Assembly (NCBI RefSeq): GCF_900142575.1
Contig: NZ_FRBI01000007.1
Span: forward strand, 186,001-250,000
Reading direction: 5' to 3'
From: Actinacidiphila paucisporea
GTDB taxonomy: Bacteria > Actinomycetota > Actinomycetes > Streptomycetales > Streptomycetaceae
Length of the DNA: 64,000 nucleotides
Shown here: positions 1 through 64,000 of the stretch, piece by piece
Position numbering within the stretch: position 1 is the first letter of the stretch
Layout: each line of letters begins with the position of its first letter
Notes under the pieces: generated by a model
The model's input: only the letters and a program-made list of their open reading frames with translations
What the model was told of the DNA's origin: nothing
Databases searched by the model: none
Program-made: the position numbers and the translations under genes

Positions 1-131
1 GGCCGGTCGGTCCCATCATGCCGTACCCGGCGGGGTGGACGCGACGGAGATCCGGGTAGGAGATCGTTCGGTGGACGACCCACACGGTCCTGTCCTCCGC
101 CGTGCACCGCTGCAATACTTACGGCGGCGTA

Positions 132-147
132 GGTTACGGACGTAACC
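132..147. promoter_or_regulatory. Palindromic operator upstream of desaturase, probable TetR site
   Basis: The sequence GGTTACG-GA-CGTAACC is a perfect inverted repeat with 7-base arms and a 2-base centre. It ends 42 bases before the desaturase start and overlaps a possible -10 element (TAGGTT, 130-135), so a bound protein would block initiation. Palindromes of this size are typical TetR-family operators, and a TetR gene lies directly downstream of the desaturase. That the neighbouring TetR binds here is inference. Confidence 0.6.
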
Positions 148-189
148 GCAGATAACAGCCCCCCACTTCCATATCCGCGAGGGACAGAC

Positions 190-1185
190 ATGACCACACA
201 GACGGACGTGATCACCGAGTCCCGGGAACCGGATCCCGGGACGTCAGGACAGGAACCGCGGTCCAGCGCCACCCTAGGTGGCGAGAGCAAGCGCTCGATC
301 GAGCAGATCGCACTGCTGATCTTCATCTGCATCCCCTTCGTGGCGCTGGCCGCCGCGGTGCCGCTGGCCTGGGGCCGCGGTATGAGCTGGCTCGACCTGG
401 GCCTGATGGTGGGCATGTACTACCTGGGCTGCCACGGCATCACGATCGGCTTCCACCGGCACTTCACCCACGGCTCGTTCAAGGCCAAGCGGCCGCTGAA
501 GATCGCGCTGGCCGTCGCGGGCTCCATGGCCGTCGAGGGCCCGATCGTGCGCTGGGTCGCCGACCACCGCAGGCACCACAGGTTCAGCGACGCCGAGGGC
601 GACCCGCACAGCCCGTGGCGCTACGGCGAGACGCTGCCCGCGCTGATGAAGGGCCTGTGGTGGGCACACATGGGCTGGCTCTTCGACGAGGAGCAGACCC
701 CGCAGAACAAATACGCCCCCGACCTGATCGCGGACCCCGCGATCCGCCGCATCTCCCGCGACTTCTGGATGTTCACCGCACTCTCGCTGCTGCTGCCGCC
801 GCTGGTGGGCGGCCTGGTCACGATGTCCTGGTACGGGGCGTTCACGGCGTTCTTCTGGGGGTCGCTCGTTCGGGTGGCGTTGCTGCACCACGTGACCTGG
901 TCGATCAACTCCATCTGCCACGCGGTCGGCAAGCGCCCGTTCAAGTCGCGCGACCGCTCGGGCAACGTGTGGTGGCTCGCGGTGCTCTCCTGCGGCGAGT
1001 CGTGGCACAACCTCCACCACGCCGACCCCACCTGTGCCAGGCACGGAGTGCTGCGCGGCCAGGTCGACTCCAGCGCCAGGATCATCCGCTGGTTCGAGAT
1101 GGCGGGCTGGGCGAGCGACGTCCGCTGGCCGACCCCGGAGCGGATTGCCGCCCGACGCCAGGAAGAGGTCAGCGAAGCGGCATGA
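190..1185 (+). CDS. Fatty acid (acyl-CoA/acyl-lipid) desaturase, membrane di-iron type
   Basis: 331 residues. An integral membrane desaturase that would place a cis double bond in a fatty acyl chain using a di-iron centre. The three histidine boxes of the stearoyl-CoA delta-9 desaturase family are visible: HRHFTH near residue 94, HRRHH near 127 and HNLHH near 277. Hydrophobic stretches lie at about 38-60, 68-85, 195-215 and 215-235. The first 35 residues are hydrophilic and poorly conserved. The ATG has an upstream GAGGGA ribosome site. A TetR-family gene begins 7 bases after the stop codon, so the two probably form one transcription unit, and a 16-base palindrome lies in the promoter. Likely role: membrane fluidity control. 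Acyl-CoA and acyl-lipid substrates cannot be told apart from sequence. Confidence 0.9.
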   Translation: MTTQTDVITESREPDPGTSGQEPRSSATLGGESKRSIEQIALLIFICIPFVALAAAVPLAWGRGMSWLDLGLMVGMYYLGCHGITIGFHRHFTHGSFKAKRPLKIALAVAGSMAVEGPIVRWVADHRRHHRFSDAEGDPHSPWRYGETLPALMKGLWWAHMGWLFDEEQTPQNKYAPDLIADPAIRRISRDFWMFTALSLLLPPLVGGLVTMSWYGAFTAFFWGSLVRVALLHHVTWSINSICHAVGKRPFKSRDRSGNVWWLAVLSCGESWHNLHHADPTCARHGVLRGQVDSSARIIRWFEMAGWASDVRWPTPERIAARRQEEVSEAA

Positions 1186-1192
1186 TTGGTCC

Positions 1193-1879
1193 GTGAGCGA
1201 CGGCAGAGACGACAGGGCGACGACGACCCCCAGGGTTCCCCCGGGAACCGCCGCGCGCCGCACGCGCCGGGTCCGTATGACCGGCAAGGAGCGCCGCGAG
1301 CAGCTGCTCGACATCGGTCGGACGCTGTTCGCGGAGCGCGGCTTCGAGGGCACGTCCGTCGAGGAGATCGCTCACAAGGCCGGCGTGTCCAAGCCGGTGG
1401 TCTACGAGCACTTCGGCGGCAAGGAGGGCCTCTACGCCGTCGTGGTCGACCGGGAGATGCGCCGGCTGCTCGACATGGTCACCAGCGCCCTCACCGGCGG
1501 CCACCCGCGCGAACTGCTCGAACAGGCCGCCTTCGCGCTGCTGGACTACATCCAGCAGTACACCGACGGCTTCCGCATCCTGGTCCGCGACTCGCCGGTC
1601 GCCCAGTCCACCGGCACCTTCGCCTCGCTCATCGGCGACATCGCCACCCAGGTCGAGGACATCCTCGGCCACGAGTTCAAGCAGCGCGGCTTCGACCCCA
1701 AGCTCGCCCCGATGTACGCCCAGGCCCTGGTCGGCATGGTGGCCCTGACCGGCCAGTGGTGGGTGGACACCCAGCACCCCGACAAGGCCGACGTCGTCGC
1801 CCACCTGGTGAACCTGTCGTGGAACGGACTGTCGGGCCTGGATCCCAAGCCCCGGCTGATCGGCCACCGCAAGAACTGA
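1193..1879 (+). CDS. TetR-family transcriptional regulator
   Basis: 228 residues. The N-terminal TetR helix-turn-helix is clear: GRTLFAERGFEGTSVEEIAHKAGVS followed by a recognition helix ending VVYEHFGGKEGLY, about residues 38-82. The rest is the helical ligand-binding and dimerisation region. I chose the GTG 7 bases after the desaturase stop; it has no good ribosome site, so translation may be coupled. An in-frame ATG at 1277 (MTGKERREQ) is a plausible alternative and would trim a basic tail of 28 residues. Its position right behind the desaturase, with a TetR-type palindrome in the shared promoter, suggests an acyl-CoA or lipid-responsive repressor of the desaturase and of itself. The ligand is not predictable. 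Confidence 0.85.
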   Translation: MSDGRDDRATTTPRVPPGTAARRTRRVRMTGKERREQLLDIGRTLFAERGFEGTSVEEIAHKAGVSKPVVYEHFGGKEGLYAVVVDREMRRLLDMVTSALTGGHPRELLEQAAFALLDYIQQYTDGFRILVRDSPVAQSTGTFASLIGDIATQVEDILGHEFKQRGFDPKLAPMYAQALVGMVALTGQWWVDTQHPDKADVVAHLVNLSWNGLSGLDPKPRLIGHRKN

Positions 1880-1968
1880 CCGGCGGGCGCCGCCGCCGCA
1901 GAGCACACCGCCGCCCCGGGCCTCGACAGGCTCGGGGCGGCGGCGTGCTCACGACCGGCGCCCGCCGG
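1880..1968. terminator. Nested bidirectional hairpin between TetR gene and ppc
   Basis: Between two convergent genes there are two nested inverted repeats. The outer arms are 1880-1892 and 1956-1968 (CCGGCGGGCGCCG and its complement, 13 bases). The inner arms, 1901-1922 and 1929-1950, pair with one mismatch and one wobble around a 6-base loop. No U-tract is present. This is a likely terminator for both converging transcripts. Confidence 0.7.
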
Positions 1969-1980
1969 TGTCAGCCGGTG

Positions 1981-4734
1981 TCAGCCCGTGTTGCGCAGGC
2001 CCGCGGCCACGCCGTTGACCGTCAGCAGCAGGGCCCGGGACAGCAGCGGGTCCGGCTCCTCGCCGCTCGCGGCGGCCGCGCGCTGCCGGGCCAGCAGGGT
2101 GACCTGGAGGTAGGAGATCGGGTCGAGGTACTGGTCGCGGATGTGGAAGGTCTGCGCCAGGACCGAGCTCGCGGCCAGCAGCTCCGACTCGCCGGTCAGC
2201 CGCAGCACCTCGCGCACCGTCAGCTCGTGCTCGGCCTCGATCGTCTCGAAGACGTGCCGCAGCTCGTCGGGCACCAGCGTCTCGACGTAGTGGCGGGCGA
2301 TCCGCAGGTCGGTCTTGGCCAGCGTCATCTCGACGTTGGACAGGAAGTTGCGGAAGAAGTGCCACTGGCCGTGCGCCTCTTCCAGCACCGAGTCCAGGCC
2401 GGCCTCGCGCGCCGCCTTCAGGCCCGTGCCGACGCCGTACCAGCCGGGGACGATCTGCCGGGACTGCGTCCAGCCGAAGACCCACGGGATGGCCCGCAGG
2501 CCGTCCAGGCCCGCGCCGGAGTCCGGGCGGCGGGACGGGCGCGAGCCCAGGTGCAGCTCGCCGAGCTGGTCGACGGGGGTGGAGGCGAAGAAGTACGGCG
2601 GCAGGTCGGGGTCCTCGACCAGCTTGCGGTAGGCGCCGTGCGCGGCCTCCGAGACGATGTCCATGGCCGCGTCCCAGCGGGTCAGCGCCTCGTCGGACTG
2701 CCGGGGCGAGGTGTGCAGCGCCGACGCCTGGAGCGTGGCGGCGACCGTCAGCTCCAGGTTCTCCCGCGCCAGCGAGGGGATCAGGTACTTGTCGGAGATG
2801 ACCTCGCCCTGCTCGGTCACCTTGATCTCGCCCTCCAGGGTCCCCCAGGGCTGGGCGAGGATCGCGGTGTGCGAGGGGCCGCCGCCGCGGCCGACGGTGC
2901 CGCCGCGGCCGTGGAAGAGCCGCAGCCGCACCCCGTGCCGGTGCGCCACGTCGCGCAGCCGGCGCTGGGCGCGGTGGATCTCCCACTGCGAGGTGGTGAT
3001 GCCGCCGAACTTCGAGGAGTCGGAGTAACCGAGCATCACCTCCTGCACGTCGCCGCGCAGCGACACCAGCCGCCGGTAGGACGGGTCGGACAGCATCTCG
3101 TCCAGCAGCTTGTCGGCGATCTTCAGCTCGTCGGTGGTCTCCAGCAGCGGCACGATGCCGATCCTGGCGACCCCGGTGTGCAGGTCGATCAGCCCGGCCT
3201 CGCGGGCGAGCACCGCAGCGGCGAAGACGTCGTCGGAGCCCAGGCACATCGAGATGATGTACGACTCCACGACCTCGGGCCCGAAGCGCTCGAAGGCCTC
3301 CCTGATGGTGTGGAAGACCCCGAGCGTCTTGGCGCCCGCCTCGTCCAGCGGCGCGGGCGTCGGCGCCAGCGGGCGGCGCGAGCGCAGCTCCTTGGCGAGC
3401 AGCTTGCGGCGGTAGTCGCGCGGCATGTCGGCGTACCGCCAGGACTCCTCGCCGAGCCGGTCGAAGAGCTGGCCCAGCGCGTGGTGGTGGGCCTCGGCGT
3501 GCTCGCGTACGTCCATCGTCGCCAGCTGCAGGCCGAACGCCGACAGGGTGCGGATCGTACGGTCCATCCGCCCGTCGGCGATCAGACCGCCGCGGTGGGC
3601 GCGCAGCGAGGCCTGGATCTGCTGGAGGTCGTCGAGCAGCCCCGCGGTGCCCAGGTAGTCGCGGCCCGGGACGTGCGGGGTGCCCGCGGCCAGCCGCTCG
3701 CGGGTGTTGATCAGCTTCTGCCGGATGCAGGTGGCCTTGAGCCGGTAGGGCTCCTCGGCGTTCAGCCGCTTGTAGCGCGGGCTGATCTCGGGCAGCGCCA
3801 CCAGGTCGGTGGCGAGCGAGTCGAGCAGCTCGCTGCTCGCGCCGGAGTTGCGGATCGAGTTGGACAGCGCGCCGCGCAGGAAGTCGACCAGCTGCAGCGC
3901 GTCCGTGATGCCGTGCTCGTGCTGCAGGATCAGCACGTCCCAGGTGACCTCGGGTGTCACGTTGGGGTTGCCGTCCCGGTCGCCGCCGATCCAGGTGCCG
4001 AAGGTCAGCGGGCGGGTCTGCGGCGGCAGCGGCACGCCGACCCGCTCCAGCTCGGCGGCCAGCTCCTCCAGGACGTCGCCGACCGCGCCCGCGTGCAGCT
4101 CGTCCAGGTAGTAGATCGCGTTGCGCGCCTCGTCGGCCGGCTCGGGGCGGACCACCCGCAGCTCGTCGGTCTGCCACAGCAGGTCGATGTTCTCGGCCAG
4201 CCGCAGGTCCGCGCGCCGCCGGTCGCCGGTGCTGCCCTCGCCCTGGCCATCCTGCTCCAGCAGCTCGGCGATCCGCCGCAGCTTGTTCAGCACCGAGCGG
4301 CGGGCCGCCTCGGTGGGGTGCGCGGTGAAGACCGGCCGCACGTTGAGGTTGCGGACCGACTCGCGTACGTGCTCGGCGTCGCCCTCCTTGAGCAGGTCCG
4401 CGGTCTGGGCGAGCAGGCCGCCCTCGACGGCGCGGCGGGAGCGCAGCTCGCGGCCGCGGTGCACCTGCTCGGTGACGTTCGCCAGGTGGAAGTAGGTGGA
4501 GAAGGCCCGGACCAGCTTCGCGGCGGTCTCCAGGTCGGTGTCGCCGAGCAGTGCGGCGGCGGCCTCCCCGTCGCTGCGGGTCAGTGCGCGGACCTTCTCG
4601 ACGAGGTCGAGCAGGTCCTGGCCCTCCTGCCGCACCAGGGTGCCGCCGAGCAGCTCTCCCAGGCGTCGGATGTCGGCACGCAGGGCGGTACTGCTTGCGG
4701 TACTGCTGTCCGGGGCGGTGTCGGCGCTGCTCAC
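1981..4734 (-). CDS. ppc: Phosphoenolpyruvate carboxylase
   Basis: 917 residues, the normal size for bacterial PEP carboxylase. It carboxylates PEP with bicarbonate to oxaloacetate, the main anaplerotic feed of the TCA cycle. Family signatures are visible: [13 protein letters not shown] (catalytic His) about residue 135, [12 protein letters not shown] about 240, [12 protein letters not shown] about 580, [15 protein letters not shown] about 625 and a C-terminal ending LRNTG. The GTG start at 4734 is preceded by CAAGGAGCC; upstream codons in the same frame are not protein-like. It is divergent from the histidine kinase gene and convergent with the TetR gene across a nested hairpin. Single-gene unit. 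Confidence 0.96.
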
Positions 4735-4989
4735 AGGTGCGGCTCCTTGTGCAGGGTAAGTGGACGGCGTACTCGCGGACCGCGCTGTCCGGCCGTTCAA
4801 GGATAGGTCGCGGTCGCTGCGGCGAGACGGCCAGCCCACCAGGCGGACACCGCGTCCTTGCGACTTCCTTCCCGCGTGCTTCCGGTGTCCGTACCGCAGG
4901 CATCGCCCGGACGGACGGCGGGCGACCCGCGGGTGACGCCCCGGTACGCGGCCGGTGCCCCGTTGCGGGCACCGCATACGCTGGACGCC

Positions 4990-6297
4990 ATGAGTACGAC
5001 GGGGGCGCACGTACCGGGCGACGGCGCCGGGGGAGCCGCGGCGGTCGCCGTCGCAGTGGCGCGCCGCCCCGGCTGGTGGTGGTGGCAGCGGCGGCGCGGG
5101 TTCGTCCTCGACGTGGCACTGGCCGGGGTCTCCGCGATCGAGTGCGCCTTCGAGGGCGCGACCTTCGCCGACCGCACCGGCATCCTCCCCGGCGCGGGCG
5201 CGCTGCTCGGTGTGCTCGTCGGCGCGGTCCTGGTGCTGCGGCGGCGCTGGCCGGTCGCGGTGGTGCTGGTCGGCATCGCCATGACGCCGGCCCAGATGGG
5301 CTTCCTGCTCTCCCTGGTCGGCCTCTACACGCTGGCCGCCTCCGAGGTGCCGCGGCGCATCACCGCCGCACTTGCCGGGATGAACGGCTTCGGCACCATG
5401 CTCGTCGCCTTCCTCCAGTTCCAGGACAATCTGCGCGACCCCGACAGCAGCAGCTCCCTGCACATGCCGCTGACGCTGGTCGTCGCCGCCCTGATGGCCC
5501 TCGGCCTGACCGGCCCCCCGGTTCTGCTCGGCCTCTACGTACGCGCCAGGCGCCGCCTTGTGGAGAGCCTGCGGGAACGGGCCGACGGCCTGGAGCGCGA
5601 GCTGGAACTGCTCGCCGAGAAGGCCGCGGAGCGCGCCGAGCGCGCCAGGGCCGAGGAGCGCACCCGGATCGCCCGCGACATGCACGACGTCGTCGCGCAC
5701 CGGGTGAGCCTGATGGTCGTGCATGCCGCGGCGCTCAAGGCGGTCGCGCTCAAGGACCCGCAGAAGGCGTCGGCCAGCGCCGAGATGCTCGGCGACATGG
5801 GACGGCAGGCGCTCACCGAACTGCGCCAGATGCTCGGTGTGCTGCGTACCGCCTCCGCGCCGGCGCCGGTGATCCCCGCGATGCGCCCCGAGCCCGACGC
5901 GGAGGGTCCGAGCCTGGCCCGGCTCGCCGCGCTGGTCGAGGAGTCGCAAGCCGCGGGAATGGGCGTCGAACTGACCGTCGAGGGCGCCCAGCGGCCCTGC
6001 GGCCCCCGTATCGAGGCCACCGTCTACCGCGTCGTGCAGGAGGCCCTCACCAACGTCCACAAGCACGCGGCGGGGGCCAACGCCGTCGTACGCCTGGCCT
6101 ACCGCGAGGCCGAGGTCGCGGTCCTCATCACCAACGGCCCCTCCGACGGCACCCCGCAGGCCGCCCTTCCCAGCGGCGGCCACGGCCTGCTCGGCATGAA
6201 GGAACGCGTCACGGCCCACGGCGGCGGCTTCGCCGCGGGCCCCACCGCGGACGGCGGCTTCCGCGTCTCGGCGATGGTGCCGCTGCGCAGCGGGTGA
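4990..6297 (+). CDS. Membrane sensor histidine kinase, HisKA_3 (NarL-partner) type, orphan
   Basis: 435 residues. The N-terminal half has about five hydrophobic segments (residues 38-60, 68-84, 88-112, 125-142, 162-185), then a coiled-coil linker and the HisKA_3 dimerisation box [15 protein letters not shown] with the phospho-acceptor His at residue 232. The HATPase domain follows, with [10 protein letters not shown] as the G box. Members of this class phosphorylate LuxR/NarL-type response regulators. No response regulator gene is adjacent on either side, so it is an orphan here. The start is ATG with -10 TACGCT (4977-4982) seven bases upstream, indicating a leaderless mRNA. Signal unknown. 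Confidence 0.88.
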
Positions 6298-6344
6298 GCC
6301 CTCCCGGCGAGTGACCACCGGGGGCGCGGAGGAGAGTCCGGGCG

Positions 6345-7250
6345 TCAGTCCTCGGCCGGCGGGCCGCCCCGCCCGGTGAGCGAGGCCAGCGTCGCCCGCA
6401 CATGCGCCAAATGGGACCGGATCTCGTCGCGGTGCTCCTCGTGCTCGCGCAGCAACCGCTCGCTCTCCCGCCGCACCTGCTCCTCGTGCGACCGCGCCTG
6501 CGCCAGCATCGAGGCGGCCCGCTCCTCCGCCTCGTCCTGCTGCGTGCGCAGCGCCTCCTCGGCGGCGGCCCGCTCCTTGTGCGCCGCGTCCAGCCGCCGT
6601 TCGGCGTCGGCGAGCAGGTCGGCGAGGCGGCTGTCGACGCCGGCGTCGTGCTCGCCGAGTTCGTGTTCGAGGGCGTCGAGGCGCTCCTGCCGCTCCTTGT
6701 CGGCCTCGGCCTCGCTGCGTTCGACGTCCTGCCGCATGGCGTCGAGCGTCTGACCGGCCTCGCCCCGTACGGTGTCGGCCTCGCCGCGGGCGTGGCCGAG
6801 GATCTCGGCGGCGCGGCTGCACGCCTCGTCGAGCGTCCGCTCGGCCTGGTCCTCCGCCGCGGCGAGCCGGGCCGAGGCGGCGGCGCGCGCCTCGTCCTGG
6901 AGGGTGCGGCGGGCGGTCTCCGCGGCGTCCCTGGCATATTGCGCCTCGACCTCGGCGCGTTCCCTTACGGCGGCGGCCTCTTCCTCGACCAGCCGCATCA
7001 GCTCCTGGGCGCCGGGGCCCAGCGACTCGAAGCCGTCCGGCGGCAGGGCGCCGACCTGCTCGCGCAGGGCGGCGCATTCGGCTTCCATCTCGTTGGCGAG
7101 GACGGTGAGCCGGGCGGCCCGCTCCCAGGCGGCGTCGCGGTCCTCGGACAGTTCTTCGAGGAATCGGTCGACCTGGTCGGGGCGGTAGCCGTGGCTGCGC
7201 CCGCGCGCCTGCTCGAAGCCTGTTGACGATGCGGTCGTGTTGCTGCTCAT
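6345..7250 (-). CDS. DivIVA-like coiled-coil cytoskeletal protein
   Basis: 301 residues, almost entirely charged and heptad-like (rich in Ala, Glu, Arg and Gln) from about residue 30 to 290, with no membrane segment or signal peptide. The N-terminal [14 protein letters not shown] is the short conserved DivIVA-type segment shared by Streptomyces proteins often labelled cellulose-binding protein. Those proteins are long coiled coils in the polarity/cytoskeleton group, such as FilP or Scy relatives. The label cellulose-binding should not be read as function. The ATG start has an upstream AAGGGGC. Probable role: filament-forming or scaffold protein. Which DivIVA subfamily cannot be settled by eye. 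Confidence 0.75.
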
Positions 7251-7460
7251 CCGTCTGCCCCTTTTACCGCTGGCGTACCGCTGCTGCTCCTCGCCGTTCC
7301 CTCGCGTCTATTTATGACTTATGACCGAATTGTACGAGCTACGACACTCCGAACTGTTCTCCTACCCGGAAAACGCCGGAGGGCCGGGCGGAGGGGATGC
7401 ACACCCCTCCACCCGGCCCTGCGGCCCGTACCGCCGGAAACCGTCCGGCCGTTGCCGCCG

Positions 7461-10151
7461 CTACAGCAGGCCGTCCCACATCTGCTCGATCAGCACCGAC
7501 CACCAGTTGTCCGGCGACGCGATCGCCGCCGGGTCCTGAGCGGCCAGCTCCGCCTGGAAGTCCACCGTCCAGCGGCCCGCCTGCTCGGGCGTGAGCCCGA
7601 TCCGCAGCCGCCACATGCGGCCGAGCAGCGCCAGGCTGCGGGCGAACTCGGGCAGGCTGGAGTTGACGAACTGCGGCGCCGCGGGCGGCGAACCGGGCGG
7701 CCCCGCCTCCAGCGGCAGCGCCACGATGTGCGCGGTGCCGTACTGCACGCACAGCTGGCGCCCGAAGTCGTTGCCCATCACCAGGTACGAGCCCGCGTCC
7801 GCAGCCGGCTGCACACCGCGCGAGGCGGCCAGCTCGGCGAGCGTCGGCACCGGCTGGCCGGGCTGTGCCTGCGCCCAGAAGAACGGCCCGAAGTCCACCG
7901 GCAGCCCGGCCCACATCAGGGTCTGCGCCACGATGTCGGGCACCCCCTGCCGGGAGACGGCCCGCTGGTCGAAGCGGAAGACCCCGGGCGGCCCGAAGGC
8001 ACCGGCGAGCTCCTGCCCGATCACGTCGAGGCCGACCGGCGGCACCCGCAGCACGGTGTGCGGATCCGGCATCGGCACCCGCTGCGGCTGCGGGCGGGCC
8101 GGGGCCCCCGCCACCTGGTGCAGTTCGCCCTGGTGCGTCAACAGGTGCTGCACGCCCTGCCGGCGGCTCGCGTGGTCCCGCCCGTAAGGCGCGGTGTGGC
8201 TGATCCGCACCTGCGGCCAGGTCTCCCTGATCATCCGGGTGCAGTAACCGCCGGGCAGGTCGCAGGACTCCAGCTCGGTGTGCAGTTCGAGCACCTGCTC
8301 GGGGCGCACCCCGGCTGACCGCAGCTCGTGCAGGATCTGCCACTCGGGATGCGGGGTGCCGGGCGCGGAGCGCCGGATGATCTGCTGCTCGCTGCCGTCC
8401 TGGCCGCGGTAGCGCAGCACCGCCATGTAGCCGGGCCCCACCGTCGGCACACCGGCCGGCGGCTGCGGGTAGCCGTAGGCGGGCGCGGGCGGCGGCGCGG
8501 CCGGCCCGCCCGCATAGGGCGGCGGCGGGGGCTGGTGTGCTTGGGGGGCACCGGCGAACGGGCCGGGCGGCGGAGGCTGAGGGGCTTGGGAGGCACCGGC
8601 GAAGGGGCCGGGCGGCGGGGGCGGCGCACCGCCCATGGCGGGCCCGGTGACCGCGGGGCCGGCCAGCATGGTGGCCGCGTAGTGCGGGTCGTTGCCCGCC
8701 GCGGGCGGCGGAGGCGTCGGACCGCCCGCGTAAGGCGGCGGGGGCGGGGGCGTACCGCCACCGGGTCCTCCCGCGAAGGGCGCGGGCGGCGGGGTGCCGG
8801 GGCCGGCCATCATGGTCGCGGCGTAGTGCGGGTCGTTGCCCGCGTGGGGCGGAGGTGTGCCGGGTCCGCCGCCGGCATAGGGCGGCGGTGGGGGCGGGGT
8901 GCTCTGACCGCCTGCATAAGGCGGCGGGGGCGGGGTGCTCTGGCCGCCCGCATAAGGCGGCGGGGGCGGCGTACCACCGCCGGGCATCCCGGCGAAGGGC
9001 ACGTGCGGCGCGCCGGCGCCGGGCCCCGCGAGCATGGTGGCGGCATAGTGCGGGTCGCCGGCCGCCGGGGGCGTCGGACCGCCCGCGTAAGGCGGCGGGG
9101 GCGGCGGCGTACCGCCCTGCGGGGACGGCGGAGCCGGCGGTACATTGCCGCGCACCGCCTTCGCCGTCTCCAGGCCCGAGATGTCCGCGGCACCGCTCGG
9201 TATATTGCCGGCGCTTCCGCCCGCCGGTGCCCCCAGGGACGGCGGCGGCAGGGGGACACCGGGGCCGCTCGGCGGGGGATAGGCGGAGCCGCCCATCGTG
9301 TGCGGCACCCCGCCGTGCGCCGGGGGAGGCGTCTGCCGGTCCGGGCCGCCGGCCTGGGGCCGGCCGCTGCCGCCGGGCAGCAGCTTGGTGCGCGCCTCGG
9401 ACGAGTCGGGCCGCGGCGGCTCCTCCCGCAGGTCGGCGCCGCTGAGCGGCGGTGCGAAGACGGTGGCGGGGACCGGCACCGACTCGCCCCCGCCGGAGTC
9501 GCTGACCGTCTTGCCCGCCCAACTGCCGCCGTCCTGGGGCCCGCTCTGCTCGGGCACGGCCGCGGACCGGCGTACGTAGTCGACACCGCCCGGCCCCTCG
9601 GACGCGGCCGCGGGCCGCTCACCGTCGGGCTCCTGGGGCGTGCTCTGCGCGGCGGCGGGTCGCCGGTAGTCGATCCGGCCCGCGGAATCCCCGGTGTCCG
9701 ACGGCGTCGCCGAGCCGTCGTCGCCGCTGTCGCTGCGGCTGCTGTCACTGCTACTGCTGCTGTCGGACCTGCGGTCCGGGATGCCCATGCGGTCCGCCGC
9801 GTCCTGCAGCCACTGCGGCGGGCTCAGCAGGAAGGACGTCGCCTCCAGGTCGATGCGCTGGGGCGGCTCGGGGGCCGCGTCGTTCGGCACTGCGCCGTAC
9901 TCCTCCTCGTAACGGCGGATCAGTTCGCCGATGGGCAGGGCGGGCCACAAGGTGGCGTCCCCGCTGTCCCGGGCGATGACCACCCGTACGCCCCCGCCGT
10001 CGTCCGCCGAAGGGCCGCCCTCGCGCGGCTCCGACCAGATGACGAAGCCGAGGTCGAACTCCCTGACCCGGACGTCGCGGTGCTCGTACGGCGGCACGTC
10101 GCCGTTGATCCACTGCTCCGCGCGCTCCTGCGCCTGAGCGAAAGTCACCAT
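7461..10151 (-). CDS. Imm35 (YrhB-like) - proline-rich linker - deaminase-like - SUKH-4 multidomain protein
   Basis: 896 residues, no signal peptide or membrane segment. Residues 1-105 resemble the YrhB/Imm35 immunity fold (VIWSEPREG, WPALPIGELIRRYEEEYG). Residues about 110-570 are low complexity: Pro/Gly-rich repeats such as PPPPPYAGG and DPHYAATMLAGP. Residues about 573-690 look like a nucleic-acid/nucleotide deaminase of the polymorphic-toxin class: HPE about residue 602 and ESCDLPGGYC about 628-637 supply the expected His, Glu and two Cys of the zinc site. Residues about 690-896 resemble a SUKH-4 domain. Start is ATG with GGAGGGG, 7 bases after the upstream gene. The toxin-like and immunity-like parts in one cytosolic chain are unusual. 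Domain names are from memory of these families. Confidence 0.7.
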   Translation of the reverse strand: MVTFAQAQERAEQWINGDVPPYEHRDVRVREFDLGFVIWSEPREGGPSADDGGGVRVVIARDSGDATLWPALPIGELIRRYEEEYGAVPNDAAPEPPQRIDLEATSFLLSPPQWLQDAADRMGIPDRRSDSSSSSDSSRSDSGDDGSATPSDTGDSAGRIDYRRPAAAQSTPQEPDGERPAAASEGPGGVDYVRRSAAVPEQSGPQDGGSWAGKTVSDSGGGESVPVPATVFAPPLSGADLREEPPRPDSSEARTKLLPGGSGRPQAGGPDRQTPPPAHGGVPHTMGGSAYPPPSGPGVPLPPPSLGAPAGGSAGNIPSGAADISGLETAKAVRGNVPPAPPSPQGGTPPPPPPYAGGPTPPAAGDPHYAATMLAGPGAGAPHVPFAGMPGGGTPPPPPYAGGQSTPPPPPYAGGQSTPPPPPPYAGGGPGTPPPHAGNDPHYAATMMAGPGTPPPAPFAGGPGGGTPPPPPPYAGGPTPPPPAAGNDPHYAATMLAGPAVTGPAMGGAPPPPPGPFAGASQAPQPPPPGPFAGAPQAHQPPPPPYAGGPAAPPPAPAYGYPQPPAGVPTVGPGYMAVLRYRGQDGSEQQIIRRSAPGTPHPEWQILHELRSAGVRPEQVLELHTELESCDLPGGYCTRMIRETWPQVRISHTAPYGRDHASRRQGVQHLLTHQGELHQVAGAPARPQPQRVPMPDPHTVLRVPPVGLDVIGQELAGAFGPPGVFRFDQRAVSRQGVPDIVAQTLMWAGLPVDFGPFFWAQAQPGQPVPTLAELAASRGVQPAADAGSYLVMGNDFGRQLCVQYGTAHIVALPLEAGPPGSPPAAPQFVNSSLPEFARSLALLGRMWRLRIGLTPEQAGRWTVDFQAELAAQDPAAIASPDNWWSVLIEQMWDGLL

Positions 10152-10158
10152 GTCCGGC

Positions 10159-11172
10159 TCACCCCTCCACCGCGGCGGCGGTGGCGAAACCACCGTCGAC
10201 CATCAGGTTCGCGACCGTCTCCAGCTCCGGCGGGTTGCCCGCGAGCCGCAGCAGGAAGGCGTCGATCGAGTCGCCGCACGGCAGCAGCAGTTCGGCGACC
10301 CGGTCCGCCGGGCTGTCCCAGTGGTCGCCGTCGCGCGCGTCGTCGTAGGCGCAGAACCACACCGAGCCCGCGCCCGCGCCCTTCACCCGCACCGCGAGCA
10401 GCCCGCCCTGGACGTAGCCGATCGCCAGGTAGTCCTTGGTGAGGTGGTCGCGCAGGCACTTGTTGACGTAGACCAGGTCATTGGCCGCCGCGGTGTCGCG
10501 GACGGTGAAGAACGGCTGGTCGATCAGCAGCCCCAACTCCGGGTCGAGCGCCACCCCGCGCGGCGCGCAGCCGCCCGCCGCTTTGAGGAAGGCCCGGTAG
10601 GAGCCCGGCAGCCGGTAGCCCAACTCCTCCTCGACGTCGCGCACCTGCGCCTCGCTGACCGCCACCGGGTCCTTGGGCAGCGCGAAATGCACCGGCCGGG
10701 TCTCCTGGAGCGGGCGGGTGCCGCGCTTGGCGGGGTCGGCGACGGACTCCGCGAGGCCGCCGTGGTGCCGCAGCAGCGCCTTGACCTCGGCGGGCACCAG
10801 TTCGAGCCGGCGGCCGCCCGCCACGTGGTGCCAGGTCCAGCCGTGCGGGGTGGCCACCGGCGGCAGGTTGCCCCACAACTCGTGGCCCGCGGCATGCAGC
10901 GCGGCATTCGCCGAGACGTAGTCGGTCAAACGCAGTTCGTCGATTCCGAAGCCCTCGGGGGGCTCGGCAATCTCGGCCGCGGCGCGGGCGTAGGGCGAGA
11001 AGTCGGGATGCCCCTCGTCGTCGATCCACACACCCTGCGGGTGGCGGCCGGCCCGGAGCGGATCCGGGAAGTGCACGACCTGCCCGGCGTAGGCCGCGTT
11101 CGGCGGCGCGGTCCGACCCCCCGCTCCGGGGTCGGGAGGCGCTGCCCCCAGCCCTTGCCGACCTGTCGTCAT
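10159..11172 (-). CDS. WHH-type HNH/EndoVII nuclease-like domain fused to SMI1/KNR4 (SUKH-1) domain
   Basis: 337 residues. The first about 145 residues carry the pattern of WHH-family nuclease toxins: GHPDFSPYA near residue 61, LRLTDYVSANAAL near 85, then TPHGWTWHHVAGG with WHH at 113-115, LELVP and RHHGG near 137. The His usually found after LVP (as in LVPxxLH) is Lys here (VPAEVK), so activity is uncertain. Residues about 165-325 are a SMI1/KNR4 SUKH domain (VRDVEEELGYRLPGSYRAFL). ATG start with AGGGGG nine bases upstream. It sits 7 bases before the deaminase/SUKH-4 gene, so the two are probably cotranscribed. No secretion signal. Confidence 0.72.
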   Translation of the reverse strand: MTTGRQGLGAAPPDPGAGGRTAPPNAAYAGQVVHFPDPLRAGRHPQGVWIDDEGHPDFSPYARAAAEIAEPPEGFGIDELRLTDYVSANAALHAAGHELWGNLPPVATPHGWTWHHVAGGRRLELVPAEVKALLRHHGGLAESVADPAKRGTRPLQETRPVHFALPKDPVAVSEAQVRDVEEELGYRLPGSYRAFLKAAGGCAPRGVALDPELGLLIDQPFFTVRDTAAANDLVYVNKCLRDHLTKDYLAIGYVQGGLLAVRVKGAGAGSVWFCAYDDARDGDHWDSPADRVAELLLPCGDSIDAFLLRLAGNPPELETVANLMVDGGFATAAAVEG

Positions 11173-11280
11173 GACTGCTGCCCCCTGGTGCGTACGGGTG
11201 ATGACGGACAGCCTAGGGCCTGAGGTCATCACCTGTCGCAAGTGCGCTGACCGGCAGTTGTGCCGGTCCGCACCGGCCCG

Positions 11281-12009
11281 TCAGTTGCCCTTGGCCGCGG
11301 TGCGGAGTTTGGCGACCTGCTTGACCGGGATCGTGCGGCGCAGCGTCGCCGGCTTGTGGTCGGTGCGCACCGTCTCGAAGGCCGCCGTCGTCTCGCCGGC
11401 CCTGATCACGGTCACCAGCACCTGGCCCGCGGCGCCCTTGGAGGTGTCGCCGATCGTGTACGACACCCGCTGGTCGCCGAGCCCGGGGTCGCCGGCCACG
11501 GATTTGACCTGGAAGTGCGTGGTCACCCCGCCGCGCGTCACCGCGTAGTCGTGGCAGACGGCGAGCGCCGCGGTCAGGTCGTCGAGGACCGCCTTCGCGT
11601 CGCCCACCTTGTACGAGGCGATGACGGTCAGCGAGATGGCCTTGGCGCCCTTGTCCGGGTCCGTGGTGTCGGTGACCATCGCGCCGGTGTAGACCTGCCG
11701 CGGGTGCTTGGGCCGGCTGGTCCACTGGTCGACCACCGGCTGGCAGGCCGGCACGTCGGCCTTCGCCGCGGCGCCCAGCAGCAGGTCCTTGCTGCCGGCC
11801 GGCAGCACCTGGACGTGCGGCACGTCGGAGGAGGTCAGCAGGGCCGACGTCAGCTTGGCGATGGGCACGGCGCCGGAAGCCACCGGGCCCGGCTTGTCGT
11901 CGCCGCCTCCGCCGCCGCAGCCGGTCGCGAGCGCGAGGGCGGGCAGCAGCGCGGCGGCGGCCACGGCCCGCCTACCGGTCAGTAGACGATGGTCTGCGCG
12001 TATCGGCAT
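11281..12009 (-). CDS. Secreted lipoprotein, paralogue of the next gene
   Basis: 242 residues. A lipoprotein signal peptide is plain: basic start, hydrophobic core about residues 13-28 and lipobox LATGC with Cys at about 31, followed by a Gly/Asp-rich linker. The remaining about 190 residues form one extracellular domain with two conserved Cys (ACQP and VCHD) and the element TSSDVPHVQVLP. The neighbour at 12166-12891 has the same layout (TDSDVPGWTIQP, VCQPL, GCTGF), so the two are tandem duplicates. The fold resembles extracellular sensor-type lipoprotein domains in actinobacteria, but I do not recognise a function. The ATG has AGGGGA upstream. Confidence 0.8.
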   Translation of the reverse strand: MPIRADHRLLTGRRAVAAAALLPALALATGCGGGGGDDKPGPVASGAVPIAKLTSALLTSSDVPHVQVLPAGSKDLLLGAAAKADVPACQPVVDQWTSRPKHPRQVYTGAMVTDTTDPDKGAKAISLTVIASYKVGDAKAVLDDLTAALAVCHDYAVTRGGVTTHFQVKSVAGDPGLGDQRVSYTIGDTSKGAAGQVLVTVIRAGETTAAFETVRTDHKPATLRRTIPVKQVAKLRTAAKGN

Positions 12010-12165
12010 CGATGCGATCCCCTGTGTCGTGTCCGTCCCCGGCGTCCCACGGGCGACGGCGTTCCCACGGGCGGCGGCCCGTTGCCGCGCGACTTTACGG
12101 CAACCGGGCCGCCCTCTCCGCTGTGGGGCTGCTCACAGGCCCTGCGGTCTTTCCTCCCGCTTCGC

Positions 12166-12891
12166 CTACTTCCTCGCCGCGAGCGCCGCCTTGAGCTTCT
12201 CGCTCTGCTTGCGCACCACGTCGATGGGCAGCGGGCCCGCGCCGCCGCTGGACTTCACCGACACGTACGCGGTCACCGTGTCGCCGGTCTGCACGACGGC
12301 CACCAGCGCCGCACCGGTCTTCTTGTCCGCGGCGTCGTTCATCTGATAGGAGACCGACTCGTCGCCGGTCGGCACCGCGGGGCCCTTGCTGACGGTGAAC
12401 GGCGTCTTCGTGCCCGTGCTGTCGGTCGCGGTGAAGCCCGTGCAGCCGGCGAGCGCGGTCTTGACCGACTCGATGACCTTCTTCGCGTCGCCCGGCGCGT
12501 GGCTGGCCACCAGCATCTGGTTGATCACCTCGGGCGTCGCGCCGCTGGTCGCCGTGGTCTTGGCGAAGGCGGCGCCGACGAAGGCCATCCGGTGGATCCT
12601 CGGATTGCTGCTGGTGATGTCGGCCAGCGGCTGGCAGACCGGCTTGTCCGCGGTCAGCCTGGAGGTGTCGGAGGAGTCGGCGGTCTGCGACGGCTGGATC
12701 GTCCAGCCGGGCACGTCGGAGTCCGTGACCAGGGCCTTGCTGAGCTGCGCGGTCGTCAGCGGCGCTTTGCCGCTGAGGATGGTCGACGTGCCGTCGGGGC
12801 CCTTCGTGGAGTCCGAGGAGGAGGAGCAGGCGGCGGCGAGCAGCAGCGCGGGGAGCGCGGCGGCGGCCAGACGGAGCCGGGTCTTGTGCAT
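12166..12891 (-). CDS. Secreted lipoprotein, paralogue of the adjacent lipoprotein
   Basis: 241 residues. Signal peptide with lipobox LLAAAC; Cys at about residue 22, then a Ser-rich linker. The mature domain shares with its neighbour the pattern AQLSKALVTDSDVPGW, CQPLADI, AFVGAAF and QTGDTVTAYVSVK. ATG at 12891 was chosen; an in-frame GTG three codons upstream (12900) is equally possible since the AGGGA lies only three bases from it. The two lipoproteins are encoded on the minus strand between the WHH/SUKH gene and the divergent YwqJ/SUKH-3 pair. Function unknown; a role linked to the surrounding toxin-type genes is only a possibility. Confidence 0.8.
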   Translation of the reverse strand: MHKTRLRLAAAALPALLLAAACSSSSDSTKGPDGTSTILSGKAPLTTAQLSKALVTDSDVPGWTIQPSQTADSSDTSRLTADKPVCQPLADITSSNPRIHRMAFVGAAFAKTTATSGATPEVINQMLVASHAPGDAKKVIESVKTALAGCTGFTATDSTGTKTPFTVSKGPAVPTGDESVSYQMNDAADKKTGAALVAVVQTGDTVTAYVSVKSSGGAGPLPIDVVRKQSEKLKAALAARK

Positions 12892-13327
12892 CGAGGTCAC
12901 ATTCCCTGGTTCGGCGGTGTGGGGGGGACCCGCGCGAGCGGGCCGACTGCCGATCCTCCCTGCCCGCGGTGCCCCGCGTCCATGCCGGGCCTGACGCTGT
13001 GCCCCGCCTGTGCGGGGCCCGCGGACGGCGGGTGGTCCGGTGCCGGTGTCCGCGACGCGGCAATGTACGCCGTGGACGCGTGGGCGCCGCTGTGTACGGA
13101 GCCGGCCCGCCTATGCGTTTACGCGCTTCGGATGTGCCGTTCATGTGTTCGCTGTGTACGCGCTGTGCCTGCTGTGTCGGCGTTCGGTCACCCGACGGTG
13201 ACATGGCCCACACACAATGGGCGCGGCGCCGCGTTCCGCTTCCCCATCGCGTGGCCCGTTTGGCACTCTGATCGACATACGGGGGATCGCCCGCCCCGGC
13301 GGGCGGACGGAGGGATGCACGTAAAAC
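12892..13327. promoter_or_regulatory. Divergent intergenic region with inverted repeats
   Basis: 436 bases between the lipoprotein (minus) and the deaminase gene (plus) with no convincing gene; composition is less GC-rich than neighbours around 13130-13280. It holds the inverted repeat GTCACC-CGAC-GGTGAC at 13187-13202 and, just after it, GCCCA-N7-TGGGC. Both lie about 100-140 bases before the deaminase start and are candidates for a regulator site. I could not fix a -35/-10 pair with confidence. Confidence 0.4.
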
Positions 13328-13837
13328 ATGACAACTCAACTGCCGCCGGCGGGAACCGCCGACCCCAGGCTGAACTGGAGCGCGCCCAGGCACCGGGAGG
13401 GGCCGCCGCCGCTGCGCCACCGCAGGGACGGCATCCTGCCCGCGGTCGCCGCCGCACTGTCCATCCGCGACGAGGTGCTGACCTGCACCGGAGCCAAGGG
13501 CGACCAGCCGCCCGTCCTGCACCCGATCGTGCAGGAGTTCCTCGACGCGCTGCCCACCGTCCAGCGGGAGCGCTTCACCGGCCGGTGCGCGGAGCCGGTG
13601 CTCATTTCACGCCATCTGGCCGCGGTCGAGGCGCAGCGGAGCAAGCGGGCCTCGCGCCGCCCCCTGACCCAGGGCGAGGCCCGCAAGGCGCTGCGCGGAG
13701 CGAAGCTGACGGCCCGCCGTATACGCGAGGACGGCGACCCCGCGCACGGCGCGTACGCGCCGCCGTGCCGCTCCTGCGGACCGCTGCTCGCGCACTTCGG
13801 CGTGCGGGCCGTCGACCCGTCGGCAGAGGGGGAATGA
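13328..13837 (+). CDS. YwqJ-like nucleic acid deaminase
   Basis: 169 residues, cytosolic. The protein matches the YwqJ deaminase family of the polymorphic-toxin deaminases: VLHPIVQEFLDALP near residue 64, the zinc and proton-shuttle motif GRCAEPVLISR with CAE at 87-89, IREDGDPAHGAYA near 132, and PPCRSC with the two zinc cysteines in PCRSC at 146-150. All catalytic residues expected for a cytidine-deaminase fold are present. It lacks the long N-terminal secretion/repeat stalk usual for exported polymorphic toxins. The last four bases overlap the SUKH-3 gene (ATGA), a typical toxin-immunity arrangement. ATG start with AGGGA 12 bases upstream. Substrate (DNA, RNA or nucleotide) unknown. Confidence 0.8.
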   Translation: MTTQLPPAGTADPRLNWSAPRHREGPPPLRHRRDGILPAVAAALSIRDEVLTCTGAKGDQPPVLHPIVQEFLDALPTVQRERFTGRCAEPVLISRHLAAVEAQRSKRASRRPLTQGEARKALRGAKLTARRIREDGDPAHGAYAPPCRSCGPLLAHFGVRAVDPSAEGE

Positions 13838-14337
13838 AGACCCCGATGGCAGTCAGTGTGCGTTTCCCGGCCGGCGTCGACGCGGCCCTGCGGGCCGGCG
13901 GCTGGGAGCCCGGCCGCTGGGACATCAAGCAGGCCGAGGAGTGGGCCGACCTGCTGCGCGACCATGTCTCACCCGGCGGGCACCGGCACGCCGTCTTCCC
14001 GGCCGCCGTCGAGGCGTGGGCCGAATTCGGCGGGCTCGCCTACCCTCCCGCCTCCGGTCCCGGCCGGCAGGTCGCGCCCAGCGCGGTCACCGTCGACCCG
14101 CTGGTGGGCCTGCACATGGCGCGGACGTTCGCCGACCTCGGCCGGGCGCTGGAGACCGAGGTCAGCCCGCTCGGTGAGGAGCCCGGCTCCGGCGCCCTGC
14201 TGGCCATCGACGCCGAGGGCCGGGTCTACGGCATCGACCACGCGGGCGACTGGTACGCCGGCCCCGACATCGACCTCGCGCTGGCCACCCTGATCGGCGG
14301 CGGCCGTACCGTACGGCTCACCCTCACCGCCGGCTGA
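13834..14337 (+). CDS. SUKH-3 family immunity-type protein
   Basis: 167 residues. It fits the SUKH-3 pattern: GWEPGRW near residue 23, AEEWADLL, FPAAVEAWAEFGGL near 56, LGRALETEVSPLGEE and LLAIDAEGRVYGIDHAGDWYAG near 120-140. SUKH proteins bind and neutralise diverse nuclease and deaminase toxins. The ATG lies inside the stop of the YwqJ deaminase gene (ATGA overlap) behind AGAGGGGGA, so translation is coupled and the natural inference is that it is the cognate immunity protein. No signal peptide. The gene ends a two-gene unit. Confidence 0.82.
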   Translation: MKTPMAVSVRFPAGVDAALRAGGWEPGRWDIKQAEEWADLLRDHVSPGGHRHAVFPAAVEAWAEFGGLAYPPASGPGRQVAPSAVTVDPLVGLHMARTFADLGRALETEVSPLGEEPGSGALLAIDAEGRVYGIDHAGDWYAGPDIDLALATLIGGGRTVRLTLTAG

Positions 14338-14409
14338 GCCGCCCCCGCACCTGCGCTGAGCTGGGCCGCGACCCCTGCCCCTTACTCCGGTACGCCCTGA
14401 CGCCGGTCG

Positions 14410-14422
14410 TCCCCTAAGGGGA
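14410..14422. promoter_or_regulatory. Palindrome TCCCCT-A-AGGGGA upstream of ABC transporter
   Basis: Perfect 13-base palindrome with 6-base arms about 210 bases before the ATP-binding protein start, within a 296-base intergenic stretch. It is too short for a terminator and has no U-tract, so an operator is likelier. The regulator is unknown; there is no regulator gene next to the transporter. Confidence 0.35.
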
Positions 14423-14633
14423 GGCACCTACTTGGGGCGGGCCCAGGTTCGTACCGGCGGATGACGTTCGGGCCTTATGCGCTCCCTACGGTCATAGAGC
14501 GGGGTGGGGATAGCCCCACCAGCAAGACGGAGACCTTCCCCATCGCCCCGCCCGGCCGGCTCCAGCAGGCTGGTGCACACAGCAGAGCCCGATCCACGAC
14601 GACACATCTGACGCACACGACACAGGAGACACA

Positions 14634-15422
14634 GTGACAACGGCAGTAACGATTCCCAAGTCCGGGGGCAACGGAGAACGTTCGGCTGTTGCCGCTGCGG
14701 GGCGCTCCGTGACGAAGTCGTACGGCGCGGGTGAGACCAAGGTCGTCGCGCTGGACGCGGTCGACGTCGACATCGCCCGCGGCCGCTTCACCGCGATCAT
14801 GGGCCCCTCCGGCTCCGGCAAGTCCACGCTCATGCACTGCCTCGCCGGACTCGACACGGTCACCGAGGGTCGTATCTGGGTCGGCGACAGCGAGATCACC
14901 GGCATGAAGGACAAGAAGCTCACCCAGCTGCGCCGCGACAAGATCGGCTTCATCTTCCAGTCCTTCAACCTGCTCCCGACCCTCAACGCGGCGGAGAACA
15001 TCACGCTGCCGATGGACATCGCCGGCCGCAAGGTCGACCGCGAGTGGTTCGACCGGGTCGTGGAGACCGTCGGCCTGGCCGGCCGGCTCAAGCACCGCCC
15101 GACCCAGCTCTCCGGCGGCCAGCAGCAGCGCGTGGCCGTCGCCCGCGCCCTGGCCGCACGCCCCGAGATCATCTTCGGCGACGAGCCGACCGGAAACCTC
15201 GACTCGCGGGCCGGCGCCGAAGTGCTCGGCTTCCTGCGCCGCTCGGTCGACGAACTCGGCCAGACCATCGTCATGGTCACCCACGACCCGGTCGCCGCCT
15301 CCTACGCCGACCGCGTCCTCTACCTGGCCGACGGCCGGATCGTGGACGAGATGGCCAACCCGACCGCCGAGTCCGTCCTCGAGCGCATGAAGTCCTTCGA
15401 CGGCCGCGGGAGGACCTCGTGA
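14634..15422 (+). CDS. ABC transporter ATP-binding protein, MacB/LolD type
   Basis: 262 residues. Complete ABC ATPase: Walker A GPSGSGKST near residue 57, Q-loop FIFQSFNLLPTL, signature LSGGQQQRVAVARAL near 160, Walker B IIFGDEPTGNLD, and the switch His in MVTHDP. Spacing and the NLLPTL element fit the MacB/LolD/FtsE class that powers FtsX-type permeases without moving substrate through a channel. GTG start with AGGAGACACA. Its stop overlaps the permease start (GTGA), so the two are coupled. Substrate class may be antimicrobial peptide resistance, lipoprotein or envelope stress functions; not determinable here. Confidence 0.93.
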   Translation: MTTAVTIPKSGGNGERSAVAAAGRSVTKSYGAGETKVVALDAVDVDIARGRFTAIMGPSGSGKSTLMHCLAGLDTVTEGRIWVGDSEITGMKDKKLTQLRRDKIGFIFQSFNLLPTLNAAENITLPMDIAGRKVDREWFDRVVETVGLAGRLKHRPTQLSGGQQQRVAVARALAARPEIIFGDEPTGNLDSRAGAEVLGFLRRSVDELGQTIVMVTHDPVAASYADRVLYLADGRIVDEMANPTAESVLERMKSFDGRGRTS

Positions 15423-17989
15423 CCGTCCTGAAGACCTCGGTGCGCAACTTCTTCGCGCACAAGGGCCGGATGGCCCTCTCGGCGATCGCCGTCATGCTCT
15501 CGGTGGCCTTCGTCTGCGGCACCCTGGTGTTCACCGACACCATGACCGCCACCTTCGACAAGCTCTTCGGCTCCACCGCCTCCGACGTCACCATCAGCGC
15601 CAAGAAGGTCGACGACCGGCAGGCCACCGGCATGCCGGACGCCGTGCCCGCCTCGCTCCAGCAGAAGCTGGAGAAGGTGGCGGGCGTCGCGAAGTCCGAC
15701 CCCGACGTCACCAGCGACGACGTCACGGTCGCCGACGCGCACAACGACAAGATCAGCCCGTCGTCCGGCGCCCCGACCATCGTCAGCAACTGGGACCCGA
15801 CGGAGACCAAGGCCGTGGAGATCTCCTCCGGCCACATCCCGCAGGGCTCCGACCAGGCGGTCCTCGACGCCGACACCGCCAAGAAGCACGACCTGAAGAT
15901 CGGCGACACGCTGCGGGTCATCGCGGCCCCCGGCGACTTCAAGGTCACCATCTCCGGCATCGCGACCTTCAAGACCACCAACCCGGGCGCGGCCGTCGTC
16001 TACATCGACACCGCCACCGCCCAGGCCAAACTGCTCGGCAACACGTCGGAATACACCGGCTTCGGCCTCACCGCCACCGCCGGCACCACCGACGACCAGC
16101 TCAAGCAGAACGTCAAGGCGGCCATCGGCAGCGGCTACACCATCGACACCGCGGCCGAGACCAAGAAGAAGGACCAGGACGACCTCGGCGGCTTCCTGAA
16201 CTTCATGAAGTACGCGATGCTCGGCTTCGCCGGGATCGCCGTCCTGGTCGGCATCTTCCTGATCGTCAACACCTTCTCCATGCTGGTCGCCCAGCGCACC
16301 CGGGAGATCGGGCTGATGCGGGCGCTCGGCTCCAGCCGCCGCCAGGTCAACAGATCGGTGCTGATCGAGGCGGTGCTGCTCGGCGTCACCGGCTCGGTGC
16401 TCGGCATCGGCGGCGGCATCGGACTGGCCATCGGGCTGATGAACCTGATGGGCAAGGTCGGGATGAAGCTCGACACCTCCGAGCTGACCATCAAGGCCAT
16501 CACCCCGATCATCGGCCTGGCCATCGGCGTCATCGTCACGGTGGTCTCGGCCTACATCCCGGCCCGCCGGGCGGGCAAGATCTCCCCGATGGCCGCACTG
16601 CGGGACGCCGGCACCCCGGCCGACGGCAGGGCCGGACGGATCCGCGCCGCGATCGGCATCCTGGTCTGCGCGGCCGGCGCGCTGGCCCTGATCGGCGCGG
16701 GACAGGCCGACAAGGCCTCCTCCGGCGGCGGCCTGCTGGGCCTTGGCGTGCTGCTCACCCTGGTCGGCTTCGTCATCGTCGGCCCGCTGCTCGCCGGCGT
16801 GATCGTCCGCGCGGTGAGCGCGGTCGTGCTGCGCTTCTTCGGCCCGATGGGACGCCTCGCCGAGCGCAACGCGCTGCGCAACCCGCGGCGTACCGGCGCC
16901 ACCGCCTCCGCGCTGATGATCGGCCTGGCCCTGGTGGCCGGCATGTCGGTGGTCGGCTCGTCCATGGTGGCCTCCGCCAACGACCAGCTCGACAAGTCGG
17001 TCGGCGCGGACTTCATCGTCCAGGTCGGCAACAACGGCAACCAGACCCTCACCCCGGCCGCCGAGAAGGCGCTCACCTCGACCACGGACATTGAGCACTT
17101 CACCCACTACACCGTCGTCAACGCCAAACTCACGCTGCCGTCCGGCGGCACCGTCAAGACCAACCTGAGCGCGGCCGACCCGACCTACCCGCAGGACCTG
17201 CAGCTCAAGACCGTCCAGGGCAAGCTCGCCGACGCCTACGGCAAGGACGCGATGTCCGTGCCCGAGGGCTTCGCCAAGGACCACAAGGTCAAGCTCGGCG
17301 ACGAGCTGACCGTGCTCATGACCGGCGGCAGGGCCGCCCACCTCAAGGTCGCCGCGATCACCAGCGACGACACCAGCATCGAGCACGGGTCGATGTTCAC
17401 GAACATCGCGACCGCCCGCAGCTACCTGCCCGCGGACAAGATGCCCGGCGACTTCATGATGTTCGCCAAGGCGGTGGACGGTAAGGAGAAGCAGGCCTAC
17501 GCCTCGCTCAAGGCGTCCGTCAAGGCCTACCCGCAGATCGACGTCCGCGACCAGGCCGACTACAAGGACCTGATCCAGAGCCAGGTCAACCAGCTGCTCT
17601 ACATGATCTACGCGCTGCTCGGCCTCGCGATCATCGTCGCCATCCTGGGCGTGGTGAACACCCTGGCGCTGTCGGTGGTCGAACGCACCCGGGAGATCGG
17701 CCTCATGCGGGCCATCGGCACCTCGCGGCGGCAGCTGCGCCGGATGATCCGCCTGGAGTCGGTCGTCATCGCGCTCTTCGGCGCCCTGGTGGGACTGGGC
17801 CTCGGCCTCGGCTGGGGCGCCACCGGCCAGCGGGTCCTGGCCTCCCAGGGCCTGGGCATCCTGCAGATCCCCTGGACGACGATCGTGGTCGTCTTCATCG
17901 GCTCCGCGGTGGTCGGCCTGCTCGCCGCCCTCCTCCCGGCCTTCCGGGCGGGCCGCATGAACGTGCTGAACGCCATCGCGACGGACTAG
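15419..17989 (+). CDS. FtsX-like ABC transporter permease with two FtsX domains
   Basis: 856 residues. An N-terminal membrane helix (about residues 18-38) leads into a large extracellular MacB-type periplasmic-core domain, then three helices around 265-400 (FtsX domain 1, with RTREIGLMRALGSSRRQV), two or so helices around 405-480, a second extracellular domain about 510-720, and three C-terminal helices (FtsX domain 2, with ERTREIGLMRAIGTSRRQL). The duplicated REIGLMRA loop is the ATPase-coupling helix of this family. Translationally coupled to the ATP-binding protein. Followed by two strong hairpins. Confidence 0.93.
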   Translation: MTVLKTSVRNFFAHKGRMALSAIAVMLSVAFVCGTLVFTDTMTATFDKLFGSTASDVTISAKKVDDRQATGMPDAVPASLQQKLEKVAGVAKSDPDVTSDDVTVADAHNDKISPSSGAPTIVSNWDPTETKAVEISSGHIPQGSDQAVLDADTAKKHDLKIGDTLRVIAAPGDFKVTISGIATFKTTNPGAAVVYIDTATAQAKLLGNTSEYTGFGLTATAGTTDDQLKQNVKAAIGSGYTIDTAAETKKKDQDDLGGFLNFMKYAMLGFAGIAVLVGIFLIVNTFSMLVAQRTREIGLMRALGSSRRQVNRSVLIEAVLLGVTGSVLGIGGGIGLAIGLMNLMGKVGMKLDTSELTIKAITPIIGLAIGVIVTVVSAYIPARRAGKISPMAALRDAGTPADGRAGRIRAAIGILVCAAGALALIGAGQADKASSGGGLLGLGVLLTLVGFVIVGPLLAGVIVRAVSAVVLRFFGPMGRLAERNALRNPRRTGATASALMIGLALVAGMSVVGSSMVASANDQLDKSVGADFIVQVGNNGNQTLTPAAEKALTSTTDIEHFTHYTVVNAKLTLPSGGTVKTNLSAADPTYPQDLQLKTVQGKLADAYGKDAMSVPEGFAKDHKVKLGDELTVLMTGGRAAHLKVAAITSDDTSIEHGSMFTNIATARSYLPADKMPGDFMMFAKAVDGKEKQAYASLKASVKAYPQIDVRDQADYKDLIQSQVNQLLYMIYALLGLAIIVAILGVVNTLALSVVERTREIGLMRAIGTSRRQLRRMIRLESVVIALFGALVGLGLGLGWGATGQRVLASQGLGILQIPWTTIVVVFIGSAVVGLLAALLPAFRAGRMNVLNAIATD

Positions 17990-18017
17990 CGCCGCCGCCC
18001 AGCACCCCGCCACCCCC

Positions 18018-18050
18018 GCACCCCCGTGCCCCGCCAGGGCGCGGGGGTGC
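18018..18050 (+). terminator. Hairpin downstream of the ABC permease
   Basis: Arms 18018-18031 and 18037-18050 (GCACCCCCGTGCCC and its complement) pair over 14 bases with one G-U wobble and a 5-base loop. It lies 28 bases after the permease stop with no U-tract, as is common in high-GC actinobacteria. Confidence 0.7.
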
Positions 18051-18076
18051 CCGTGCCATGCGGGCCGCGCGCCCGC

Positions 18077-18119
18077 CCGCCGGACCGGCGCATGGAGCTG
18101 CCTTGCGCCGGTCCGGCGG
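18077..18119. terminator. Second, perfect 16-bp hairpin upstream of mfd
   Basis: Arms 18077-18092 and 18104-18119 (CCGCCGGACCGGCGCA and exact complement) with an 11-base loop. Tandem to the preceding hairpin, it probably gives tight insulation of mfd from the ABC operon; a candidate mfd -10 (TACGCT, 18140-18145) follows directly. Confidence 0.6.
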
Positions 18120-18139
18120 TGAACCCGGGCCGGAGGCCG

Positions 18140-18174
18140 TACGCTGGAGAGACCCCCGGCCCGTGACACGTGTC
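18140..18174 (+). promoter_or_regulatory. Putative mfd promoter -10 and palindrome GACACGTGTC
   Basis: TACGCT at 18140-18145 is a plausible -10 with a leader of about 95 bases. The perfect 10-base palindrome GACACGTGTC at 18165-18174 lies in the early leader and could be a regulator site. No LexA-type box was seen. Confidence 0.35.
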
Positions 18175-18244
18175 GGGCGGTTCGCGTTGCCCGCGGACGC
18201 AAGAGGGCGGCGCCCCCATACGCACACCCCGGGACGGAACCTGT

Positions 18245-21784
<3,540 letters not shown>

Positions 21785-21890
21785 CTCCCGCACCGTCCCT
21801 CTCCCTTCCGTTCCCTGTCCCCTTCTCCTTCGATCCCGCCCGTCGCCCCCGGCCGGCGACCGCCGCCCCGCCCGCGGTTACAGTGCGGGC

Positions 21891-22859
21891 GTGACGATCA
21901 CCGGTGCGGGGACGAACGTACGGCCGCTGGCACCCGGGCAGCGCGCCCGGCTGCTGGTCGGCGACATCGACGGCGGTGAGCCGCGGCTGGTGTACGAGAC
22001 CGCGGACAGCGCCCTGGAGGCGCCGAACTGGTCCCCCGACGGCCGCTGGCTGGTCGTCAACCAGGACGGTCTGCTGCTGCGGATCCCCGCCGGCAGCAGC
22101 CCCGCCGACGGCGTGCTGCCCGAGGTCATCGACACCGGCGGCATCACCGACGCCAACAACGACCACGTGCTCTCGCCGGACGGCGCCACCCTCTACCTGT
22201 CAGCCGGCGACGGGCACATCCACGCGGTGCCCTTCACCGGGGGCCCGGCCCGCCGGGTCACCAACGACCGCGGCCCCGGCCCCTTCCGGCACTTCCTGCA
22301 CGGCGTCTCACCGGACGGCCTGACCCTGTCCTACGTCGGCGTCGAACCCCACGGCGGCGACGAATGGGGCTACCGCAACATCTTCACCGTCCCTTCGGCA
22401 GGCGGCCCCGACACCCGGCTGACCGACACCCCGGCCCCCGCCGACGGCCCGGAGTTCACCCCGGACGGCGACTGGATCCTCTTCAACTCCGAGCACGGCG
22501 CCGCCACCCCGGGCCACGCCCAGCTCTTCCGCATGCGCCCCGACGGCTCGGAACTGACCCGGCTGACGTCCGACGAACGCGTCAACTGGTTCCCCCATCC
22601 CTCGCCCGACGGAGGGCACATCCTCTTCATCAGCTTCCCGCCGGGCACCGAGGGCCACCCCGCCGACCGCGACGTCGTCCTGCGCCTCATGGACTCCGCC
22701 GGCGGCGCCCCTCGCGACCTGCTCGCCTTCTTCGGCGGCCAGGGCAGTCTCAACGTCAACAGCTGGTCCCCCGACAGCCGCCACTTCGCCTACGTCGACT
22801 ACCCGGTCGGCCGCCCGCTCGACGGCGATCCGGCCGGCACCCGGTTCACCAGGCCCTAG
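21891..22859 (+). CDS. TolB-like WD40/beta-propeller protein
   Basis: 322 residues, no signal peptide. Repeated propeller signatures: PNWSPDGRWLVV near residue 44, VLSPDGATLYLS near 100, PEFTPDGDWILFNS near 187, PHPSPDGGHILFIS near 235 and NSWSPDSRHFAYVD near 291. These are the PD40 repeats of TolB and DPP-type propellers, here without a peptidase domain. GTG start with -10 TACAGT six bases before it, so the mRNA is likely leaderless. The stop overlaps the stop of the convergent DUF2079 gene by three bases. Likely a binding or scaffold protein; partner unknown. Confidence 0.85.
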   Translation: MTITGAGTNVRPLAPGQRARLLVGDIDGGEPRLVYETADSALEAPNWSPDGRWLVVNQDGLLLRIPAGSSPADGVLPEVIDTGGITDANNDHVLSPDGATLYLSAGDGHIHAVPFTGGPARRVTNDRGPGPFRHFLHGVSPDGLTLSYVGVEPHGGDEWGYRNIFTVPSAGGPDTRLTDTPAPADGPEFTPDGDWILFNSEHGAATPGHAQLFRMRPDGSELTRLTSDERVNWFPHPSPDGGHILFISFPPGTEGHPADRDVVLRLMDSAGGAPRDLLAFFGGQGSLNVNSWSPDSRHFAYVDYPVGRPLDGDPAGTRFTRP

Positions 22860-24463
22860 CTGCGGCGCAGGATCACATAGCCGTCCTGGTTGGCTATCTC
22901 GGTGTAGGTCGCGCCGGGGTGCAGCGACGTGCCGTACGACACCGGGTCCGGCACCCACCCGCTGGAGTTGTCCAGCGCGATGTACTGCGGCACCACTCCG
23001 TTCGCGCCGCCGACCCAGTAGACGGTGGTGCGGTGCACCAGCCGGCTGATCGGCCCGACGTTCGCCTCCACGGTGGCGCCGTCGGGTATCAGGTCGAGCA
23101 GCTTCTCCACCGCCTTGGTGCGCGCGTCGACCTTGTAGGTGTCGGTGTGGCCGAGTGAGGCCAGGGGCAGCGACAAGGTCAGCGCCATGGCGGCGCCGAC
23201 CGCCGCGGCCGGCACCCCCGACGCGTACGACCGCAGCCACGGCCGCGGGCTCCGCCGGGACCGGTCCGCCGCGTCCACCAGGGCCAGGAAGATCACCGGC
23301 ATCAGCACCGCGCTGTAGTGCCAGGCCGTGCCCCAGTTCTCCGGGTAGTGGGACAGGAACCGCCACCCGACGGTCGGCAGCGCCGCCACGATCAGCGGTG
23401 ACCGCAGCGCCAGCAGCCCGCTGGTCGGCAGCAGAATCCACAGCAGGGTCCGCAGCGCGGTGCCGAACGGGATGCGCCCGGTCATCGTGCCGTCGCCGTT
23501 GATGTGGTTGAACGCGTCGTAGCCGGGGCCGTGGAAGGCGGGGATCAGCACCCCGATGGCCAGCGCGGACGCCGCCACTCCGAAGCCCATCAGCCCGATC
23601 GCCCATGGCCCGTACCGCTGTGCGTCGCTCAGCGGCGCCTCCACCTGGTCACCTCCTTCCGGCGTGCTGCCCTGCTCCGTCCCGTCCGGTCCGACCCCGT
23701 CGCCCGGGGATCCGCCGGCCGCCCTCCGCTCGTCCGCCGCGGCCGCCTGCGCCGGGACGGACGCACCCGGCTCCGCCGCCTCGCGGGTGCGCCACCAGAC
23801 GATCGCGCCGATCGTCGCGGCCGTGACGCCCATGTCCTCCTTGACCAGCACCAACGGCAGTGCCCACCACATCGCCGCCGCCCAGCGCTTGCGGACCAGC
23901 GCCTCCAGCGAGAAGGCCAGCAGCGGCATGGCGAAGGCGATCTCGTGGAAGTCGAAGTCGACCGCCCGCTGCACCCCCCACGACAAGCCGTACGCCGCGC
24001 CCACGGCCAGCCCGCGCCCCCGCCCCAGCAGCAGCGCGGCGCCCCGGGTGACCGGGACCACCGACAGCGCGAAGAGCAGCGCCTGGGCGACCAGCAGCGT
24101 CGCCGGGCTCGGGAAGACCCGGTAGAAGGGGGCTATCAGGGCGGTGACCGGGCTGAAGTGGTCGCCGAGCGCGTTGAAGCCCGGGCCCTTCAGCTGGGTG
24201 GTCGGCGCCTGCAGATGGGCGTACCCCTTCACGGCCTGCTCGAAGATGCCCAGGTCCCAGGACATCGTCAGCATCCGGCGGTACCGGACCAGCGACAGCA
24301 GGACGTACGCGCCGAAGAAGACGGCACCCAGCAGATACGGGTCGAGCCGCGCCCCCGCGATCCGCAGTCGCAGCCCCGCAAGGCCGGTGGAGCCTGGCAA
24401 GGCGGCGCGCGGCGCGGCCTCGCCACCCTTCGTCTGCGGTATGACGGCCTCGGCCCTGTCCAT
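22856..24463 (-). CDS. DUF2079 polytopic membrane protein, copy 1
   Basis: 535 residues with about ten hydrophobic segments between residues 35 and 400 and a C-terminal soluble part of about 130 residues. Recognisable DUF2079 stretches: MSWDLGIFEQAVKGYAHL near 60, FNALGDHFSPVTALIAPFYR near 88, AVDFDFHEIAF near 152 and LVLVKEDMGVTAA near 185. The family has a glycosyltransferase-C-like membrane layout and may be a lipid-linked sugar transferase, but no activity is established. A second copy lies at 29907-31421 in the same orientation. ATG start with GGGAGGACG. A hydrophilic Ala/Gly-rich loop of about 60 residues near residue 240 is an insertion not present in copy 2. Confidence 0.82.
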   Translation of the reverse strand: MDRAEAVIPQTKGGEAAPRAALPGSTGLAGLRLRIAGARLDPYLLGAVFFGAYVLLSLVRYRRMLTMSWDLGIFEQAVKGYAHLQAPTTQLKGPGFNALGDHFSPVTALIAPFYRVFPSPATLLVAQALLFALSVVPVTRGAALLLGRGRGLAVGAAYGLSWGVQRAVDFDFHEIAFAMPLLAFSLEALVRKRWAAAMWWALPLVLVKEDMGVTAATIGAIVWWRTREAAEPGASVPAQAAAADERRAAGGSPGDGVGPDGTEQGSTPEGGDQVEAPLSDAQRYGPWAIGLMGFGVAASALAIGVLIPAFHGPGYDAFNHINGDGTMTGRIPFGTALRTLLWILLPTSGLLALRSPLIVAALPTVGWRFLSHYPENWGTAWHYSAVLMPVIFLALVDAADRSRRSPRPWLRSYASGVPAAAVGAAMALTLSLPLASLGHTDTYKVDARTKAVEKLLDLIPDGATVEANVGPISRLVHRTTVYWVGGANGVVPQYIALDNSSGWVPDPVSYGTSLHPGATYTEIANQDGYVILRRS

Positions 24464-24692
24464 CGTCGTCCTCCCGAGGAAGCGGGGTCGGGGTCTGCGG
24501 GAAAAGATACGGGACGACACTGTCCGCGCGGGACCCATGGGACGGACGAGCCTGCCCGCCTTGGTCCGGCACCCCTCCCGCGGGCGCGGCCTCCGTCCCC
24601 GCCGGTCCGCCGTCCCGCCGTGCCCGCCCGCCCGCCGGTCCGGGCGGCTCGGGGGGCGGCGGGGGCTCCGGCGGCGGGGCGCGGCCTTACGC

Positions 24693-25376
24693 TCAGCCGG
24701 TCTTCGTCCAGGTGCCGCAGTCGGCCGTCTTGAAGTAGGCGTCCTTGGCGGTGATGGTGACCACGGCCTGGCCGGTGACGTTGTCGTTCGCCTTGATGGA
24801 GTCCACGTCGTGCAGCGCGTCCTTGTTGCGCTCCCAGTAGCAGGTCTCGCCACCCTTGGCCTTGTAGGTGCCGGCGGCTATGTCCGTGCCCACCTTGTAC
24901 ATGCCGTCGCCCATCGACGTCTTCGGCGCGCTGGGCTTGGCCGCCCCCGCGGGATACCAGTCCTTGCAGTCCGTCGAGGTGAAGACCTTGTCGGTCGGCT
25001 TGATCGTCACGTAGCTGCTGCCGGCGACCGTGTCGTTGGCCAGGATGGAATCGGTGTCGTTCTTGGCGTCCTTGGCCCGCTCCCAGTAGCACATGCCGTC
25101 GTCGTTCCCGCTCGTCCGGTAGGTGCCGGGCTGGATGTCGGTGCCGACCTGGAACGTGCCGTTGCCTTTGAAGGCGGGCTTGGCCGCCGGCTTGCCCTCT
25201 TTCTTTTTCGCGGGCGCGGACGCGGGGGCGGACGAGGCGGTGGTGGTCGCCTTGTCGCCGGCCGAGCCGGTCGAGGACGCCGAGTCGTCCGCGGGACTGC
25301 AGGCCGCCGTGCCGATCGCGAGGACGGCGGCGACCGCGCCCGCGGCGGCGATCCGGGTGAGAGACAGCTTGGACAT
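24693..25376 (-). CDS. Lipoprotein with two tandem copies of a Cys-containing domain
   Basis: 227 residues. Lipobox GTAAC with Cys near residue 26, then a Ser/Lys-rich linker to about 80. Two repeats of about 65 residues follow: the first starts GTFQVGTDIQPGTYRTSG, the second GMYKVGTDIAAGTYKAKG. Each has CYWER, a DSI-ANDxV segment and a terminal Cys (DCKDW, DCGTW), so each probably holds one disulfide. The ATG has AGGGGGG upstream. Surface protein of unknown role. Divergent from the methyltransferase gene with several inverted repeats between them. Confidence 0.85.
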   Translation of the reverse strand: MSKLSLTRIAAAGAVAAVLAIGTAACSPADDSASSTGSAGDKATTTASSAPASAPAKKKEGKPAAKPAFKGNGTFQVGTDIQPGTYRTSGNDDGMCYWERAKDAKNDTDSILANDTVAGSSYVTIKPTDKVFTSTDCKDWYPAGAAKPSAPKTSMGDGMYKVGTDIAAGTYKAKGGETCYWERNKDALHDVDSIKANDNVTGQAVVTITAKDAYFKTADCGTWTKTG

Positions 25377-25415
25377 GGGAATTCCCCCCTGTGGTCGGCG
25401 GGCCCCGATGGCCCC

Positions 25416-25437
25416 GTGAACCGTTGTCACTATGACA
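25416..25437. promoter_or_regulatory. Overlapping inverted repeats in the lipoprotein/methyltransferase divergent promoter
   Basis: TGTCA-CTA-TGACA (25425-25437) is a perfect 5-base inverted repeat, and GTGA-N7-TCAC (25416-25430) overlaps it. Further GTGAAC and GTTCAC half-sites occur at about 25447 and 25488. Together they suggest a regulator binding between the two divergent genes; the methyltransferase protein itself has an N-terminal HTH that could autoregulate. Confidence 0.35.
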
Positions 25438-25576
25438 GCATTCCCTTGTGAACCGAGTCAACACTATTTCTCAAATGAGTGATGTTCACGCCGTGAAGGG
25501 GTCCGTCCACGGGCCCTGGGTATGCTCGCCAACACGCGTACAGAGATCGCGGACGAACCGGAGGAAGGAGAGGACC

Positions 25577-27634
25577 GTGCCCGAGCATGCGAGTGAGGTG
25601 ACAGCGGCGGGGATCGCCAGGCTGGCAGGCGTCGGAAGGGCCGCCGTCAGCAACTGGCGCCGGCGCCACGACGACTTTCCCCGGCCGGTCGGCGGGACGG
25701 ACACCAGTCCCACCTACGAGCTGCCCGCCGTCGAGCGCTGGCTCCGCGAGCAGGGCAAGCTCCCCTTTGTGCCGCTGCACGAGCGGCTCTGGCAGCGGGC
25801 CGACAGCCATCCCGAGGGGGTGCCCGCCGCCTTGCGCATCGCGGGATCCCTGCTGATGATCATGCAGGGCGACCCCGCGATCTCCGTCAGCTACAGCGCC
25901 GCGACCGACGACGAGCTCGCCGCCAGGCTGCCGGCCGAGATGGAGACGGCGCTGGCGGCACGATTCGGCCCCGAGCACCCGGTGCGGCTGCCGGACAGCC
26001 TCGACGACGCCGTGCCGCTGCTGCGCACGACCGCGAAATTCGCGGAGGACACCGGCCCGGCCCAGACCTACGAGTTCCTGTTCGGCCGCTACCTGGACGC
26101 GAACCCGCGACACTTCACCCTCACTCCGCAAGGCCCTGCCGAACTGATGGCCGCGCTCGCCGGCGAAGGCCCTGGCCGGGTGCTCGACCCCGCCTGCGGC
26201 AGCGGGGCCCTGCTGCGCGCCGCCTCTCCCACCGAGTCCGTGCACGCGCAGGAGATCGACTCCGAGCTCGCCTCGCTCACCGCGCTGCGGCTGGCGATGG
26301 CCACCGACCCGGCCGTCCGCGTCCGGGTCGGATCAGGGGACAGCCTGCGGGACGACGCCTTCCGCGAGCTGGTCGTCGACACCGTGCTCTGCCATCCCCC
26401 GTTCAACGATCGGAACTGGGGGCACGACGAGCTGGGTTACGACCCGCGCTGGGAGTACGGATTCCCGGCCCGCACCGAATCGGAGCTGGCCTGGCTCCAG
26501 CATTCGCTGGCCCACGTGCGGGACGGCGGCACCGTGGTGATGCTCATGCCGCCCGCCGCCGCGTCCCGCCGCTCCGGCCGCCGGGTCCGTGCCGACCTGC
26601 TGCGCCGCGGTGCGCTGCGCGCGGTCGTGGCGCTGCCCGCGGGAGCGGCGCCGCCGCACGGACTCCCGCTCCATCTGTGGGTGCTGCGCAAACCGGACCC
26701 CGAGCAGCGGCCCCCGGGAGAGCTGCTGGTGTTCGACACGGCCGGGATACCGGGACACGGTGCGGAGAAAGCGCCCTGGTACGCCGTCAGCGCCGCGGTC
26801 CTCGACGCCTGGACTGCCTTCGACCGGCACGGGTCGGTTCCCGACCGCCCCGGGGTCAACCGCACGCTGCCCGTCATCGAACTGCTCGACGACGACGTGG
26901 ACGTGACGCCCGCACGGCATCTGCCGCCGCCCACCGCGGAAGGCGGCGCGGCCGCGCTGGAATCCGTGCGGGACCGGCTGGCGATGACCCTGCGGCGCAC
27001 GGCGGAGATAGCCCCCGCCCCTCCGGCGGCCGGCGAGCCCGCCCGCTGGCCGACCACCACCGTCGGCGAACTGGCCAGGGCCGGCGCCCTGCTGATGCGG
27101 GCCGGCGGCGGCGGCACCGCCGGCGCGGACGGCTCCGCCGCCGCCCACGCCGTGCTGACCGAGCACGACGTGGTCGCCGGCAGCGGTCCGACCGGCCTGC
27201 TCCCGCCGAGCCGGCCGGACGGCTCCGCCGAGGAGCCGGTGCTCGTCGAGGAGGGCGACGTGGTGGTGCCGATCCTCGGCGGCGGCGCGGTGGCCAGAGT
27301 GGTGGAGGGTGCCTCGGCCGGCGCGGCGCTGGGCCGCAACGTGTACGTGCTGCGCCCGGACGCCGCTGCCCTCGACCCGTGGTTCCTCGCCGGATTCCTG
27401 CGCGGCACCGCCAACAACCGCCAGGCCAGCAGCTTCGCCTCGACCTCCACCCGGCTCGACGTGCGCCGCCTCCAGGTGCCACGGCTGCCACTGGCCGACC
27501 AGCGGCGGTACGGCGAGCGCTTCCGGACCCTGGCGGCCTTCGAGGAGACGCTGCGTCAGGCGACCCAGCTCGGCGACCAGCTCGTCCAGGGCCTCTACGA
27601 CGGGCTGACCGACGGGACGGTGCGGCCCGGATAG
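25577..27634 (+). CDS. Single-chain HTH - N6-adenine DNA methyltransferase - specificity-like protein
   Basis: 685 residues. Residues 1-60 form a helix-turn-helix of excisionase/MerR-like type (GIARLAGVGRAAVSNWRRR). A SAM-binding motif VLDPACGSGALL is at about 201, and the catalytic motif reads CHPPF at about 272-276 (Asn of NPPY replaced by His). Residues about 480-685 look like a type I HsdS target-recognition half with its helical spacer (EEGDVVVPILGGG, LDVRRLQVPRLPLADQRRYGERF). This resembles type I M+S in one chain, but no restriction subunit gene is nearby. GTG start with GGAAGGAGAGG. Could be an orphan epigenetic methyltransferase or, given the His replacement, a DNA-binding protein. 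A DnaA-box-like TTGTCCACA starts right after the stop. Confidence 0.78.
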   Translation: MPEHASEVTAAGIARLAGVGRAAVSNWRRRHDDFPRPVGGTDTSPTYELPAVERWLREQGKLPFVPLHERLWQRADSHPEGVPAALRIAGSLLMIMQGDPAISVSYSAATDDELAARLPAEMETALAARFGPEHPVRLPDSLDDAVPLLRTTAKFAEDTGPAQTYEFLFGRYLDANPRHFTLTPQGPAELMAALAGEGPGRVLDPACGSGALLRAASPTESVHAQEIDSELASLTALRLAMATDPAVRVRVGSGDSLRDDAFRELVVDTVLCHPPFNDRNWGHDELGYDPRWEYGFPARTESELAWLQHSLAHVRDGGTVVMLMPPAAASRRSGRRVRADLLRRGALRAVVALPAGAAPPHGLPLHLWVLRKPDPEQRPPGELLVFDTAGIPGHGAEKAPWYAVSAAVLDAWTAFDRHGSVPDRPGVNRTLPVIELLDDDVDVTPARHLPPPTAEGGAAALESVRDRLAMTLRRTAEIAPAPPAAGEPARWPTTTVGELARAGALLMRAGGGGTAGADGSAAAHAVLTEHDVVAGSGPTGLLPPSRPDGSAEEPVLVEEGDVVVPILGGGAVARVVEGASAGAALGRNVYVLRPDAAALDPWFLAGFLRGTANNRQASSFASTSTRLDVRRLQVPRLPLADQRRYGERFRTLAAFEETLRQATQLGDQLVQGLYDGLTDGTVRPG

Positions 27635-27727
27635 TTGTCCACAGGCCGTCGAAGAACCGGCGCCGCCTGTCTGTTGTGGCCGATACGCTCTCGACTAGTC
27701 ACCCGCTTCGACGACCAGGAGCACCAG

Positions 27728-28333
27728 ATGTACGGCCCCGGCATCGCCCCGCCGCAGCCCCGCCCCGCCGGTCAGGCGGCGGCGATCTGGCTGCGCGTGC
27801 TCTTCACCGCACTGCCGGTGCTGTCGATCGGCTTCCTCGCCTGGGGCTCGCTGCTGAGGCTGGCCCTCGTGCGGCGGCACCCGCTGGACTGGGCGCTGAT
27901 GGTGTTCGACATCGTCGCGATCATCGTCGGCTACCTCCTGATCGGGTTGGCCCACGACAACACCGACAGCTGGCAGTCCAACGTGGGCACGCTCACCGTG
28001 CTGGTGTGCATGTTCGGCACCCCCGCCTACTTCCTCGTCATGGACATCAGGCGCGGGAACACCCGGCCGGCCGGCTACGGGGCGCCCACCGGCTATCCGC
28101 CGAATCCGTATGCGAGCGGGTACGGCCCGATGCCCGGACCGGTGCACACGGGCCCGGTGCACGGTGGCATACCCGAGTCCACGCAGATGCCCAGCCGGAC
28201 CGGGATGCCGAACCGGACGCCGATGCCCCCGCAGAGTCCGGCGCCCGCCCAGCCGCCGGCGCCGCGGATCAACCAGGTGCGGGCCGAGCTGGACGAGTTG
28301 AGCGACTATCTGCGCAAGGAGGAGGGCCGGTGA
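27728..28333 (+). CDS. Small membrane protein coupled to Ser/Thr kinase
   Basis: 201 residues. Four hydrophobic segments lie at about residues 18-36, 39-52, 56-74 and 85-102; the C-terminal half is cytosolic, Pro/Met/Gly-rich (MPNRTPMPPQSPAP) and ends in a charged helix (VRAELDELSDYLRKEEGR). The ATG has AGGAG upstream. Its stop overlaps the kinase start (GTGA), so the two are co-translated, suggesting that it anchors, senses for, or is phosphorylated by the kinase. Family not recognised. Confidence 0.75.
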   Translation: MYGPGIAPPQPRPAGQAAAIWLRVLFTALPVLSIGFLAWGSLLRLALVRRHPLDWALMVFDIVAIIVGYLLIGLAHDNTDSWQSNVGTLTVLVCMFGTPAYFLVMDIRRGNTRPAGYGAPTGYPPNPYASGYGPMPGPVHTGPVHGGIPESTQMPSRTGMPNRTPMPPQSPAPAQPPAPRINQVRAELDELSDYLRKEEGR

Positions 28334-29868
28334 TCGGTCGGCTCATCGCCGGCCGGTACGAACTGGCCACCGTCATCGGGCAGGGCGGTATGGGCCAGGT
28401 GTGGACCGCCTACGACCGGCGGCTGGACCGTCGGGTGGCGGTGAAGCTGCTGCGGCCCGACAAGGTCGCCGGCGGGGCGGACGCGGGCGAGCTGCGCCGG
28501 CGGTTCGACCGGGAGTGCCGGGTCACCGCCCAGGTCGACCACCCGGGTCTGGTGACGGTCCATGACGCGGGGGCGGACGGCGACGAGCTGTATCTGGTGA
28601 TGCAGTACGTGGAGGGCGCCGACCTCGGCGACCATCTCGCCGAGCACGAGCCCTATCCGTGGCCGTGGGCCGTGGGGGTGGCGGCGCAGCTGTGCGCCGT
28701 GCTGTCGGCGGTCCACGCGGTGCCGATAGTCCACCGCGACCTCAAGCCGCGCAATGTGATGGTCCGGCCGGACGGCACCCTCACCGTGCTCGACCTGGGT
28801 GTGGCGTCGGTGATGGACACCGACACGACCCGGCTGACGCACACCGGTTCGCCGATCGGCAGCCCGGCGTACATGGCGCCGGAGCAGGCGATGGGCGGCG
28901 CGGTCGGGCCGCGCACCGACCTGTACGCGCTCGGCGTGCTGCTGCACGAACTGCTGAGCGGCAACGTCCCGTTCGCGGGCACCACGGCGCTCGGGGTGCT
29001 GCACCGGCATCTGTACGAGGCGCCCGTGCCGCTGCGCCAGCTGCGTCCCGAAGTGCCGGATCCGCTGGAGTCGCTGGTGCTGCGGCTGCTGGCCAAGGAC
29101 CCGCAGCACCGGCCCGCCGGCGCTCAGGACGTCTACCGCGAACTGGCCGCGCTGCTGCCGCCGCCTGGGTCCGCGCACCGGGCACCGGGCCCGCTCGACC
29201 CGACGCGGCCCTTCCTGCGGCCCCAGGCGCCCTGGCCGGACCATGTCGCGGCGCCGGCTGCCGCCGTGCCCGCGCCGCCGCCCCCGCAGCCGGCTCACGC
29301 GCCGAAGGGCGCCGACCTGGCCACGGCCGTCGACGAGGTGAAGCGGCTGCTGGACGCGGGCCGGATCACCCAGGCCGTCGACCTGCTCGGCGGCATCATC
29401 CCGGCCGCCGCGGAGAAGCACGGCGAGCACTCGCCGGTCCTGCGCGCCCTGCGCAAGCAGTATGCGGCGACGCTGATGGAGGACGGGCAGTACCGCAGGG
29501 CGCTGCCCGAACTGCGGCGGCTGTCGGACGAGTTCGCCTCGCAGTACGGGGGCGCCGACCGCCAGGCGCTGCAGTTCCGCTACGAGGCGGCGCAGTGCCT
29601 GGAGCACCTCGGCGACCCCAGGGCCGCGCTGGCCGAATACCGGGTGCTGCTCCCGTACTTCGAGCAGTACGCCGGCACCAGCCCCGGCACACCGCTGGAC
29701 ATCCGCCGCAGGACCGCCCACCTGCTGCTGTCCGTCGGCGACCGGGCCGCCGCGCGCGACGTCCTCACCCGGCTCCTCTACGACGCGGGCCGTGTGCACG
29801 GCCCGCACCACCCCTTCCCCGCCGAGATCCGCAGGACGCTGGCCTGGCTCGGCCAGGTCCAGGGCTAG
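28330..29868 (+). CDS. Soluble Ser/Thr protein kinase with helical-repeat (TPR-like) C-terminus
   Basis: 512 residues. Hanks-type kinase about 1-275: IGQGGMGQVW near 18, VAVKLL near 37, HRDLKPRN near 134, and SPAYMAPEQ near 178. The metal-binding DFG is DLG here (VLDLGVAS), a substitution seen in a number of active bacterial kinases. A Pro/Ala linker follows, then about 325-512 of helical repeats resembling tetratricopeptide repeats (ALRKQYAATLMEDGQYRRAL, ALQFRYEAAQCLEHLGDPRAAL). Most actinobacterial PknB-like kinases have a membrane helix and extracellular sensor; this one has neither. The coupled upstream membrane protein may supply the anchor. Confidence 0.88.
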   Translation: MIGRLIAGRYELATVIGQGGMGQVWTAYDRRLDRRVAVKLLRPDKVAGGADAGELRRRFDRECRVTAQVDHPGLVTVHDAGADGDELYLVMQYVEGADLGDHLAEHEPYPWPWAVGVAAQLCAVLSAVHAVPIVHRDLKPRNVMVRPDGTLTVLDLGVASVMDTDTTRLTHTGSPIGSPAYMAPEQAMGGAVGPRTDLYALGVLLHELLSGNVPFAGTTALGVLHRHLYEAPVPLRQLRPEVPDPLESLVLRLLAKDPQHRPAGAQDVYRELAALLPPPGSAHRAPGPLDPTRPFLRPQAPWPDHVAAPAAAVPAPPPPQPAHAPKGADLATAVDEVKRLLDAGRITQAVDLLGGIIPAAAEKHGEHSPVLRALRKQYAATLMEDGQYRRALPELRRLSDEFASQYGGADRQALQFRYEAAQCLEHLGDPRAALAEYRVLLPYFEQYAGTSPGTPLDIRRRTAHLLLSVGDRAAARDVLTRLLYDAGRVHGPHHPFPAEIRRTLAWLGQVQG

Positions 29869-29906
29869 GACCAGGGCCGGCTCCCGGGCGCGGGCAGGGC
29901 TCCAGG

Positions 29907-31421
29907 TCAGTCGCGGCGCAGCACCACGTAGCCGCCGGCGTCGGCGACCAGTGAGTAGCGGGCCTGCGGATGCAGTTGGTCGGCGTAGCCGACCGGGTCC
30001 TGCAGCCAGTCCGAGCGGTTCTCGAAGGCCAGGTAGTCCGGTGCCAGGCTGCCGGTCTGGCCGACCCAATAGACGGTGGTGCGCCGCACCAGGCGGCTGA
30101 GGGGGCCGACGTTCGCCTCCACCGTGGCGCCGTTCGGGATCTCGGCGAGCGCCCGCTTGGCCGCCCTGGTGGGGCCGTCGACCTGATACGCGGCCCGGTG
30201 GGTCAGGTCGGCCACCGGCAGTTGGGTGCTCAGGGCGAGCGCGGCGCCCAGCATCACCGCCGGCAGCGCGCGGACGGAGGAGCGCAGCCAGGGCGGCGTC
30301 CGGCGGCCGGGTCCGGCGGCGCCGATCGCCGCGGCGCGGTCCACCGCGGCGAGGAAGACCACCGGCATGAGCACGGCGTTGTAGTGCCAGGCCGTGCCCC
30401 AGTTCTCCGGGTAGTACGACAGGAAGCGCCAGCCGAGCGTCGGCAGCGCGACGAGCAGCAGCGGCGAGCGCAGCGCGAGCAGGCCGCCGGCCGGCAGCAG
30501 CATCCACAGCACCGTGCGCAGCGCGGTGACCGGCGGGACGTGGGTGGTGAGCGTGCCGTCGCCGTTGATGTGGTTCAGCGCGTCGTAGCCGGCGCCGTGG
30601 AAGGCCGGGATGAGCCAGCTGACCTCCCACGCCGAAGCGACGGCCCCGAAGGCGGCAAGGCTCAGCGCCCAGGTGCGCACGGCGCCGCCGCCCTTCGGGC
30701 CGCGGATCGTGTCGCCGCCGGCCCGCAGCCACACCACCGCGCCGATCATCGCGACCGCCGCGCCCATGTCCTCCTTGACCAGCACCAGCGGCACCGCCCA
30801 CCCCATGGCCGTGCGCCAGCGCCGTCGCAGCACGGCCGCCAGCGAGAAGGCGAGCAGCGGCACGGCGAAGGCGATCTCGTGGAAGTCGAAGTCGACCGCA
30901 CGCTGCACCCCCCAGGACAGCCCGTAGGCGGCCCCCACCGCCACCCCGCGTCCACGGCCGAGCAGACGGCCCGCGGTGCGCGTCACGGGTACGACGGAGA
31001 GCGCGAACAGCACTGCCTGCGCCAGCAGCAGGGTCGCCGGGGTCGGGAAGAGCCGGTAGAAAGGTGCGATCAGTGCGGTGATCGGGCTGAAGTGGTCGCC
31101 GAGCACGTTGAAGCCCGGCCCCTTGAGGTCGGCGACGGGGGCGTGCAGACGGGCGTAGCCGCGTACGGCCTGCTCGAAGATGCCCAGGTCCCAGGACATC
31201 GTCTCCATCCGGCGGTAGCGCGACAGCGACAGTGCCGCGTAGAGGGCGAGGAAGCCCGTGGCGAGCAGCCACGGGTCGAGCCAGGCCGGCAGCCACCGCC
31301 GCCGGCGTGGGGGCACCGCGACCGCCGCCGCCTCGCGCACAGGTGCGGGCGTGGCAATGTGCCGCGCCTTGGACTCCTGGGCCGGCAGTACGGCCTCCGC
31401 ACTGTCCCTGTCGCCGTCCAT
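29907..31421 (-). CDS. DUF2079 polytopic membrane protein, copy 2
   Basis: 504 residues. Near-identical core to copy 1: MSWDLGIFEQAVRGYARL, FNVLGDHFSPITALIAPFYR, AVDFDFHEIAF, LVLVKEDMGAAVA, YPENWGTAWHYNAVLMPVVF and a C-terminal YVVLRRD. About ten membrane segments and a C-terminal soluble part. ATG at 31421 is chosen because AAGGAGGACC precedes it; an in-frame ATG at 31463 is weaker. It lacks the Ala/Gly-rich loop found in copy 1. Same strand as copy 1 and about 5.4 kb away, so they are likely an old duplication. Family function unknown. Confidence 0.82.
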   Translation of the reverse strand: MDGDRDSAEAVLPAQESKARHIATPAPVREAAAVAVPPRRRRWLPAWLDPWLLATGFLALYAALSLSRYRRMETMSWDLGIFEQAVRGYARLHAPVADLKGPGFNVLGDHFSPITALIAPFYRLFPTPATLLLAQAVLFALSVVPVTRTAGRLLGRGRGVAVGAAYGLSWGVQRAVDFDFHEIAFAVPLLAFSLAAVLRRRWRTAMGWAVPLVLVKEDMGAAVAMIGAVVWLRAGGDTIRGPKGGGAVRTWALSLAAFGAVASAWEVSWLIPAFHGAGYDALNHINGDGTLTTHVPPVTALRTVLWMLLPAGGLLALRSPLLLVALPTLGWRFLSYYPENWGTAWHYNAVLMPVVFLAAVDRAAAIGAAGPGRRTPPWLRSSVRALPAVMLGAALALSTQLPVADLTHRAAYQVDGPTRAAKRALAEIPNGATVEANVGPLSRLVRRTTVYWVGQTGSLAPDYLAFENRSDWLQDPVGYADQLHPQARYSLVADAGGYVVLRRD

Positions 31422-31478
31422 GCGCGGGTCCTCCTTCGCGTCGGCCGCCCCGCCGTACTTCACGGCTTGACCGTTTCG

Positions 31479-31491
31479 CCCTGATTCAGGG
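31479..31491. promoter_or_regulatory. Palindrome CCCTGA-T-TCAGGG in divergent promoter
   Basis: Perfect 13-base palindrome 58 bases upstream of the DUF2079 copy 2 start and about 235 bases upstream of the HNH nuclease gene. Too short for a terminator, so a possible operator. No counterpart was seen upstream of DUF2079 copy 1. Confidence 0.3.
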
Positions 31492-31725
31492 TGTTACCAG
31501 CTTGGCGATGACGACGGCCGGTGCCGACCGCGGCGCGCCGACAGCGGTCCCGTCGTCGCAGTCCGCGGTAGGAGCGGCACCGCGGGAGCCGTACTCTCCG
31601 CCGAAGGGGGAAGGCAGTTGACGAACTGTTCTTCCGCTCATCGCACCCTCGGCGCACCCGGCAGGCCGGCCCGCCGACCCACCCGACCGGCCCCGGGGCT
31701 CCCGGACGATTTTTGAGAGGCGCAG

Positions 31726-32466
31726 ATGGCGCAGACGGCGTACAAGAACACCGGGACCGCCCGCACCCTGGTCTGCACGGCGGCTCTCGCGGTCGCCCTG
31801 GGCGGCACCCTGGCGGGCTGCAAGGACCCGACGGTCGGCGCGGGTACCGGCAGCGCCACACCGCCGGGCGCGGGCGCCCCGAGCGGCCACGGCGGCAAGG
31901 GAAGCGCCCTCGCCGCGGTCGGCGGGCTGACGGTGAAGGGCCGGGCGCCCAAGACCGGTTACACGCGGGACAGGTTCGGCCCTGCGTGGGCCGACACCGA
32001 CCACAACCACTGCGACACCCGTGACGACATACTCAAACGCGATCTGCGCCAGACGTCGTTCCGCGACGGGGCCAAGAAGTGCATCGTGACCTCGGGCACC
32101 CTCGCCGACCCGTACACCGGCAAGCGGATCACCTACACCCGCGGGGCGAGCAAGGTCGACATCGACCACGCCGTCGCCCTTTCCGACGCCTGGCAGAAGG
32201 GCGCCGCGCAGTGGACGGACGGCAAGCGGGAGGATTTCGCCAACGACCCGCTCAACCTGCTGGCTGTCGACTCGTCGACCAACCGCCGCAAGAGCGACGG
32301 CGACACCGCGACCTGGCTGCCGCCGAACGCCGCCTACCGCTGTGCCTATGTGGCGCGCCAGGTGGCGGTCAAGAGGAAGTACGGCGTGTGGGTGACCTCC
32401 GCGGAAAGGGACGCCATGCGCAAGGTCCTCAACGGCTGCCCCGGCGAGCCGCTGCCGACCGGCTGA
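31726..32466 (+). CDS. Secreted lipoprotein HNH endonuclease (DUF1524/GmrSD C-terminal-like)
   Basis: 246 residues. Lipoprotein signal with LAGC (Cys near residue 32) and a Gly/Ala/Ser linker to about 65. The catalytic part matches secreted HNH nucleases of the DUF1524 group: RDRFGPAWADTDHNHCDTRDDIL, then VDIDHAVALSDAWQKGA near 145 (DH of the His-Me finger) and FANDPLNLLAVDSSTNRRKSD near 168 (Asn and Asn/Lys positions). Cys residues at HNHCDT, KKCIVT, YRCAY and NGCPG likely form disulfides. Likely role: extracellular DNA degradation for nutrition or competition. ATG start, GAGAGG upstream. Confidence 0.88.
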   Translation: MAQTAYKNTGTARTLVCTAALAVALGGTLAGCKDPTVGAGTGSATPPGAGAPSGHGGKGSALAAVGGLTVKGRAPKTGYTRDRFGPAWADTDHNHCDTRDDILKRDLRQTSFRDGAKKCIVTSGTLADPYTGKRITYTRGASKVDIDHAVALSDAWQKGAAQWTDGKREDFANDPLNLLAVDSSTNRRKSDGDTATWLPPNAAYRCAYVARQVAVKRKYGVWVTSAERDAMRKVLNGCPGEPLPTG

Positions 32467-32630
32467 TCCGCCTCCCCGGTCCGGGCGCCGACCGCTCCGG
32501 CACGGCTTCTTGCGCGGCTGTTGCGGATCCTGTTCGGCGTAGTGCTGGATATCGGCGCCCCGGGATCAATATCCTCGTGCTCGATCATCACATCAGCATC
32601 GTGAGGCTTGTTCCCTGCCGGGAGGCACCC

Positions 32631-33284
32631 ATGGTCCGCCGCCGCACCGCCGTCTCGATCACCGCAGCCGCGCTGCTGCTGGCATCGCCCGCCCTCACCG
32701 CGTGCGGGTCGGGTCCGGCGCAGCCAGGTGCCGCGGCCGTGGTCGGCGGCCAGCGGATCACCGTGTCCACGTTGCAGAACAAGGTCAACGAGGTACGGGC
32801 GGCGCAGGCCTCCTCGCCGCAGGCCGACCAGCTGGTCTCGGCGGGCGGCAAGCTCTCGACCCAGACGCTGAGCATGCTGGTGCAGAACACCGTCATCGAG
32901 CGGGCCGCCTCGGACGCCGGGGTGCGGGTCAGCGACGGCGAGGTGCAGCAGCAGCACGCGGCCGCGCTGCAGCAGTTCGGCGGCAGCGAGCAGGCGCTGG
33001 ACGCGGCACTGCTCCAGCAGTACGACATCGTCCCGTCCGGCGCCGACAGCTTCTTCCGTACGAACGCGCTGGTCGGCAAGCTGATCGTGAGCCTGGGCTT
33101 CCAGCCGGGCAGCGACGGCGGGCAGAGCGCGATCGTCAGCGCCATCGCCAAGACCGCGGACCGCCTGGGCGTGAAGGTCAACCCGCGGTACGGCGCCTGG
33201 GACGCGAAGAAGGCCATCATCGGCGACGCCACCGACCCGTGGGTGGTCACCAGGACGCCGAGCCAGGCGGCGCCGGCGGCGTGA
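32631..33284 (+). CDS. SurA N-terminal-like lipoprotein
   Basis: 217 residues. Signal peptide with lipobox LTAC (Cys near 25). The mature part begins AAAVVGGQRITVSTLQNKVNEVR, the start of SurA/PrsA-type chaperone N-domains, followed by helices and ending without a PPIase (rotamase) domain. It would sit on the outer face of the membrane and could help folding of exported proteins. ATG with GGGAGGCACC. Gene order next to mazG is consistent with other Streptomyces as I recall. An inverted repeat GGATAT...ATATCC lies about 60-80 bases upstream. Confidence 0.82.
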   Translation: MVRRRTAVSITAAALLLASPALTACGSGPAQPGAAAVVGGQRITVSTLQNKVNEVRAAQASSPQADQLVSAGGKLSTQTLSMLVQNTVIERAASDAGVRVSDGEVQQQHAAALQQFGGSEQALDAALLQQYDIVPSGADSFFRTNALVGKLIVSLGFQPGSDGGQSAIVSAIAKTADRLGVKVNPRYGAWDAKKAIIGDATDPWVVTRTPSQAAPAA

Positions 33285-33318
33285 CGCCGTTGTCCGACCG
33301 TCGCGGTACGTTCGAGGT

Positions 33319-34377
33319 GTGAACGACGTCGACGACACCGCGGGCGGCCCCGGCCGGCTGATCCTGCTCACCACCAGCCACCGGGTCGCCCCCGGGCAGC
33401 TGTCCTGGCCGGCGTGGCAGACGCTGCGCGCCGCCGACCGGGTGCTGTGCGCGGACCCCGACCACCCGCACCTGCCGTTCCTGCGCGAGGCGGGCGTCGG
33501 CGTCGAAGTGGCGGCGCCCACCGGCCGGGAGCTGGCCGAGGCGACATCCGGCGGCCGTACGGTCGTCTACCTGCCGGCGGGCGGCGGCGAGGGCGACCGG
33601 TCCGTCACCGACGAGCTGGCCGCGCTCGGCGGCTCCGGGCGGGTCGCGATGCCCGACCTGGAGCTGCTGCCCGGGTCCTACGACCTGCCGGGCGCGCGGC
33701 TGCTGGACCTGGTGCAGGTGATGGACCGGATCAGGGCCGAGTGCCCGTGGAGCAGCCTGCGCACCCACGAGGACCTGGCCAAATACGGCATCGAGGAGAT
33801 GTACGAGCTGGTCGAGGCGATCGAGGAGGGCGACCGGGAGGCGGTGCGCGAGGAATTGGGCGACGTGCTGCTCCAGGTGGTCTTCCACGCGGCGATCGCC
33901 GAGGACGACCCGGACGAGCCGTTCGGGATCGACGACGTGGCCGCGGGCCTGGTCGCCAAGCTCGTCCACCGGCACCCGCACATCTTCGGCGACGAGGTGG
34001 CCGAGACGCCCGAGCAGGTGCGGGCCAACTGGACACGGCTCAAGGGTGTCGAGAAGGCCCGCGACTCGGTCACCGACGGTGTCCCGCTCGCATCCCCCGC
34101 GCTGGCCCTGGCGGCCAAGCTCGCCGGCCGCGCGAGGGAGGCGGGCCTGCCGCTGCCGGTCACTCCGCCGGCCCCGCTCTACGACGACGAGACCGCCCTC
34201 GGTGACCACCTGCTGGCCGAGGCCGCCACGGCCCAGTCGGCCGGCATCGACCCGGAAGCGGCGCTGCGGCACGCGGCACGCCGCTATCGCGCGGCCATAC
34301 GCGAGGCGGAGGCCGGCGCCGGGAGCGGTGGCGGCCAAGGGGCGGGGGCGGCCGGGGACGACGAGCCGGAGCGGTAG
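33319..34377 (+). CDS. mazG: MazG-family nucleoside triphosphate pyrophosphohydrolase
   Basis: 352 residues. The central MazG domain is clear: LVQVMDRIRAECPWSSLRTHEDLAKYGIEEMYELVEAI near 132-168 and EELGDVLLQVVFHAAIAE near 180, with EExxE and ExxD metal-binding residues. A C-terminal segment (FGDEVAETPEQVRANWTRLK) also fits. The first about 120 residues resemble a reduced tetrapyrrole-methylase-like domain, as in YabN-type fusions. It would clear non-canonical NTPs. GTG start with -10 TACGTT six bases upstream, so a leaderless mRNA is likely. Confidence 0.92.
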   Translation: MNDVDDTAGGPGRLILLTTSHRVAPGQLSWPAWQTLRAADRVLCADPDHPHLPFLREAGVGVEVAAPTGRELAEATSGGRTVVYLPAGGGEGDRSVTDELAALGGSGRVAMPDLELLPGSYDLPGARLLDLVQVMDRIRAECPWSSLRTHEDLAKYGIEEMYELVEAIEEGDREAVREELGDVLLQVVFHAAIAEDDPDEPFGIDDVAAGLVAKLVHRHPHIFGDEVAETPEQVRANWTRLKGVEKARDSVTDGVPLASPALALAAKLAGRAREAGLPLPVTPPAPLYDDETALGDHLLAEAATAQSAGIDPEAALRHAARRYRAAIREAEAGAGSGGGQGAGAAGDDEPER

Positions 34378-34400
34378 GCCGGTTCACGTACGGTCGGGGG

Positions 34401-35684
34401 ATGACCGACCCCGCCGCCACGCCCGAGCTGTTCACCTGGGAGTTCGCCACCGACCCCTACCCGGCATACGCCTGGCTGCGCGAGCACGCCCCGGTGCACC
34501 GCACGACGCTGCCCAGCGGCGTCGAGGCCTGGCTGGTCACGCGGTACGCCGACGCCCGTGAGGCGCTGGCGGACCCGAGGCTGAGCAAGAACCCGGTGCA
34601 TCACGCGGAGTCGCCGGGAGCGCGCGGGAAGACCGGCATTCCGGGCGAGCGCAGCGCGGACCTGATGACGCATCTGCTCAACATCGACCCGCCCGACCAC
34701 ACCAGGCTGCGCCGTCTGGTGTCGAAGGCCTTCACCCCGCGCCGGGTGGCCGGCTTCGGGGAGCGGGTGCAGCAGCTGACGGACCGTTTCGTGGACGGCT
34801 TCGCGGCCCGCGGCGAGGCGGACCTGATCCACGAGTTCGCCTTTCCGCTGCCCATCTACGCGATCTGCGACCTGCTGGGCGTGCCCGCCGAGGACCAGGA
34901 CGACTTCAGGGACTGGGCCGGGATGATGATCCGCCATGGTGGCGGCCCGCGCGGCGGGGTGGCGCGCTCGGTCAAGCGGATGCGCGCGTATCTGGTCGAG
35001 CTGATCCACCGTAAGCGCGCCGAGCCGGCCGCGGCCGGCGGCGCGGACGGCGGGGCGCCCGACGACCTGATCTCCGGCCTGATCAGGGCGAGCGACCACG
35101 GCGAGCACCTGACGGAGAACGAGGCCGCGGCGATGGCCTTCATCCTGCTCTTCGCCGGCTTCGAGACGACGGTCAACCTGATCGGCAACGGGATGCACAC
35201 CCTGCTGACACACCCGGGCCCCCGCGCGGAGTTGCAGGCGTCCCTCGCCGCAGGCGAGACGGCCCTGCTGGAGACGGCGGTCGAGGAACTGCTCCGCCAT
35301 GACGGTCCCGTGGAGCTGGCGACCTGGCGTTACGCGACCACCGCGCTGACCGTGGGCGGCCAGCCGATCGCGGCCGGGGACCCGGTTCTTGTGGTGCTTG
35401 CCGCCGCCGACCGCGATCCCGCGCGCTTCTCCGCGCCGGACTCCGTAAACCTCGCACGGGCGGACAATCCACATCTGGGCTACGGACACGGCATCCACTA
35501 CTGCCTCGGCGCGCCGCTGGCCCGGCTGGAGGCGAGGACCGCACTGGCGACGCTGCTCACCCGGCTGCCGGATCTGCGGCTCGCCGCCGATCCCGGCGAT
35601 CTGCGCTGGCGCGGCGGTCTGATCATGCGGGGGCTGCGGACACTGCCGGTGGCCTTCACCCCCGAGGCGGGGCAGAGGAACTGA
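34401..35684 (+). CDS. Cytochrome P450, class I bacterial (CYP107/CYP105-like)
   Basis: 427 residues. I-helix AGFETTVNLIG near 253 has Glu-Thr-Thr in the oxygen-activation site; K-helix EELLRHDG carries ExxR; the heme loop reads GYGHGIHYCLGAPLARLEA with the Cys ligand near 374. It would need a ferredoxin and reductase, none adjacent. ATG with -10 TACGGT six bases upstream, so leaderless. No biosynthetic cluster surrounds it, so the substrate may be a housekeeping or xenobiotic one. The protein has no membrane anchor, as usual in bacteria. Confidence 0.95.
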   Translation: MTDPAATPELFTWEFATDPYPAYAWLREHAPVHRTTLPSGVEAWLVTRYADAREALADPRLSKNPVHHAESPGARGKTGIPGERSADLMTHLLNIDPPDHTRLRRLVSKAFTPRRVAGFGERVQQLTDRFVDGFAARGEADLIHEFAFPLPIYAICDLLGVPAEDQDDFRDWAGMMIRHGGGPRGGVARSVKRMRAYLVELIHRKRAEPAAAGGADGGAPDDLISGLIRASDHGEHLTENEAAAMAFILLFAGFETTVNLIGNGMHTLLTHPGPRAELQASLAAGETALLETAVEELLRHDGPVELATWRYATTALTVGGQPIAAGDPVLVVLAAADRDPARFSAPDSVNLARADNPHLGYGHGIHYCLGAPLARLEARTALATLLTRLPDLRLAADPGDLRWRGGLIMRGLRTLPVAFTPEAGQRN

Positions 35685-35730
35685 CCGCGTGTCACCGGCG
35701 TGACCCCTACGTGATGCGCGCTACATCGAC

Positions 35731-35760
35731 TTGTGATCCGCTGGCCAACACCGCTACGTT
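35731..35760 (+). promoter_or_regulatory. Promoter of the first rpf gene
   Basis: TTGTGA (35731-35736) and TACGTT (35755-35760) separated by 18 bases give a good housekeeping sigma-type promoter, with a leader of about 110 bases. No ydaO riboswitch elements were found in this leader, unlike the next rpf gene. Confidence 0.55.
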
Positions 35761-35877
35761 CTGCGGTCAACGCGAGGCACGTACGGCTCGCGGGACGCGC
35801 CGGTCCCCTCGGTGCGCGGCAGATGCCGGTGACGGCGGCCGCGCCGGGCGCGTAAGGCTGTGAAGAAAGGCGACCGC

Positions 35878-36921
35878 ATGCTCTCGTCAGGGAACGGCAG
35901 GCACCGACGCCCCCGCCAGGCCCCCGCGGCCATGGTGACGGTCGCGGCGACCGGCGCCGGACTCGCGCTGCCCCTGCTGGGCGCGGGTGCCGCGCACGCC
36001 GCGGACGCCGGCACCTGGGACAGGGTCGCGATGTGCGAGAGCGGCGGCATGTGGAACGCCGACACGCACAACGGTTTCTACGGCGGCCTCGCCATCACCC
36101 AGGACACCTGGAGCCAGTACGGCGGCACGGCCTACGCCCCGCGACCCGACATGGCCACCAGGGCGCAGCAGATAACCGTGGCCGAGAAGGTGCTGGCCGA
36201 CCTCGGTCCCGACGCCTGGCCCGGCTGCGACAAGACCACCGGACTGGTCGGGGACACCCGGAAGCCGGACGTCGACCCGGGCAGCACCGCGCCCACCACC
36301 GTCACGCCGCCGCCCGCCACCCCGGCCGACCCGGGCACGCCGGCGACACCGACCACGCCGGGCACGCCCGCGGACACCGGCACGCCCGCCGCCACCCCGA
36401 CGACTCCGGCCACGCCCACCGCTCCCGGCAAGCCGACCACGCCGACGACGGCGCCCACGACCCCCGCGCCGCCGGCCGCGGGCACGCCGACCGACCCCGG
36501 CGCGGGCACGTCGACGCCGCCCCCCGCGGACCCCGGCACACCCACCCAGAGCGTCCCTCCCGCCGCCTCGACGGCTCCCACGGCCCCCAGTACGCCCGCG
36601 GACGGGGGCGGCCGCCACGCGCGCCCGTACAGCCCCTCCGACGAGGCGCTGGCCGTGGCCGACCGGGCGAGCCGTACCGAAACCACCGGGGTCACCGCGA
36701 AGGCCTCGGATGCCAACGACCCTGGCAACACCGGCAATACGGACACGGCGCCGGATACGGTTCCGGGTACGTACAAGGTCGGCGCGGGTGACTCCCTGTC
36801 CGGGATCGCGGCCGACCAGGATGTCGCGGGTGGCTGGGCTCGGCTCTACGACGCCAACCACCAAGTGATCGGCGACAATCCAAACCTCATCAAACCCGGA
36901 CAGATCCTCGATCTCGGTTGA
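35878..36921 (+). CDS. Resuscitation-promoting factor (Rpf) with Pro/Thr-rich linker and LysM domain
   Basis: 347 residues. Signal peptide ends about AHA/AD near residue 41. The Rpf transglycosylase domain (about 41-120) has WDRVAMCESGGMWNADTHNGFYGGLAITQDTWSQYGG with the catalytic Glu in CESGG. A long Thr/Pro/Gly/Ala linker (about 130-280) resembles a wall-spanning spacer. LysM at 297-347 (YKVGAGDSLSGIAADQDV, NPNLIKPGQILDLG) would bind peptidoglycan. ATG chosen with AAGAAAGG; a GTG six codons upstream is possible. Role: muralytic enzyme aiding spore germination and growth. Head-to-tail with the riboswitch-controlled second rpf gene. Confidence 0.9.
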   Translation: MLSSGNGRHRRPRQAPAAMVTVAATGAGLALPLLGAGAAHAADAGTWDRVAMCESGGMWNADTHNGFYGGLAITQDTWSQYGGTAYAPRPDMATRAQQITVAEKVLADLGPDAWPGCDKTTGLVGDTRKPDVDPGSTAPTTVTPPPATPADPGTPATPTTPGTPADTGTPAATPTTPATPTAPGKPTTPTTAPTTPAPPAAGTPTDPGAGTSTPPPADPGTPTQSVPPAASTAPTAPSTPADGGGRHARPYSPSDEALAVADRASRTETTGVTAKASDANDPGNTGNTDTAPDTVPGTYKVGAGDSLSGIAADQDVAGGWARLYDANHQVIGDNPNLIKPGQILDLG

Positions 36922-37131
36922 GCCGTGACGCTCGCGGAGTCGAAATCCCGTGCCGCGCAAGCCTGGTGACAAAACGGACGTAGGGTATTTCCGTGCCGTG
37001 CGGCGATGTGACAAGGCTCTCGCCGAACCTGTGACCGGTTGCTCGCTCCCTGCTGAAATCCGGCCCTCCGACCTGCGGGTTCTCCCACTCCCCGAATCCC
37101 TGACGGCAGTTGGCGCCCGAAACGCGAGTGT

Positions 37132-37161
37132 TTGTTCAACGGGGGCCGGTGTGCTTAACGT
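37132..37161 (+). promoter_or_regulatory. Promoter of the second rpf gene
   Basis: TTGTTC (37132-37137) and TAACGT (37156-37161) with 18-base spacing, directly upstream of the ydaO riboswitch. Start of transcription would be about 37168. The part before it (36922-37131) holds no gene or clear hairpin that I can see. Confidence 0.5.
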
Positions 37162-37196
37162 CTAAGCGCTCGCCACAGCGGGCCCCGTCGGAGCGG

Positions 37197-38121
<925 letters not shown>

Positions 38122-38144
38122 CCGCCCGGCACACCCTCGCCGGA

Positions 38145-38194
38145 CCGGCCGGGTACGCGGCATGCCCCCGGGCGCCGCGTACCCGGCCGGTTTT
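38145..38194 (+). terminator. Intrinsic terminator after rpfA
   Basis: A perfect 17-bp stem (38145-38161 with 38174-38190; arm CCGGCCGGGTACGCGGC), 12-base loop and TTTT tail. This is the best U-tract-bearing terminator in the window and insulates eno. Confidence 0.92.
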
Positions 38195-38241
38195 CCGTCT
38201 CAGGGGCCGGGCCGGGAACCGGCGCGGGGGCCCCGGGCGGT

Positions 38242-39570
<1,329 letters not shown>

Positions 39571-39597
39571 CATCGCGGGCGCACGCCCCTGACGTCC

Positions 39598-39639
39598 GTA
39601 CGTCCCCGCACCGGTTCCGTACCGTGGGCGGGGACGTAC
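39598..39639 (+). terminator. Hairpin downstream of eno
   Basis: Arms 39598-39609 and 39628-39639 (GTACGTCCCCGC and exact complement) with an 18-base loop, 27 bases after the eno stop. No U-tract. Followed by a run of ACGTACGTACG that may add a second weak stem. Confidence 0.6.
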
Positions 39640-39721
39640 CGGCGTACGGACGGGCGGGGCAGTATGTTCGGTCCGGTAGGACGTACGTACGTTCTGCGGG
39701 ACGTATGAGGGGAGCGACGGC

Positions 39722-40246
39722 GTGGGGTCCGAACGGTTCTCCACCGCGGCCAGGCTCAAGGCCATCGGGCAGGAGGCGCACGCGCGGGTCTACCGTGCCG
39801 CGGCGGCCCGGCGCCCGGCCCGCCGCAACAAGCTCACCGGACGGGCGGCGCTGCTGGCCCTGGTGCTGTGCGCCCTGGTGATCGCCCTCGCCTATCCGAT
39901 GCGGCAGTACATTGCGCAGCGTTCCGACATCGCCGACCAGCGCCGCGAGGCGCAGCAGGCGAAGCAGAAGGTCGAGGAACTGCGCGAGCAGAAGGCCCGC
40001 TGGCAGGACCCGGAGTACGTCCGCACCCAGGCCCGCAAGCAGCTGCACTATGTGATGCCGGGTGAGGACGGGTACTCCGTGGCGAATCCCACGCCGACCG
40101 CCGGCACATCGGGCACCCGGCACAAGAGCGCCGGCAGTCCCGGTGACGGCGGCGGCCAGGCAGCCGCGGCGGCCCACCGCCCCTGGTACGCGAACCTGTG
40201 GGACGGCGTGGACCATGCCGACGCCGCAGCACCGCCGCGGCGCTGA
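39722..40246 (+). CDS. DivIC/FtsB-like septum formation initiator family protein
   Basis: 174 residues. A single membrane helix (about 42-62) with a basic cytosolic N-terminus, then an extracellular coiled coil (DIADQRREAQQAKQKVEELREQKARWQDPEYVRTQARKQLHYVMPGED; the DPEYVRTQAR box is the family mark), and a Gly/Pro/Ala-rich tail. DivIC proteins join DivIB and FtsL in the divisome. GTG with GAGGGGAGC. Followed by the DUF501 gene and ppx, a conserved actinobacterial set. Confidence 0.9.
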   Translation: MGSERFSTAARLKAIGQEAHARVYRAAAARRPARRNKLTGRAALLALVLCALVIALAYPMRQYIAQRSDIADQRREAQQAKQKVEELREQKARWQDPEYVRTQARKQLHYVMPGEDGYSVANPTPTAGTSGTRHKSAGSPGDGGGQAAAAAHRPWYANLWDGVDHADAAAPPRR

Positions 40247-40320
40247 CGCCTCCGGACCGCCGCCGGCCGCGAGGCCGGCGCACAGACCCCCACAGACGGC
40301 CACGAGACACAGAACGGCAC

Positions 40321-40896
40321 ATGAACTCCTCCCAGCCCCATCCCGTCCCCGCCACCCCCGCGGACGCCGCCGCCGTCCGGGCGCAGCTCGGCCGCCCGCC
40401 GCGGGGCCTGCGCGCGGTCGCGCACCGCTGCCCGTGTGGCAATCCCGACGTGGTCGAAACCCAGCCCCGGCTGGAGGACGGCACGCCCTTCCCGACGCTG
40501 TACTACCTGACGTGCCCGCGGGCCGCCTCCGCGATCGGCACGCTGGAGGCCGACGGGGTGATGAAGACCATGACCGCGCGCCTGGCCGAGGACCCGGACC
40601 TGGCGGCGGCCTACCGTGCCGCGCACGAGGACTACATCGCCCGCCGGGACGCTGTCGAGGTGCTCGACGGCTTTCCCAGCGCGGGCGGCATGCCCGACCG
40701 GGTGAAGTGCCTGCACGTGCTGGTCGGCCACTCCCTGGCCGCCGGTCCCGGCGTCAACCCGCTGGGTGACGAGGCGCTGGCGATGCTGCCCGACTGGTGG
40801 GCCAAGGGGCCGTGCGTCCCGTTGCAGCAGGAGGCGGCGGGCACCGGCGCGGCCGGTCCCGCCGACGGGACCGGCCCGAGCGAGGAGACCTCATGA
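40321..40896 (+). CDS. DUF501 domain-containing protein
   Basis: 191 residues. DUF501 signatures: RAVAHRCPCGNPDVVETQPRLEDGTPFPTLYYLTCPRA near 32-68 (three Cys that could bind metal) and GMPDRVKCLHVLVGHSLAAGPGVNPLGDEAL near 125. Function unknown, but the family is nearly always beside ppx and divIC in actinobacteria. ATG start; no good ribosome site is visible upstream (ACACAGAACGGCAC), so translation may be coupled to divIC. Stop overlaps the ppx start by ATGA. Confidence 0.88.
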   Translation: MNSSQPHPVPATPADAAAVRAQLGRPPRGLRAVAHRCPCGNPDVVETQPRLEDGTPFPTLYYLTCPRAASAIGTLEADGVMKTMTARLAEDPDLAAAYRAAHEDYIARRDAVEVLDGFPSAGGMPDRVKCLHVLVGHSLAAGPGVNPLGDEALAMLPDWWAKGPCVPLQQEAAGTGAAGPADGTGPSEETS

Positions 40897-41867
40897 CCAC
40901 CCGTGTGGCCGCCGTCGACTGCGGCACCAACTCCATCCGGCTGCTGGTCGCCGACGTGGACCCGGCGACCGGCGAGCTGAAGGACCTGGACCGGCGGATG
41001 CGGATCGTCCGGCTCGGCCAGGGCGTGGACCGCACCGGGCGGCTGGCGCCGGAGGCGCTGGAGCGCACCTTCGCCGCCTGCCGCGAATACGCCGAGGTGA
41101 TCCGGCGGTACGGCGTCCCGGCGTCCCGTATCCGCTTCGTGGCCACGTCCGCGTCGCGCGACGCGGAGAATCGCGACGACTTCGTGCGTGGTGTGGTGGA
41201 CCTGCTGGGCGTCGAGCCGGTGGTGATCACCGGCGACCAGGAGGCGGAGCTGTCCTACACCGGCGCCACCCGTGAACTGACCGGGGAGCACGGCCTGCTG
41301 ACGCCGTATCTGGTGGTCGACATCGGCGGCGGCTCGACCGAGTTCGTGCTCGGCTCCGATTCGGTGACGGCGGCGCGGTCGGTCGACATCGGCTGCGTCA
41401 GGTTGACGGAGCGTCACATCGTGCGGGACGGTCGGCCGGTGGACCCGCCGACGCCCGAGATCGTCGCCACGATGACCGCAGACATCGACGCGGCCCTTGC
41501 CGAGGCGTCCCGCACCGTGCCGATGGACCGTGCCCGTACGCTGGTCGGCCTGGCCGGCTCGGTCACCACGGTCGCCGCCGTCGCGCTGGACCTGCCCGCG
41601 TACGACCCGCTGGCCATTCACCACGCCAGGATCAGCCTCGCCCAGGTCAGGGCGGTCACCGAGCGGCTGCTCGCGGCCACCCACGACGAGCGCGCGGCCA
41701 TCCCGGTCATGCACGAGGGCCGGGTCGACGTGATCGGCGCGGGCGCTCTGATCCTGCTGCGGATCATGGAGCACACTGGTGCCGGGGAGGTCGTGGTGAG
41801 CGAGCACGACATCCTCGACGGCATCGCCTTCGCCGCGGCCGGCGGGTCCACGGAGAAAGCTTTGTGA
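40893..41867 (+). CDS. ppx: Exopolyphosphatase / Ppx-GppA phosphatase family
   Basis: 324 residues. Actin-like ATPase fold: AAVDCGTNSIRLLVADV (phosphate 1) at the start, VATSASRDAENRDDF, EAELSYTGATREL, LVVDIGGGSTEFVLG (phosphate 2) near 148 and GLAGSVTTVAAVAL near 217. Only the catalytic Ppx/GppA part is present, without the C-terminal HD domain of E. coli Ppx; this short form is usual in actinobacteria. It hydrolyses polyphosphate and/or pppGpp. Coupled to the DUF501 gene. The stop codon lies inside a Rex-type operator. Confidence 0.93.
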   Translation: MTTRVAAVDCGTNSIRLLVADVDPATGELKDLDRRMRIVRLGQGVDRTGRLAPEALERTFAACREYAEVIRRYGVPASRIRFVATSASRDAENRDDFVRGVVDLLGVEPVVITGDQEAELSYTGATRELTGEHGLLTPYLVVDIGGGSTEFVLGSDSVTAARSVDIGCVRLTERHIVRDGRPVDPPTPEIVATMTADIDAALAEASRTVPMDRARTLVGLAGSVTTVAAVALDLPAYDPLAIHHARISLAQVRAVTERLLAATHDERAAIPVMHEGRVDVIGAGALILLRIMEHTGAGEVVVSEHDILDGIAFAAAGGSTEKAL

Positions 41868-41879
41868 AACTCTTCACAT
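41862..41879. promoter_or_regulatory. Rex-type operator overlapping the ppx stop codon
   Basis: TGTGAA-ACTC-TTCACA (core 41863-41878) is a perfect inverted repeat matching the Streptomyces Rex operator consensus TGTGAAC-N3/4-TTCACA. The ppx TGA (41865-41867) is inside it. The next gene downstream is the NADH dehydrogenase ndh, a known Rex-type target in Streptomyces as I recall. It is about 283 bases before the ndh start, so it would act on an upstream promoter or together with the site at 42111. Confidence 0.75.
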
Positions 41880-42110
41880 GAAGTTCCCGTTCCGCGGCCC
41901 GATTTTCCAAGGCGTGAGCCCGCGGGACCCGGGGAATCCTTGGCCGCGGTGTGTTTCGGTGGTGTGACAAGGGCCCCGCCGACCGTTGAACACCGCGCGA
42001 TTCGTGCTGATCAGCGCCCGGTGCAAGGTTGCCGAGCGCGGTGCGGCGGGTGCGGGGCACGTCGTGCCTGGTCGCGAAACCGGGCAGGGTAGCACAGGGT
42101 GTCCAGGTCC

Positions 42111-42128
42111 TTGTGAAGGGGCTCACGA
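42111..42128. promoter_or_regulatory. Degenerate Rex-like site near the ndh promoter
   Basis: TTGTGAA-GGGG-CTCACGA keeps one perfect half (TGTGAA) and a weaker second half. It ends 33 bases before the ndh ATG, covering the expected -35 of the promoter whose -10 is GATACT (42150-42155). A weaker, second Rex contact is possible. Confidence 0.4.
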
Positions 42129-42149
42129 GGTACCCCCCCGCAGGTGTTG

Positions 42150-42155
42150 GATACT
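42150..42155 (+). promoter_or_regulatory. ndh -10 element, leaderless
   Basis: GATACT ends six bases before the ndh ATG, so transcription should begin at or within a base or two of the start codon. Confidence 0.5.
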
Positions 42156-42161
42156 CGATGC

Positions 42162-43547
42162 ATGAGCACCACGGAGCGTCCACGGATCCTCGTAGTAGGC
42201 GGCGGTTACGTCGGCCTGTACGCGGCGCGTCGCATCATGAAGAAGATGCGGTACGGCGAGGCGACCGTCACGGTCGTCGACCCGCGCTCGTACATGACGT
42301 ACCAGCCCTTCCTTCCCGAGACGGCAGCAGGCAGCATCTCCCCGCGTCACGTCGTCGTCCCGCTGCGGCGCGTGCTGCCCGGGGCCGAGGTGCTGACCGG
42401 GCGGGTCGTCGACATCGACCAGGACCGCAAGGTCGCCACGGTCGAGCCGCTGGTCGGCGAGTCCTACCAGCTTCCCTTCGACTACCTGGTGATGGCGCTC
42501 GGCGCGGTCTCCCGGACCTTCCCGATCCCCGGCCTGGCCGAGAACGGGATCGGCATGAAGGGTGTCGAGGAGGCGATCGGCCTGCGCAACCACGTGCTGG
42601 AGCAGCTGGACAAGGCCGACTCCACGACCGACGAGGACATCCGCCGCAAGGCGCTGACCTTCGTCTTCGTCGGCGGTGGCTTCGCGGGTGCGGAGACCAT
42701 CGGCGAGGTGGAGGACATGGCGCGCGACGCGGCCAAGTACTACCCGAACGTGAAGCGCGAGGACATGCGCTTCATCCTGGTCGACGCCGCCGACAAGATC
42801 CTTCCCGAGGTCGGGCCGCAGCTGGGCAAGTGGGGCCTGGAACACCTCCAGGAGCGCGGTATCGAGGTCTACCTCAACACCTCGATGAAGTCCTGCGTGG
42901 ACAAGCACGTGGTGCTCGCCAACGGCCTTGAGGTCGACGCCTCCACCCTCGTGTGGACGGCGGGCGTGAAGCCGAACCCGGCTCTGGCGAAGTTCGGCCT
43001 GCCGCTCGGCCCGCGCGGCCACGTGGACACCGCCCCGACGCTCCAGGTGCGCGGCACCGACTACATCTGGGCCGCGGGCGACAACGCCCAGATCCCCGAC
43101 CTCGCCGCGGGCGAGGGCGCCTGGTGCCCGCCGAACGCCCAGCACGCGCTGCGCCAGGCCAAGGTGCTCGGCGACAACGTGATCTCCCGGCTGCGCGGCT
43201 TCCCGCAGCAGGAGTACAAGCACGCCAACAAGGGTGCGGTCGCCGGGCTCGGGCTGCACAAGGGCGTGGCGATGATCGTGGTCGGCAAGGCCAAGATCAA
43301 GGTCAAGGGCCGCCTGGCCTGGTACATGCACCGCGGCTACCACGGCATGGCGGTGCCGACCTGGAACCGCAAGATCCGGGTCTTCGCCGACTGGACCCTG
43401 GGGATGTTCCTCAAGCGCGAGGTCGTCTCGCTCGGCGCCATCGAGAACCCCCGCGAGGAGTTCTACGAGGCAGCCCGACCGGCCCCGGCCCCGGCCGTCG
43501 TCCAGCAGCCGAAGGCCGCCGAGACCGAGAAGGCCGGCGCGGCCTGA
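42162..43547 (+). CDS. ndh: Type II NADH dehydrogenase (NDH-2)
   Basis: 461 residues. A non-proton-pumping NADH:menaquinone oxidoreductase on the inner face of the membrane. FAD-binding GGGYVGLYAARRI at the N-terminus, NAD-binding VFVGGGFAGAETIGEVEDMA near 172, the FAD-contact LVWTAGVKPNP near 267, DYIWAAGDNAQIPD near 303 and CPPNAQHALRQA near 325, which is the quinone-site region. The C-terminal amphipathic part (about 380-461) would anchor it in the membrane. The start is an ATG with -10 GATACT six bases before it; no ribosome site. Two Rex-like sites upstream indicate control by the NADH/NAD ratio. Confidence 0.95.
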   Translation: MSTTERPRILVVGGGYVGLYAARRIMKKMRYGEATVTVVDPRSYMTYQPFLPETAAGSISPRHVVVPLRRVLPGAEVLTGRVVDIDQDRKVATVEPLVGESYQLPFDYLVMALGAVSRTFPIPGLAENGIGMKGVEEAIGLRNHVLEQLDKADSTTDEDIRRKALTFVFVGGGFAGAETIGEVEDMARDAAKYYPNVKREDMRFILVDAADKILPEVGPQLGKWGLEHLQERGIEVYLNTSMKSCVDKHVVLANGLEVDASTLVWTAGVKPNPALAKFGLPLGPRGHVDTAPTLQVRGTDYIWAAGDNAQIPDLAAGEGAWCPPNAQHALRQAKVLGDNVISRLRGFPQQEYKHANKGAVAGLGLHKGVAMIVVGKAKIKVKGRLAWYMHRGYHGMAVPTWNRKIRVFADWTLGMFLKREVVSLGAIENPREEFYEAARPAPAPAVVQQPKAAETEKAGAA

Positions 43548-43580
43548 CCCGCCACGCGGCGCAGGCCGCACCGTGCACAA

Positions 43581-43626
43581 CGCCGTAAGGGCGCCCGCCA
43601 TCCGTGGTGCGGGCGCCCTTACGGCG
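43581..43626 (+). terminator. Perfect 18-bp hairpin after ndh
   Basis: Arms 43581-43598 and 43609-43626 (CGCCGTAAGGGCGCCCGC and exact complement), loop of 10. No U-tract. Strong terminator for ndh. Confidence 0.85.
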
Positions 43627-43711
43627 TCCTGGCACCCGGTGGCAACCGCCGTCCGAGCGAAGTGCGTGTATCCGCAATGTAGATTCACGGGCCAACGGCG
43701 GTTTTCAGTCG

Positions 43712-43717
43712 TAGGCT
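43712..43717 (+). promoter_or_regulatory. Leaderless -10 TAGGCT of the CFA-synthase-like gene
   Basis: TAGGCT ends seven bases before the ATG at 43725. No clear -35 box. Confidence 0.45.
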
Positions 43718-43724
43718 CAGAAGC

Positions 43725-45050
43725 ATGGCTGACGCGGCTTATCGCATTTTCGAGCTCGCCGAACACGCCCTCTCCAGACCGTTCCCGCTGCGCGTGCGCG
43801 CCTGGGACGGCAGCGAGGCCGGGCCGCCCGGCGCACCTGTCCTGGTGTTCCGCCGGCGCCGCGCCTTGCGCCGGCTGCTGTGGCGGCCCGGCGAACTGGG
43901 CCTGGCCCGCGGCTGGGTGGCCGGCGACCTCACGGTGGACGGTGATCTCTACGAGGTCCTCGACCGGATGTCCGGGCTGCTGTGGGGGCGCGACGAGCCG
44001 GACCCGGCGGCCGGCGGCGTCGTGCGGACCGCCCGCCGCCTCGCGGACCTGGTGCGCGATCCCGGCAGCTACCGCCTGGTCCGCGAGGCCCTGGCGCTGG
44101 CAGGTCCGGGACTGCCGCCCCCGCCGCCGCCCGAGGAGGTGCGCCGGCGCTCCGGCATCGCCCACACCAAGCGCCGCGACAAGGCGGCCATCGCCCACCA
44201 CTACGACGTCGGCAACGACTTCTACGCGCTGCTCCTCGGACCGAGCATGGTCTATTCGTGCGCTGTGTGGCCGGGAGAGGACACCACACTTGAAGCCGCG
44301 CAATATGCCAAGCTCGACCTGGTGTGCCGCAAGCTGAGCCTGCGCGAGGGGCAGCGGCTGCTGGACGTCGGCTGCGGCTGGGGCTCGATGGTGCTGCACG
44401 CGGCAGAGCACTACGGCGTCCACGCCACCGGCATCACCCTGTCCGCGGAGCAGGCCGCCTTCGCCCGCAAGCGCGTCGCGGAGGCCGGGCTGAGCGGCCG
44501 GGTCGACATCCGGGTGCAGGACTACCGCGACGTCGACGACGGCCCCTATGACGCGATCTCGTCCATCGGCATGGCCGAGCACGTCGGCAGCGAGCGGTAC
44601 CTGGAGTACGCGCGCACGCTGTACGGCCTGCTGCGGCCCGGTGGGCGGCTGCTCAACCACCAGATCGCGCGGCGGCCGATGCGCGACGAGGAGGCGTACC
44701 GCGTCGACGACTTCATCGACCGCTACGTCTTCCCCGACGGTGAACTCGCCCCGGTCGGCGCGACCGTCGCCCGGCTGGAGGACGCCGGCTTCGAGGTGCG
44801 GGACATGGAGGCGCTGCGCGAGCACTACGGGCGCACCCTGCGCGCCTGGGTGTCCAACCTGGAGGCGCACTGGGCCGAGGCCGCGCGCGCGGCCACCGTC
44901 GGCAGGGCCAGGGTCTGGCAGCTCTACATGGCGGCGTCCGCGCTGTCCTTCGAGCGCAACCGGATCGGCGTCAACCAGGTGCTCGCGGTACGCACGGACG
45001 CGGACGGCACGTCCGCCATGCCGCCGACCCGCCGCGGCTGGCTGTTCTAG
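43725..45050 (+). CDS. Cyclopropane-fatty-acyl-phospholipid synthase family methyltransferase
   Basis: 441 residues. An N-terminal domain of about 130 residues (GWVAGDLTVDGDLYEVLDRM) precedes a SAM methyltransferase: RRDKAAIAHHYDVGNDFYALLLGPSMVYSCAVW near 147-180, motif I RLLDVGCGWGSMVLHAAEHYGV near 208, ISSIGMAEHVG near 270 and HQIARRP. This is the CFA synthase layout, which methylates unsaturated phospholipid chains. The catalytic bicarbonate-binding residues were not checked. ATG with a leaderless -10. Direct neighbour upstream of bldA. Confidence 0.92.
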   Translation: MADAAYRIFELAEHALSRPFPLRVRAWDGSEAGPPGAPVLVFRRRRALRRLLWRPGELGLARGWVAGDLTVDGDLYEVLDRMSGLLWGRDEPDPAAGGVVRTARRLADLVRDPGSYRLVREALALAGPGLPPPPPPEEVRRRSGIAHTKRRDKAAIAHHYDVGNDFYALLLGPSMVYSCAVWPGEDTTLEAAQYAKLDLVCRKLSLREGQRLLDVGCGWGSMVLHAAEHYGVHATGITLSAEQAAFARKRVAEAGLSGRVDIRVQDYRDVDDGPYDAISSIGMAEHVGSERYLEYARTLYGLLRPGGRLLNHQIARRPMRDEEAYRVDDFIDRYVFPDGELAPVGATVARLEDAGFEVRDMEALREHYGRTLRAWVSNLEAHWAEAARAATVGRARVWQLYMAASALSFERNRIGVNQVLAVRTDADGTSAMPPTRRGWLF

Positions 45051-45311
45051 GCGGCGCCGGCCGGACGGGACGCGCCTGACAGGACCCAGCCGAGGCGCGT
45101 GGCCGGGACGCGCCACCGGGAGGGCTGTGTTGGCGCGTTTGCGGTGGTTGGGGGAGCGATTTCACGTCACTTGCGCGGGGCAACTGTGGACGCGGTGTTG
45201 ACGTCCTGGACAGCCTGACTTGTCCTTTGAAGAGGCTGATGCGACGTCAGTAACCCCTAAAATAAGACAACATGACAACTGAGGCGCCCTGTTCGGATCC
45301 GCCGTCCCCGA

Positions 45312-45317
45312 TACGCT
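45312..45317 (+). promoter_or_regulatory. Probable bldA promoter -10 TACGCT
   Basis: TACGCT lies 18 bases before the mature tRNA 5' end, so transcription would begin about 10 bases upstream of the tRNA. -35 not certain. Confidence 0.45.
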
Positions 45318-45335
45318 TTTCTCTGCGCCCCGCCG

Positions 45336-45419
45336 GCCCGGATGGTGGAACGCAGACACGGCGAGCTTAAACCTCGCTGCCCCGTCGTGGGCGTGCCGGT
45401 TCAAGTCCGGCTCCGGGCA
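45336..45419 (+). tRNA. bldA: tRNA-Leu, anticodon TAA (bldA)
   Basis: 84 bases. Acceptor arms GCCCGGA and TCCGGGC pair fully, discriminator A, CCA not encoded. Anticodon stem GCGAG/CTCGC closes loop CTTAAAC, giving anticodon TAA at 45368-45370 (reads UUA). The T arm GCCGG-TTCAAGT-CCGGC is intact; a long variable arm fits a class II Leu tRNA. In Streptomyces the single UUA-reading tRNA is BldA, which controls morphological differentiation and antibiotic production. A short hairpin at 45459-45473 (GGGCGC-GTG-GCGCCC) may terminate it. Confidence 0.95.
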
Positions 45420-45747
45420 CCTCACCCCAGGGTGGTAGGTCCGCGAGAAGGGCGGGAAGGGCGCGTGGCGCCCCCGAACGCCGGGCGACGCGGCACCCTG
45501 TGGCAGCACCGGCTTTCCCGCACCATATGCACCGCACGCACCGCACGGCGTCCTGTGGCGCCCGTGCTCCGGCATGCCACGGTCGGCCGTTCTCGGCCGG
45601 CCGCACGGCCCCGCGGGCGGGTTGCGGAAGCCCTGTAGTGGGCGCCTGGGGGAGCTTCCCCTTACATCGGCGACATGTGCCGAACGATCACGTGTAACGC
45701 CGCGCTGCCAAAGTCCCCTGCGCCAGTAGTGAAAGGGGACATGACAG
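45420..45747 (+). other. Intergenic stretch between bldA and the amine oxidase gene
   Basis: 328 bases with no supported gene. It contains the possible bldA terminator hairpin at 45459-45473 and, nearer the oxidase, TCGGC-N7-GCCGA and an AT-richer segment around 45663-45705 that probably holds the oxidase promoter. No -35/-10 pair could be fixed. Confidence 0.4.
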
Positions 45748-47334
45748 ATGACCCAGTTCAATCGACGTGCCTTCCTGCGTGCCGTCGGCGCGACAGGAGG
45801 GGCGGGCGCGATGCTCGCCACCATGGGTGCACTCGGCCTCACACCCACCGCAGAGGCGGCGTCCCGTGACGCGGCCTTCCGCGCCCCGCGACGGGGCGAC
45901 TTCACCCTCACCGGGAGGGCCGCCGCCAAGGTTGTCGTGCTCGGCGGCGGCATAGCGGGCCTGACCACCGCCTACGAACTCGGCAAGGCGGGCTACGACT
46001 GTACGATCCTGGAGGCGCGCGACCGGCCGGGCGGCCGCAACTTCACCGTCAGAGGCGGCGACAGCACCACCGACCTGTACGGCAACCACCAGACCGCGCG
46101 CTTCTCCGACGGCCAGTACATGAACGCCGGCCCCGCGCGCATCGCCCAGTGGATGATCACCCTCGACTACTGCCGTGAACTCGGCGTGCCCATCGAGGTC
46201 TTCACCAACGTCAACGCGGACACCTACCTCTACAACGAGTCGGCCGGCATGACCGCGCCGATGCGCTACCGGGCGGCCAAGGCGGACGTCTTCGGCTACG
46301 TGACCGAGCTCCTTGCCAAGGCCTCCGACCAGGGCGCTCTCGACCAGGCACTCACCGCGGCCGACCGGGAACGCCTGATGGAATTCCTCAAGGACTACGG
46401 GGACCTCGGCAATACGCTGGACTACACCGGCAGTTCCCGTCGCGGCTATTCCGTCTGGCCGGCTGCCGCCGGCACTCCGGGCATCGTGAACGGCGACGTA
46501 CCCAGCGCGTCGGAGATCTTCGCCTCGGGAGTCGGGCGCTATTTCGCCTTCGAGTTCGAATTCGACCAGGCCATGCTGATGTTCCAGCCGGTCGGCGGCA
46601 TGGACCGTATACCGCACGCACTGGCCGGGGCGATCGGGACGCACAAGGTGCGCACCGGCTGCGCCGTCACCCAGATCACCGACAAGGCGCACGGCGTCAG
46701 CGTGACCTACACCCAGGGCGGCCGCACGCGGGTCCTCGACGCCGACTACTGCGTGGCCGCCATGCCGCCGAACATCCTGGCCAAGGTCCCGCACAACCTC
46801 GGCCAGGACGTGCAGAGCGCACTGCAGGCCATCACGCCCTCCTCCGCCGCCAAGATCGGCCTGGAATACCGCTCCCGCTGGTGGGAGACCGACCACCGGA
46901 TCTACGGCGGCATCACCGAGACCGATCTCGACGTCACCCACATCTGGCACCCGTCGTACGGCTTCCACGGTGAGCGCGGTGTGCTCATCGGCTACTACAA
47001 CACCGGCTCCCGCGCGGACTCCTACGCCCCGCTCAGCCCCAAGGAGCGGGAGGCGCGCGCCGTGGCGGCGGGCGTGAAGATATACGGAGAGAAATACCGC
47101 AGCGAACTGGCCACGTCCTTCTCCCACCACTGGCGGCAGTTCCCCTACCAGGAGGCGGCCTGGCACAGCACTCCCGGCGGCCCCGACCACGTGCGGTACA
47201 GGCCGCTCAACGAACCCACCGGGCACGTCTACTTCGCCGGTGACTGGCTCACCTACATGGACGCCTGGCAGCACGGGGCGTTCAGCTCGGCCCGCAAGGC
47301 GGTGACCGCCCTGCACCAGCGCGTCCTCGCCTGA
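45748..47334 (+). CDS. Tat-exported flavin monoamine / L-amino acid oxidase
   Basis: 528 residues. A twin-arginine signal is present (NRRAFLRAVGATG, cleavage about PTAEAA near 38), so the folded FAD protein is exported. The FAD motif VVVLGGGIAGLTTAYELGKAGYDCTILEARDRPGGR is near 58-93, followed by QYMNAGPARIAQ and a C-terminal GHVYFAGDWLTYMDAWQHGAFSSARKAV, where the family places the second FAD contact. An extracellular flavin oxidase of this group makes H2O2 and ammonia from amines or amino acids. Substrate unclear. ATG at 45748 with AAAGGGGA. Confidence 0.88.
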   Translation: MTQFNRRAFLRAVGATGGAGAMLATMGALGLTPTAEAASRDAAFRAPRRGDFTLTGRAAAKVVVLGGGIAGLTTAYELGKAGYDCTILEARDRPGGRNFTVRGGDSTTDLYGNHQTARFSDGQYMNAGPARIAQWMITLDYCRELGVPIEVFTNVNADTYLYNESAGMTAPMRYRAAKADVFGYVTELLAKASDQGALDQALTAADRERLMEFLKDYGDLGNTLDYTGSSRRGYSVWPAAAGTPGIVNGDVPSASEIFASGVGRYFAFEFEFDQAMLMFQPVGGMDRIPHALAGAIGTHKVRTGCAVTQITDKAHGVSVTYTQGGRTRVLDADYCVAAMPPNILAKVPHNLGQDVQSALQAITPSSAAKIGLEYRSRWWETDHRIYGGITETDLDVTHIWHPSYGFHGERGVLIGYYNTGSRADSYAPLSPKEREARAVAAGVKIYGEKYRSELATSFSHHWRQFPYQEAAWHSTPGGPDHVRYRPLNEPTGHVYFAGDWLTYMDAWQHGAFSSARKAVTALHQRVLA

Positions 47335-47371
47335 CGGCGCCTGACGCCAGGCCGGCGACGGCCGCCCCGCA

Positions 47372-48250
47372 TCACCGGTGCGGGGCGGCACGCAGCCGTC
47401 CGGCCGACGCCACGGTGGCGGCGGCCTCGCGCTCGCTCAGCCCCGTGTGCACCGCGGCCGTCACCAGGGCCGGCGCCAGCGCGTCGCCGAGTCCGGCGTC
47501 GTAGGCGCGGCAGGCGGCCCAGAACAGCCGCCCGTTGCGCTCCCCTTCCTGGGAGTCCAGGACGAACCTGACCAGGGCCGCGGCCCGCTTCTCGGCGGGA
47601 TGGCGCGGCCCTGCCGCATGCCGGGGCTGCCGCTCGTGCGGCGACGGCGGGGGAGCGGCGAGCCGCAGCAGCGCGTCGGGTGCCGCGGCCAGCGGGTGGC
47701 CGGCGGAGCCGGGGGCGAGCAGATAGCGGCCGGCGACCGTGCGCGAACCCGGGCCGACCACGTAACCGCCCTCGCCGCGTATGTCGATGCCGGGGGCGAG
47801 CCTGCCCGCCGAGTTGGGCACCGGACCCGGCGCCGTCAGCCACAGGTGGCGGCCGCCGCTGGGGGTGGCCACGGTGACGGTGTCGGGCACCGCGAAACGG
47901 TGCGCCTCGGCCAGCGTGCGCAGGGCGCCGATCCCGTCGGCGCCGTGCTTGACGTCGAGGTCGAGGCCGATCAGATGATGCGGCCCGCGACCGCACGCGA
48001 CCCCGTAGCCGGTGGCCCAGGGCGCCACGGCGAAGAGGGCGCGGATACGGACCGGGTCGGTGCTGGCGTCGTACACGCCGTGCCCGGGCCTGCCGCACTC
48101 GCCGCGGCACATTGCCGCGGATCGCGGCTCGTCGCGGTGCGGGGAGCGGACCGCGGGCAGCTTGGTACGGGACAGCGGGATGACGGGCAGACCGCGGGCG
48201 GCGGTCAGCAGGGCCGCGTGCAGGGCGCGGGTGTGATCGGGGCGTGGCAT
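47372..48250 (-). CDS. Bifunctional DNA primase/polymerase (prim-pol) domain protein
   Basis: 292 residues. Prim-pol fold: ALLTAARGLPVIPLS, then Cys motif CRGECGRPGHGVYDASTDP, catalytic acidic LIGLDLDVKHG near 97, TVTVATPSGGRHLWLTAPG near 127 and APGIDIRGEGGYVVGPGS near 152. Prim-pols are usual on plasmids and prophages or in repair contexts. Here it is chromosomal, with no helicase or primase partner and no mobile genes next to it. ATG with AGGGAGC. A LexA/SOS-type box lies just upstream, suggesting DNA-damage induction. C-terminus about 200-292 is a helical region of unknown role. Confidence 0.83.
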   Translation of the reverse strand: MPRPDHTRALHAALLTAARGLPVIPLSRTKLPAVRSPHRDEPRSAAMCRGECGRPGHGVYDASTDPVRIRALFAVAPWATGYGVACGRGPHHLIGLDLDVKHGADGIGALRTLAEAHRFAVPDTVTVATPSGGRHLWLTAPGPVPNSAGRLAPGIDIRGEGGYVVGPGSRTVAGRYLLAPGSAGHPLAAAPDALLRLAAPPPSPHERQPRHAAGPRHPAEKRAAALVRFVLDSQEGERNGRLFWAACRAYDAGLGDALAPALVTAAVHTGLSEREAAATVASAGRLRAAPHR

Positions 48251-48267
48251 GGCCTGCTCCCTGGTGT

Positions 48268-48283
48268 TCGAACGCACGTTCGT
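48268..48283 (-). promoter_or_regulatory. LexA/SOS box upstream of prim-pol
   Basis: TCGAAC-GCAC-GTTCGT matches the Gram-positive/actinobacterial SOS box consensus CGAAC-N4-GTTCG. It is 18-33 bases upstream of the prim-pol start and is the only such box I found in the window. Confidence 0.8.
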
Positions 48284-48494
48284 CTGCACTCCTCAGTGAT
48301 ACCGCGCCGGAGCGCCGCCGTCCACCGTGAATAGCGCCGGACGTGTGGACCGCGTCCTGCGTGCGAGGGGAATGCCGGGGTGGCGGGAGTGCGGATCGGC
48401 ATGCGGGGAAGATCACCGTTCGGAGGCGGGCCGACTCTTTGCCAAGCCATTACCCTTGACGCAGAGCTGCAGGACGCGGCCATGGAGGAGTGAG

Positions 48495-49373
48495 ATGAGG
48501 AGCAGCAACCCGGTCTTCTCCCGGCGGGGCTTCACCCGCGGGAATGATTACGCCGGCTTCGAGGCGCAGGGTGCCCGCGGCGCCCAGGGCGTGCCCGGCG
48601 GCATCCCGCAGGGCGGCAACCCCTATGCGCAGGCGCCGCGCAACCCCTACGACCGGCCCCTCACCGCCGAGGGCATGGAGCAGATGTACGCGGCGCCGGC
48701 CGCGGGCCCCGCGCAGACCGGGCGGATGACGATCGACGACGTCGTCACGCGTACCGGCTTGACGCTCGGCACCCTCGTGGTGGGCGCGGTCCTCGGCTGG
48801 GTGGCGCTGCCCGACCACATCGGCCTGGCCGGGGGCGCGGCGTTTCTCGCGTTCGTGCTGGCCATGGTCCAGTCCTTCAAGCGCAGGCCCGTACCCGCGC
48901 TGATTCTCGGCTATGCCCTCTTCGAGGGTGTCTTCCTCGGAGTGTTCAGCCGGGTCTACAACGAGGCGTGGCAAGGCGCCCCGGTGCAGGCGGTGCTCGG
49001 CACCATGGCGATCTTCGCCGGCATGCTCGTCGCCTACAGGGCGCGGATCATCCGCGTCACCGCCCGCTACCAGCGGATCGGCCTCGCCGTCGCCATCGGC
49101 TTCGTCCTGGCGATGGTGGTCAACCTGCTCTTCGCCGCCTTCGGCAGTGCCGACGGCCTGGGGCTGCGCACCGGCCCCCTGGGCATCGTCTTCTGCCTGA
49201 TCGGCATCGCGCTGGGCGCCTTCTTCCTGTCCCTGGACTTCAAGCAGGTCGAGGACGGCATCAGGGGTGGCGCTCCGCGGCAGGAGTCCTGGCTGGCGGC
49301 CTTCGGGCTGACGCTGTCGCTGGTGTGGATCTATGTGCAGCTGCTGCAGCTGATCGCGATCCTGCGCGACTGA
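48495..49373 (+). CDS. Bax inhibitor-1/YccA family membrane protein
   Basis: 292 residues. The N-terminal about 90 residues are Gly/Ala/Arg-rich and cytosolic; then seven hydrophobic segments from about 92 to 290 (LGTLVVGAVLGWVAL, AAFLAFVLAMVQSF, ALILGYALFEGVFLGVFSRVYN, VLGTMAIFAGMLVAYRA, IGLAVAIGFVLAMVVNLLFAAF, GIVFCLIGIALGAFFLSLDF, WLAAFGLTLSLVWIYVQLLQLIAIL). The pattern ALFEGVFLGVFSR and DFKQVEDGI is that of the Bax-inhibitor-1/YccA family, which includes pH-sensitive calcium leak channels. ATG with GGAGGAG. Confidence 0.9.
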   Translation: MRSSNPVFSRRGFTRGNDYAGFEAQGARGAQGVPGGIPQGGNPYAQAPRNPYDRPLTAEGMEQMYAAPAAGPAQTGRMTIDDVVTRTGLTLGTLVVGAVLGWVALPDHIGLAGGAAFLAFVLAMVQSFKRRPVPALILGYALFEGVFLGVFSRVYNEAWQGAPVQAVLGTMAIFAGMLVAYRARIIRVTARYQRIGLAVAIGFVLAMVVNLLFAAFGSADGLGLRTGPLGIVFCLIGIALGAFFLSLDFKQVEDGIRGGAPRQESWLAAFGLTLSLVWIYVQLLQLIAILRD

Positions 49374-49424
49374 CCGCGATGCGGTGCGGCTGACGCTGCG
49401 ACAGCCGGCCGGTCGGACGGCTGA

Positions 49425-49461
49425 ACGGGCTGCCGGGAAGCACCGCTTCCCGGCAGCCCGT
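49425..49461. terminator. Perfect 17-bp bidirectional hairpin
   Basis: Arms 49425-49441 and 49445-49461 (ACGGGCTGCCGGGAAGC and exact complement) around a 3-base loop, between the convergent YccA and DUF4287 genes. No U-tract on either side. Confidence 0.85.
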
Positions 49462-49481
49462 CGGCGCCGTGTGGGGCGGGG

Positions 49482-49715
49482 TCAGAGCAGATTGCGCGCG
49501 GCCCGCCGCAGATCGTATTCGTGGACGATGGCCTTGGCGTGGCCGTACGAGAGGTCGTGCTCCGAGCGGAGCCAACTGACCTTCTCGTCGAAGCGGAAGA
49601 ACGACGGCCCGTCGGCAAGGGCCGACAGCCAGTCGCTGACCTCGCGGCCGGTGCAGTGCGGGATGCGGTCGAGCAGATTCCGGTGGGTTTCCTCGGAGAA
49701 GTGCGTTTGGGACAT
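49482..49715 (-). CDS. DUF4287-like small protein
   Basis: 77 residues. The pattern CTGREVSDWLSALAD followed by EKVSWLRSEHDLSYGHAKAIVHEY is that of DUF4287, a small helical domain often found alone or joined to DUF5655. Function unknown. ATG with GGAGGCG. Monocistronic. Confidence 0.8.
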   Translation of the reverse strand: MSQTHFSEETHRNLLDRIPHCTGREVSDWLSALADGPSFFRFDEKVSWLRSEHDLSYGHAKAIVHEYDLRRAARNLL

Positions 49716-49836
49716 CGGCGCCTCCGGTATGTGGTCCGGTCACCCCACCGTGCCCCAGTGGTCGGCCGTTGGCAACCATCGTGGACGTGCGGATATGGGT
49801 GCGAGGCTGACTTCCGTACCCCGGTAGGGTCGCGTC

Positions 49837-50202
49837 ATGCCGGAGCGCACCGATCAGAACGCCGATCAGAAAGCCGACCCGCACACCGACCCGCGCGGCG
49901 ATCTGGGCGCCGCCGTGGAGCGGCTCGCGGGGCGCCTGCGGTCACTTCCGCAGCGCAGGCTCCAGGCGGGCGCCGCGGCCACGGGACTGGAACTGGCGCG
50001 CTGGCTGGACCACGAGGCGCAGTCGCTGGAATTCCCCGGGCGCGAGCCGTACGTCATGCCGGACGACGGTGTCTTCGTGGTGGGCGACCAACTCGCCCTC
50101 GCCGGGCGGGAGCTGATCGCCGCGGCGCGGCTTCCCGAGCACCGCGCCCTGCTGGTCGAGGCGCGCGAGCGGGTGGCGCGGGCGGCCCGGGCGATCGACT
50201 GA
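49837..50202 (+). CDS. Small hypothetical protein
   Basis: 121 residues, hydrophilic N-terminal tail of about 22 residues, then helical ALGAAVERLAGRLRSLPQRRLQ and ARWLDHEAQSLEFPGREPYVMPDDGVFVVGDQLALAGRELIAAAR. No signal or membrane segment, no recognised family. ATG with -10 TAGGGT six bases before it (leaderless), which supports a real gene. Confidence 0.75.
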   Translation: MPERTDQNADQKADPHTDPRGDLGAAVERLAGRLRSLPQRRLQAGAAATGLELARWLDHEAQSLEFPGREPYVMPDDGVFVVGDQLALAGRELIAAARLPEHRALLVEARERVARAARAID

Positions 50203-50227
50203 GCGGCAGCCGCGCGGAGCCACGGCT

Positions 50228-51037
50228 CTACAGCGAGGCGACGACCCGGTCGGCGAGCACGTAGACGCTCTCCTCGCCGAAGGCGAAGGTCAGCGCGTAG
50301 GCGCCGGCTATCGCGGAACCGCCGCGCAGCACCGGGACGTCACCGCGGTCCAGGGCGTCGCACAGCCGCAGCGCGGTCTCGCGGTGTCCCGGCGTCATGC
50401 ACAAAGTGGTGCCGTCGGCGAAGACGTAGACGTCGAGCGTGCCGAGCGGACCCGGGCGGACGTCGGACAGCGGCACCCGGGCGTCGGCGAGGTCCGCGAG
50501 CCGCTCCGCGGTCTGGTCCTGCGAGGCGACCACCGGGGAGGGCGCGTAGTCGGGGCCCGACGGGTGCGGGATCACGCCCGGCGCCGGCAGCGTCGCCTCG
50601 GGTGCCTCCGCCGTGTCGCCTTCGAGCCCGGCGTCATACGCGGCGTCGAGTCCGGCGAAGTCGGCCTGCCGGGGCAGGTAGGGCAGCACCGGCGGCACCT
50701 CGTAGTCGCCGCCGGCCAGTGCGCCGTCCGCCGCGGCGCCGTAGAGGCCGCCGCGGAAATGATGGGGGCCGTCGCCCGCGGTCTCACGGGCCTCCTGCTC
50801 GGCCCAGAAGGCGCGGGCCTCGGCCAGCTCGCGCTCCCGCTCGTCGGCCAGGGCGTCGGCCACCGCGGTCCTGATGTCGCCCGCCGACGCACGCTGCTCC
50901 GGCAGACGCAGGCCGGCCAGGTCCTGACGCAGCGCGGACAGCTCGCGGCGCACGCCACGGGTGGAGAGCAGAGCGGCGGAACCCGCCGCCACGGCGAGAC
51001 CCGCGGCGACCAGCAGGACGGTGAAGTTGGCACTCAC
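50228..51037 (-). CDS. Hypothetical membrane-anchored protein
   Basis: 269 residues. One N-terminal membrane helix (VLLVAAGLAVAAGSAALL, residues about 6-24), a coiled-coil-like stretch (VRRELSALRQDLAGL, RERELAEARAFWAEQEAR), an acidic low-complexity middle, and a C-terminal domain of about 85 residues (TLDVYVFADGTTLCMTPGHRETALRLCDALD, ALTFAFGEESVYVLADRVVASL). No family recognised. GTG with GGGAGAACG. Confidence 0.75.
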   Translation of the reverse strand: MSANFTVLLVAAGLAVAAGSAALLSTRGVRRELSALRQDLAGLRLPEQRASAGDIRTAVADALADERERELAEARAFWAEQEARETAGDGPHHFRGGLYGAAADGALAGGDYEVPPVLPYLPRQADFAGLDAAYDAGLEGDTAEAPEATLPAPGVIPHPSGPDYAPSPVVASQDQTAERLADLADARVPLSDVRPGPLGTLDVYVFADGTTLCMTPGHRETALRLCDALDRGDVPVLRGGSAIAGAYALTFAFGEESVYVLADRVVASL

Positions 51038-51126
51038 TGACGTTCTCCCGATTGACGCGACCCGAGCAATGCCCACCTGAGCAGTGGACGAAACTTTCCC
51101 CTCACATCACTGTGCCGGTAAACCCC

Positions 51127-51289
51127 TGGCCTCCGCAGTGCGGAAAGTCATGAGTTGGGTGGTTCTGGGAGGCTGTCCAGTTTTTGTATATAGAGTCTGA
51201 CCTGCAACAATGCGCCGCCCCCGGGAGAAAATCACATCCCGGGGGCGATTTGATTGCGACTTACGTCACAGCTCCGCACTGCGGAGTCG
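51127..51289. repeat. Two inverted near-palindromes TCCGCAGTGCGGA and TCCGCACTGCGGA
   Basis: The 13-base element TCCGCAGTGCGGA (about 51133-51145) recurs inverted as TCCGCACTGCGGA (about 51273-51285), each itself near-palindromic. The stretch between, 51038-51304, is AT-richer than the rest (TTTTTGTATATAGAG at 51181-51195) and codes for nothing obvious. Confidence 0.45.
51216..51247. terminator. 11-bp hairpin between thiolase and the minus-strand hypothetical gene
   Basis: Arms 51216-51226 and 51237-51247 (CGCCCCCGGGA and its complement) with a 10-base A-rich loop, followed on the plus strand by ATTTGATT. It may terminate thiolase transcription or a short plus-strand transcript from the AT-rich patch just upstream. 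Confidence 0.5.
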
Positions 51290-51304
51290 GTCGATCGCGC
51301 AGGG

Positions 51305-52525
51305 TCACGACAGCCGCTCGATCACCATGGCCATACCCTGCCCGCCGCCGACGCACATGGTCTCCAGGCCGAACTGCTTGTCGTGGAACTGCAGGCTGTT
51401 GATCAGCGTCCCGGTGATGCGCGCGCCGGTCATGCCGAAGGGGTGGCCGACCGCGATGGCGCCGCCGTTGACGTTCAGCCGGTCAATGTCGATGCCCAGG
51501 TCGCGGTAGGACGGGATGACCTGCGCCGCGAAGGCCTCGTTGATCTCGACCAGGTCGATGTCGCCGATCGACATCCCGGCCCGGCGCAGCGCCTGCTGCG
51601 AGGCCTCGACCGGCCCGTAGCCCATGATCTCGGGGGACAGCCCGGACACGCCGGTGGAGACCACCCGGGCCAGCGGGGTGACGCCCAGCTCGCGCGCCTT
51701 GGTGTCGGACATGATCACCAGCGCGGCGGCGCCGTCGTTGAGCGGACAGCAGTTGCCCGCGGTCACCGTGCCGTCGGGCCTGAAGACCGGCTTGAGGCCC
51801 TGGACGCCCTCCAGGGTCACTCCCGCCCGCGGACCGTCGTCCGCGGCCACCACGGTGCCGTCAGGCAGCGTGACGGGGGTGATCTCGCGCTCCCAGAATC
51901 CGTTGCCCAGCGCCTTCTCGGCCAGATTCTGCGACCGCACGCCGAATTCGTCCTGGTCCTGTCGGGTGACGCCCTTGAGTGCCGCCAGGTTCTCCGCCGT
52001 CTGCCCCATCGCGATGTACGCGTCCGGCACCAGGCCGTCCTCGCGCGGGTCGTGCCAGTCCGCCCCGCTCTGCTCGGCCCGCGCCGCCGTACGCGCGACG
52101 GCGTCGCCGAACAGCGGGTTCATCGTGTCGGGCAGGGAGTCGGAGTTGCCCTTGGTGAACCGCGAGACCATCTCGACGCCCGCCGAGATGAAGACGTCGC
52201 CCTCGCCCGCCTTGATGGCGTGCAGCGCCATGCGGGTGGTCTGCAGGGATGAGGAACAGTAGCGGGTGACGGTGCAGCCCGGCAGGCGGTCCATGCCCAT
52301 CTGCACCGCGACGATCCGGCCCAGGTTGAAGCCCTGCTCGCCGCCCGGCAGGCCGCAGCCCAGCATCAGATCGTCGATGTCGCGCGGGTCGAGCTGCGGC
52401 ACCTTGGCGAGCGCCGTGCTGATGATCGTGGCGGCCAGGTCGTCGGGTCGCAGGTCCTTGAGCGACCCCTTGAAGGCGCGACCGATGGGCGAACGGGCGG
52501 CTGAGACGATGACGGCTTCTGGCAT
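51305..52525 (-). CDS. Acetyl-CoA acetyltransferase (thiolase II)
   Basis: 406 residues. Full thiolase pattern: [18 protein letters not shown] at the start, active-site Cys in [17 protein letters not shown] near 91, NEAFAAQ near 345, [16 protein letters not shown] near 370 with the His, and [16 protein letters not shown] at the end with the second Cys. It condenses two acetyl-CoA or cleaves 3-ketoacyl-CoA. ATG with GAGGAGTG. Monocistronic. Confidence 0.95.
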
Positions 52526-52750
52526 CGCGACACTCCTCGGCGAGCTGCGGGCGGGCGTGGTGCTCGGTGCGGCGGCTGCGCGGCGCCTGCAGTGTCCCCA
52601 CTGCCTGGCCGCCGGTACGCAGGCGCGGACTCTCTGGAAAGTTACCCGTACGTATCGCAGTGAGTCACCAGGCGGCCGCTGTGATGCGGGCTACTTTCTG
52701 AGCGCTTGCTTACCCGATGATGTTACGCCCGTACCCTGTCCGGACGGGAG

Positions 52751-53821
52751 CTAAGCCGACCGGTGGGCGGCGTCCTCCTCGTCGGTCGCGCCCCCGTTCG
52801 TCGCGTCGCCGGCGTCCTGCTCGGGGTGCTCCTGCGACAGCAGCCGCCTCCTGCGCCGCTTGATGAGCGCCCAGCGCCCGCGCGGCCCGGACACCGCCTC
52901 CTGCGCCGGGGTGACCTCGGTGCCGGCCTCCGCGGCCGCCTCGGCCGCCGCCTGGGCGACCGGCAGGAAGCCCTCGCCGCGCCGCACGTCCGGCCGCTCG
53001 TCGGCCTGCGGCCACACGCCGAGCGCGGCGCACAGCGTCGGCAGCATCGCCATGGCGGCGGTCGCGTACCCCTCGGCCGAGGGGTGGAAGTTGTCCGGCC
53101 CGAACAGCTCGCGCGGCCTGGCCTCGAACTCCGGGCCCAGCAGGTCGCCGAGCGAGACCGTGCGCCCGCCCACCCCCACCACGGCGATGGTCTGCGCGGC
53201 GGCCAGCTGCCGGCTCATCCGCCGGGCCAGCCACCGCAGCGGCTGGTAGACGGGTTCCACCGATCCCAGGTCCGGGCAGGTGCCGACGATCACCTCCGCG
53301 CCGGCCGCGCGCAGCCGGCGTACCGCGTCGGAGAGCAGCCGAACCGAGAGGGCGGGCGGCATACGGTGGGTGACGTCGTTGGCGCCGATCATGATCACCG
53401 CCACGTCGGGCGGCGGCGCCGCCGGGTCGAGGACCAGCTCGACCTGGCGCGGCAGGTCGTCGGACTGGGCGCCGGGCTGTGCGACGTTGACCAGCTTCAC
53501 CGGCCGCTCGGCGACCGCCGCCAGCCCGGAGGCGAGCAGTGCTCCAGGGGTCTCCCTGGCCCGGTGCACGCCCTGCCCCGCGGCGGTCGAGTCGCCGAGG
53601 AAGACCAGCCGCAGCGGCGGCTCGCCCCTGCGGTGCGCGAACGCGGAACCGTACCGGCCGTCGGCCCGCGGCGGCACGTCGCCCGAGCCGCCGACGACGC
53701 GCTTGGCCAGCCGGACCTCCGCCAGCACCAGGCCGACCGCCGCCCCGCTCAGCAGGCTGATCCCGCCGCCGCCGAACGCCGCCGCGGTCGCGATCCGCCG
53801 TGCCACCCTCGCCCTCGACAT
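52751..53821 (-). CDS. SGNH/GDSL-family hydrolase, membrane-anchored
   Basis: 356 residues. An N-terminal hydrophobic helix (about 10-34, uncleaved or signal) leads into an SGNH hydrolase: block I VFLGDSTAAGQG near 73, block II Gly, block III VIMIGANDVTHRM near 143 and block V FGPDNFHPSAEGY near 240, giving the Ser-Asp-His residues. The C-terminal about 90 residues are hydrophilic, charged and unstructured. Likely an envelope-associated esterase or lipase. ATG with AGGAGGTGAG. Confidence 0.9.
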   Translation of the reverse strand: MSRARVARRIATAAAFGGGGISLLSGAAVGLVLAEVRLAKRVVGGSGDVPPRADGRYGSAFAHRRGEPPLRLVFLGDSTAAGQGVHRARETPGALLASGLAAVAERPVKLVNVAQPGAQSDDLPRQVELVLDPAAPPPDVAVIMIGANDVTHRMPPALSVRLLSDAVRRLRAAGAEVIVGTCPDLGSVEPVYQPLRWLARRMSRQLAAAQTIAVVGVGGRTVSLGDLLGPEFEARPRELFGPDNFHPSAEGYATAAMAMLPTLCAALGVWPQADERPDVRRGEGFLPVAQAAAEAAAEAGTEVTPAQEAVSGPRGRWALIKRRRRRLLSQEHPEQDAGDATNGGATDEEDAAHRSA

Positions 53822-53942
53822 CGAGCCCGCTCACCTCCTGTGTACTAGCCGGTACAAGAACCTGTTGCCCAGAAGAGCATCCCCGGCAACGTCAACGGTG
53901 TCCGCGTCGTCCACGTTTCGCCTCCGACCGTGTGCGAGCGCC

Positions 53943-53948
53943 TAGGCT
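53943..53948 (+). promoter_or_regulatory. cbs -10 element TAGGCT
   Basis: TAGGCT lies 35 bases before the cbs GTG, giving a short leader that includes GGAGA. No clear -35. Confidence 0.45.
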
Positions 53949-53983
53949 TGCCCCACCAACACGGAGAACCCGGAGACACTACG

Positions 53984-55372
53984 GTGCAGTTTCACGACTC
54001 GATGATCAGCCTCGTCGGCAACACCCCGCTGGTGAAGCTCAACAGTGTGACCGAGGGCATCCAGGCGACCGTCCTGGCCAAGGTCGAATACTTCAACCCC
54101 GGCGGTTCGGTGAAGGACCGCATCGCACTGCGCATGATCGAGGCCGCGGAACGAAGCGGCGAGCTCAAGCCCGGCGGCACCATCGTCGAGCCCACCTCCG
54201 GCAACACCGGTGTGGGGCTGGCCCTGGTCGCCCAGCGCAAGGGCTACCACTGCATCTTCGTCTGCCCGGACAAGGTGTCCACGGACAAGATCAACGTCCT
54301 GCGGGCGTACGGGGCCGAGGTCGTCGTCTGCCCGACGGCCGTCGACCCCGAGCACCCGGACTCGTACTACAACGTGTCCGACCGCCTGGTGCACGAGACC
54401 CCGAACGCCTGGAAGCCCGACCAGTACAGCAACCCCAACAACCCGCTGTCGCACTACGAGTCCACCGGACCCGAGCTGTGGCAGCAGACCGACGGGCGGA
54501 TCACGCACTTCGTGACGGGCGTCGGCACCGGCGGCACCATCTCCGGCACCGGCCGCTACCTCAAGGACGTCAGCGAGGGCCGGGTCCAGGTGGTCGGTGC
54601 CGACCCCGAGGGCTCGGTCTACAGCGGCGGTTCGGGGCGGCCGTACCTGGTCGAGGGCGTCGGCGAGGACTTCTGGCCGAGCGCCTACGACCGGGACATC
54701 GCCGACGAGATCGTGGCGGTCTCCGACAAGGACTCCTTCCAGATGACCCGGCGGCTGGCCCGCGAGGAGGGCCTGCTGGTGGGCGGCTCGTGCGGGATGG
54801 CGGTCGTGGCGGCGCTCAGGGTCGCCGAGCGGCTCGGCCCCGACGACGTGGTCGTCGTCCTGCTGCCCGACAGCGGCCGGGGGTACCTGTCGAAGATCTT
54901 CAGCGACGTCTGGATGAGCTCGCACGGCTTCCTCGACGAGGGAGAGGGCGAGGCGCGGGTGGCCGACGTCCTGGCGCACAAGGACGGCGGCATGCCGCAA
55001 CTGGTCCACATGCACCCGGACGAGACGGTCGGACAGGCGATCGAGGTGCTGCGCGAATACGGCGTGTCGCAGATGCCTGTGGTCAAGCCGGGCGCCGGAC
55101 ACCCCGACGTGATGGCCGCCGAGGTGATCGGCTCGATCGTGGAGCGCGACCTGCTGCACGCGCTGTTCTCCAAGCGCGCCACCCTGGAGGACCCGCTCGA
55201 GAAGCACCTGTGCCCGCCGCTGCCGCAGGTCGGCTCCGGCGAGCCGGTCGCCGACCTGATGACCGTGCTGGAGGGTGCCGACGCGGCGATCGTGCTGGTC
55301 GAGGGCAAGCCGACCGGTGTCGTCAGCCGCCAGGACCTGCTGGCCTTCCTGGCCGGGCACGGCGCGGCCTGA
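53984..55372 (+). CDS. cbs: Cystathionine beta-synthase with C-terminal CBS domain pair
   Basis: 462 residues. Fold-II PLP enzyme: SLVGNTPLVKLN, the PLP Lys in NPGGSVKDRIA near 43, TSGNTGVGLALVA near 70 and GVGTGGTISGTGRYL near 178. Residues about 335-462 carry two CBS motifs (MPQLVHMHPDETVGQAIEVLREYGVSQMPV and DLMTVLEGADAAIVLVEGKPTGVVSRQDLLAFL), which in the human enzyme bind S-adenosylmethionine. No N-terminal heme domain. It makes cystathionine from serine and homocysteine. GTG start with GGAGA. Confidence 0.95.
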   Translation: MQFHDSMISLVGNTPLVKLNSVTEGIQATVLAKVEYFNPGGSVKDRIALRMIEAAERSGELKPGGTIVEPTSGNTGVGLALVAQRKGYHCIFVCPDKVSTDKINVLRAYGAEVVVCPTAVDPEHPDSYYNVSDRLVHETPNAWKPDQYSNPNNPLSHYESTGPELWQQTDGRITHFVTGVGTGGTISGTGRYLKDVSEGRVQVVGADPEGSVYSGGSGRPYLVEGVGEDFWPSAYDRDIADEIVAVSDKDSFQMTRRLAREEGLLVGGSCGMAVVAALRVAERLGPDDVVVVLLPDSGRGYLSKIFSDVWMSSHGFLDEGEGEARVADVLAHKDGGMPQLVHMHPDETVGQAIEVLREYGVSQMPVVKPGAGHPDVMAAEVIGSIVERDLLHALFSKRATLEDPLEKHLCPPLPQVGSGEPVADLMTVLEGADAAIVLVEGKPTGVVSRQDLLAFLAGHGAA

Positions 55373-55701
55373 GCGATGCGCCCGTTGCCCCGCCGGTCCC
55401 CGCGGTATGCGCGGAGGCGGCGGGGATTCGCGGAACTGGTACACCCGCGACACGTACGCGCAGCACGGGCTTAACAAGCGTCCGGCAGATTGGGTGATGT
55501 CGAAAGGGCAGGCGATTCGCCGGCCCGGACGGCACGCGAACGGCGCCAAGGACCTCCGGAGCGGCTCCCGGACTCCATGGTGACCCGGACGCGCTCGCCC
55601 GGTCCTGACCCGGCTCGCGTCCCTCGCGGGGACCGCCGTCGTCCCGCCCTCCGGACTCGCTCCGGGGGTGCGGCGGTCCCCGCGATCAACATGTCCGCCC
55701 G
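55373..55701. terminator. Intergenic stretch with bidirectional terminator hairpin
   Basis: 329 bases between the convergent cbs and the minus-strand membrane protein gene. A perfect 14-bp inverted repeat has arms at 55625-55638 and 55671-55684 (CGCGGGGACCGCCG and complement), with a nested hairpin CCGGA-CTCGC-TCCGG at 55651-55665 inside the loop. No gene, tRNA or recognised RNA was seen in the rest. Confidence 0.7.
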
Positions 55702-56109
55702 TCAGTCCTCGTCCTGACGGGCCTTCGCCCAGGCGCTGCTCAGCCCCTGGGCGAGATTCACCCCCACGATGCCCGCCCAGCTGATGAACAGCCCTGCCGT
55801 GCCGGCGTTCACCGCGCCGATGGCCGACAGCGGGATCGCCAGGATCATGGTGAAGCCGGCGAATCCGTAGCGGGCGAAGCGCGCGCTGGGCTGCGGAGGG
55901 CCGATCGAGCGGCGGTCGGCGCGGGCGAAGGATGTCTGCTGCTGCGCGAGTTCGCGGCGCACCCGCTGCTCGACACGGTTGTCGAGCCGCTCTGTCACCT
56001 TCTCCATGAACGAGTCGATGAGTTCAGACTCGTACTCCGCTCCGAGATCCTTGCGGGCCTGCAAGGTGGCGGAGAGTTCTTTGCTGAGTTCCGGGTCGCG
56101 GGCGTCCAT
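55702..56109 (-). CDS. Small integral membrane protein
   Basis: 135 residues. N-terminal about 70 residues are charged helices (ELSKELSATLQARKDLGAEYESELIDSFMEKVTERLDNRVEQRVRREL), followed by two hydrophobic segments (YGFAGFTMILAIPLSAIGAV and AGLFISWAGIVGVNLAQGL). I do not recognise the family. The ATG is preceded by -10 TACGGT six bases upstream (leaderless), which supports this start over the longer frame. Confidence 0.75.
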   Translation of the reverse strand: MDARDPELSKELSATLQARKDLGAEYESELIDSFMEKVTERLDNRVEQRVRRELAQQQTSFARADRRSIGPPQPSARFARYGFAGFTMILAIPLSAIGAVNAGTAGLFISWAGIVGVNLAQGLSSAWAKARQDED

Positions 56110-56110
56110 G

Positions 56111-56141
56111 CGCCCACCGTAGAGAGCGCGGACGGTGGGCG
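56111..56141. promoter_or_regulatory. 10-bp inverted repeat covering the divergent promoter
   Basis: CGCCCACCGT (56111-56120) and ACGGTGGGCG (56132-56141) are exact inverted repeats separated by 11 bases; the first arm contains the -10 of the minus-strand gene. A regulator site for both divergent genes is possible. Confidence 0.4.
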
Positions 56142-56200
56142 ACACTGGGGTTAGCCCCCGACTTCCCCGGGGGCCAGCCGTCCCGCAGGAGGACCCCGCC

Positions 56201-57571
56201 ATGGCCGACGTACCGCTGCTGACCGCCCTTCACGGGGGAACGGACCGGGCGGACGCGCTGACCGTCGACGGGCGGAGCTGCGGTTACGAGGACCTGCTCG
56301 GCGCGGCCGGCGCTGTCGCCCGCAGGGTGGCGGGGGCCGAGGCCTTCGCGGTCAGGGCCACGGCGTCCCTGGAGACGGTGGCCGCGGTGGTCGGCGGGCT
56401 GCTCGCCGGGGTGCCCGTGGTGCCGCTGGCGCCCGACGCCGGTCCCGCGGAGAGCGAGCACATCCTGCGGGACTCCGGCGCCGAGGTCGTGCCGGTGGAC
56501 TTCGCCGAACGCGCGGACTTCCCGGCGCGCGCGTGCACGGCCGCGTCGGTGACGGACACGGACGCGGCGCCGTACGGGAACGCGGCACTGGTCCTCTACA
56601 CCTCGGGCACCACCGGGCCGCCGAAGGGCGTCATGATCTCGCGCGCGGCCATTGCCGCCGACCTCGACGCCCTTGCGCAGGCGTGGCAATGGACCGCGGA
56701 CGACACCCTGGTCCACGGCTTGCCCCTCTTCCATGTGCACGGCCTGGTGCTGGGCGTCCTCGGCGCGCTGCGTACCGGCAGCCGGCTGGTGCACACCGGC
56801 AGGCCCACCCCGCAGGCCTACGCGGCGGCGGGCGGCAGCCTCTACTTCGGGGTGCCCACCGTCTGGCACCGGGTGGTGCGCGACGAGGCCGCGGCGAGGG
56901 CGCTGGCCGGCGCCAGGCTGCTGGTGTCGGGCAGCGCGCCGCTGCCCGCGCCGGTCTTCCGCGACCTGCGGGCGCTGACCGGGCACGAGCCGGTGGAGCG
57001 CTACGGCATGACCGAGACGCTGATCACGGTGAGCGCGCGGGCAGACGGCGAGCGCAGGCCCGGCGCGGTCGGCACCGCGCTGCCCGGGATCACCACCCGG
57101 ATCGCCGATTCCGCCGACGGCGTCGGCGAGCTCCAACTGCAAGGCCCCACCCTTTTCGACGGCTACCTGGGCCGGCCCGAGGCGACGGCGGCGTCGTACA
57201 CCGCGGACGGCTGGTTCCGGACCGGCGACATCGCGGCGGTCGACGCGGACGGCACCCACCGGATCGTCGGCCGGGCGTCGACCGACATGATCAAGTCCGG
57301 CGGATACCGGATCGGCGCAGGAGAGGTGGAGAACGCCCTGCTCGACCATCCGGCGGTACGGGAGGCGGCCGTCGTCGGGGCGCCGCACCCGGACCTGGGG
57401 CAGCAGATCGTCGCCTACGTGGTGGCGGAGGGCGTGAGCGCGGCGGAGCTGACGGACTTCGTGGCCGCGCGGCTGTCGGTGCACAAGCGGCCGCGTACCG
57501 TCCATTTCCTCGCTGAGCTGCCGCGCAATGCCATGGGCAAGCCGCAAAAGCGGTTGCTGCCCCCCGCCTGA
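56201..57571 (+). CDS. MatB-like acyl-CoA (malonyl-CoA) synthetase
   Basis: 456 residues. ANL superfamily adenylate-forming ligase: P-loop LYTSGTTGPPKGVMISR near 132, ADDTLVHGLPLFHVHGLVLGVLG near 165, GARLLVSGSAPLPA near 243, VERYGMTETL near 266, GWFRTGD near 343 and the catalytic Lys in MGKPQKR near 448. VERYGMTE with Arg, and the HGLPLFHVHGLVLG block, match the malonyl/methylmalonyl-CoA synthetase MatB of Streptomyces closely, so malonate or methylmalonate is the likely substrate. ATG with GCAGGAGG. Confidence 0.88.
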   Translation: MADVPLLTALHGGTDRADALTVDGRSCGYEDLLGAAGAVARRVAGAEAFAVRATASLETVAAVVGGLLAGVPVVPLAPDAGPAESEHILRDSGAEVVPVDFAERADFPARACTAASVTDTDAAPYGNAALVLYTSGTTGPPKGVMISRAAIAADLDALAQAWQWTADDTLVHGLPLFHVHGLVLGVLGALRTGSRLVHTGRPTPQAYAAAGGSLYFGVPTVWHRVVRDEAAARALAGARLLVSGSAPLPAPVFRDLRALTGHEPVERYGMTETLITVSARADGERRPGAVGTALPGITTRIADSADGVGELQLQGPTLFDGYLGRPEATAASYTADGWFRTGDIAAVDADGTHRIVGRASTDMIKSGGYRIGAGEVENALLDHPAVREAAVVGAPHPDLGQQIVAYVVAEGVSAAELTDFVAARLSVHKRPRTVHFLAELPRNAMGKPQKRLLPPA

Positions 57572-57644
57572 CCGGGATAGGGGTAGAGCCACGGGTCTGT
57601 GCGCGCGGGCCGCTCAGGACCGCTGGGGCCGTCCCACCCGGCGG

Positions 57645-57672
57645 TTGCTGCTAGCCGGGCGGCAAGTAAGCT
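57645..57672 (+). promoter_or_regulatory. Putative promoter of the MMPL gene
   Basis: TTGCTG (57645-57650) and TAAGCT (57667-57672) with 16-base spacing; the leader would be about 115 bases. Confidence 0.4.
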
Positions 57673-57793
57673 CAGGCCCAGACAACGATGCCCGCACCAA
57701 CCGGGTGGCCGCCCCAGGCCGCCCGGGTCGCCGATACCCCGGTCCCGCTCCGAAGGGTGGCGGTGATACGTCCTGCCATGGAGGCAGCACCGC

Positions 57794-59998
57794 ATGTTCC
57801 ACCGCATCGGACGCACAGTCGTCCGCCATCCCGTATGGACCATCGTCGCGTGGCTGATCGCGGCGGTCGCGATCATCGCGACCGCGCCCGGCCTGCCGTC
57901 CAACAGCGACGAGAGCAGCTTCCTGCCGAGCAGCTACGAATCCATCAAGGCCATGGACCTGCAGGAGAAGGCCTTCCCCTCGGCCTTCACTCCGTCCGCG
58001 ATCGTGCTCTACCAGCGCGCCGACCAGGGCAAGCTGACGGCGACCGACAAGGCCGACATCGCCAGGATCACCACGGAACTCGGTCAGAAGAAGATCGACC
58101 AGGTCCAGAAGGTGACCGGCGGCTCGCCGTCCAAGGACGGCAAGTACGACACCGCGCTGGTCCAGATGGACAAGAAGTCCCAGGGCCAGCCGAAGCAGGC
58201 CGACGCGGCGAAGGAGCTGCGCACCGACTCCACGGCGCTGGCAAAGGGCACCGCGCTGAAGGTGCAGGTCGGCGGTCAGGCCGCGCAGAACCTGGACCAG
58301 CAGGACGCGGGCAAGACCTCGGACGCGGTGGCCCTGATCGGCTCGCTGCTGATCATCATCATCACGCTGTCGATCATCTTCAGGTCCCCGCTGATCGCCG
58401 TGATGCCGCTGATCCTGCTGCTCGGCGTGGTCTTCACGGTCTCCAACGCGCTCATCGCCGACGCGACCAAGGTCTTCGGACTGCAGGCCAACAGCTCGAT
58501 CTCCGCGCTGCTGATCGTGGTGGTGCTCGGTGTCGGCACCGATTACTTCCTCTTCCTGATGTTCCGCTACCGGGAACGGCTGCGGGCGGGTGACGAACCC
58601 AAGCAGGCGATGATCAACAGCGTCACCAGGGTCGGCGAGGCGATCGCCTCGGCCGCCGGCGCGGTCATCATCGCCTTCTGCGCGCTGGCGCTGTCCACCC
58701 TGGGCTTCCTCACCCAGCTCGGTCCCGCGCTGGCCATCCTGGTCGCCGTCACCCTGGTGGCCGGTCTGACGCTCTTCCCGGCGATCTGCTCGGTGATCCC
58801 GCCGCGCGCCCTGTTCTGGCCCGGCAAGAAGTGGCACCAGGAGCCCACCGGCACCCGCTTCGCCGCCATCGGCCGGCTGGTCGGCCGCAGGTCGGGGATG
58901 GTCGCGATCGTCTCCGGCCTGGTCATGGTGCTGCTCGCGCTGGGCACCCTCGGCTACAAGGCGTCCTACGACCTGGCATCCGGCTCGATCCCGAAGACCA
59001 AGGAGTCGATGGTCGTCCAGGACACCCTGGCCAAGGCCTACTCCGCCGGCGCCGCCGAGCCGACCGACGTCTACCTCACCAGCACCGACGGCAAGCCGCT
59101 GACCGGTGACTTCACCGCCTACGCGAACAAGCTGCACGGGGCCGACGGCGTCGCTGACGTCACCTTCGACCGGAAGACCGACCTGAACAAGGCCGGGACG
59201 ACGGCCAACTTCACCGTGACGCTCAAGTACGAGGCCGCGACCGACCAGGCCATCAAGGCGGTCGGCGACGTCAGGACGGTCGCGCACGAGAGCGCGCCGC
59301 CCGGAACCGAGGCCCTGGTCGGCGGTTCCTCGTCGGTCTTCAAGGACATCAACGCCGCCGTCAACCACGACTACCGCACGGTCTTCCCGGTCGCCGCGGT
59401 GCTCATCATGCTGATCCTGGGCCTGCTGCTGCGCAGCGTGATCGCGCCCTGGTACCTGATCGCGTCGGTCGGCCTCGGCTTCGGCGCGACCCTCGGGACG
59501 ACGGTGCTGATCTTCGGCCGCGGCGACGGGCTGATCTTCCTGCTGCCGATCATCATGTACCTGTTCGTGGTCGCCATCGGCACGGACTACAACATCCTGA
59601 TGATCGCGCGGCTCAGGGAAGAGGCCAAGGAGGGCCGCGACCCGCGGGAGGCGGCCAGCATGGCGCTGCGGCACGCGGGTCCGACGATCGGCGCGGCCGG
59701 GGTGATCCTGGCGGCCACCTTCGCGACGCTGATGCTGTCGGGCAACTCCTTCCTGACCCAGATGGGCTTCGCGGTCGCCTTCGGCATCGTGATGGCGGCC
59801 TTCGTGATGGCGATGTTCTTCACGCCGAGCCTCACCGCGCTGATCGGTCACGCGGCGTGGTGGCCGGGGCATGCCGACCGGGCCACCGAGCCGGCGGGAA
59901 CGGCCTCGGCGAGCGTCGCCGGCGCCGGCGGGAGCGCCGGCCGGGGCGGTCCCGGCGGTGCACGCGACTCGGAGCTGGACGATTCGCAGAGGCGCTGA
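57794..59998 (+). CDS. MMPL-family RND exporter
   Basis: 734 residues with about 12 membrane helices in two halves, each started by a helix and an extracellular domain: helix about 14-34, extracellular 35-175, helices 176-330; extracellular about 390-520, helices 530-700. Conserved GVGTDYFLFLMFRYRE near 240 and AIGTDYNILMIARLREE near 593 are the MmpL/RND proton-relay and coupling motifs. Proton-driven export of lipids or hydrophobic compounds is the usual role; the substrate is unknown and no regulator is adjacent. ATG with GGAGGC. Followed by a clean terminator. Confidence 0.92.
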   Translation: MFHRIGRTVVRHPVWTIVAWLIAAVAIIATAPGLPSNSDESSFLPSSYESIKAMDLQEKAFPSAFTPSAIVLYQRADQGKLTATDKADIARITTELGQKKIDQVQKVTGGSPSKDGKYDTALVQMDKKSQGQPKQADAAKELRTDSTALAKGTALKVQVGGQAAQNLDQQDAGKTSDAVALIGSLLIIIITLSIIFRSPLIAVMPLILLLGVVFTVSNALIADATKVFGLQANSSISALLIVVVLGVGTDYFLFLMFRYRERLRAGDEPKQAMINSVTRVGEAIASAAGAVIIAFCALALSTLGFLTQLGPALAILVAVTLVAGLTLFPAICSVIPPRALFWPGKKWHQEPTGTRFAAIGRLVGRRSGMVAIVSGLVMVLLALGTLGYKASYDLASGSIPKTKESMVVQDTLAKAYSAGAAEPTDVYLTSTDGKPLTGDFTAYANKLHGADGVADVTFDRKTDLNKAGTTANFTVTLKYEAATDQAIKAVGDVRTVAHESAPPGTEALVGGSSSVFKDINAAVNHDYRTVFPVAAVLIMLILGLLLRSVIAPWYLIASVGLGFGATLGTTVLIFGRGDGLIFLLPIIMYLFVVAIGTDYNILMIARLREEAKEGRDPREAASMALRHAGPTIGAAGVILAATFATLMLSGNSFLTQMGFAVAFGIVMAAFVMAMFFTPSLTALIGHAAWWPGHADRATEPAGTASASVAGAGGSAGRGGPGGARDSELDDSQRR

Positions 59999-60025
59999 GC
60001 TGCGGGTTCTTCTGCGGTAGCCGAG

Positions 60026-60034
60026 TTATCCACA
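60026..60034. promoter_or_regulatory. DnaA-box-like TTATCCACA
   Basis: A perfect E. coli-type DnaA box between the MMPL stop and its terminator. A second, Streptomyces-type box TTGTCCACA lies at 27635-27643. Single boxes are not an origin. Confidence 0.4.
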
Positions 60035-60070
60035 GGGCCGGACAGGTGTCGATCACCTGTCCGGCCCTTT
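60035..60070 (+). terminator. Intrinsic terminator after the MMPL gene
   Basis: Perfect 14-bp stem (60035-60048 with 60054-60067; arm GGGCCGGACAGGTG), 5-base loop and a short TTT. The rest of 60071-60314 has no gene. Confidence 0.85.
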
Positions 60071-60245
60071 CGGTTACGCTGAGACAGCAGTGAGTGACCG
60101 GCGGGCCGGGCGGCGCCACGACGGTCGACGGGGGACGCGAAAGAGGGGGCATGGGGCGGGCATGAGTGACCTGACGGGCCTCGCCATGGGCGGGGCGGAC
60201 GCGGGCGGTACGGCAGGCGGGCACGGTCGCGGCTCTTGCCGGAAT

Positions 60246-60281
60246 TGCATACCGTCATGCAGAGTCTTGGGCTAGTGAATA
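60246..60281 (+). promoter_or_regulatory. RpiR-gene upstream repeats
   Basis: TGCAT-N6-ATGCA (60246-60261) and TGAATA (60276-60281) lie 35-70 bases before the RpiR gene. TGAATA is also present, in both orientations, in the hutU promoter. Confidence 0.35.
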
Positions 60282-60314
60282 AGTGCCGGTGGGCGGGTTC
60301 AGGGAGGGGCGGCG

Positions 60315-61187
60315 ATGAGTAACGCGGCCGGGGGTGAGAGCGGGGCCTCGGGCGCGGCGGGCGGTGCCGGGGGCCGGCTGCTGAAGCTCTTCGAGGCACA
60401 CCGGCTGACCCCCACCCAGCGCAGGATCGCGCACTGCCTGGTGCGCAGGGCCGGCGACGCGCCCTTCCTGTCCAGCGTGGAGGTGGCCGAACTCGCGGGG
60501 GTCAGCCAGCCGTCGGTGACGCGGTTCGCGGTGGCGCTCGGCTTCGACGGGTATCCGGCGCTGCGCAGGCATCTGCGGGAGGTGGCGCCCTCCTCCACCG
60601 CGCCGGAGGTGGGCTGCAACGAGTACCAGCAGGCGGTGATCGCCGAGATCGAGAACCTGCGGCATCTCGCGGCGGTGCTCGCCGACCCCGGGCCGGTCTC
60701 CCGAGCCGGCGCGCTGCTCGCCGGCTCGGTGCCGCTGCCGGTGCTGGGGCTGCGGGCGGCCGGGGCGCAGGCGCGCGGCTTCGCGTACTTCGCGGCCAAG
60801 GTGCACCCGGACGTGCGGTTGCTGGACGAGGGCGGCACCATGCTCGCCGACCGGATCGACGCGGCCGCGCGGGCGGGCGCCAGCGCCCTGCTGTGCTTCG
60901 CGCTGCCGCGGCATCCACGGGAGGTGATCGACGCGCTGGCCCATGCGCGGGAGGCGGGGCTGACCGTGGTCACCGTGGCGGACAGCGCGTTCGCGCCGGT
61001 CGCCGCGCACAGCGACCTGCTGCTGCCGGCCGCGGTCGGGACCGGGCTGGCGTTCGACACGGCGTGCGCGCCGATGCTGCTCGGCCGGGTGCTGCTGGAG
61101 TCGATGTGTGACGAACTGCCCGACGCCCAGGCGCGGCTGGAGGAGTTCGACGCGCAGGCCGCGGCGCGCGGGGTCTTCGTGGAGTGA
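60315..61187 (+). CDS. RpiR/MurR-family transcriptional regulator with SIS domain
   Basis: 290 residues. N-terminal HTH about 20-95 (LTPTQRRIAHCLVRRAGDAPFLSSVEVAELAGVSQPSVTRFAVALGFDGYPALRRHL), the RpiR pattern; the C-terminal SIS sugar-phosphate-binding domain about 115-285 (GAQARGFAYFAAKVHPDVRLLDEGGTM, LCFALPRHPREVIDALAHAREAGLTVVTVADS). Such regulators respond to phosphosugars or related metabolites. ATG with GGGAGGGG. hutU lies two genes away. A shared TGAATA motif in the two promoters hints that it might control hut, which is inference. Confidence 0.9.
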   Translation: MSNAAGGESGASGAAGGAGGRLLKLFEAHRLTPTQRRIAHCLVRRAGDAPFLSSVEVAELAGVSQPSVTRFAVALGFDGYPALRRHLREVAPSSTAPEVGCNEYQQAVIAEIENLRHLAAVLADPGPVSRAGALLAGSVPLPVLGLRAAGAQARGFAYFAAKVHPDVRLLDEGGTMLADRIDAAARAGASALLCFALPRHPREVIDALAHAREAGLTVVTVADSAFAPVAAHSDLLLPAAVGTGLAFDTACAPMLLGRVLLESMCDELPDAQARLEEFDAQAAARGVFVE

Positions 61188-61314
61188 ACGGGCGGAGCGA
61201 ACGGACGCCGGCCGAATCCGTACGTCTTAACGAAAATCTGAGAATTCCGAAGTAGCCTCCCAGCACTTGTCAGGCGATGCCGTGCGGTGGACGCGGCGGA
61301 GGAGGAGGCGCGAC

Positions 61315-61857
61315 GTGGTGCGCGGGGCCTACACATTGGCGCGGGTGGCGGTGACGGTGCGGACGGCGGGGACCTGGCTGTGGTGGCTGGGTGTCGTCGC
61401 GGCGGTGCCGGGGACGGCGGTGACGTTCAGTCCGACCGGGCGGCGGATCGGCGTCATGGCCGGTGCGGCGCTGTTCATCATCGCCGCGGTGGCCGCCTTC
61501 GCTGTACGCGGCGGCCGGTATGCCGCCCGCGGCGAGGCGGCGACCAAGGCGGCGAAGTCGGTCTACCTGCAGGACCGCAAGGTGACCGCCCGCGCCTGGA
61601 CGCGGCGGCGCCGGTGGTGGCTGGTCGCGGCCTTCGTCGTGGCGGCGGCGTCCTCGCTGGTGCTGCCCTGCGCGGGCGGCATGCTCCTCGGCGGTGTCGG
61701 GGCGGGCCTGTTCGCCAAGTCGTTGCGGCTGGCCCGCATCGAACGTACCAAGGACGCGCTGCTGTGGGTGCGGCCCGACGGCGACCCGGCCGCCTACCAG
61801 TTCACCGGCATAGCCGCCGGTGACGCCGCACCCGGCGGCGGCCGCCGCCGGCGCTGA
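61315..61857 (+). CDS. Small membrane protein, function unknown
   Basis: 180 residues. Hydrophobic segments about 22-40 (WLWWLGVVAAVPGTAVTF), 46-63 (IGVMAGAALFIIAAVAAFAV), 102-122 (WWLVAAFVVAAASSLVLPCAG) and 123-135. Arg-rich loops, no recognised family. GTG at 61315 chosen because GGAGGAGGAGGC precedes it; a TTG at 61267 in the same frame would add 16 Arg-rich residues and is less likely. Confidence 0.7.
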   Translation: MVRGAYTLARVAVTVRTAGTWLWWLGVVAAVPGTAVTFSPTGRRIGVMAGAALFIIAAVAAFAVRGGRYAARGEAATKAAKSVYLQDRKVTARAWTRRRRWWLVAAFVVAAASSLVLPCAGGMLLGGVGAGLFAKSLRLARIERTKDALLWVRPDGDPAAYQFTGIAAGDAAPGGGRRRR

Positions 61858-61880
61858 GCCCGGCGGTCCCGGGTGGTGTC

Positions 61881-63209
61881 CTACGGCGTGAGCGGGGGAA
61901 GGTCCGCGCCGCTCTCGGTGAGGAGGTCGGCGAGGGACTGGGCCCGGCGGACCGGGGAGAAGGCGGGCGCGGAGCCGGCAGTGGTGGTGTAGGCCCAGAC
62001 GGCCGGGCGGGGCAGCGAGTTGTAGGCGAAGTGCGTCGAGAAGTAGTAGGCGCCGGTGTCCAGCAGCGCGACATGGTCGCCGGCGTCCAGTCGCGGCAGC
62101 GTACGGCCGCGGGCGACCAGGTCGCCGGCGAAGCAGCAGGGCCCCGCCACGTCCTGGACCACCGGGTCGCCGTCCTTGGGCCGGCCCCGCGGGTCCAGGG
62201 CGAGGACCCGCAGCGGCCAGGCGTCGGGGGCGAAGACGGTGCGGGTGGCGACCTGAGCGCCGGCGTGGGTGACGGCGATCGCCCGCCCGCCGGCGGACTT
62301 GGCGTATTCGACCCGGGCCAGGACCGTGCCGTGCTTGGCGAGCAGCGCGCGGCCGAATTCGGTGACGATGCCGTAGCGCCCGTCGAAGAGCCCGGGGACC
62401 TCCGCGCGCAGCAGGTCGGCGTATTCGCCGAAGGTGGGGGTGATGTCGTCGGAGCCGAAGTTGACGGGCAGGCCGCCGCCGATGTCCAGGACGGTGACCT
62501 GCCGGCGGCCGGCGGCGGCGTTGATGCGTTCCGCCAGGTCGTAGGCGGCCCGCACACCGGCGGCCATCAGCCGCAGCGGCACGCCCTGGGAGCCGGTGTG
62601 GGTATGGAGGCGGTTCAGCCAGGGCCGCTCGGCATAGGTGCGCAGCACCCACTCCTCGGCGCCCGGGTCGCGCAGCGCCACGCCGAATTTGGAGGTGGCG
62701 GTCGCGGTGCTCATCGCGTCGATGCTGCCGCCGCCGACCTGGGGGTTGACCCGCAGCCCGATCGGGGAGGCGGACGGCGCGGCGGCCAGCAGGGCGTCGA
62801 TCCTGGCGACCTCCTGCGGATTGTCGGCGTTGACGGCGATACCGAGGGCCAGCGCCTCGCGCAGTTCCGCGGTGGTCTTGGCGGGGGAGTCGAGCACCGT
62901 GCGCTCCGGGGGGATCCCGGCGGCCCGGGCGAGGGCCAGTTCGCCGGGGCTGGCCACCTCCGCGCCGAGTCCGTACTGCCCGAGCAGCGCGAGGACGGGC
63001 ACCAGGGAGGCGGCCTTCACGGCGAAGGTGTGCTCGACGGCGACACCGGGGGTGGCGAAGGCGGCGTGCAGGGAGGTCGCCGACTGCCGGATGCCGGCGA
63101 TGTCCAGCAGCCCGACGACCGGTTCCGCCTCGCTCACCAGGCCGCTGTCCACCGCTGAGCGCAGCGCGTCGTCCCTGCGTGCCGCCGCCTCGTCCGTCAT
63201 GGACGCCAT
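61881..63209 (-). CDS. Fold-III PLP decarboxylase-like protein (DAP/ornithine decarboxylase family)
   Basis: 442 residues. Alanine-racemase-fold PLP enzyme: VEHTFAVKAASLVPVLALL near 59 with the PLP Lys, GLGAEVASPGELALARAAGIP near 80, HTHTGSQG near 204 and VLDIGGGLPVNFG near 244, the phosphate-binding Gly loop. The substrate-region motif reads GPCCFAGD (near 358) where DAP decarboxylases have CESGD, so lysA activity is doubtful. ATG at 63209 or 63200, neither with a good ribosome site. Divergent from hutU. A role near histidine degradation is only positional. Confidence 0.75.
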   Translation of the reverse strand: MASMTDEAAARRDDALRSAVDSGLVSEAEPVVGLLDIAGIRQSATSLHAAFATPGVAVEHTFAVKAASLVPVLALLGQYGLGAEVASPGELALARAAGIPPERTVLDSPAKTTAELREALALGIAVNADNPQEVARIDALLAAAPSASPIGLRVNPQVGGGSIDAMSTATATSKFGVALRDPGAEEWVLRTYAERPWLNRLHTHTGSQGVPLRLMAAGVRAAYDLAERINAAAGRRQVTVLDIGGGLPVNFGSDDITPTFGEYADLLRAEVPGLFDGRYGIVTEFGRALLAKHGTVLARVEYAKSAGGRAIAVTHAGAQVATRTVFAPDAWPLRVLALDPRGRPKDGDPVVQDVAGPCCFAGDLVARGRTLPRLDAGDHVALLDTGAYYFSTHFAYNSLPRPAVWAYTTTAGSAPAFSPVRRAQSLADLLTESGADLPPLTP

Positions 63210-63275
63210 CCCACCATCCCGGCCTGCCGCGACGCCACCCGCGCGCGAGCCGCGGCGGGCACGGGGCGGGGCCTT

Positions 63276-63316
63276 GTTGACTAGAGCTATTCAGCTGGCC
63301 AGGATGTGAATATTCA
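63276..63316 (+). promoter_or_regulatory. hutU promoter region with TGAATATTCA palindrome
   Basis: The perfect 10-base palindrome TGAATATTCA (63307-63316) ends 25 bases before the hutU ATG; TATTCA occurs again at 63288-63293, 23 bases upstream. TTGACT at about 63277 may be the -35. These could be an operator for a hut regulator such as the RpiR protein. Confidence 0.45.
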
Positions 63317-63341
63317 ATGCCATGACGAGGAGGCCGCACCG

Positions 63342-64000
<659 letters not shown>

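Follow-up and report, generated by a model that had tools for sequence, protein, structure and literature searches.

A core deaminase::SUKH-4 gene of most Streptomycetaceae that may descend from a toxin-immunity lineage

Polymorphic toxin domains are usually sporadic in their occurrence. Passages of PMC3482391 place SUKH among the immunity proteins associated with XOO2897 deaminases, tie Imm35 to Tox-PL1, and describe SUKH as occasionally fused to toxins and immunity domains. In a window of 64,000 nucleotides from Actinacidiphila paucisporea (contig NZ_FRBI01000007.1, positions 186,001 to 250,000) we analysed a gene, here called the core gene, in which a deaminase of the XOO_2897 type and a SUKH-4 domain follow a long linker in one chain (Table 1). 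A search of the open-access literature, with subscription papers mostly outside it, found no studies of this chain.

Layout of the chain and its neighbours

The reading frame is genuine and matches both Pfam families far above their cut-offs (PF14440, 126.7 bits against 27; PF14435, 165.8 bits against 25.5), in agreement with the sequence-only reading, which had placed a deaminase and SUKH-4 in a single chain with a linker of about 450 residues. The order is N-terminal domain, linker with repeats, deaminase, a join of about 40 residues and SUKH-4, and the same C-terminal domains (deaminase, SUKH-4) are found in 203/203 core loci, a set from which L002 and L165-L212 were deliberately excluded as being of other kinds. 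We take the chain to be cytosolic on the strength of an N-terminus read by eye, and a Pfam search of it returned no WXG100, RHS or similar N-terminal trafficking domain. Identification as a polymorphic toxin was considered and not adopted: no trafficking domain was seen, the C-terminal domains are constant, and the gene is core rather than a sporadic cassette. Relatives of the chain were sought on viral contigs and none were found.

Table 1. Features of the locus (positions in the window; all on the minus strand)
Feature	Coordinates	Strand	Remarks
Partner gene, WHH (HNH/Endo VII) nuclease domain::SUKH-1	10159..11172	-	337 aa; upstream
WHH motif region of partner gene	10750..10854	-	third family His replaced by Lys
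Core deaminase::SUKH-4 gene	7461..10151	-	896 aa; ATG at 10151, stop codon end at 7461
N-terminal domain, residues 1-95	9867..10151	-	conserved (alignment A2); Imm35-like at best; predicted alpha-beta4-alpha
Conserved segment IDLEATSFLLSPPQWLQDAADRMGIPD, residues 100-126	9774..9854	-	
Pro/Gly/Ala-rich linker, residues about 127-569	8445..9773	-	about 443 residues
Thr motif ATVFAPP	9447..9467	-	
Thr motif RTKLLPGG	9369..9392	-	
Thr motif LETAKAVRG	9147..9173	-	
Repeat DPHYAATMLAGP, copy 1	9021..9056	-	residues 366-377
Repeat DPHYAATMMAGP, copy 2	8799..8834	-	residues 440-451
Repeat DPHYAATMLAGP, copy 3	8655..8690	-	residues 488-499
XOO_2897-type deaminase domain, residues about 572-672	8136..8438	-	PF14440, E 4.3e-37
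HPE, residues 601-603	8343..8351	-	zinc ligand and catalytic Glu
CDLPGGYC	8241..8264	-	two zinc cysteines, C630 and C637
SUKH-4 domain, residues about 712-890	7482..8018	-	PF14435, E 1.4e-48
DivIVA-like coiled-coil gene	6345..7250	-	301 aa; downstream; PF05103, E 1e-5, 25.9 bits, under cut-off 28

The neighbours are kept with the gene. In 61 of 80 loci the partner gene precedes the core gene in the same orientation, with 5-9 bp between the two in 54/57 chains (a readable N-terminus was obtained for 57 of the 80 named loci). Of the 19 loci without it, 17 end within the core chain and L047 ends just upstream; L043 has 3.4 kb of upstream sequence without the WHH gene and looks misjoined. The interval 7461-10151 to which the sequence-only reading referred omits this partner gene at 10159-11172. 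Its product matches PF14414 (5.6e-13, exceeding the cut-off), PF12639 (1.1e-8) and PF09346 (3.1e-13). The Tox-WHH family motif runs WHH, L, H, HxG according to a table in PMC3482391; in the partner domain WHH, L and HHG are present, and the third His is Lys in 59/59 readable rows (61 in total, L057 and L086 being unreadable), where the canonical member L306 has His. A canonical WHH nuclease was considered as the identity of the partner gene and not adopted. The DivIVA-like gene lies downstream in 79/80 loci. PADLOC matched neither the core chain nor the WHH gene and gave the DivIVA-like gene a ZorA match; this was weak and coiled-coil-like, and a Zorya system was considered and not adopted.

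Distribution, selection and the zinc site

The core gene was found in 180 of the 182 Streptomycetaceae genomes of one draw; in both lacking genomes the upstream gene lies 1.2-1.4 kb from the contig start, so an assembly gap is possible there. Another draw contained two genera of the family in which the gene was not found (3/3 and 4/4 genomes). The gene is core to most Streptomycetaceae. One strong copy is present in each of 35/35 genus genomes, and in the tree the core genes form a clade with support of 100/100. Across 45 pairs drawn from 10 chosen close loci, median dN/dS was 0.076 for the deaminase and 0.131 for SUKH-4; the gene is under strong purifying selection.

A core gene with low dN/dS, an intact active site and one copy per genome within the genus would suit a housekeeping editing or salvage enzyme, with tRNA, mRNA or a free nucleotide as its constant substrate and with SUKH-4 and the N-terminal domain as mere scaffolds. 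However, toxin systems are the source of the family models, both SUKH-4 and the partner with its SUKH-1 domain suggest conflict, and the two genera in which the gene was not found argue that it is dispensable to the family as such, so we regard a housekeeping role as unlikely. Selection bears also on whether the gene is a functionless relic, for which only the His to Lys change of the partner WHH domain speaks. The dN/dS values, the invariant site and a frame that stays open through linkers of 250-951 residues argue against it, and because of the purifying selection we consider decay extremely improbable.

The zinc residues, which had looked intact in the single sequence, do stand in the expected order, HPE and then the two cysteines (H-x-E...C-x6-C), and H, E, C and C are unbroken in 203/203 core loci, representing 173 unique domain sequences. 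The domain is conserved along its whole length (mean column identity 86%, alignment A1), so the invariant zinc residues alone do not prove catalysis. A structure prediction of the core chain, of low confidence (pLDDT 58.9, pTM 0.41), gave a model that resembles zinc deaminases at that same low confidence: the first 20 Foldseek rows were zinc deaminases, with a best E of 0.02 and none at or below 0.001, and zinc deaminases filled 49/50 VIA-align rows with Z of 4.3-6.5. A sequence search of the PDB gave no relative at a meaningful E, only three chance-like matches.

Short-linker relatives, linker and N-terminal domain

Relatives with the N-terminal domain, deaminase and SUKH-4 in the same order (L165-L172, L178, L256-L285) have a linker of about 15 residues and form clades separate from the core gene in the tree. 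Of 35 unique relatives, 25 have lost the zinc site, hence the domain can persist without it; the other 10 keep H, E, C and C. A first, narrower draw had shown the site lost in 9/9 relatives. The idea that the long linker and the active site are linked traits was dropped after the wider draw, since the 10/35 relatives with an intact site show that the long linker is not required for one.

Several of these relatives lie in WXG100 toxin loci. At L314 and L315 the start of a relative coincides with the end of a WXG100_2::Gln_amidase (papain fold toxin 1) gene, and the relative at L178 has, at a distance of about 3 kb, a toxin that combines WXG100_2, Gln_amidase and XOO_2897-deam. At L173 a SUKH-4::deaminase gene of reversed domain order comes after genes for a deaminase toxin and for SUKH-4. 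The WXG100 assignments rely on the longer proteins; an identification by eye of small ORFs at L166, L169, L178, L314 and L317 as WXG100 was withdrawn, as Pfam gave it no support, and a deaminase fragment at L307 scored 23.5 bits, under the cut-off. Since the relatives adjoin toxin genes in the manner of immunity genes, the core chain may be no more than an orphaned and fixed immunity protein, in which the N-terminal domain would act against a papain-fold toxin and SUKH-4 against a deaminase toxin, the deaminase-like domain being a decoy or dimerisation part. The Imm35-Tox-PL1 and SUKH-XOO2897 ties in passages of PMC3482391, the reversed gene at L173 and the missing zinc site in 25/35 relatives speak for this reading. 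Against it, the zinc residues are retained in 203/203 core loci and in 10/35 relatives, constraint is tighter on the deaminase than on SUKH-4, and no toxin domain was seen around the core gene in the stretch covered (the ORFs between 9.7 and 22.5 kb of the window, with six neighbours inspected by eye or Pfam). An orphan immunity protein is the main alternative to the reading preferred below; we consider it possible, if somewhat doubtful, and only a little less likely than that reading.

The 203 core loci gave 139 readable chains and 124 unique readable linkers, which are 250-951 residues long (median 440) and unalignable in sequence. The three copies of the repeat DPHYAATM(L/M)AGP are present as the sequence-only reading had described them, and their core is a member of a family-wide Thr motif of the form [AP]T[MVQ][LF][AV] with about four copies per linker. 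This motif occurs 452 times, compared with 2.2 in shuffled linkers, and in 123/124 unique linkers; its Ser version occurs 0 times, compared with 3.0 in shuffles. In the genome from which the window comes, the exact ATMLAGP DNA pattern was found twice in the core gene and once in a gene for a LacI-type regulator, with no second array seen; on this exact-pattern search we set aside the notion that the repeat is common to many proteins. PMC6888350 quotes a few phosphorylation motifs of bacteria, which the Thr motif does not resemble, passages of that paper and of PMC9600765 mention neither SUKH nor SMI1, and a search of the open-access literature found no paper containing four forms of the motif.

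These repeats had been proposed as a sensing or cleavage element. As they are conserved, they may plausibly serve in sensing or docking; as to cleavage, nothing was found in the repeats to mark a protease site and no protease was identified. That a conserved, repeated motif might be cut by a protease to release active toxin is in our judgement very improbable, since all copies (residues 366-499) precede both the deaminase and SUKH-4. With SUKH-4 directly behind the deaminase, a cut there would leave the two joined, not part toxin from immunity as envisaged, and would free only the N-terminal domain; moreover, the 10/35 relatives with an intact site have no long linker. Nor is that N-terminal domain securely the Imm35 it had been called. 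Pfam Imm35 was absent at E<=1 from 22/22 N-terminal domains and likewise from the matches of 7 relatives. Comparison by hhalign with a profile of 13 Imm35 members gave a probability of 44.8% (P 2.2e-4), where two unrelated control comparisons gave 0.36% and 0.66%, making distant kinship plausible at the level of sequence. A fold search with the predicted structure of the domain (pLDDT 64.7) gave no convincing match.

A possible domesticated enzyme, and comparison with known systems

Our tentative preference is for a domesticated deaminase that came from a toxin-immunity lineage, is restrained by SUKH-4 in cis and has in its linker a docking or phospho-switch array. We favour this because the domains co-occur, the zinc site is invariant, dN/dS is low, the gene is core and its neighbours are kept, and because the Thr motif is enriched, the relatives adjoin WXG100 toxins and the predicted model is deaminase-like. 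In such a scheme the gene would stem from a lineage of immunity proteins encoded at type VII (WXG100) toxin loci and have become a fixed chromosomal gene. The deaminase, with its retained zinc site, would probably be an enzyme with nucleic acid or nucleotides as substrate, and SUKH-4, which follows it directly in the chain, would most likely keep it inactive; self-inhibition is plausible because SUKH-4 sits in the deaminase's own chain. The disordered linker may serve as a docking array whose roughly four Thr motifs are bound by a partner or phosphorylated at the Thr, a signal that would set the time of the chain's action or its location. Within this reading we infer catalysis, inhibition in cis, a partner for the Thr motif and a trigger; the order of the domains, the invariant catalytic residues, the purifying selection, the core distribution, the kept neighbours and the enrichment of a motif specific for Thr are observed.

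Another way to view the fusion is as a guard, in which the cis deaminase is a stand-in ligand that occupies SUKH-4; a foreign XOO_2897-type deaminase toxin would, on entry, capture SUKH-4 in trans and so free the chain's own deaminase, which would sound an alarm or kill off the compartment invaded, with the Thr array tying it to kinase signalling or to a site within the hypha. We rate this as a long shot. If true, streptomycetes would carry a built-in sensor of toxin invasion made from the weapon itself.

The significance of the domesticated enzyme, were it real, is that a toxin-type domain whose catalytic site is intact has become core, constrained and tied to a probable inhibitor across most of an antibiotic-rich family. 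If it is active, each such cell would hold in check a deaminase of nucleic acid or nucleotides, and mutation, competition or development would be affected. Comparison with the site-less relatives makes the choice between immunity protein, decoy and enzyme directly testable, and the Thr motif provides a handle for finding a regulator.

Compared with the XOO_2897-like deaminases (PF14440) of polymorphic toxins, the core deaminase is alike in its HMM match, its H-x-E and its two spaced cysteines. Those toxins are sporadic, whereas the core gene is fixed, single-copy and without a trafficking domain that we could see, and its deaminase is followed by SUKH-4 within the chain. Unlike SUKH-4 (PF14435) immunity proteins and SUKH fusions, the core chain is fixed across most Streptomycetaceae and has an intact deaminase and a linker of several hundred residues with its array of Thr motifs. 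DddA and other deaminase toxins, as described in parts of PMC7901873, have in common with it the zinc deaminase superfamily; DddA, however, is SCP1.201-like, and these toxins are secreted weapons of other deaminase subfamilies. The text of PMC7901873 mentions neither XOO nor SUKH. CapRel, in the passages of PMC9712102 that describe it, would be alike only in how it works, a toxin and its inhibitor in one chain whose autoinhibition is lifted by a trigger. Its enzyme is a tRNA pyrophosphokinase, unrelated to the deaminase of the core chain, and its anti-phage role has been demonstrated; the core chain has no PADLOC match. The core chain shares the fused layout of CapRel in domain order only, with toxin-type and inhibitor-type domains held together in a single protein.

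Domains and active site of the core chain

The sequence-only reading had described a single open reading frame joining a deaminase to SUKH-4, with intact zinc residues and a repeated DPHYAATM(L/M)AGP element, and all of these features were recovered at the positions listed in the table. Pfam assigns the chain XOO_2897-deam (PF14440, E 4.3e-37) and SUKH-4 (PF14435, E 1.4e-48), and no further domain at E<=0.1. The zinc site (H, E, C, C) is kept in 203/203 core loci, which comprise 173 unique domain sequences and include certain genomes that occur in both collections. Over 45 pairs of 10 loci, the deaminase has a median dN/dS of 0.076, against 0.131 for SUKH-4. Because the site is kept in every core locus and the deaminase is the more constrained domain, we tentatively favour, from these sequence comparisons, a core gene encoding an enzyme restrained in cis by SUKH-4. 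A housekeeping enzyme is possible but less likely. We would give little credence to the boldest reading, a guard: here SUKH-4 would be pulled off the cell's own deaminase by a deaminase toxin entering the cell.

The predicted model of deaminase plus SUKH-4 has low confidence (pLDDT 58.9, pTM 0.41), with strands and helices in the order expected of a deaminase. For this low-confidence model, all of the first 20 Foldseek rows are deaminases of the APOBEC, AID or blasticidin S kinds; the best E is 0.02, and none reaches 0.001. VIA-align returned zinc deaminases in 49/50 rows over model residues 1-118, with Z of 4.3-6.5, middling by the tool's own note.

Features of the core chain, its neighbours and two comparison loci
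Feature	Coordinates	Description
Core ORF	window 10151 (ATG) to 7461 (end of stop codon)	minus strand, 896 aa
DPHYAATM(L/M)AGP	residues 366-377, 440-451, 488-499	three copies
Deaminase	residues ~572-672	PF14440
HPE	residues 601-603	deaminase domain
Deaminase cysteines	residues 630 and 637	
SUKH-4	residues ~712-890	PF14435
WHH nuclease + SUKH-1	window 10159-11172	one chain; second toxin-type domain::SUKH fusion
Two tandem lipoprotein-like genes	window 11281-12009 and 12166-12900	PknH_C-like extracellular domains
L178 toxin	4683-9191	1503-aa ORF; WXG100_2, papain fold toxin 1 and XOO_2897 deaminase in one chain
L173 SUKH-4::deaminase	5926-6774	after deaminase toxin gene and SUKH-4 gene

Linker and N-terminal domain

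The repeats lie after the N-terminal domain and before the deaminase, and SUKH-4 follows the deaminase at a spacing of ~40 residues. Cutting at the repeats therefore cannot part deaminase from SUKH-4, and the core of the release mechanism proposed earlier, in which linker cleavage would split toxin from immunity, falls.

The motif [AP]T[MVQ][LFMVI][AV] occurs 452 times in 124 unique linkers of 250-951 aa (median 440), against 2.2 expected from shuffles. All but one of the linkers (123/124) carry it, and the exception, L162, has the near variant ATMLS. The Ser form occurs 0 times against 3.0 expected. Additional Thr motifs also recur (TVFAP, [KR]TxL[LM], PTQ[LM]V, T[AS][KR]A). FHA domains bind phospho-Thr and not phospho-Ser, so a Thr-only motif would fit a phospho switch. 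Against this, acidic residues rarely precede the Thr in the linker, in contrast to the Mycobacterium tuberculosis kinase motif given in PMC6888350, and a plain docking peptide would be an equally likely reading.

The N-terminal domain is well conserved. Its earlier naming as Imm35 did not stand as a Pfam identity (0/22 N-terminal domains of family members); profile comparison against 13 Imm35 members gave 45% (P 2.2e-4; controls 0.4% and 0.7%), which may reflect a distant likeness. Two relatives of the core chain adjoin the gene of a toxin that carries papain fold toxin 1, which PMC3482391 pairs with Imm35. On the profile comparison and these two neighbours we call the domain Imm35-like, a label that is unproven.

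Distribution and neighbouring genes

PF14440 is found in 35/35 genus genomes, in one copy each at 127-134 bits, with 22 additional, weaker matches scattered through the same search. The window's genome has a second, weaker match (G000:C27:125167-125412; L002, L179), which lies close to the end of a contig in an open frame of 145 aa. A profile of the deaminase-SUKH-4 part matched 180/182 same-family genomes strongly and 3/15 genomes from other families of the order weakly; the remaining two same-family genomes have the upstream gene 1.2-1.4 kb from a contig start, making an assembly gap possible. In a class draw of 394 genomes, the matches listed comprise 40 from the same family and 4 from one other, and 350 genomes, most without a family listed, had no match. 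A profile of the short-linker relatives matched the core gene or a relative strongly in 192/200 family genomes. Neither was detected by this profile in three genomes of one genus, and only weak matches were found in four genomes of another and in one poor assembly, where the core gene is present in pieces; a later search agreed for those two Streptomycetaceae genera.

In the named collection a relative is encoded in 422 stretches, of which the best 80 were kept (L032-L111). Of these, 79 are titled as genera that we take to be Streptomycetaceae (16 were placed by listing in the tree step), and the remaining one is an Actinomycetes MAG. Seventeen of the 80 end at a contig edge inside the core chain, upstream of the deaminase, so that the repetitive linker is a common assembly break point and the core gene may carry truncated annotation.

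The WHH::SUKH-1 gene lies upstream on the same strand in 61/80 named loci; of the 19 without it, 17 end inside the core chain and one just upstream. Its gap to the core chain is 5-9 bp in 54/57 cases (others -7, 36 and 40). A DivIVA-like gene, with a Pfam score below the cut-off, follows on the same strand in 79/80, at 110-402 bp in 59 loci and 532-2825 bp in 20. The window's PEP carboxylase, ABC transporter and lipoprotein genes are not constant neighbours across the 80, a lipoprotein-like (PknH_C-like) match adjoining the core gene in just 17. The WHH domain retains WHH, L and HHG. Lys replaces the third His of the family's WHH motif, as taken from PMC3482391, in 59/59 readable rows, where the canonical example L306 has His, and for this reason the nuclease is probably impaired. 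In a further family of the order, SUKH-1-fused relatives (L286-L290, L302, L305) have lost other motif positions.

Relatives at toxin loci and known fusions

On the tree, the core genes form a clade (support 100/100) that excludes the short-linker chains sharing their three domains. The zinc site is lost in 25 and kept in 10 of the 35 unique short-linker rows, and the losses require two or more changes on that tree. At L314 and L315 the relative begins at the end of a WXG100_2::Gln_amidase toxin gene, and at L166 a WXG100_2 protein is nearby. At L178 the relative, which comprises an Imm35-like domain, a site-less deaminase and SUKH-4, lies ~3 kb from a toxin carrying WXG100_2, Gln_amidase and XOO_2897-deam; by domain content this pair is predicted to be a toxin with two warheads and an immunity protein of two matching parts. 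A SUKH-4 protein is encoded upstream in five loci with an intact site (L307-L311). The reverse order, SUKH-4 first and deaminase last in one chain, occurs at L173-L177 and L180 with H, E and Cys intact. These neighbours (WXG100_2::Gln_amidase, deaminase toxin and SUKH-4 genes) place the lineage among toxin loci. There it resembles immunity, whereas the core gene has moved out of such loci. An origin at toxin loci and a zinc site often lost among relatives (25/35) speak for immunity as the core gene's own role, which we regard as only slightly less likely than the enzyme restrained in cis, the reading we tentatively retain. In the open-access literature searched we found no report of a core member whose deaminase is intact, whose linker bears a Thr array and which adjoins a second toxin::SUKH gene. 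The kind of fusion is itself already known, since SUKH domains fused to toxin domains are on record in PMC3482391.
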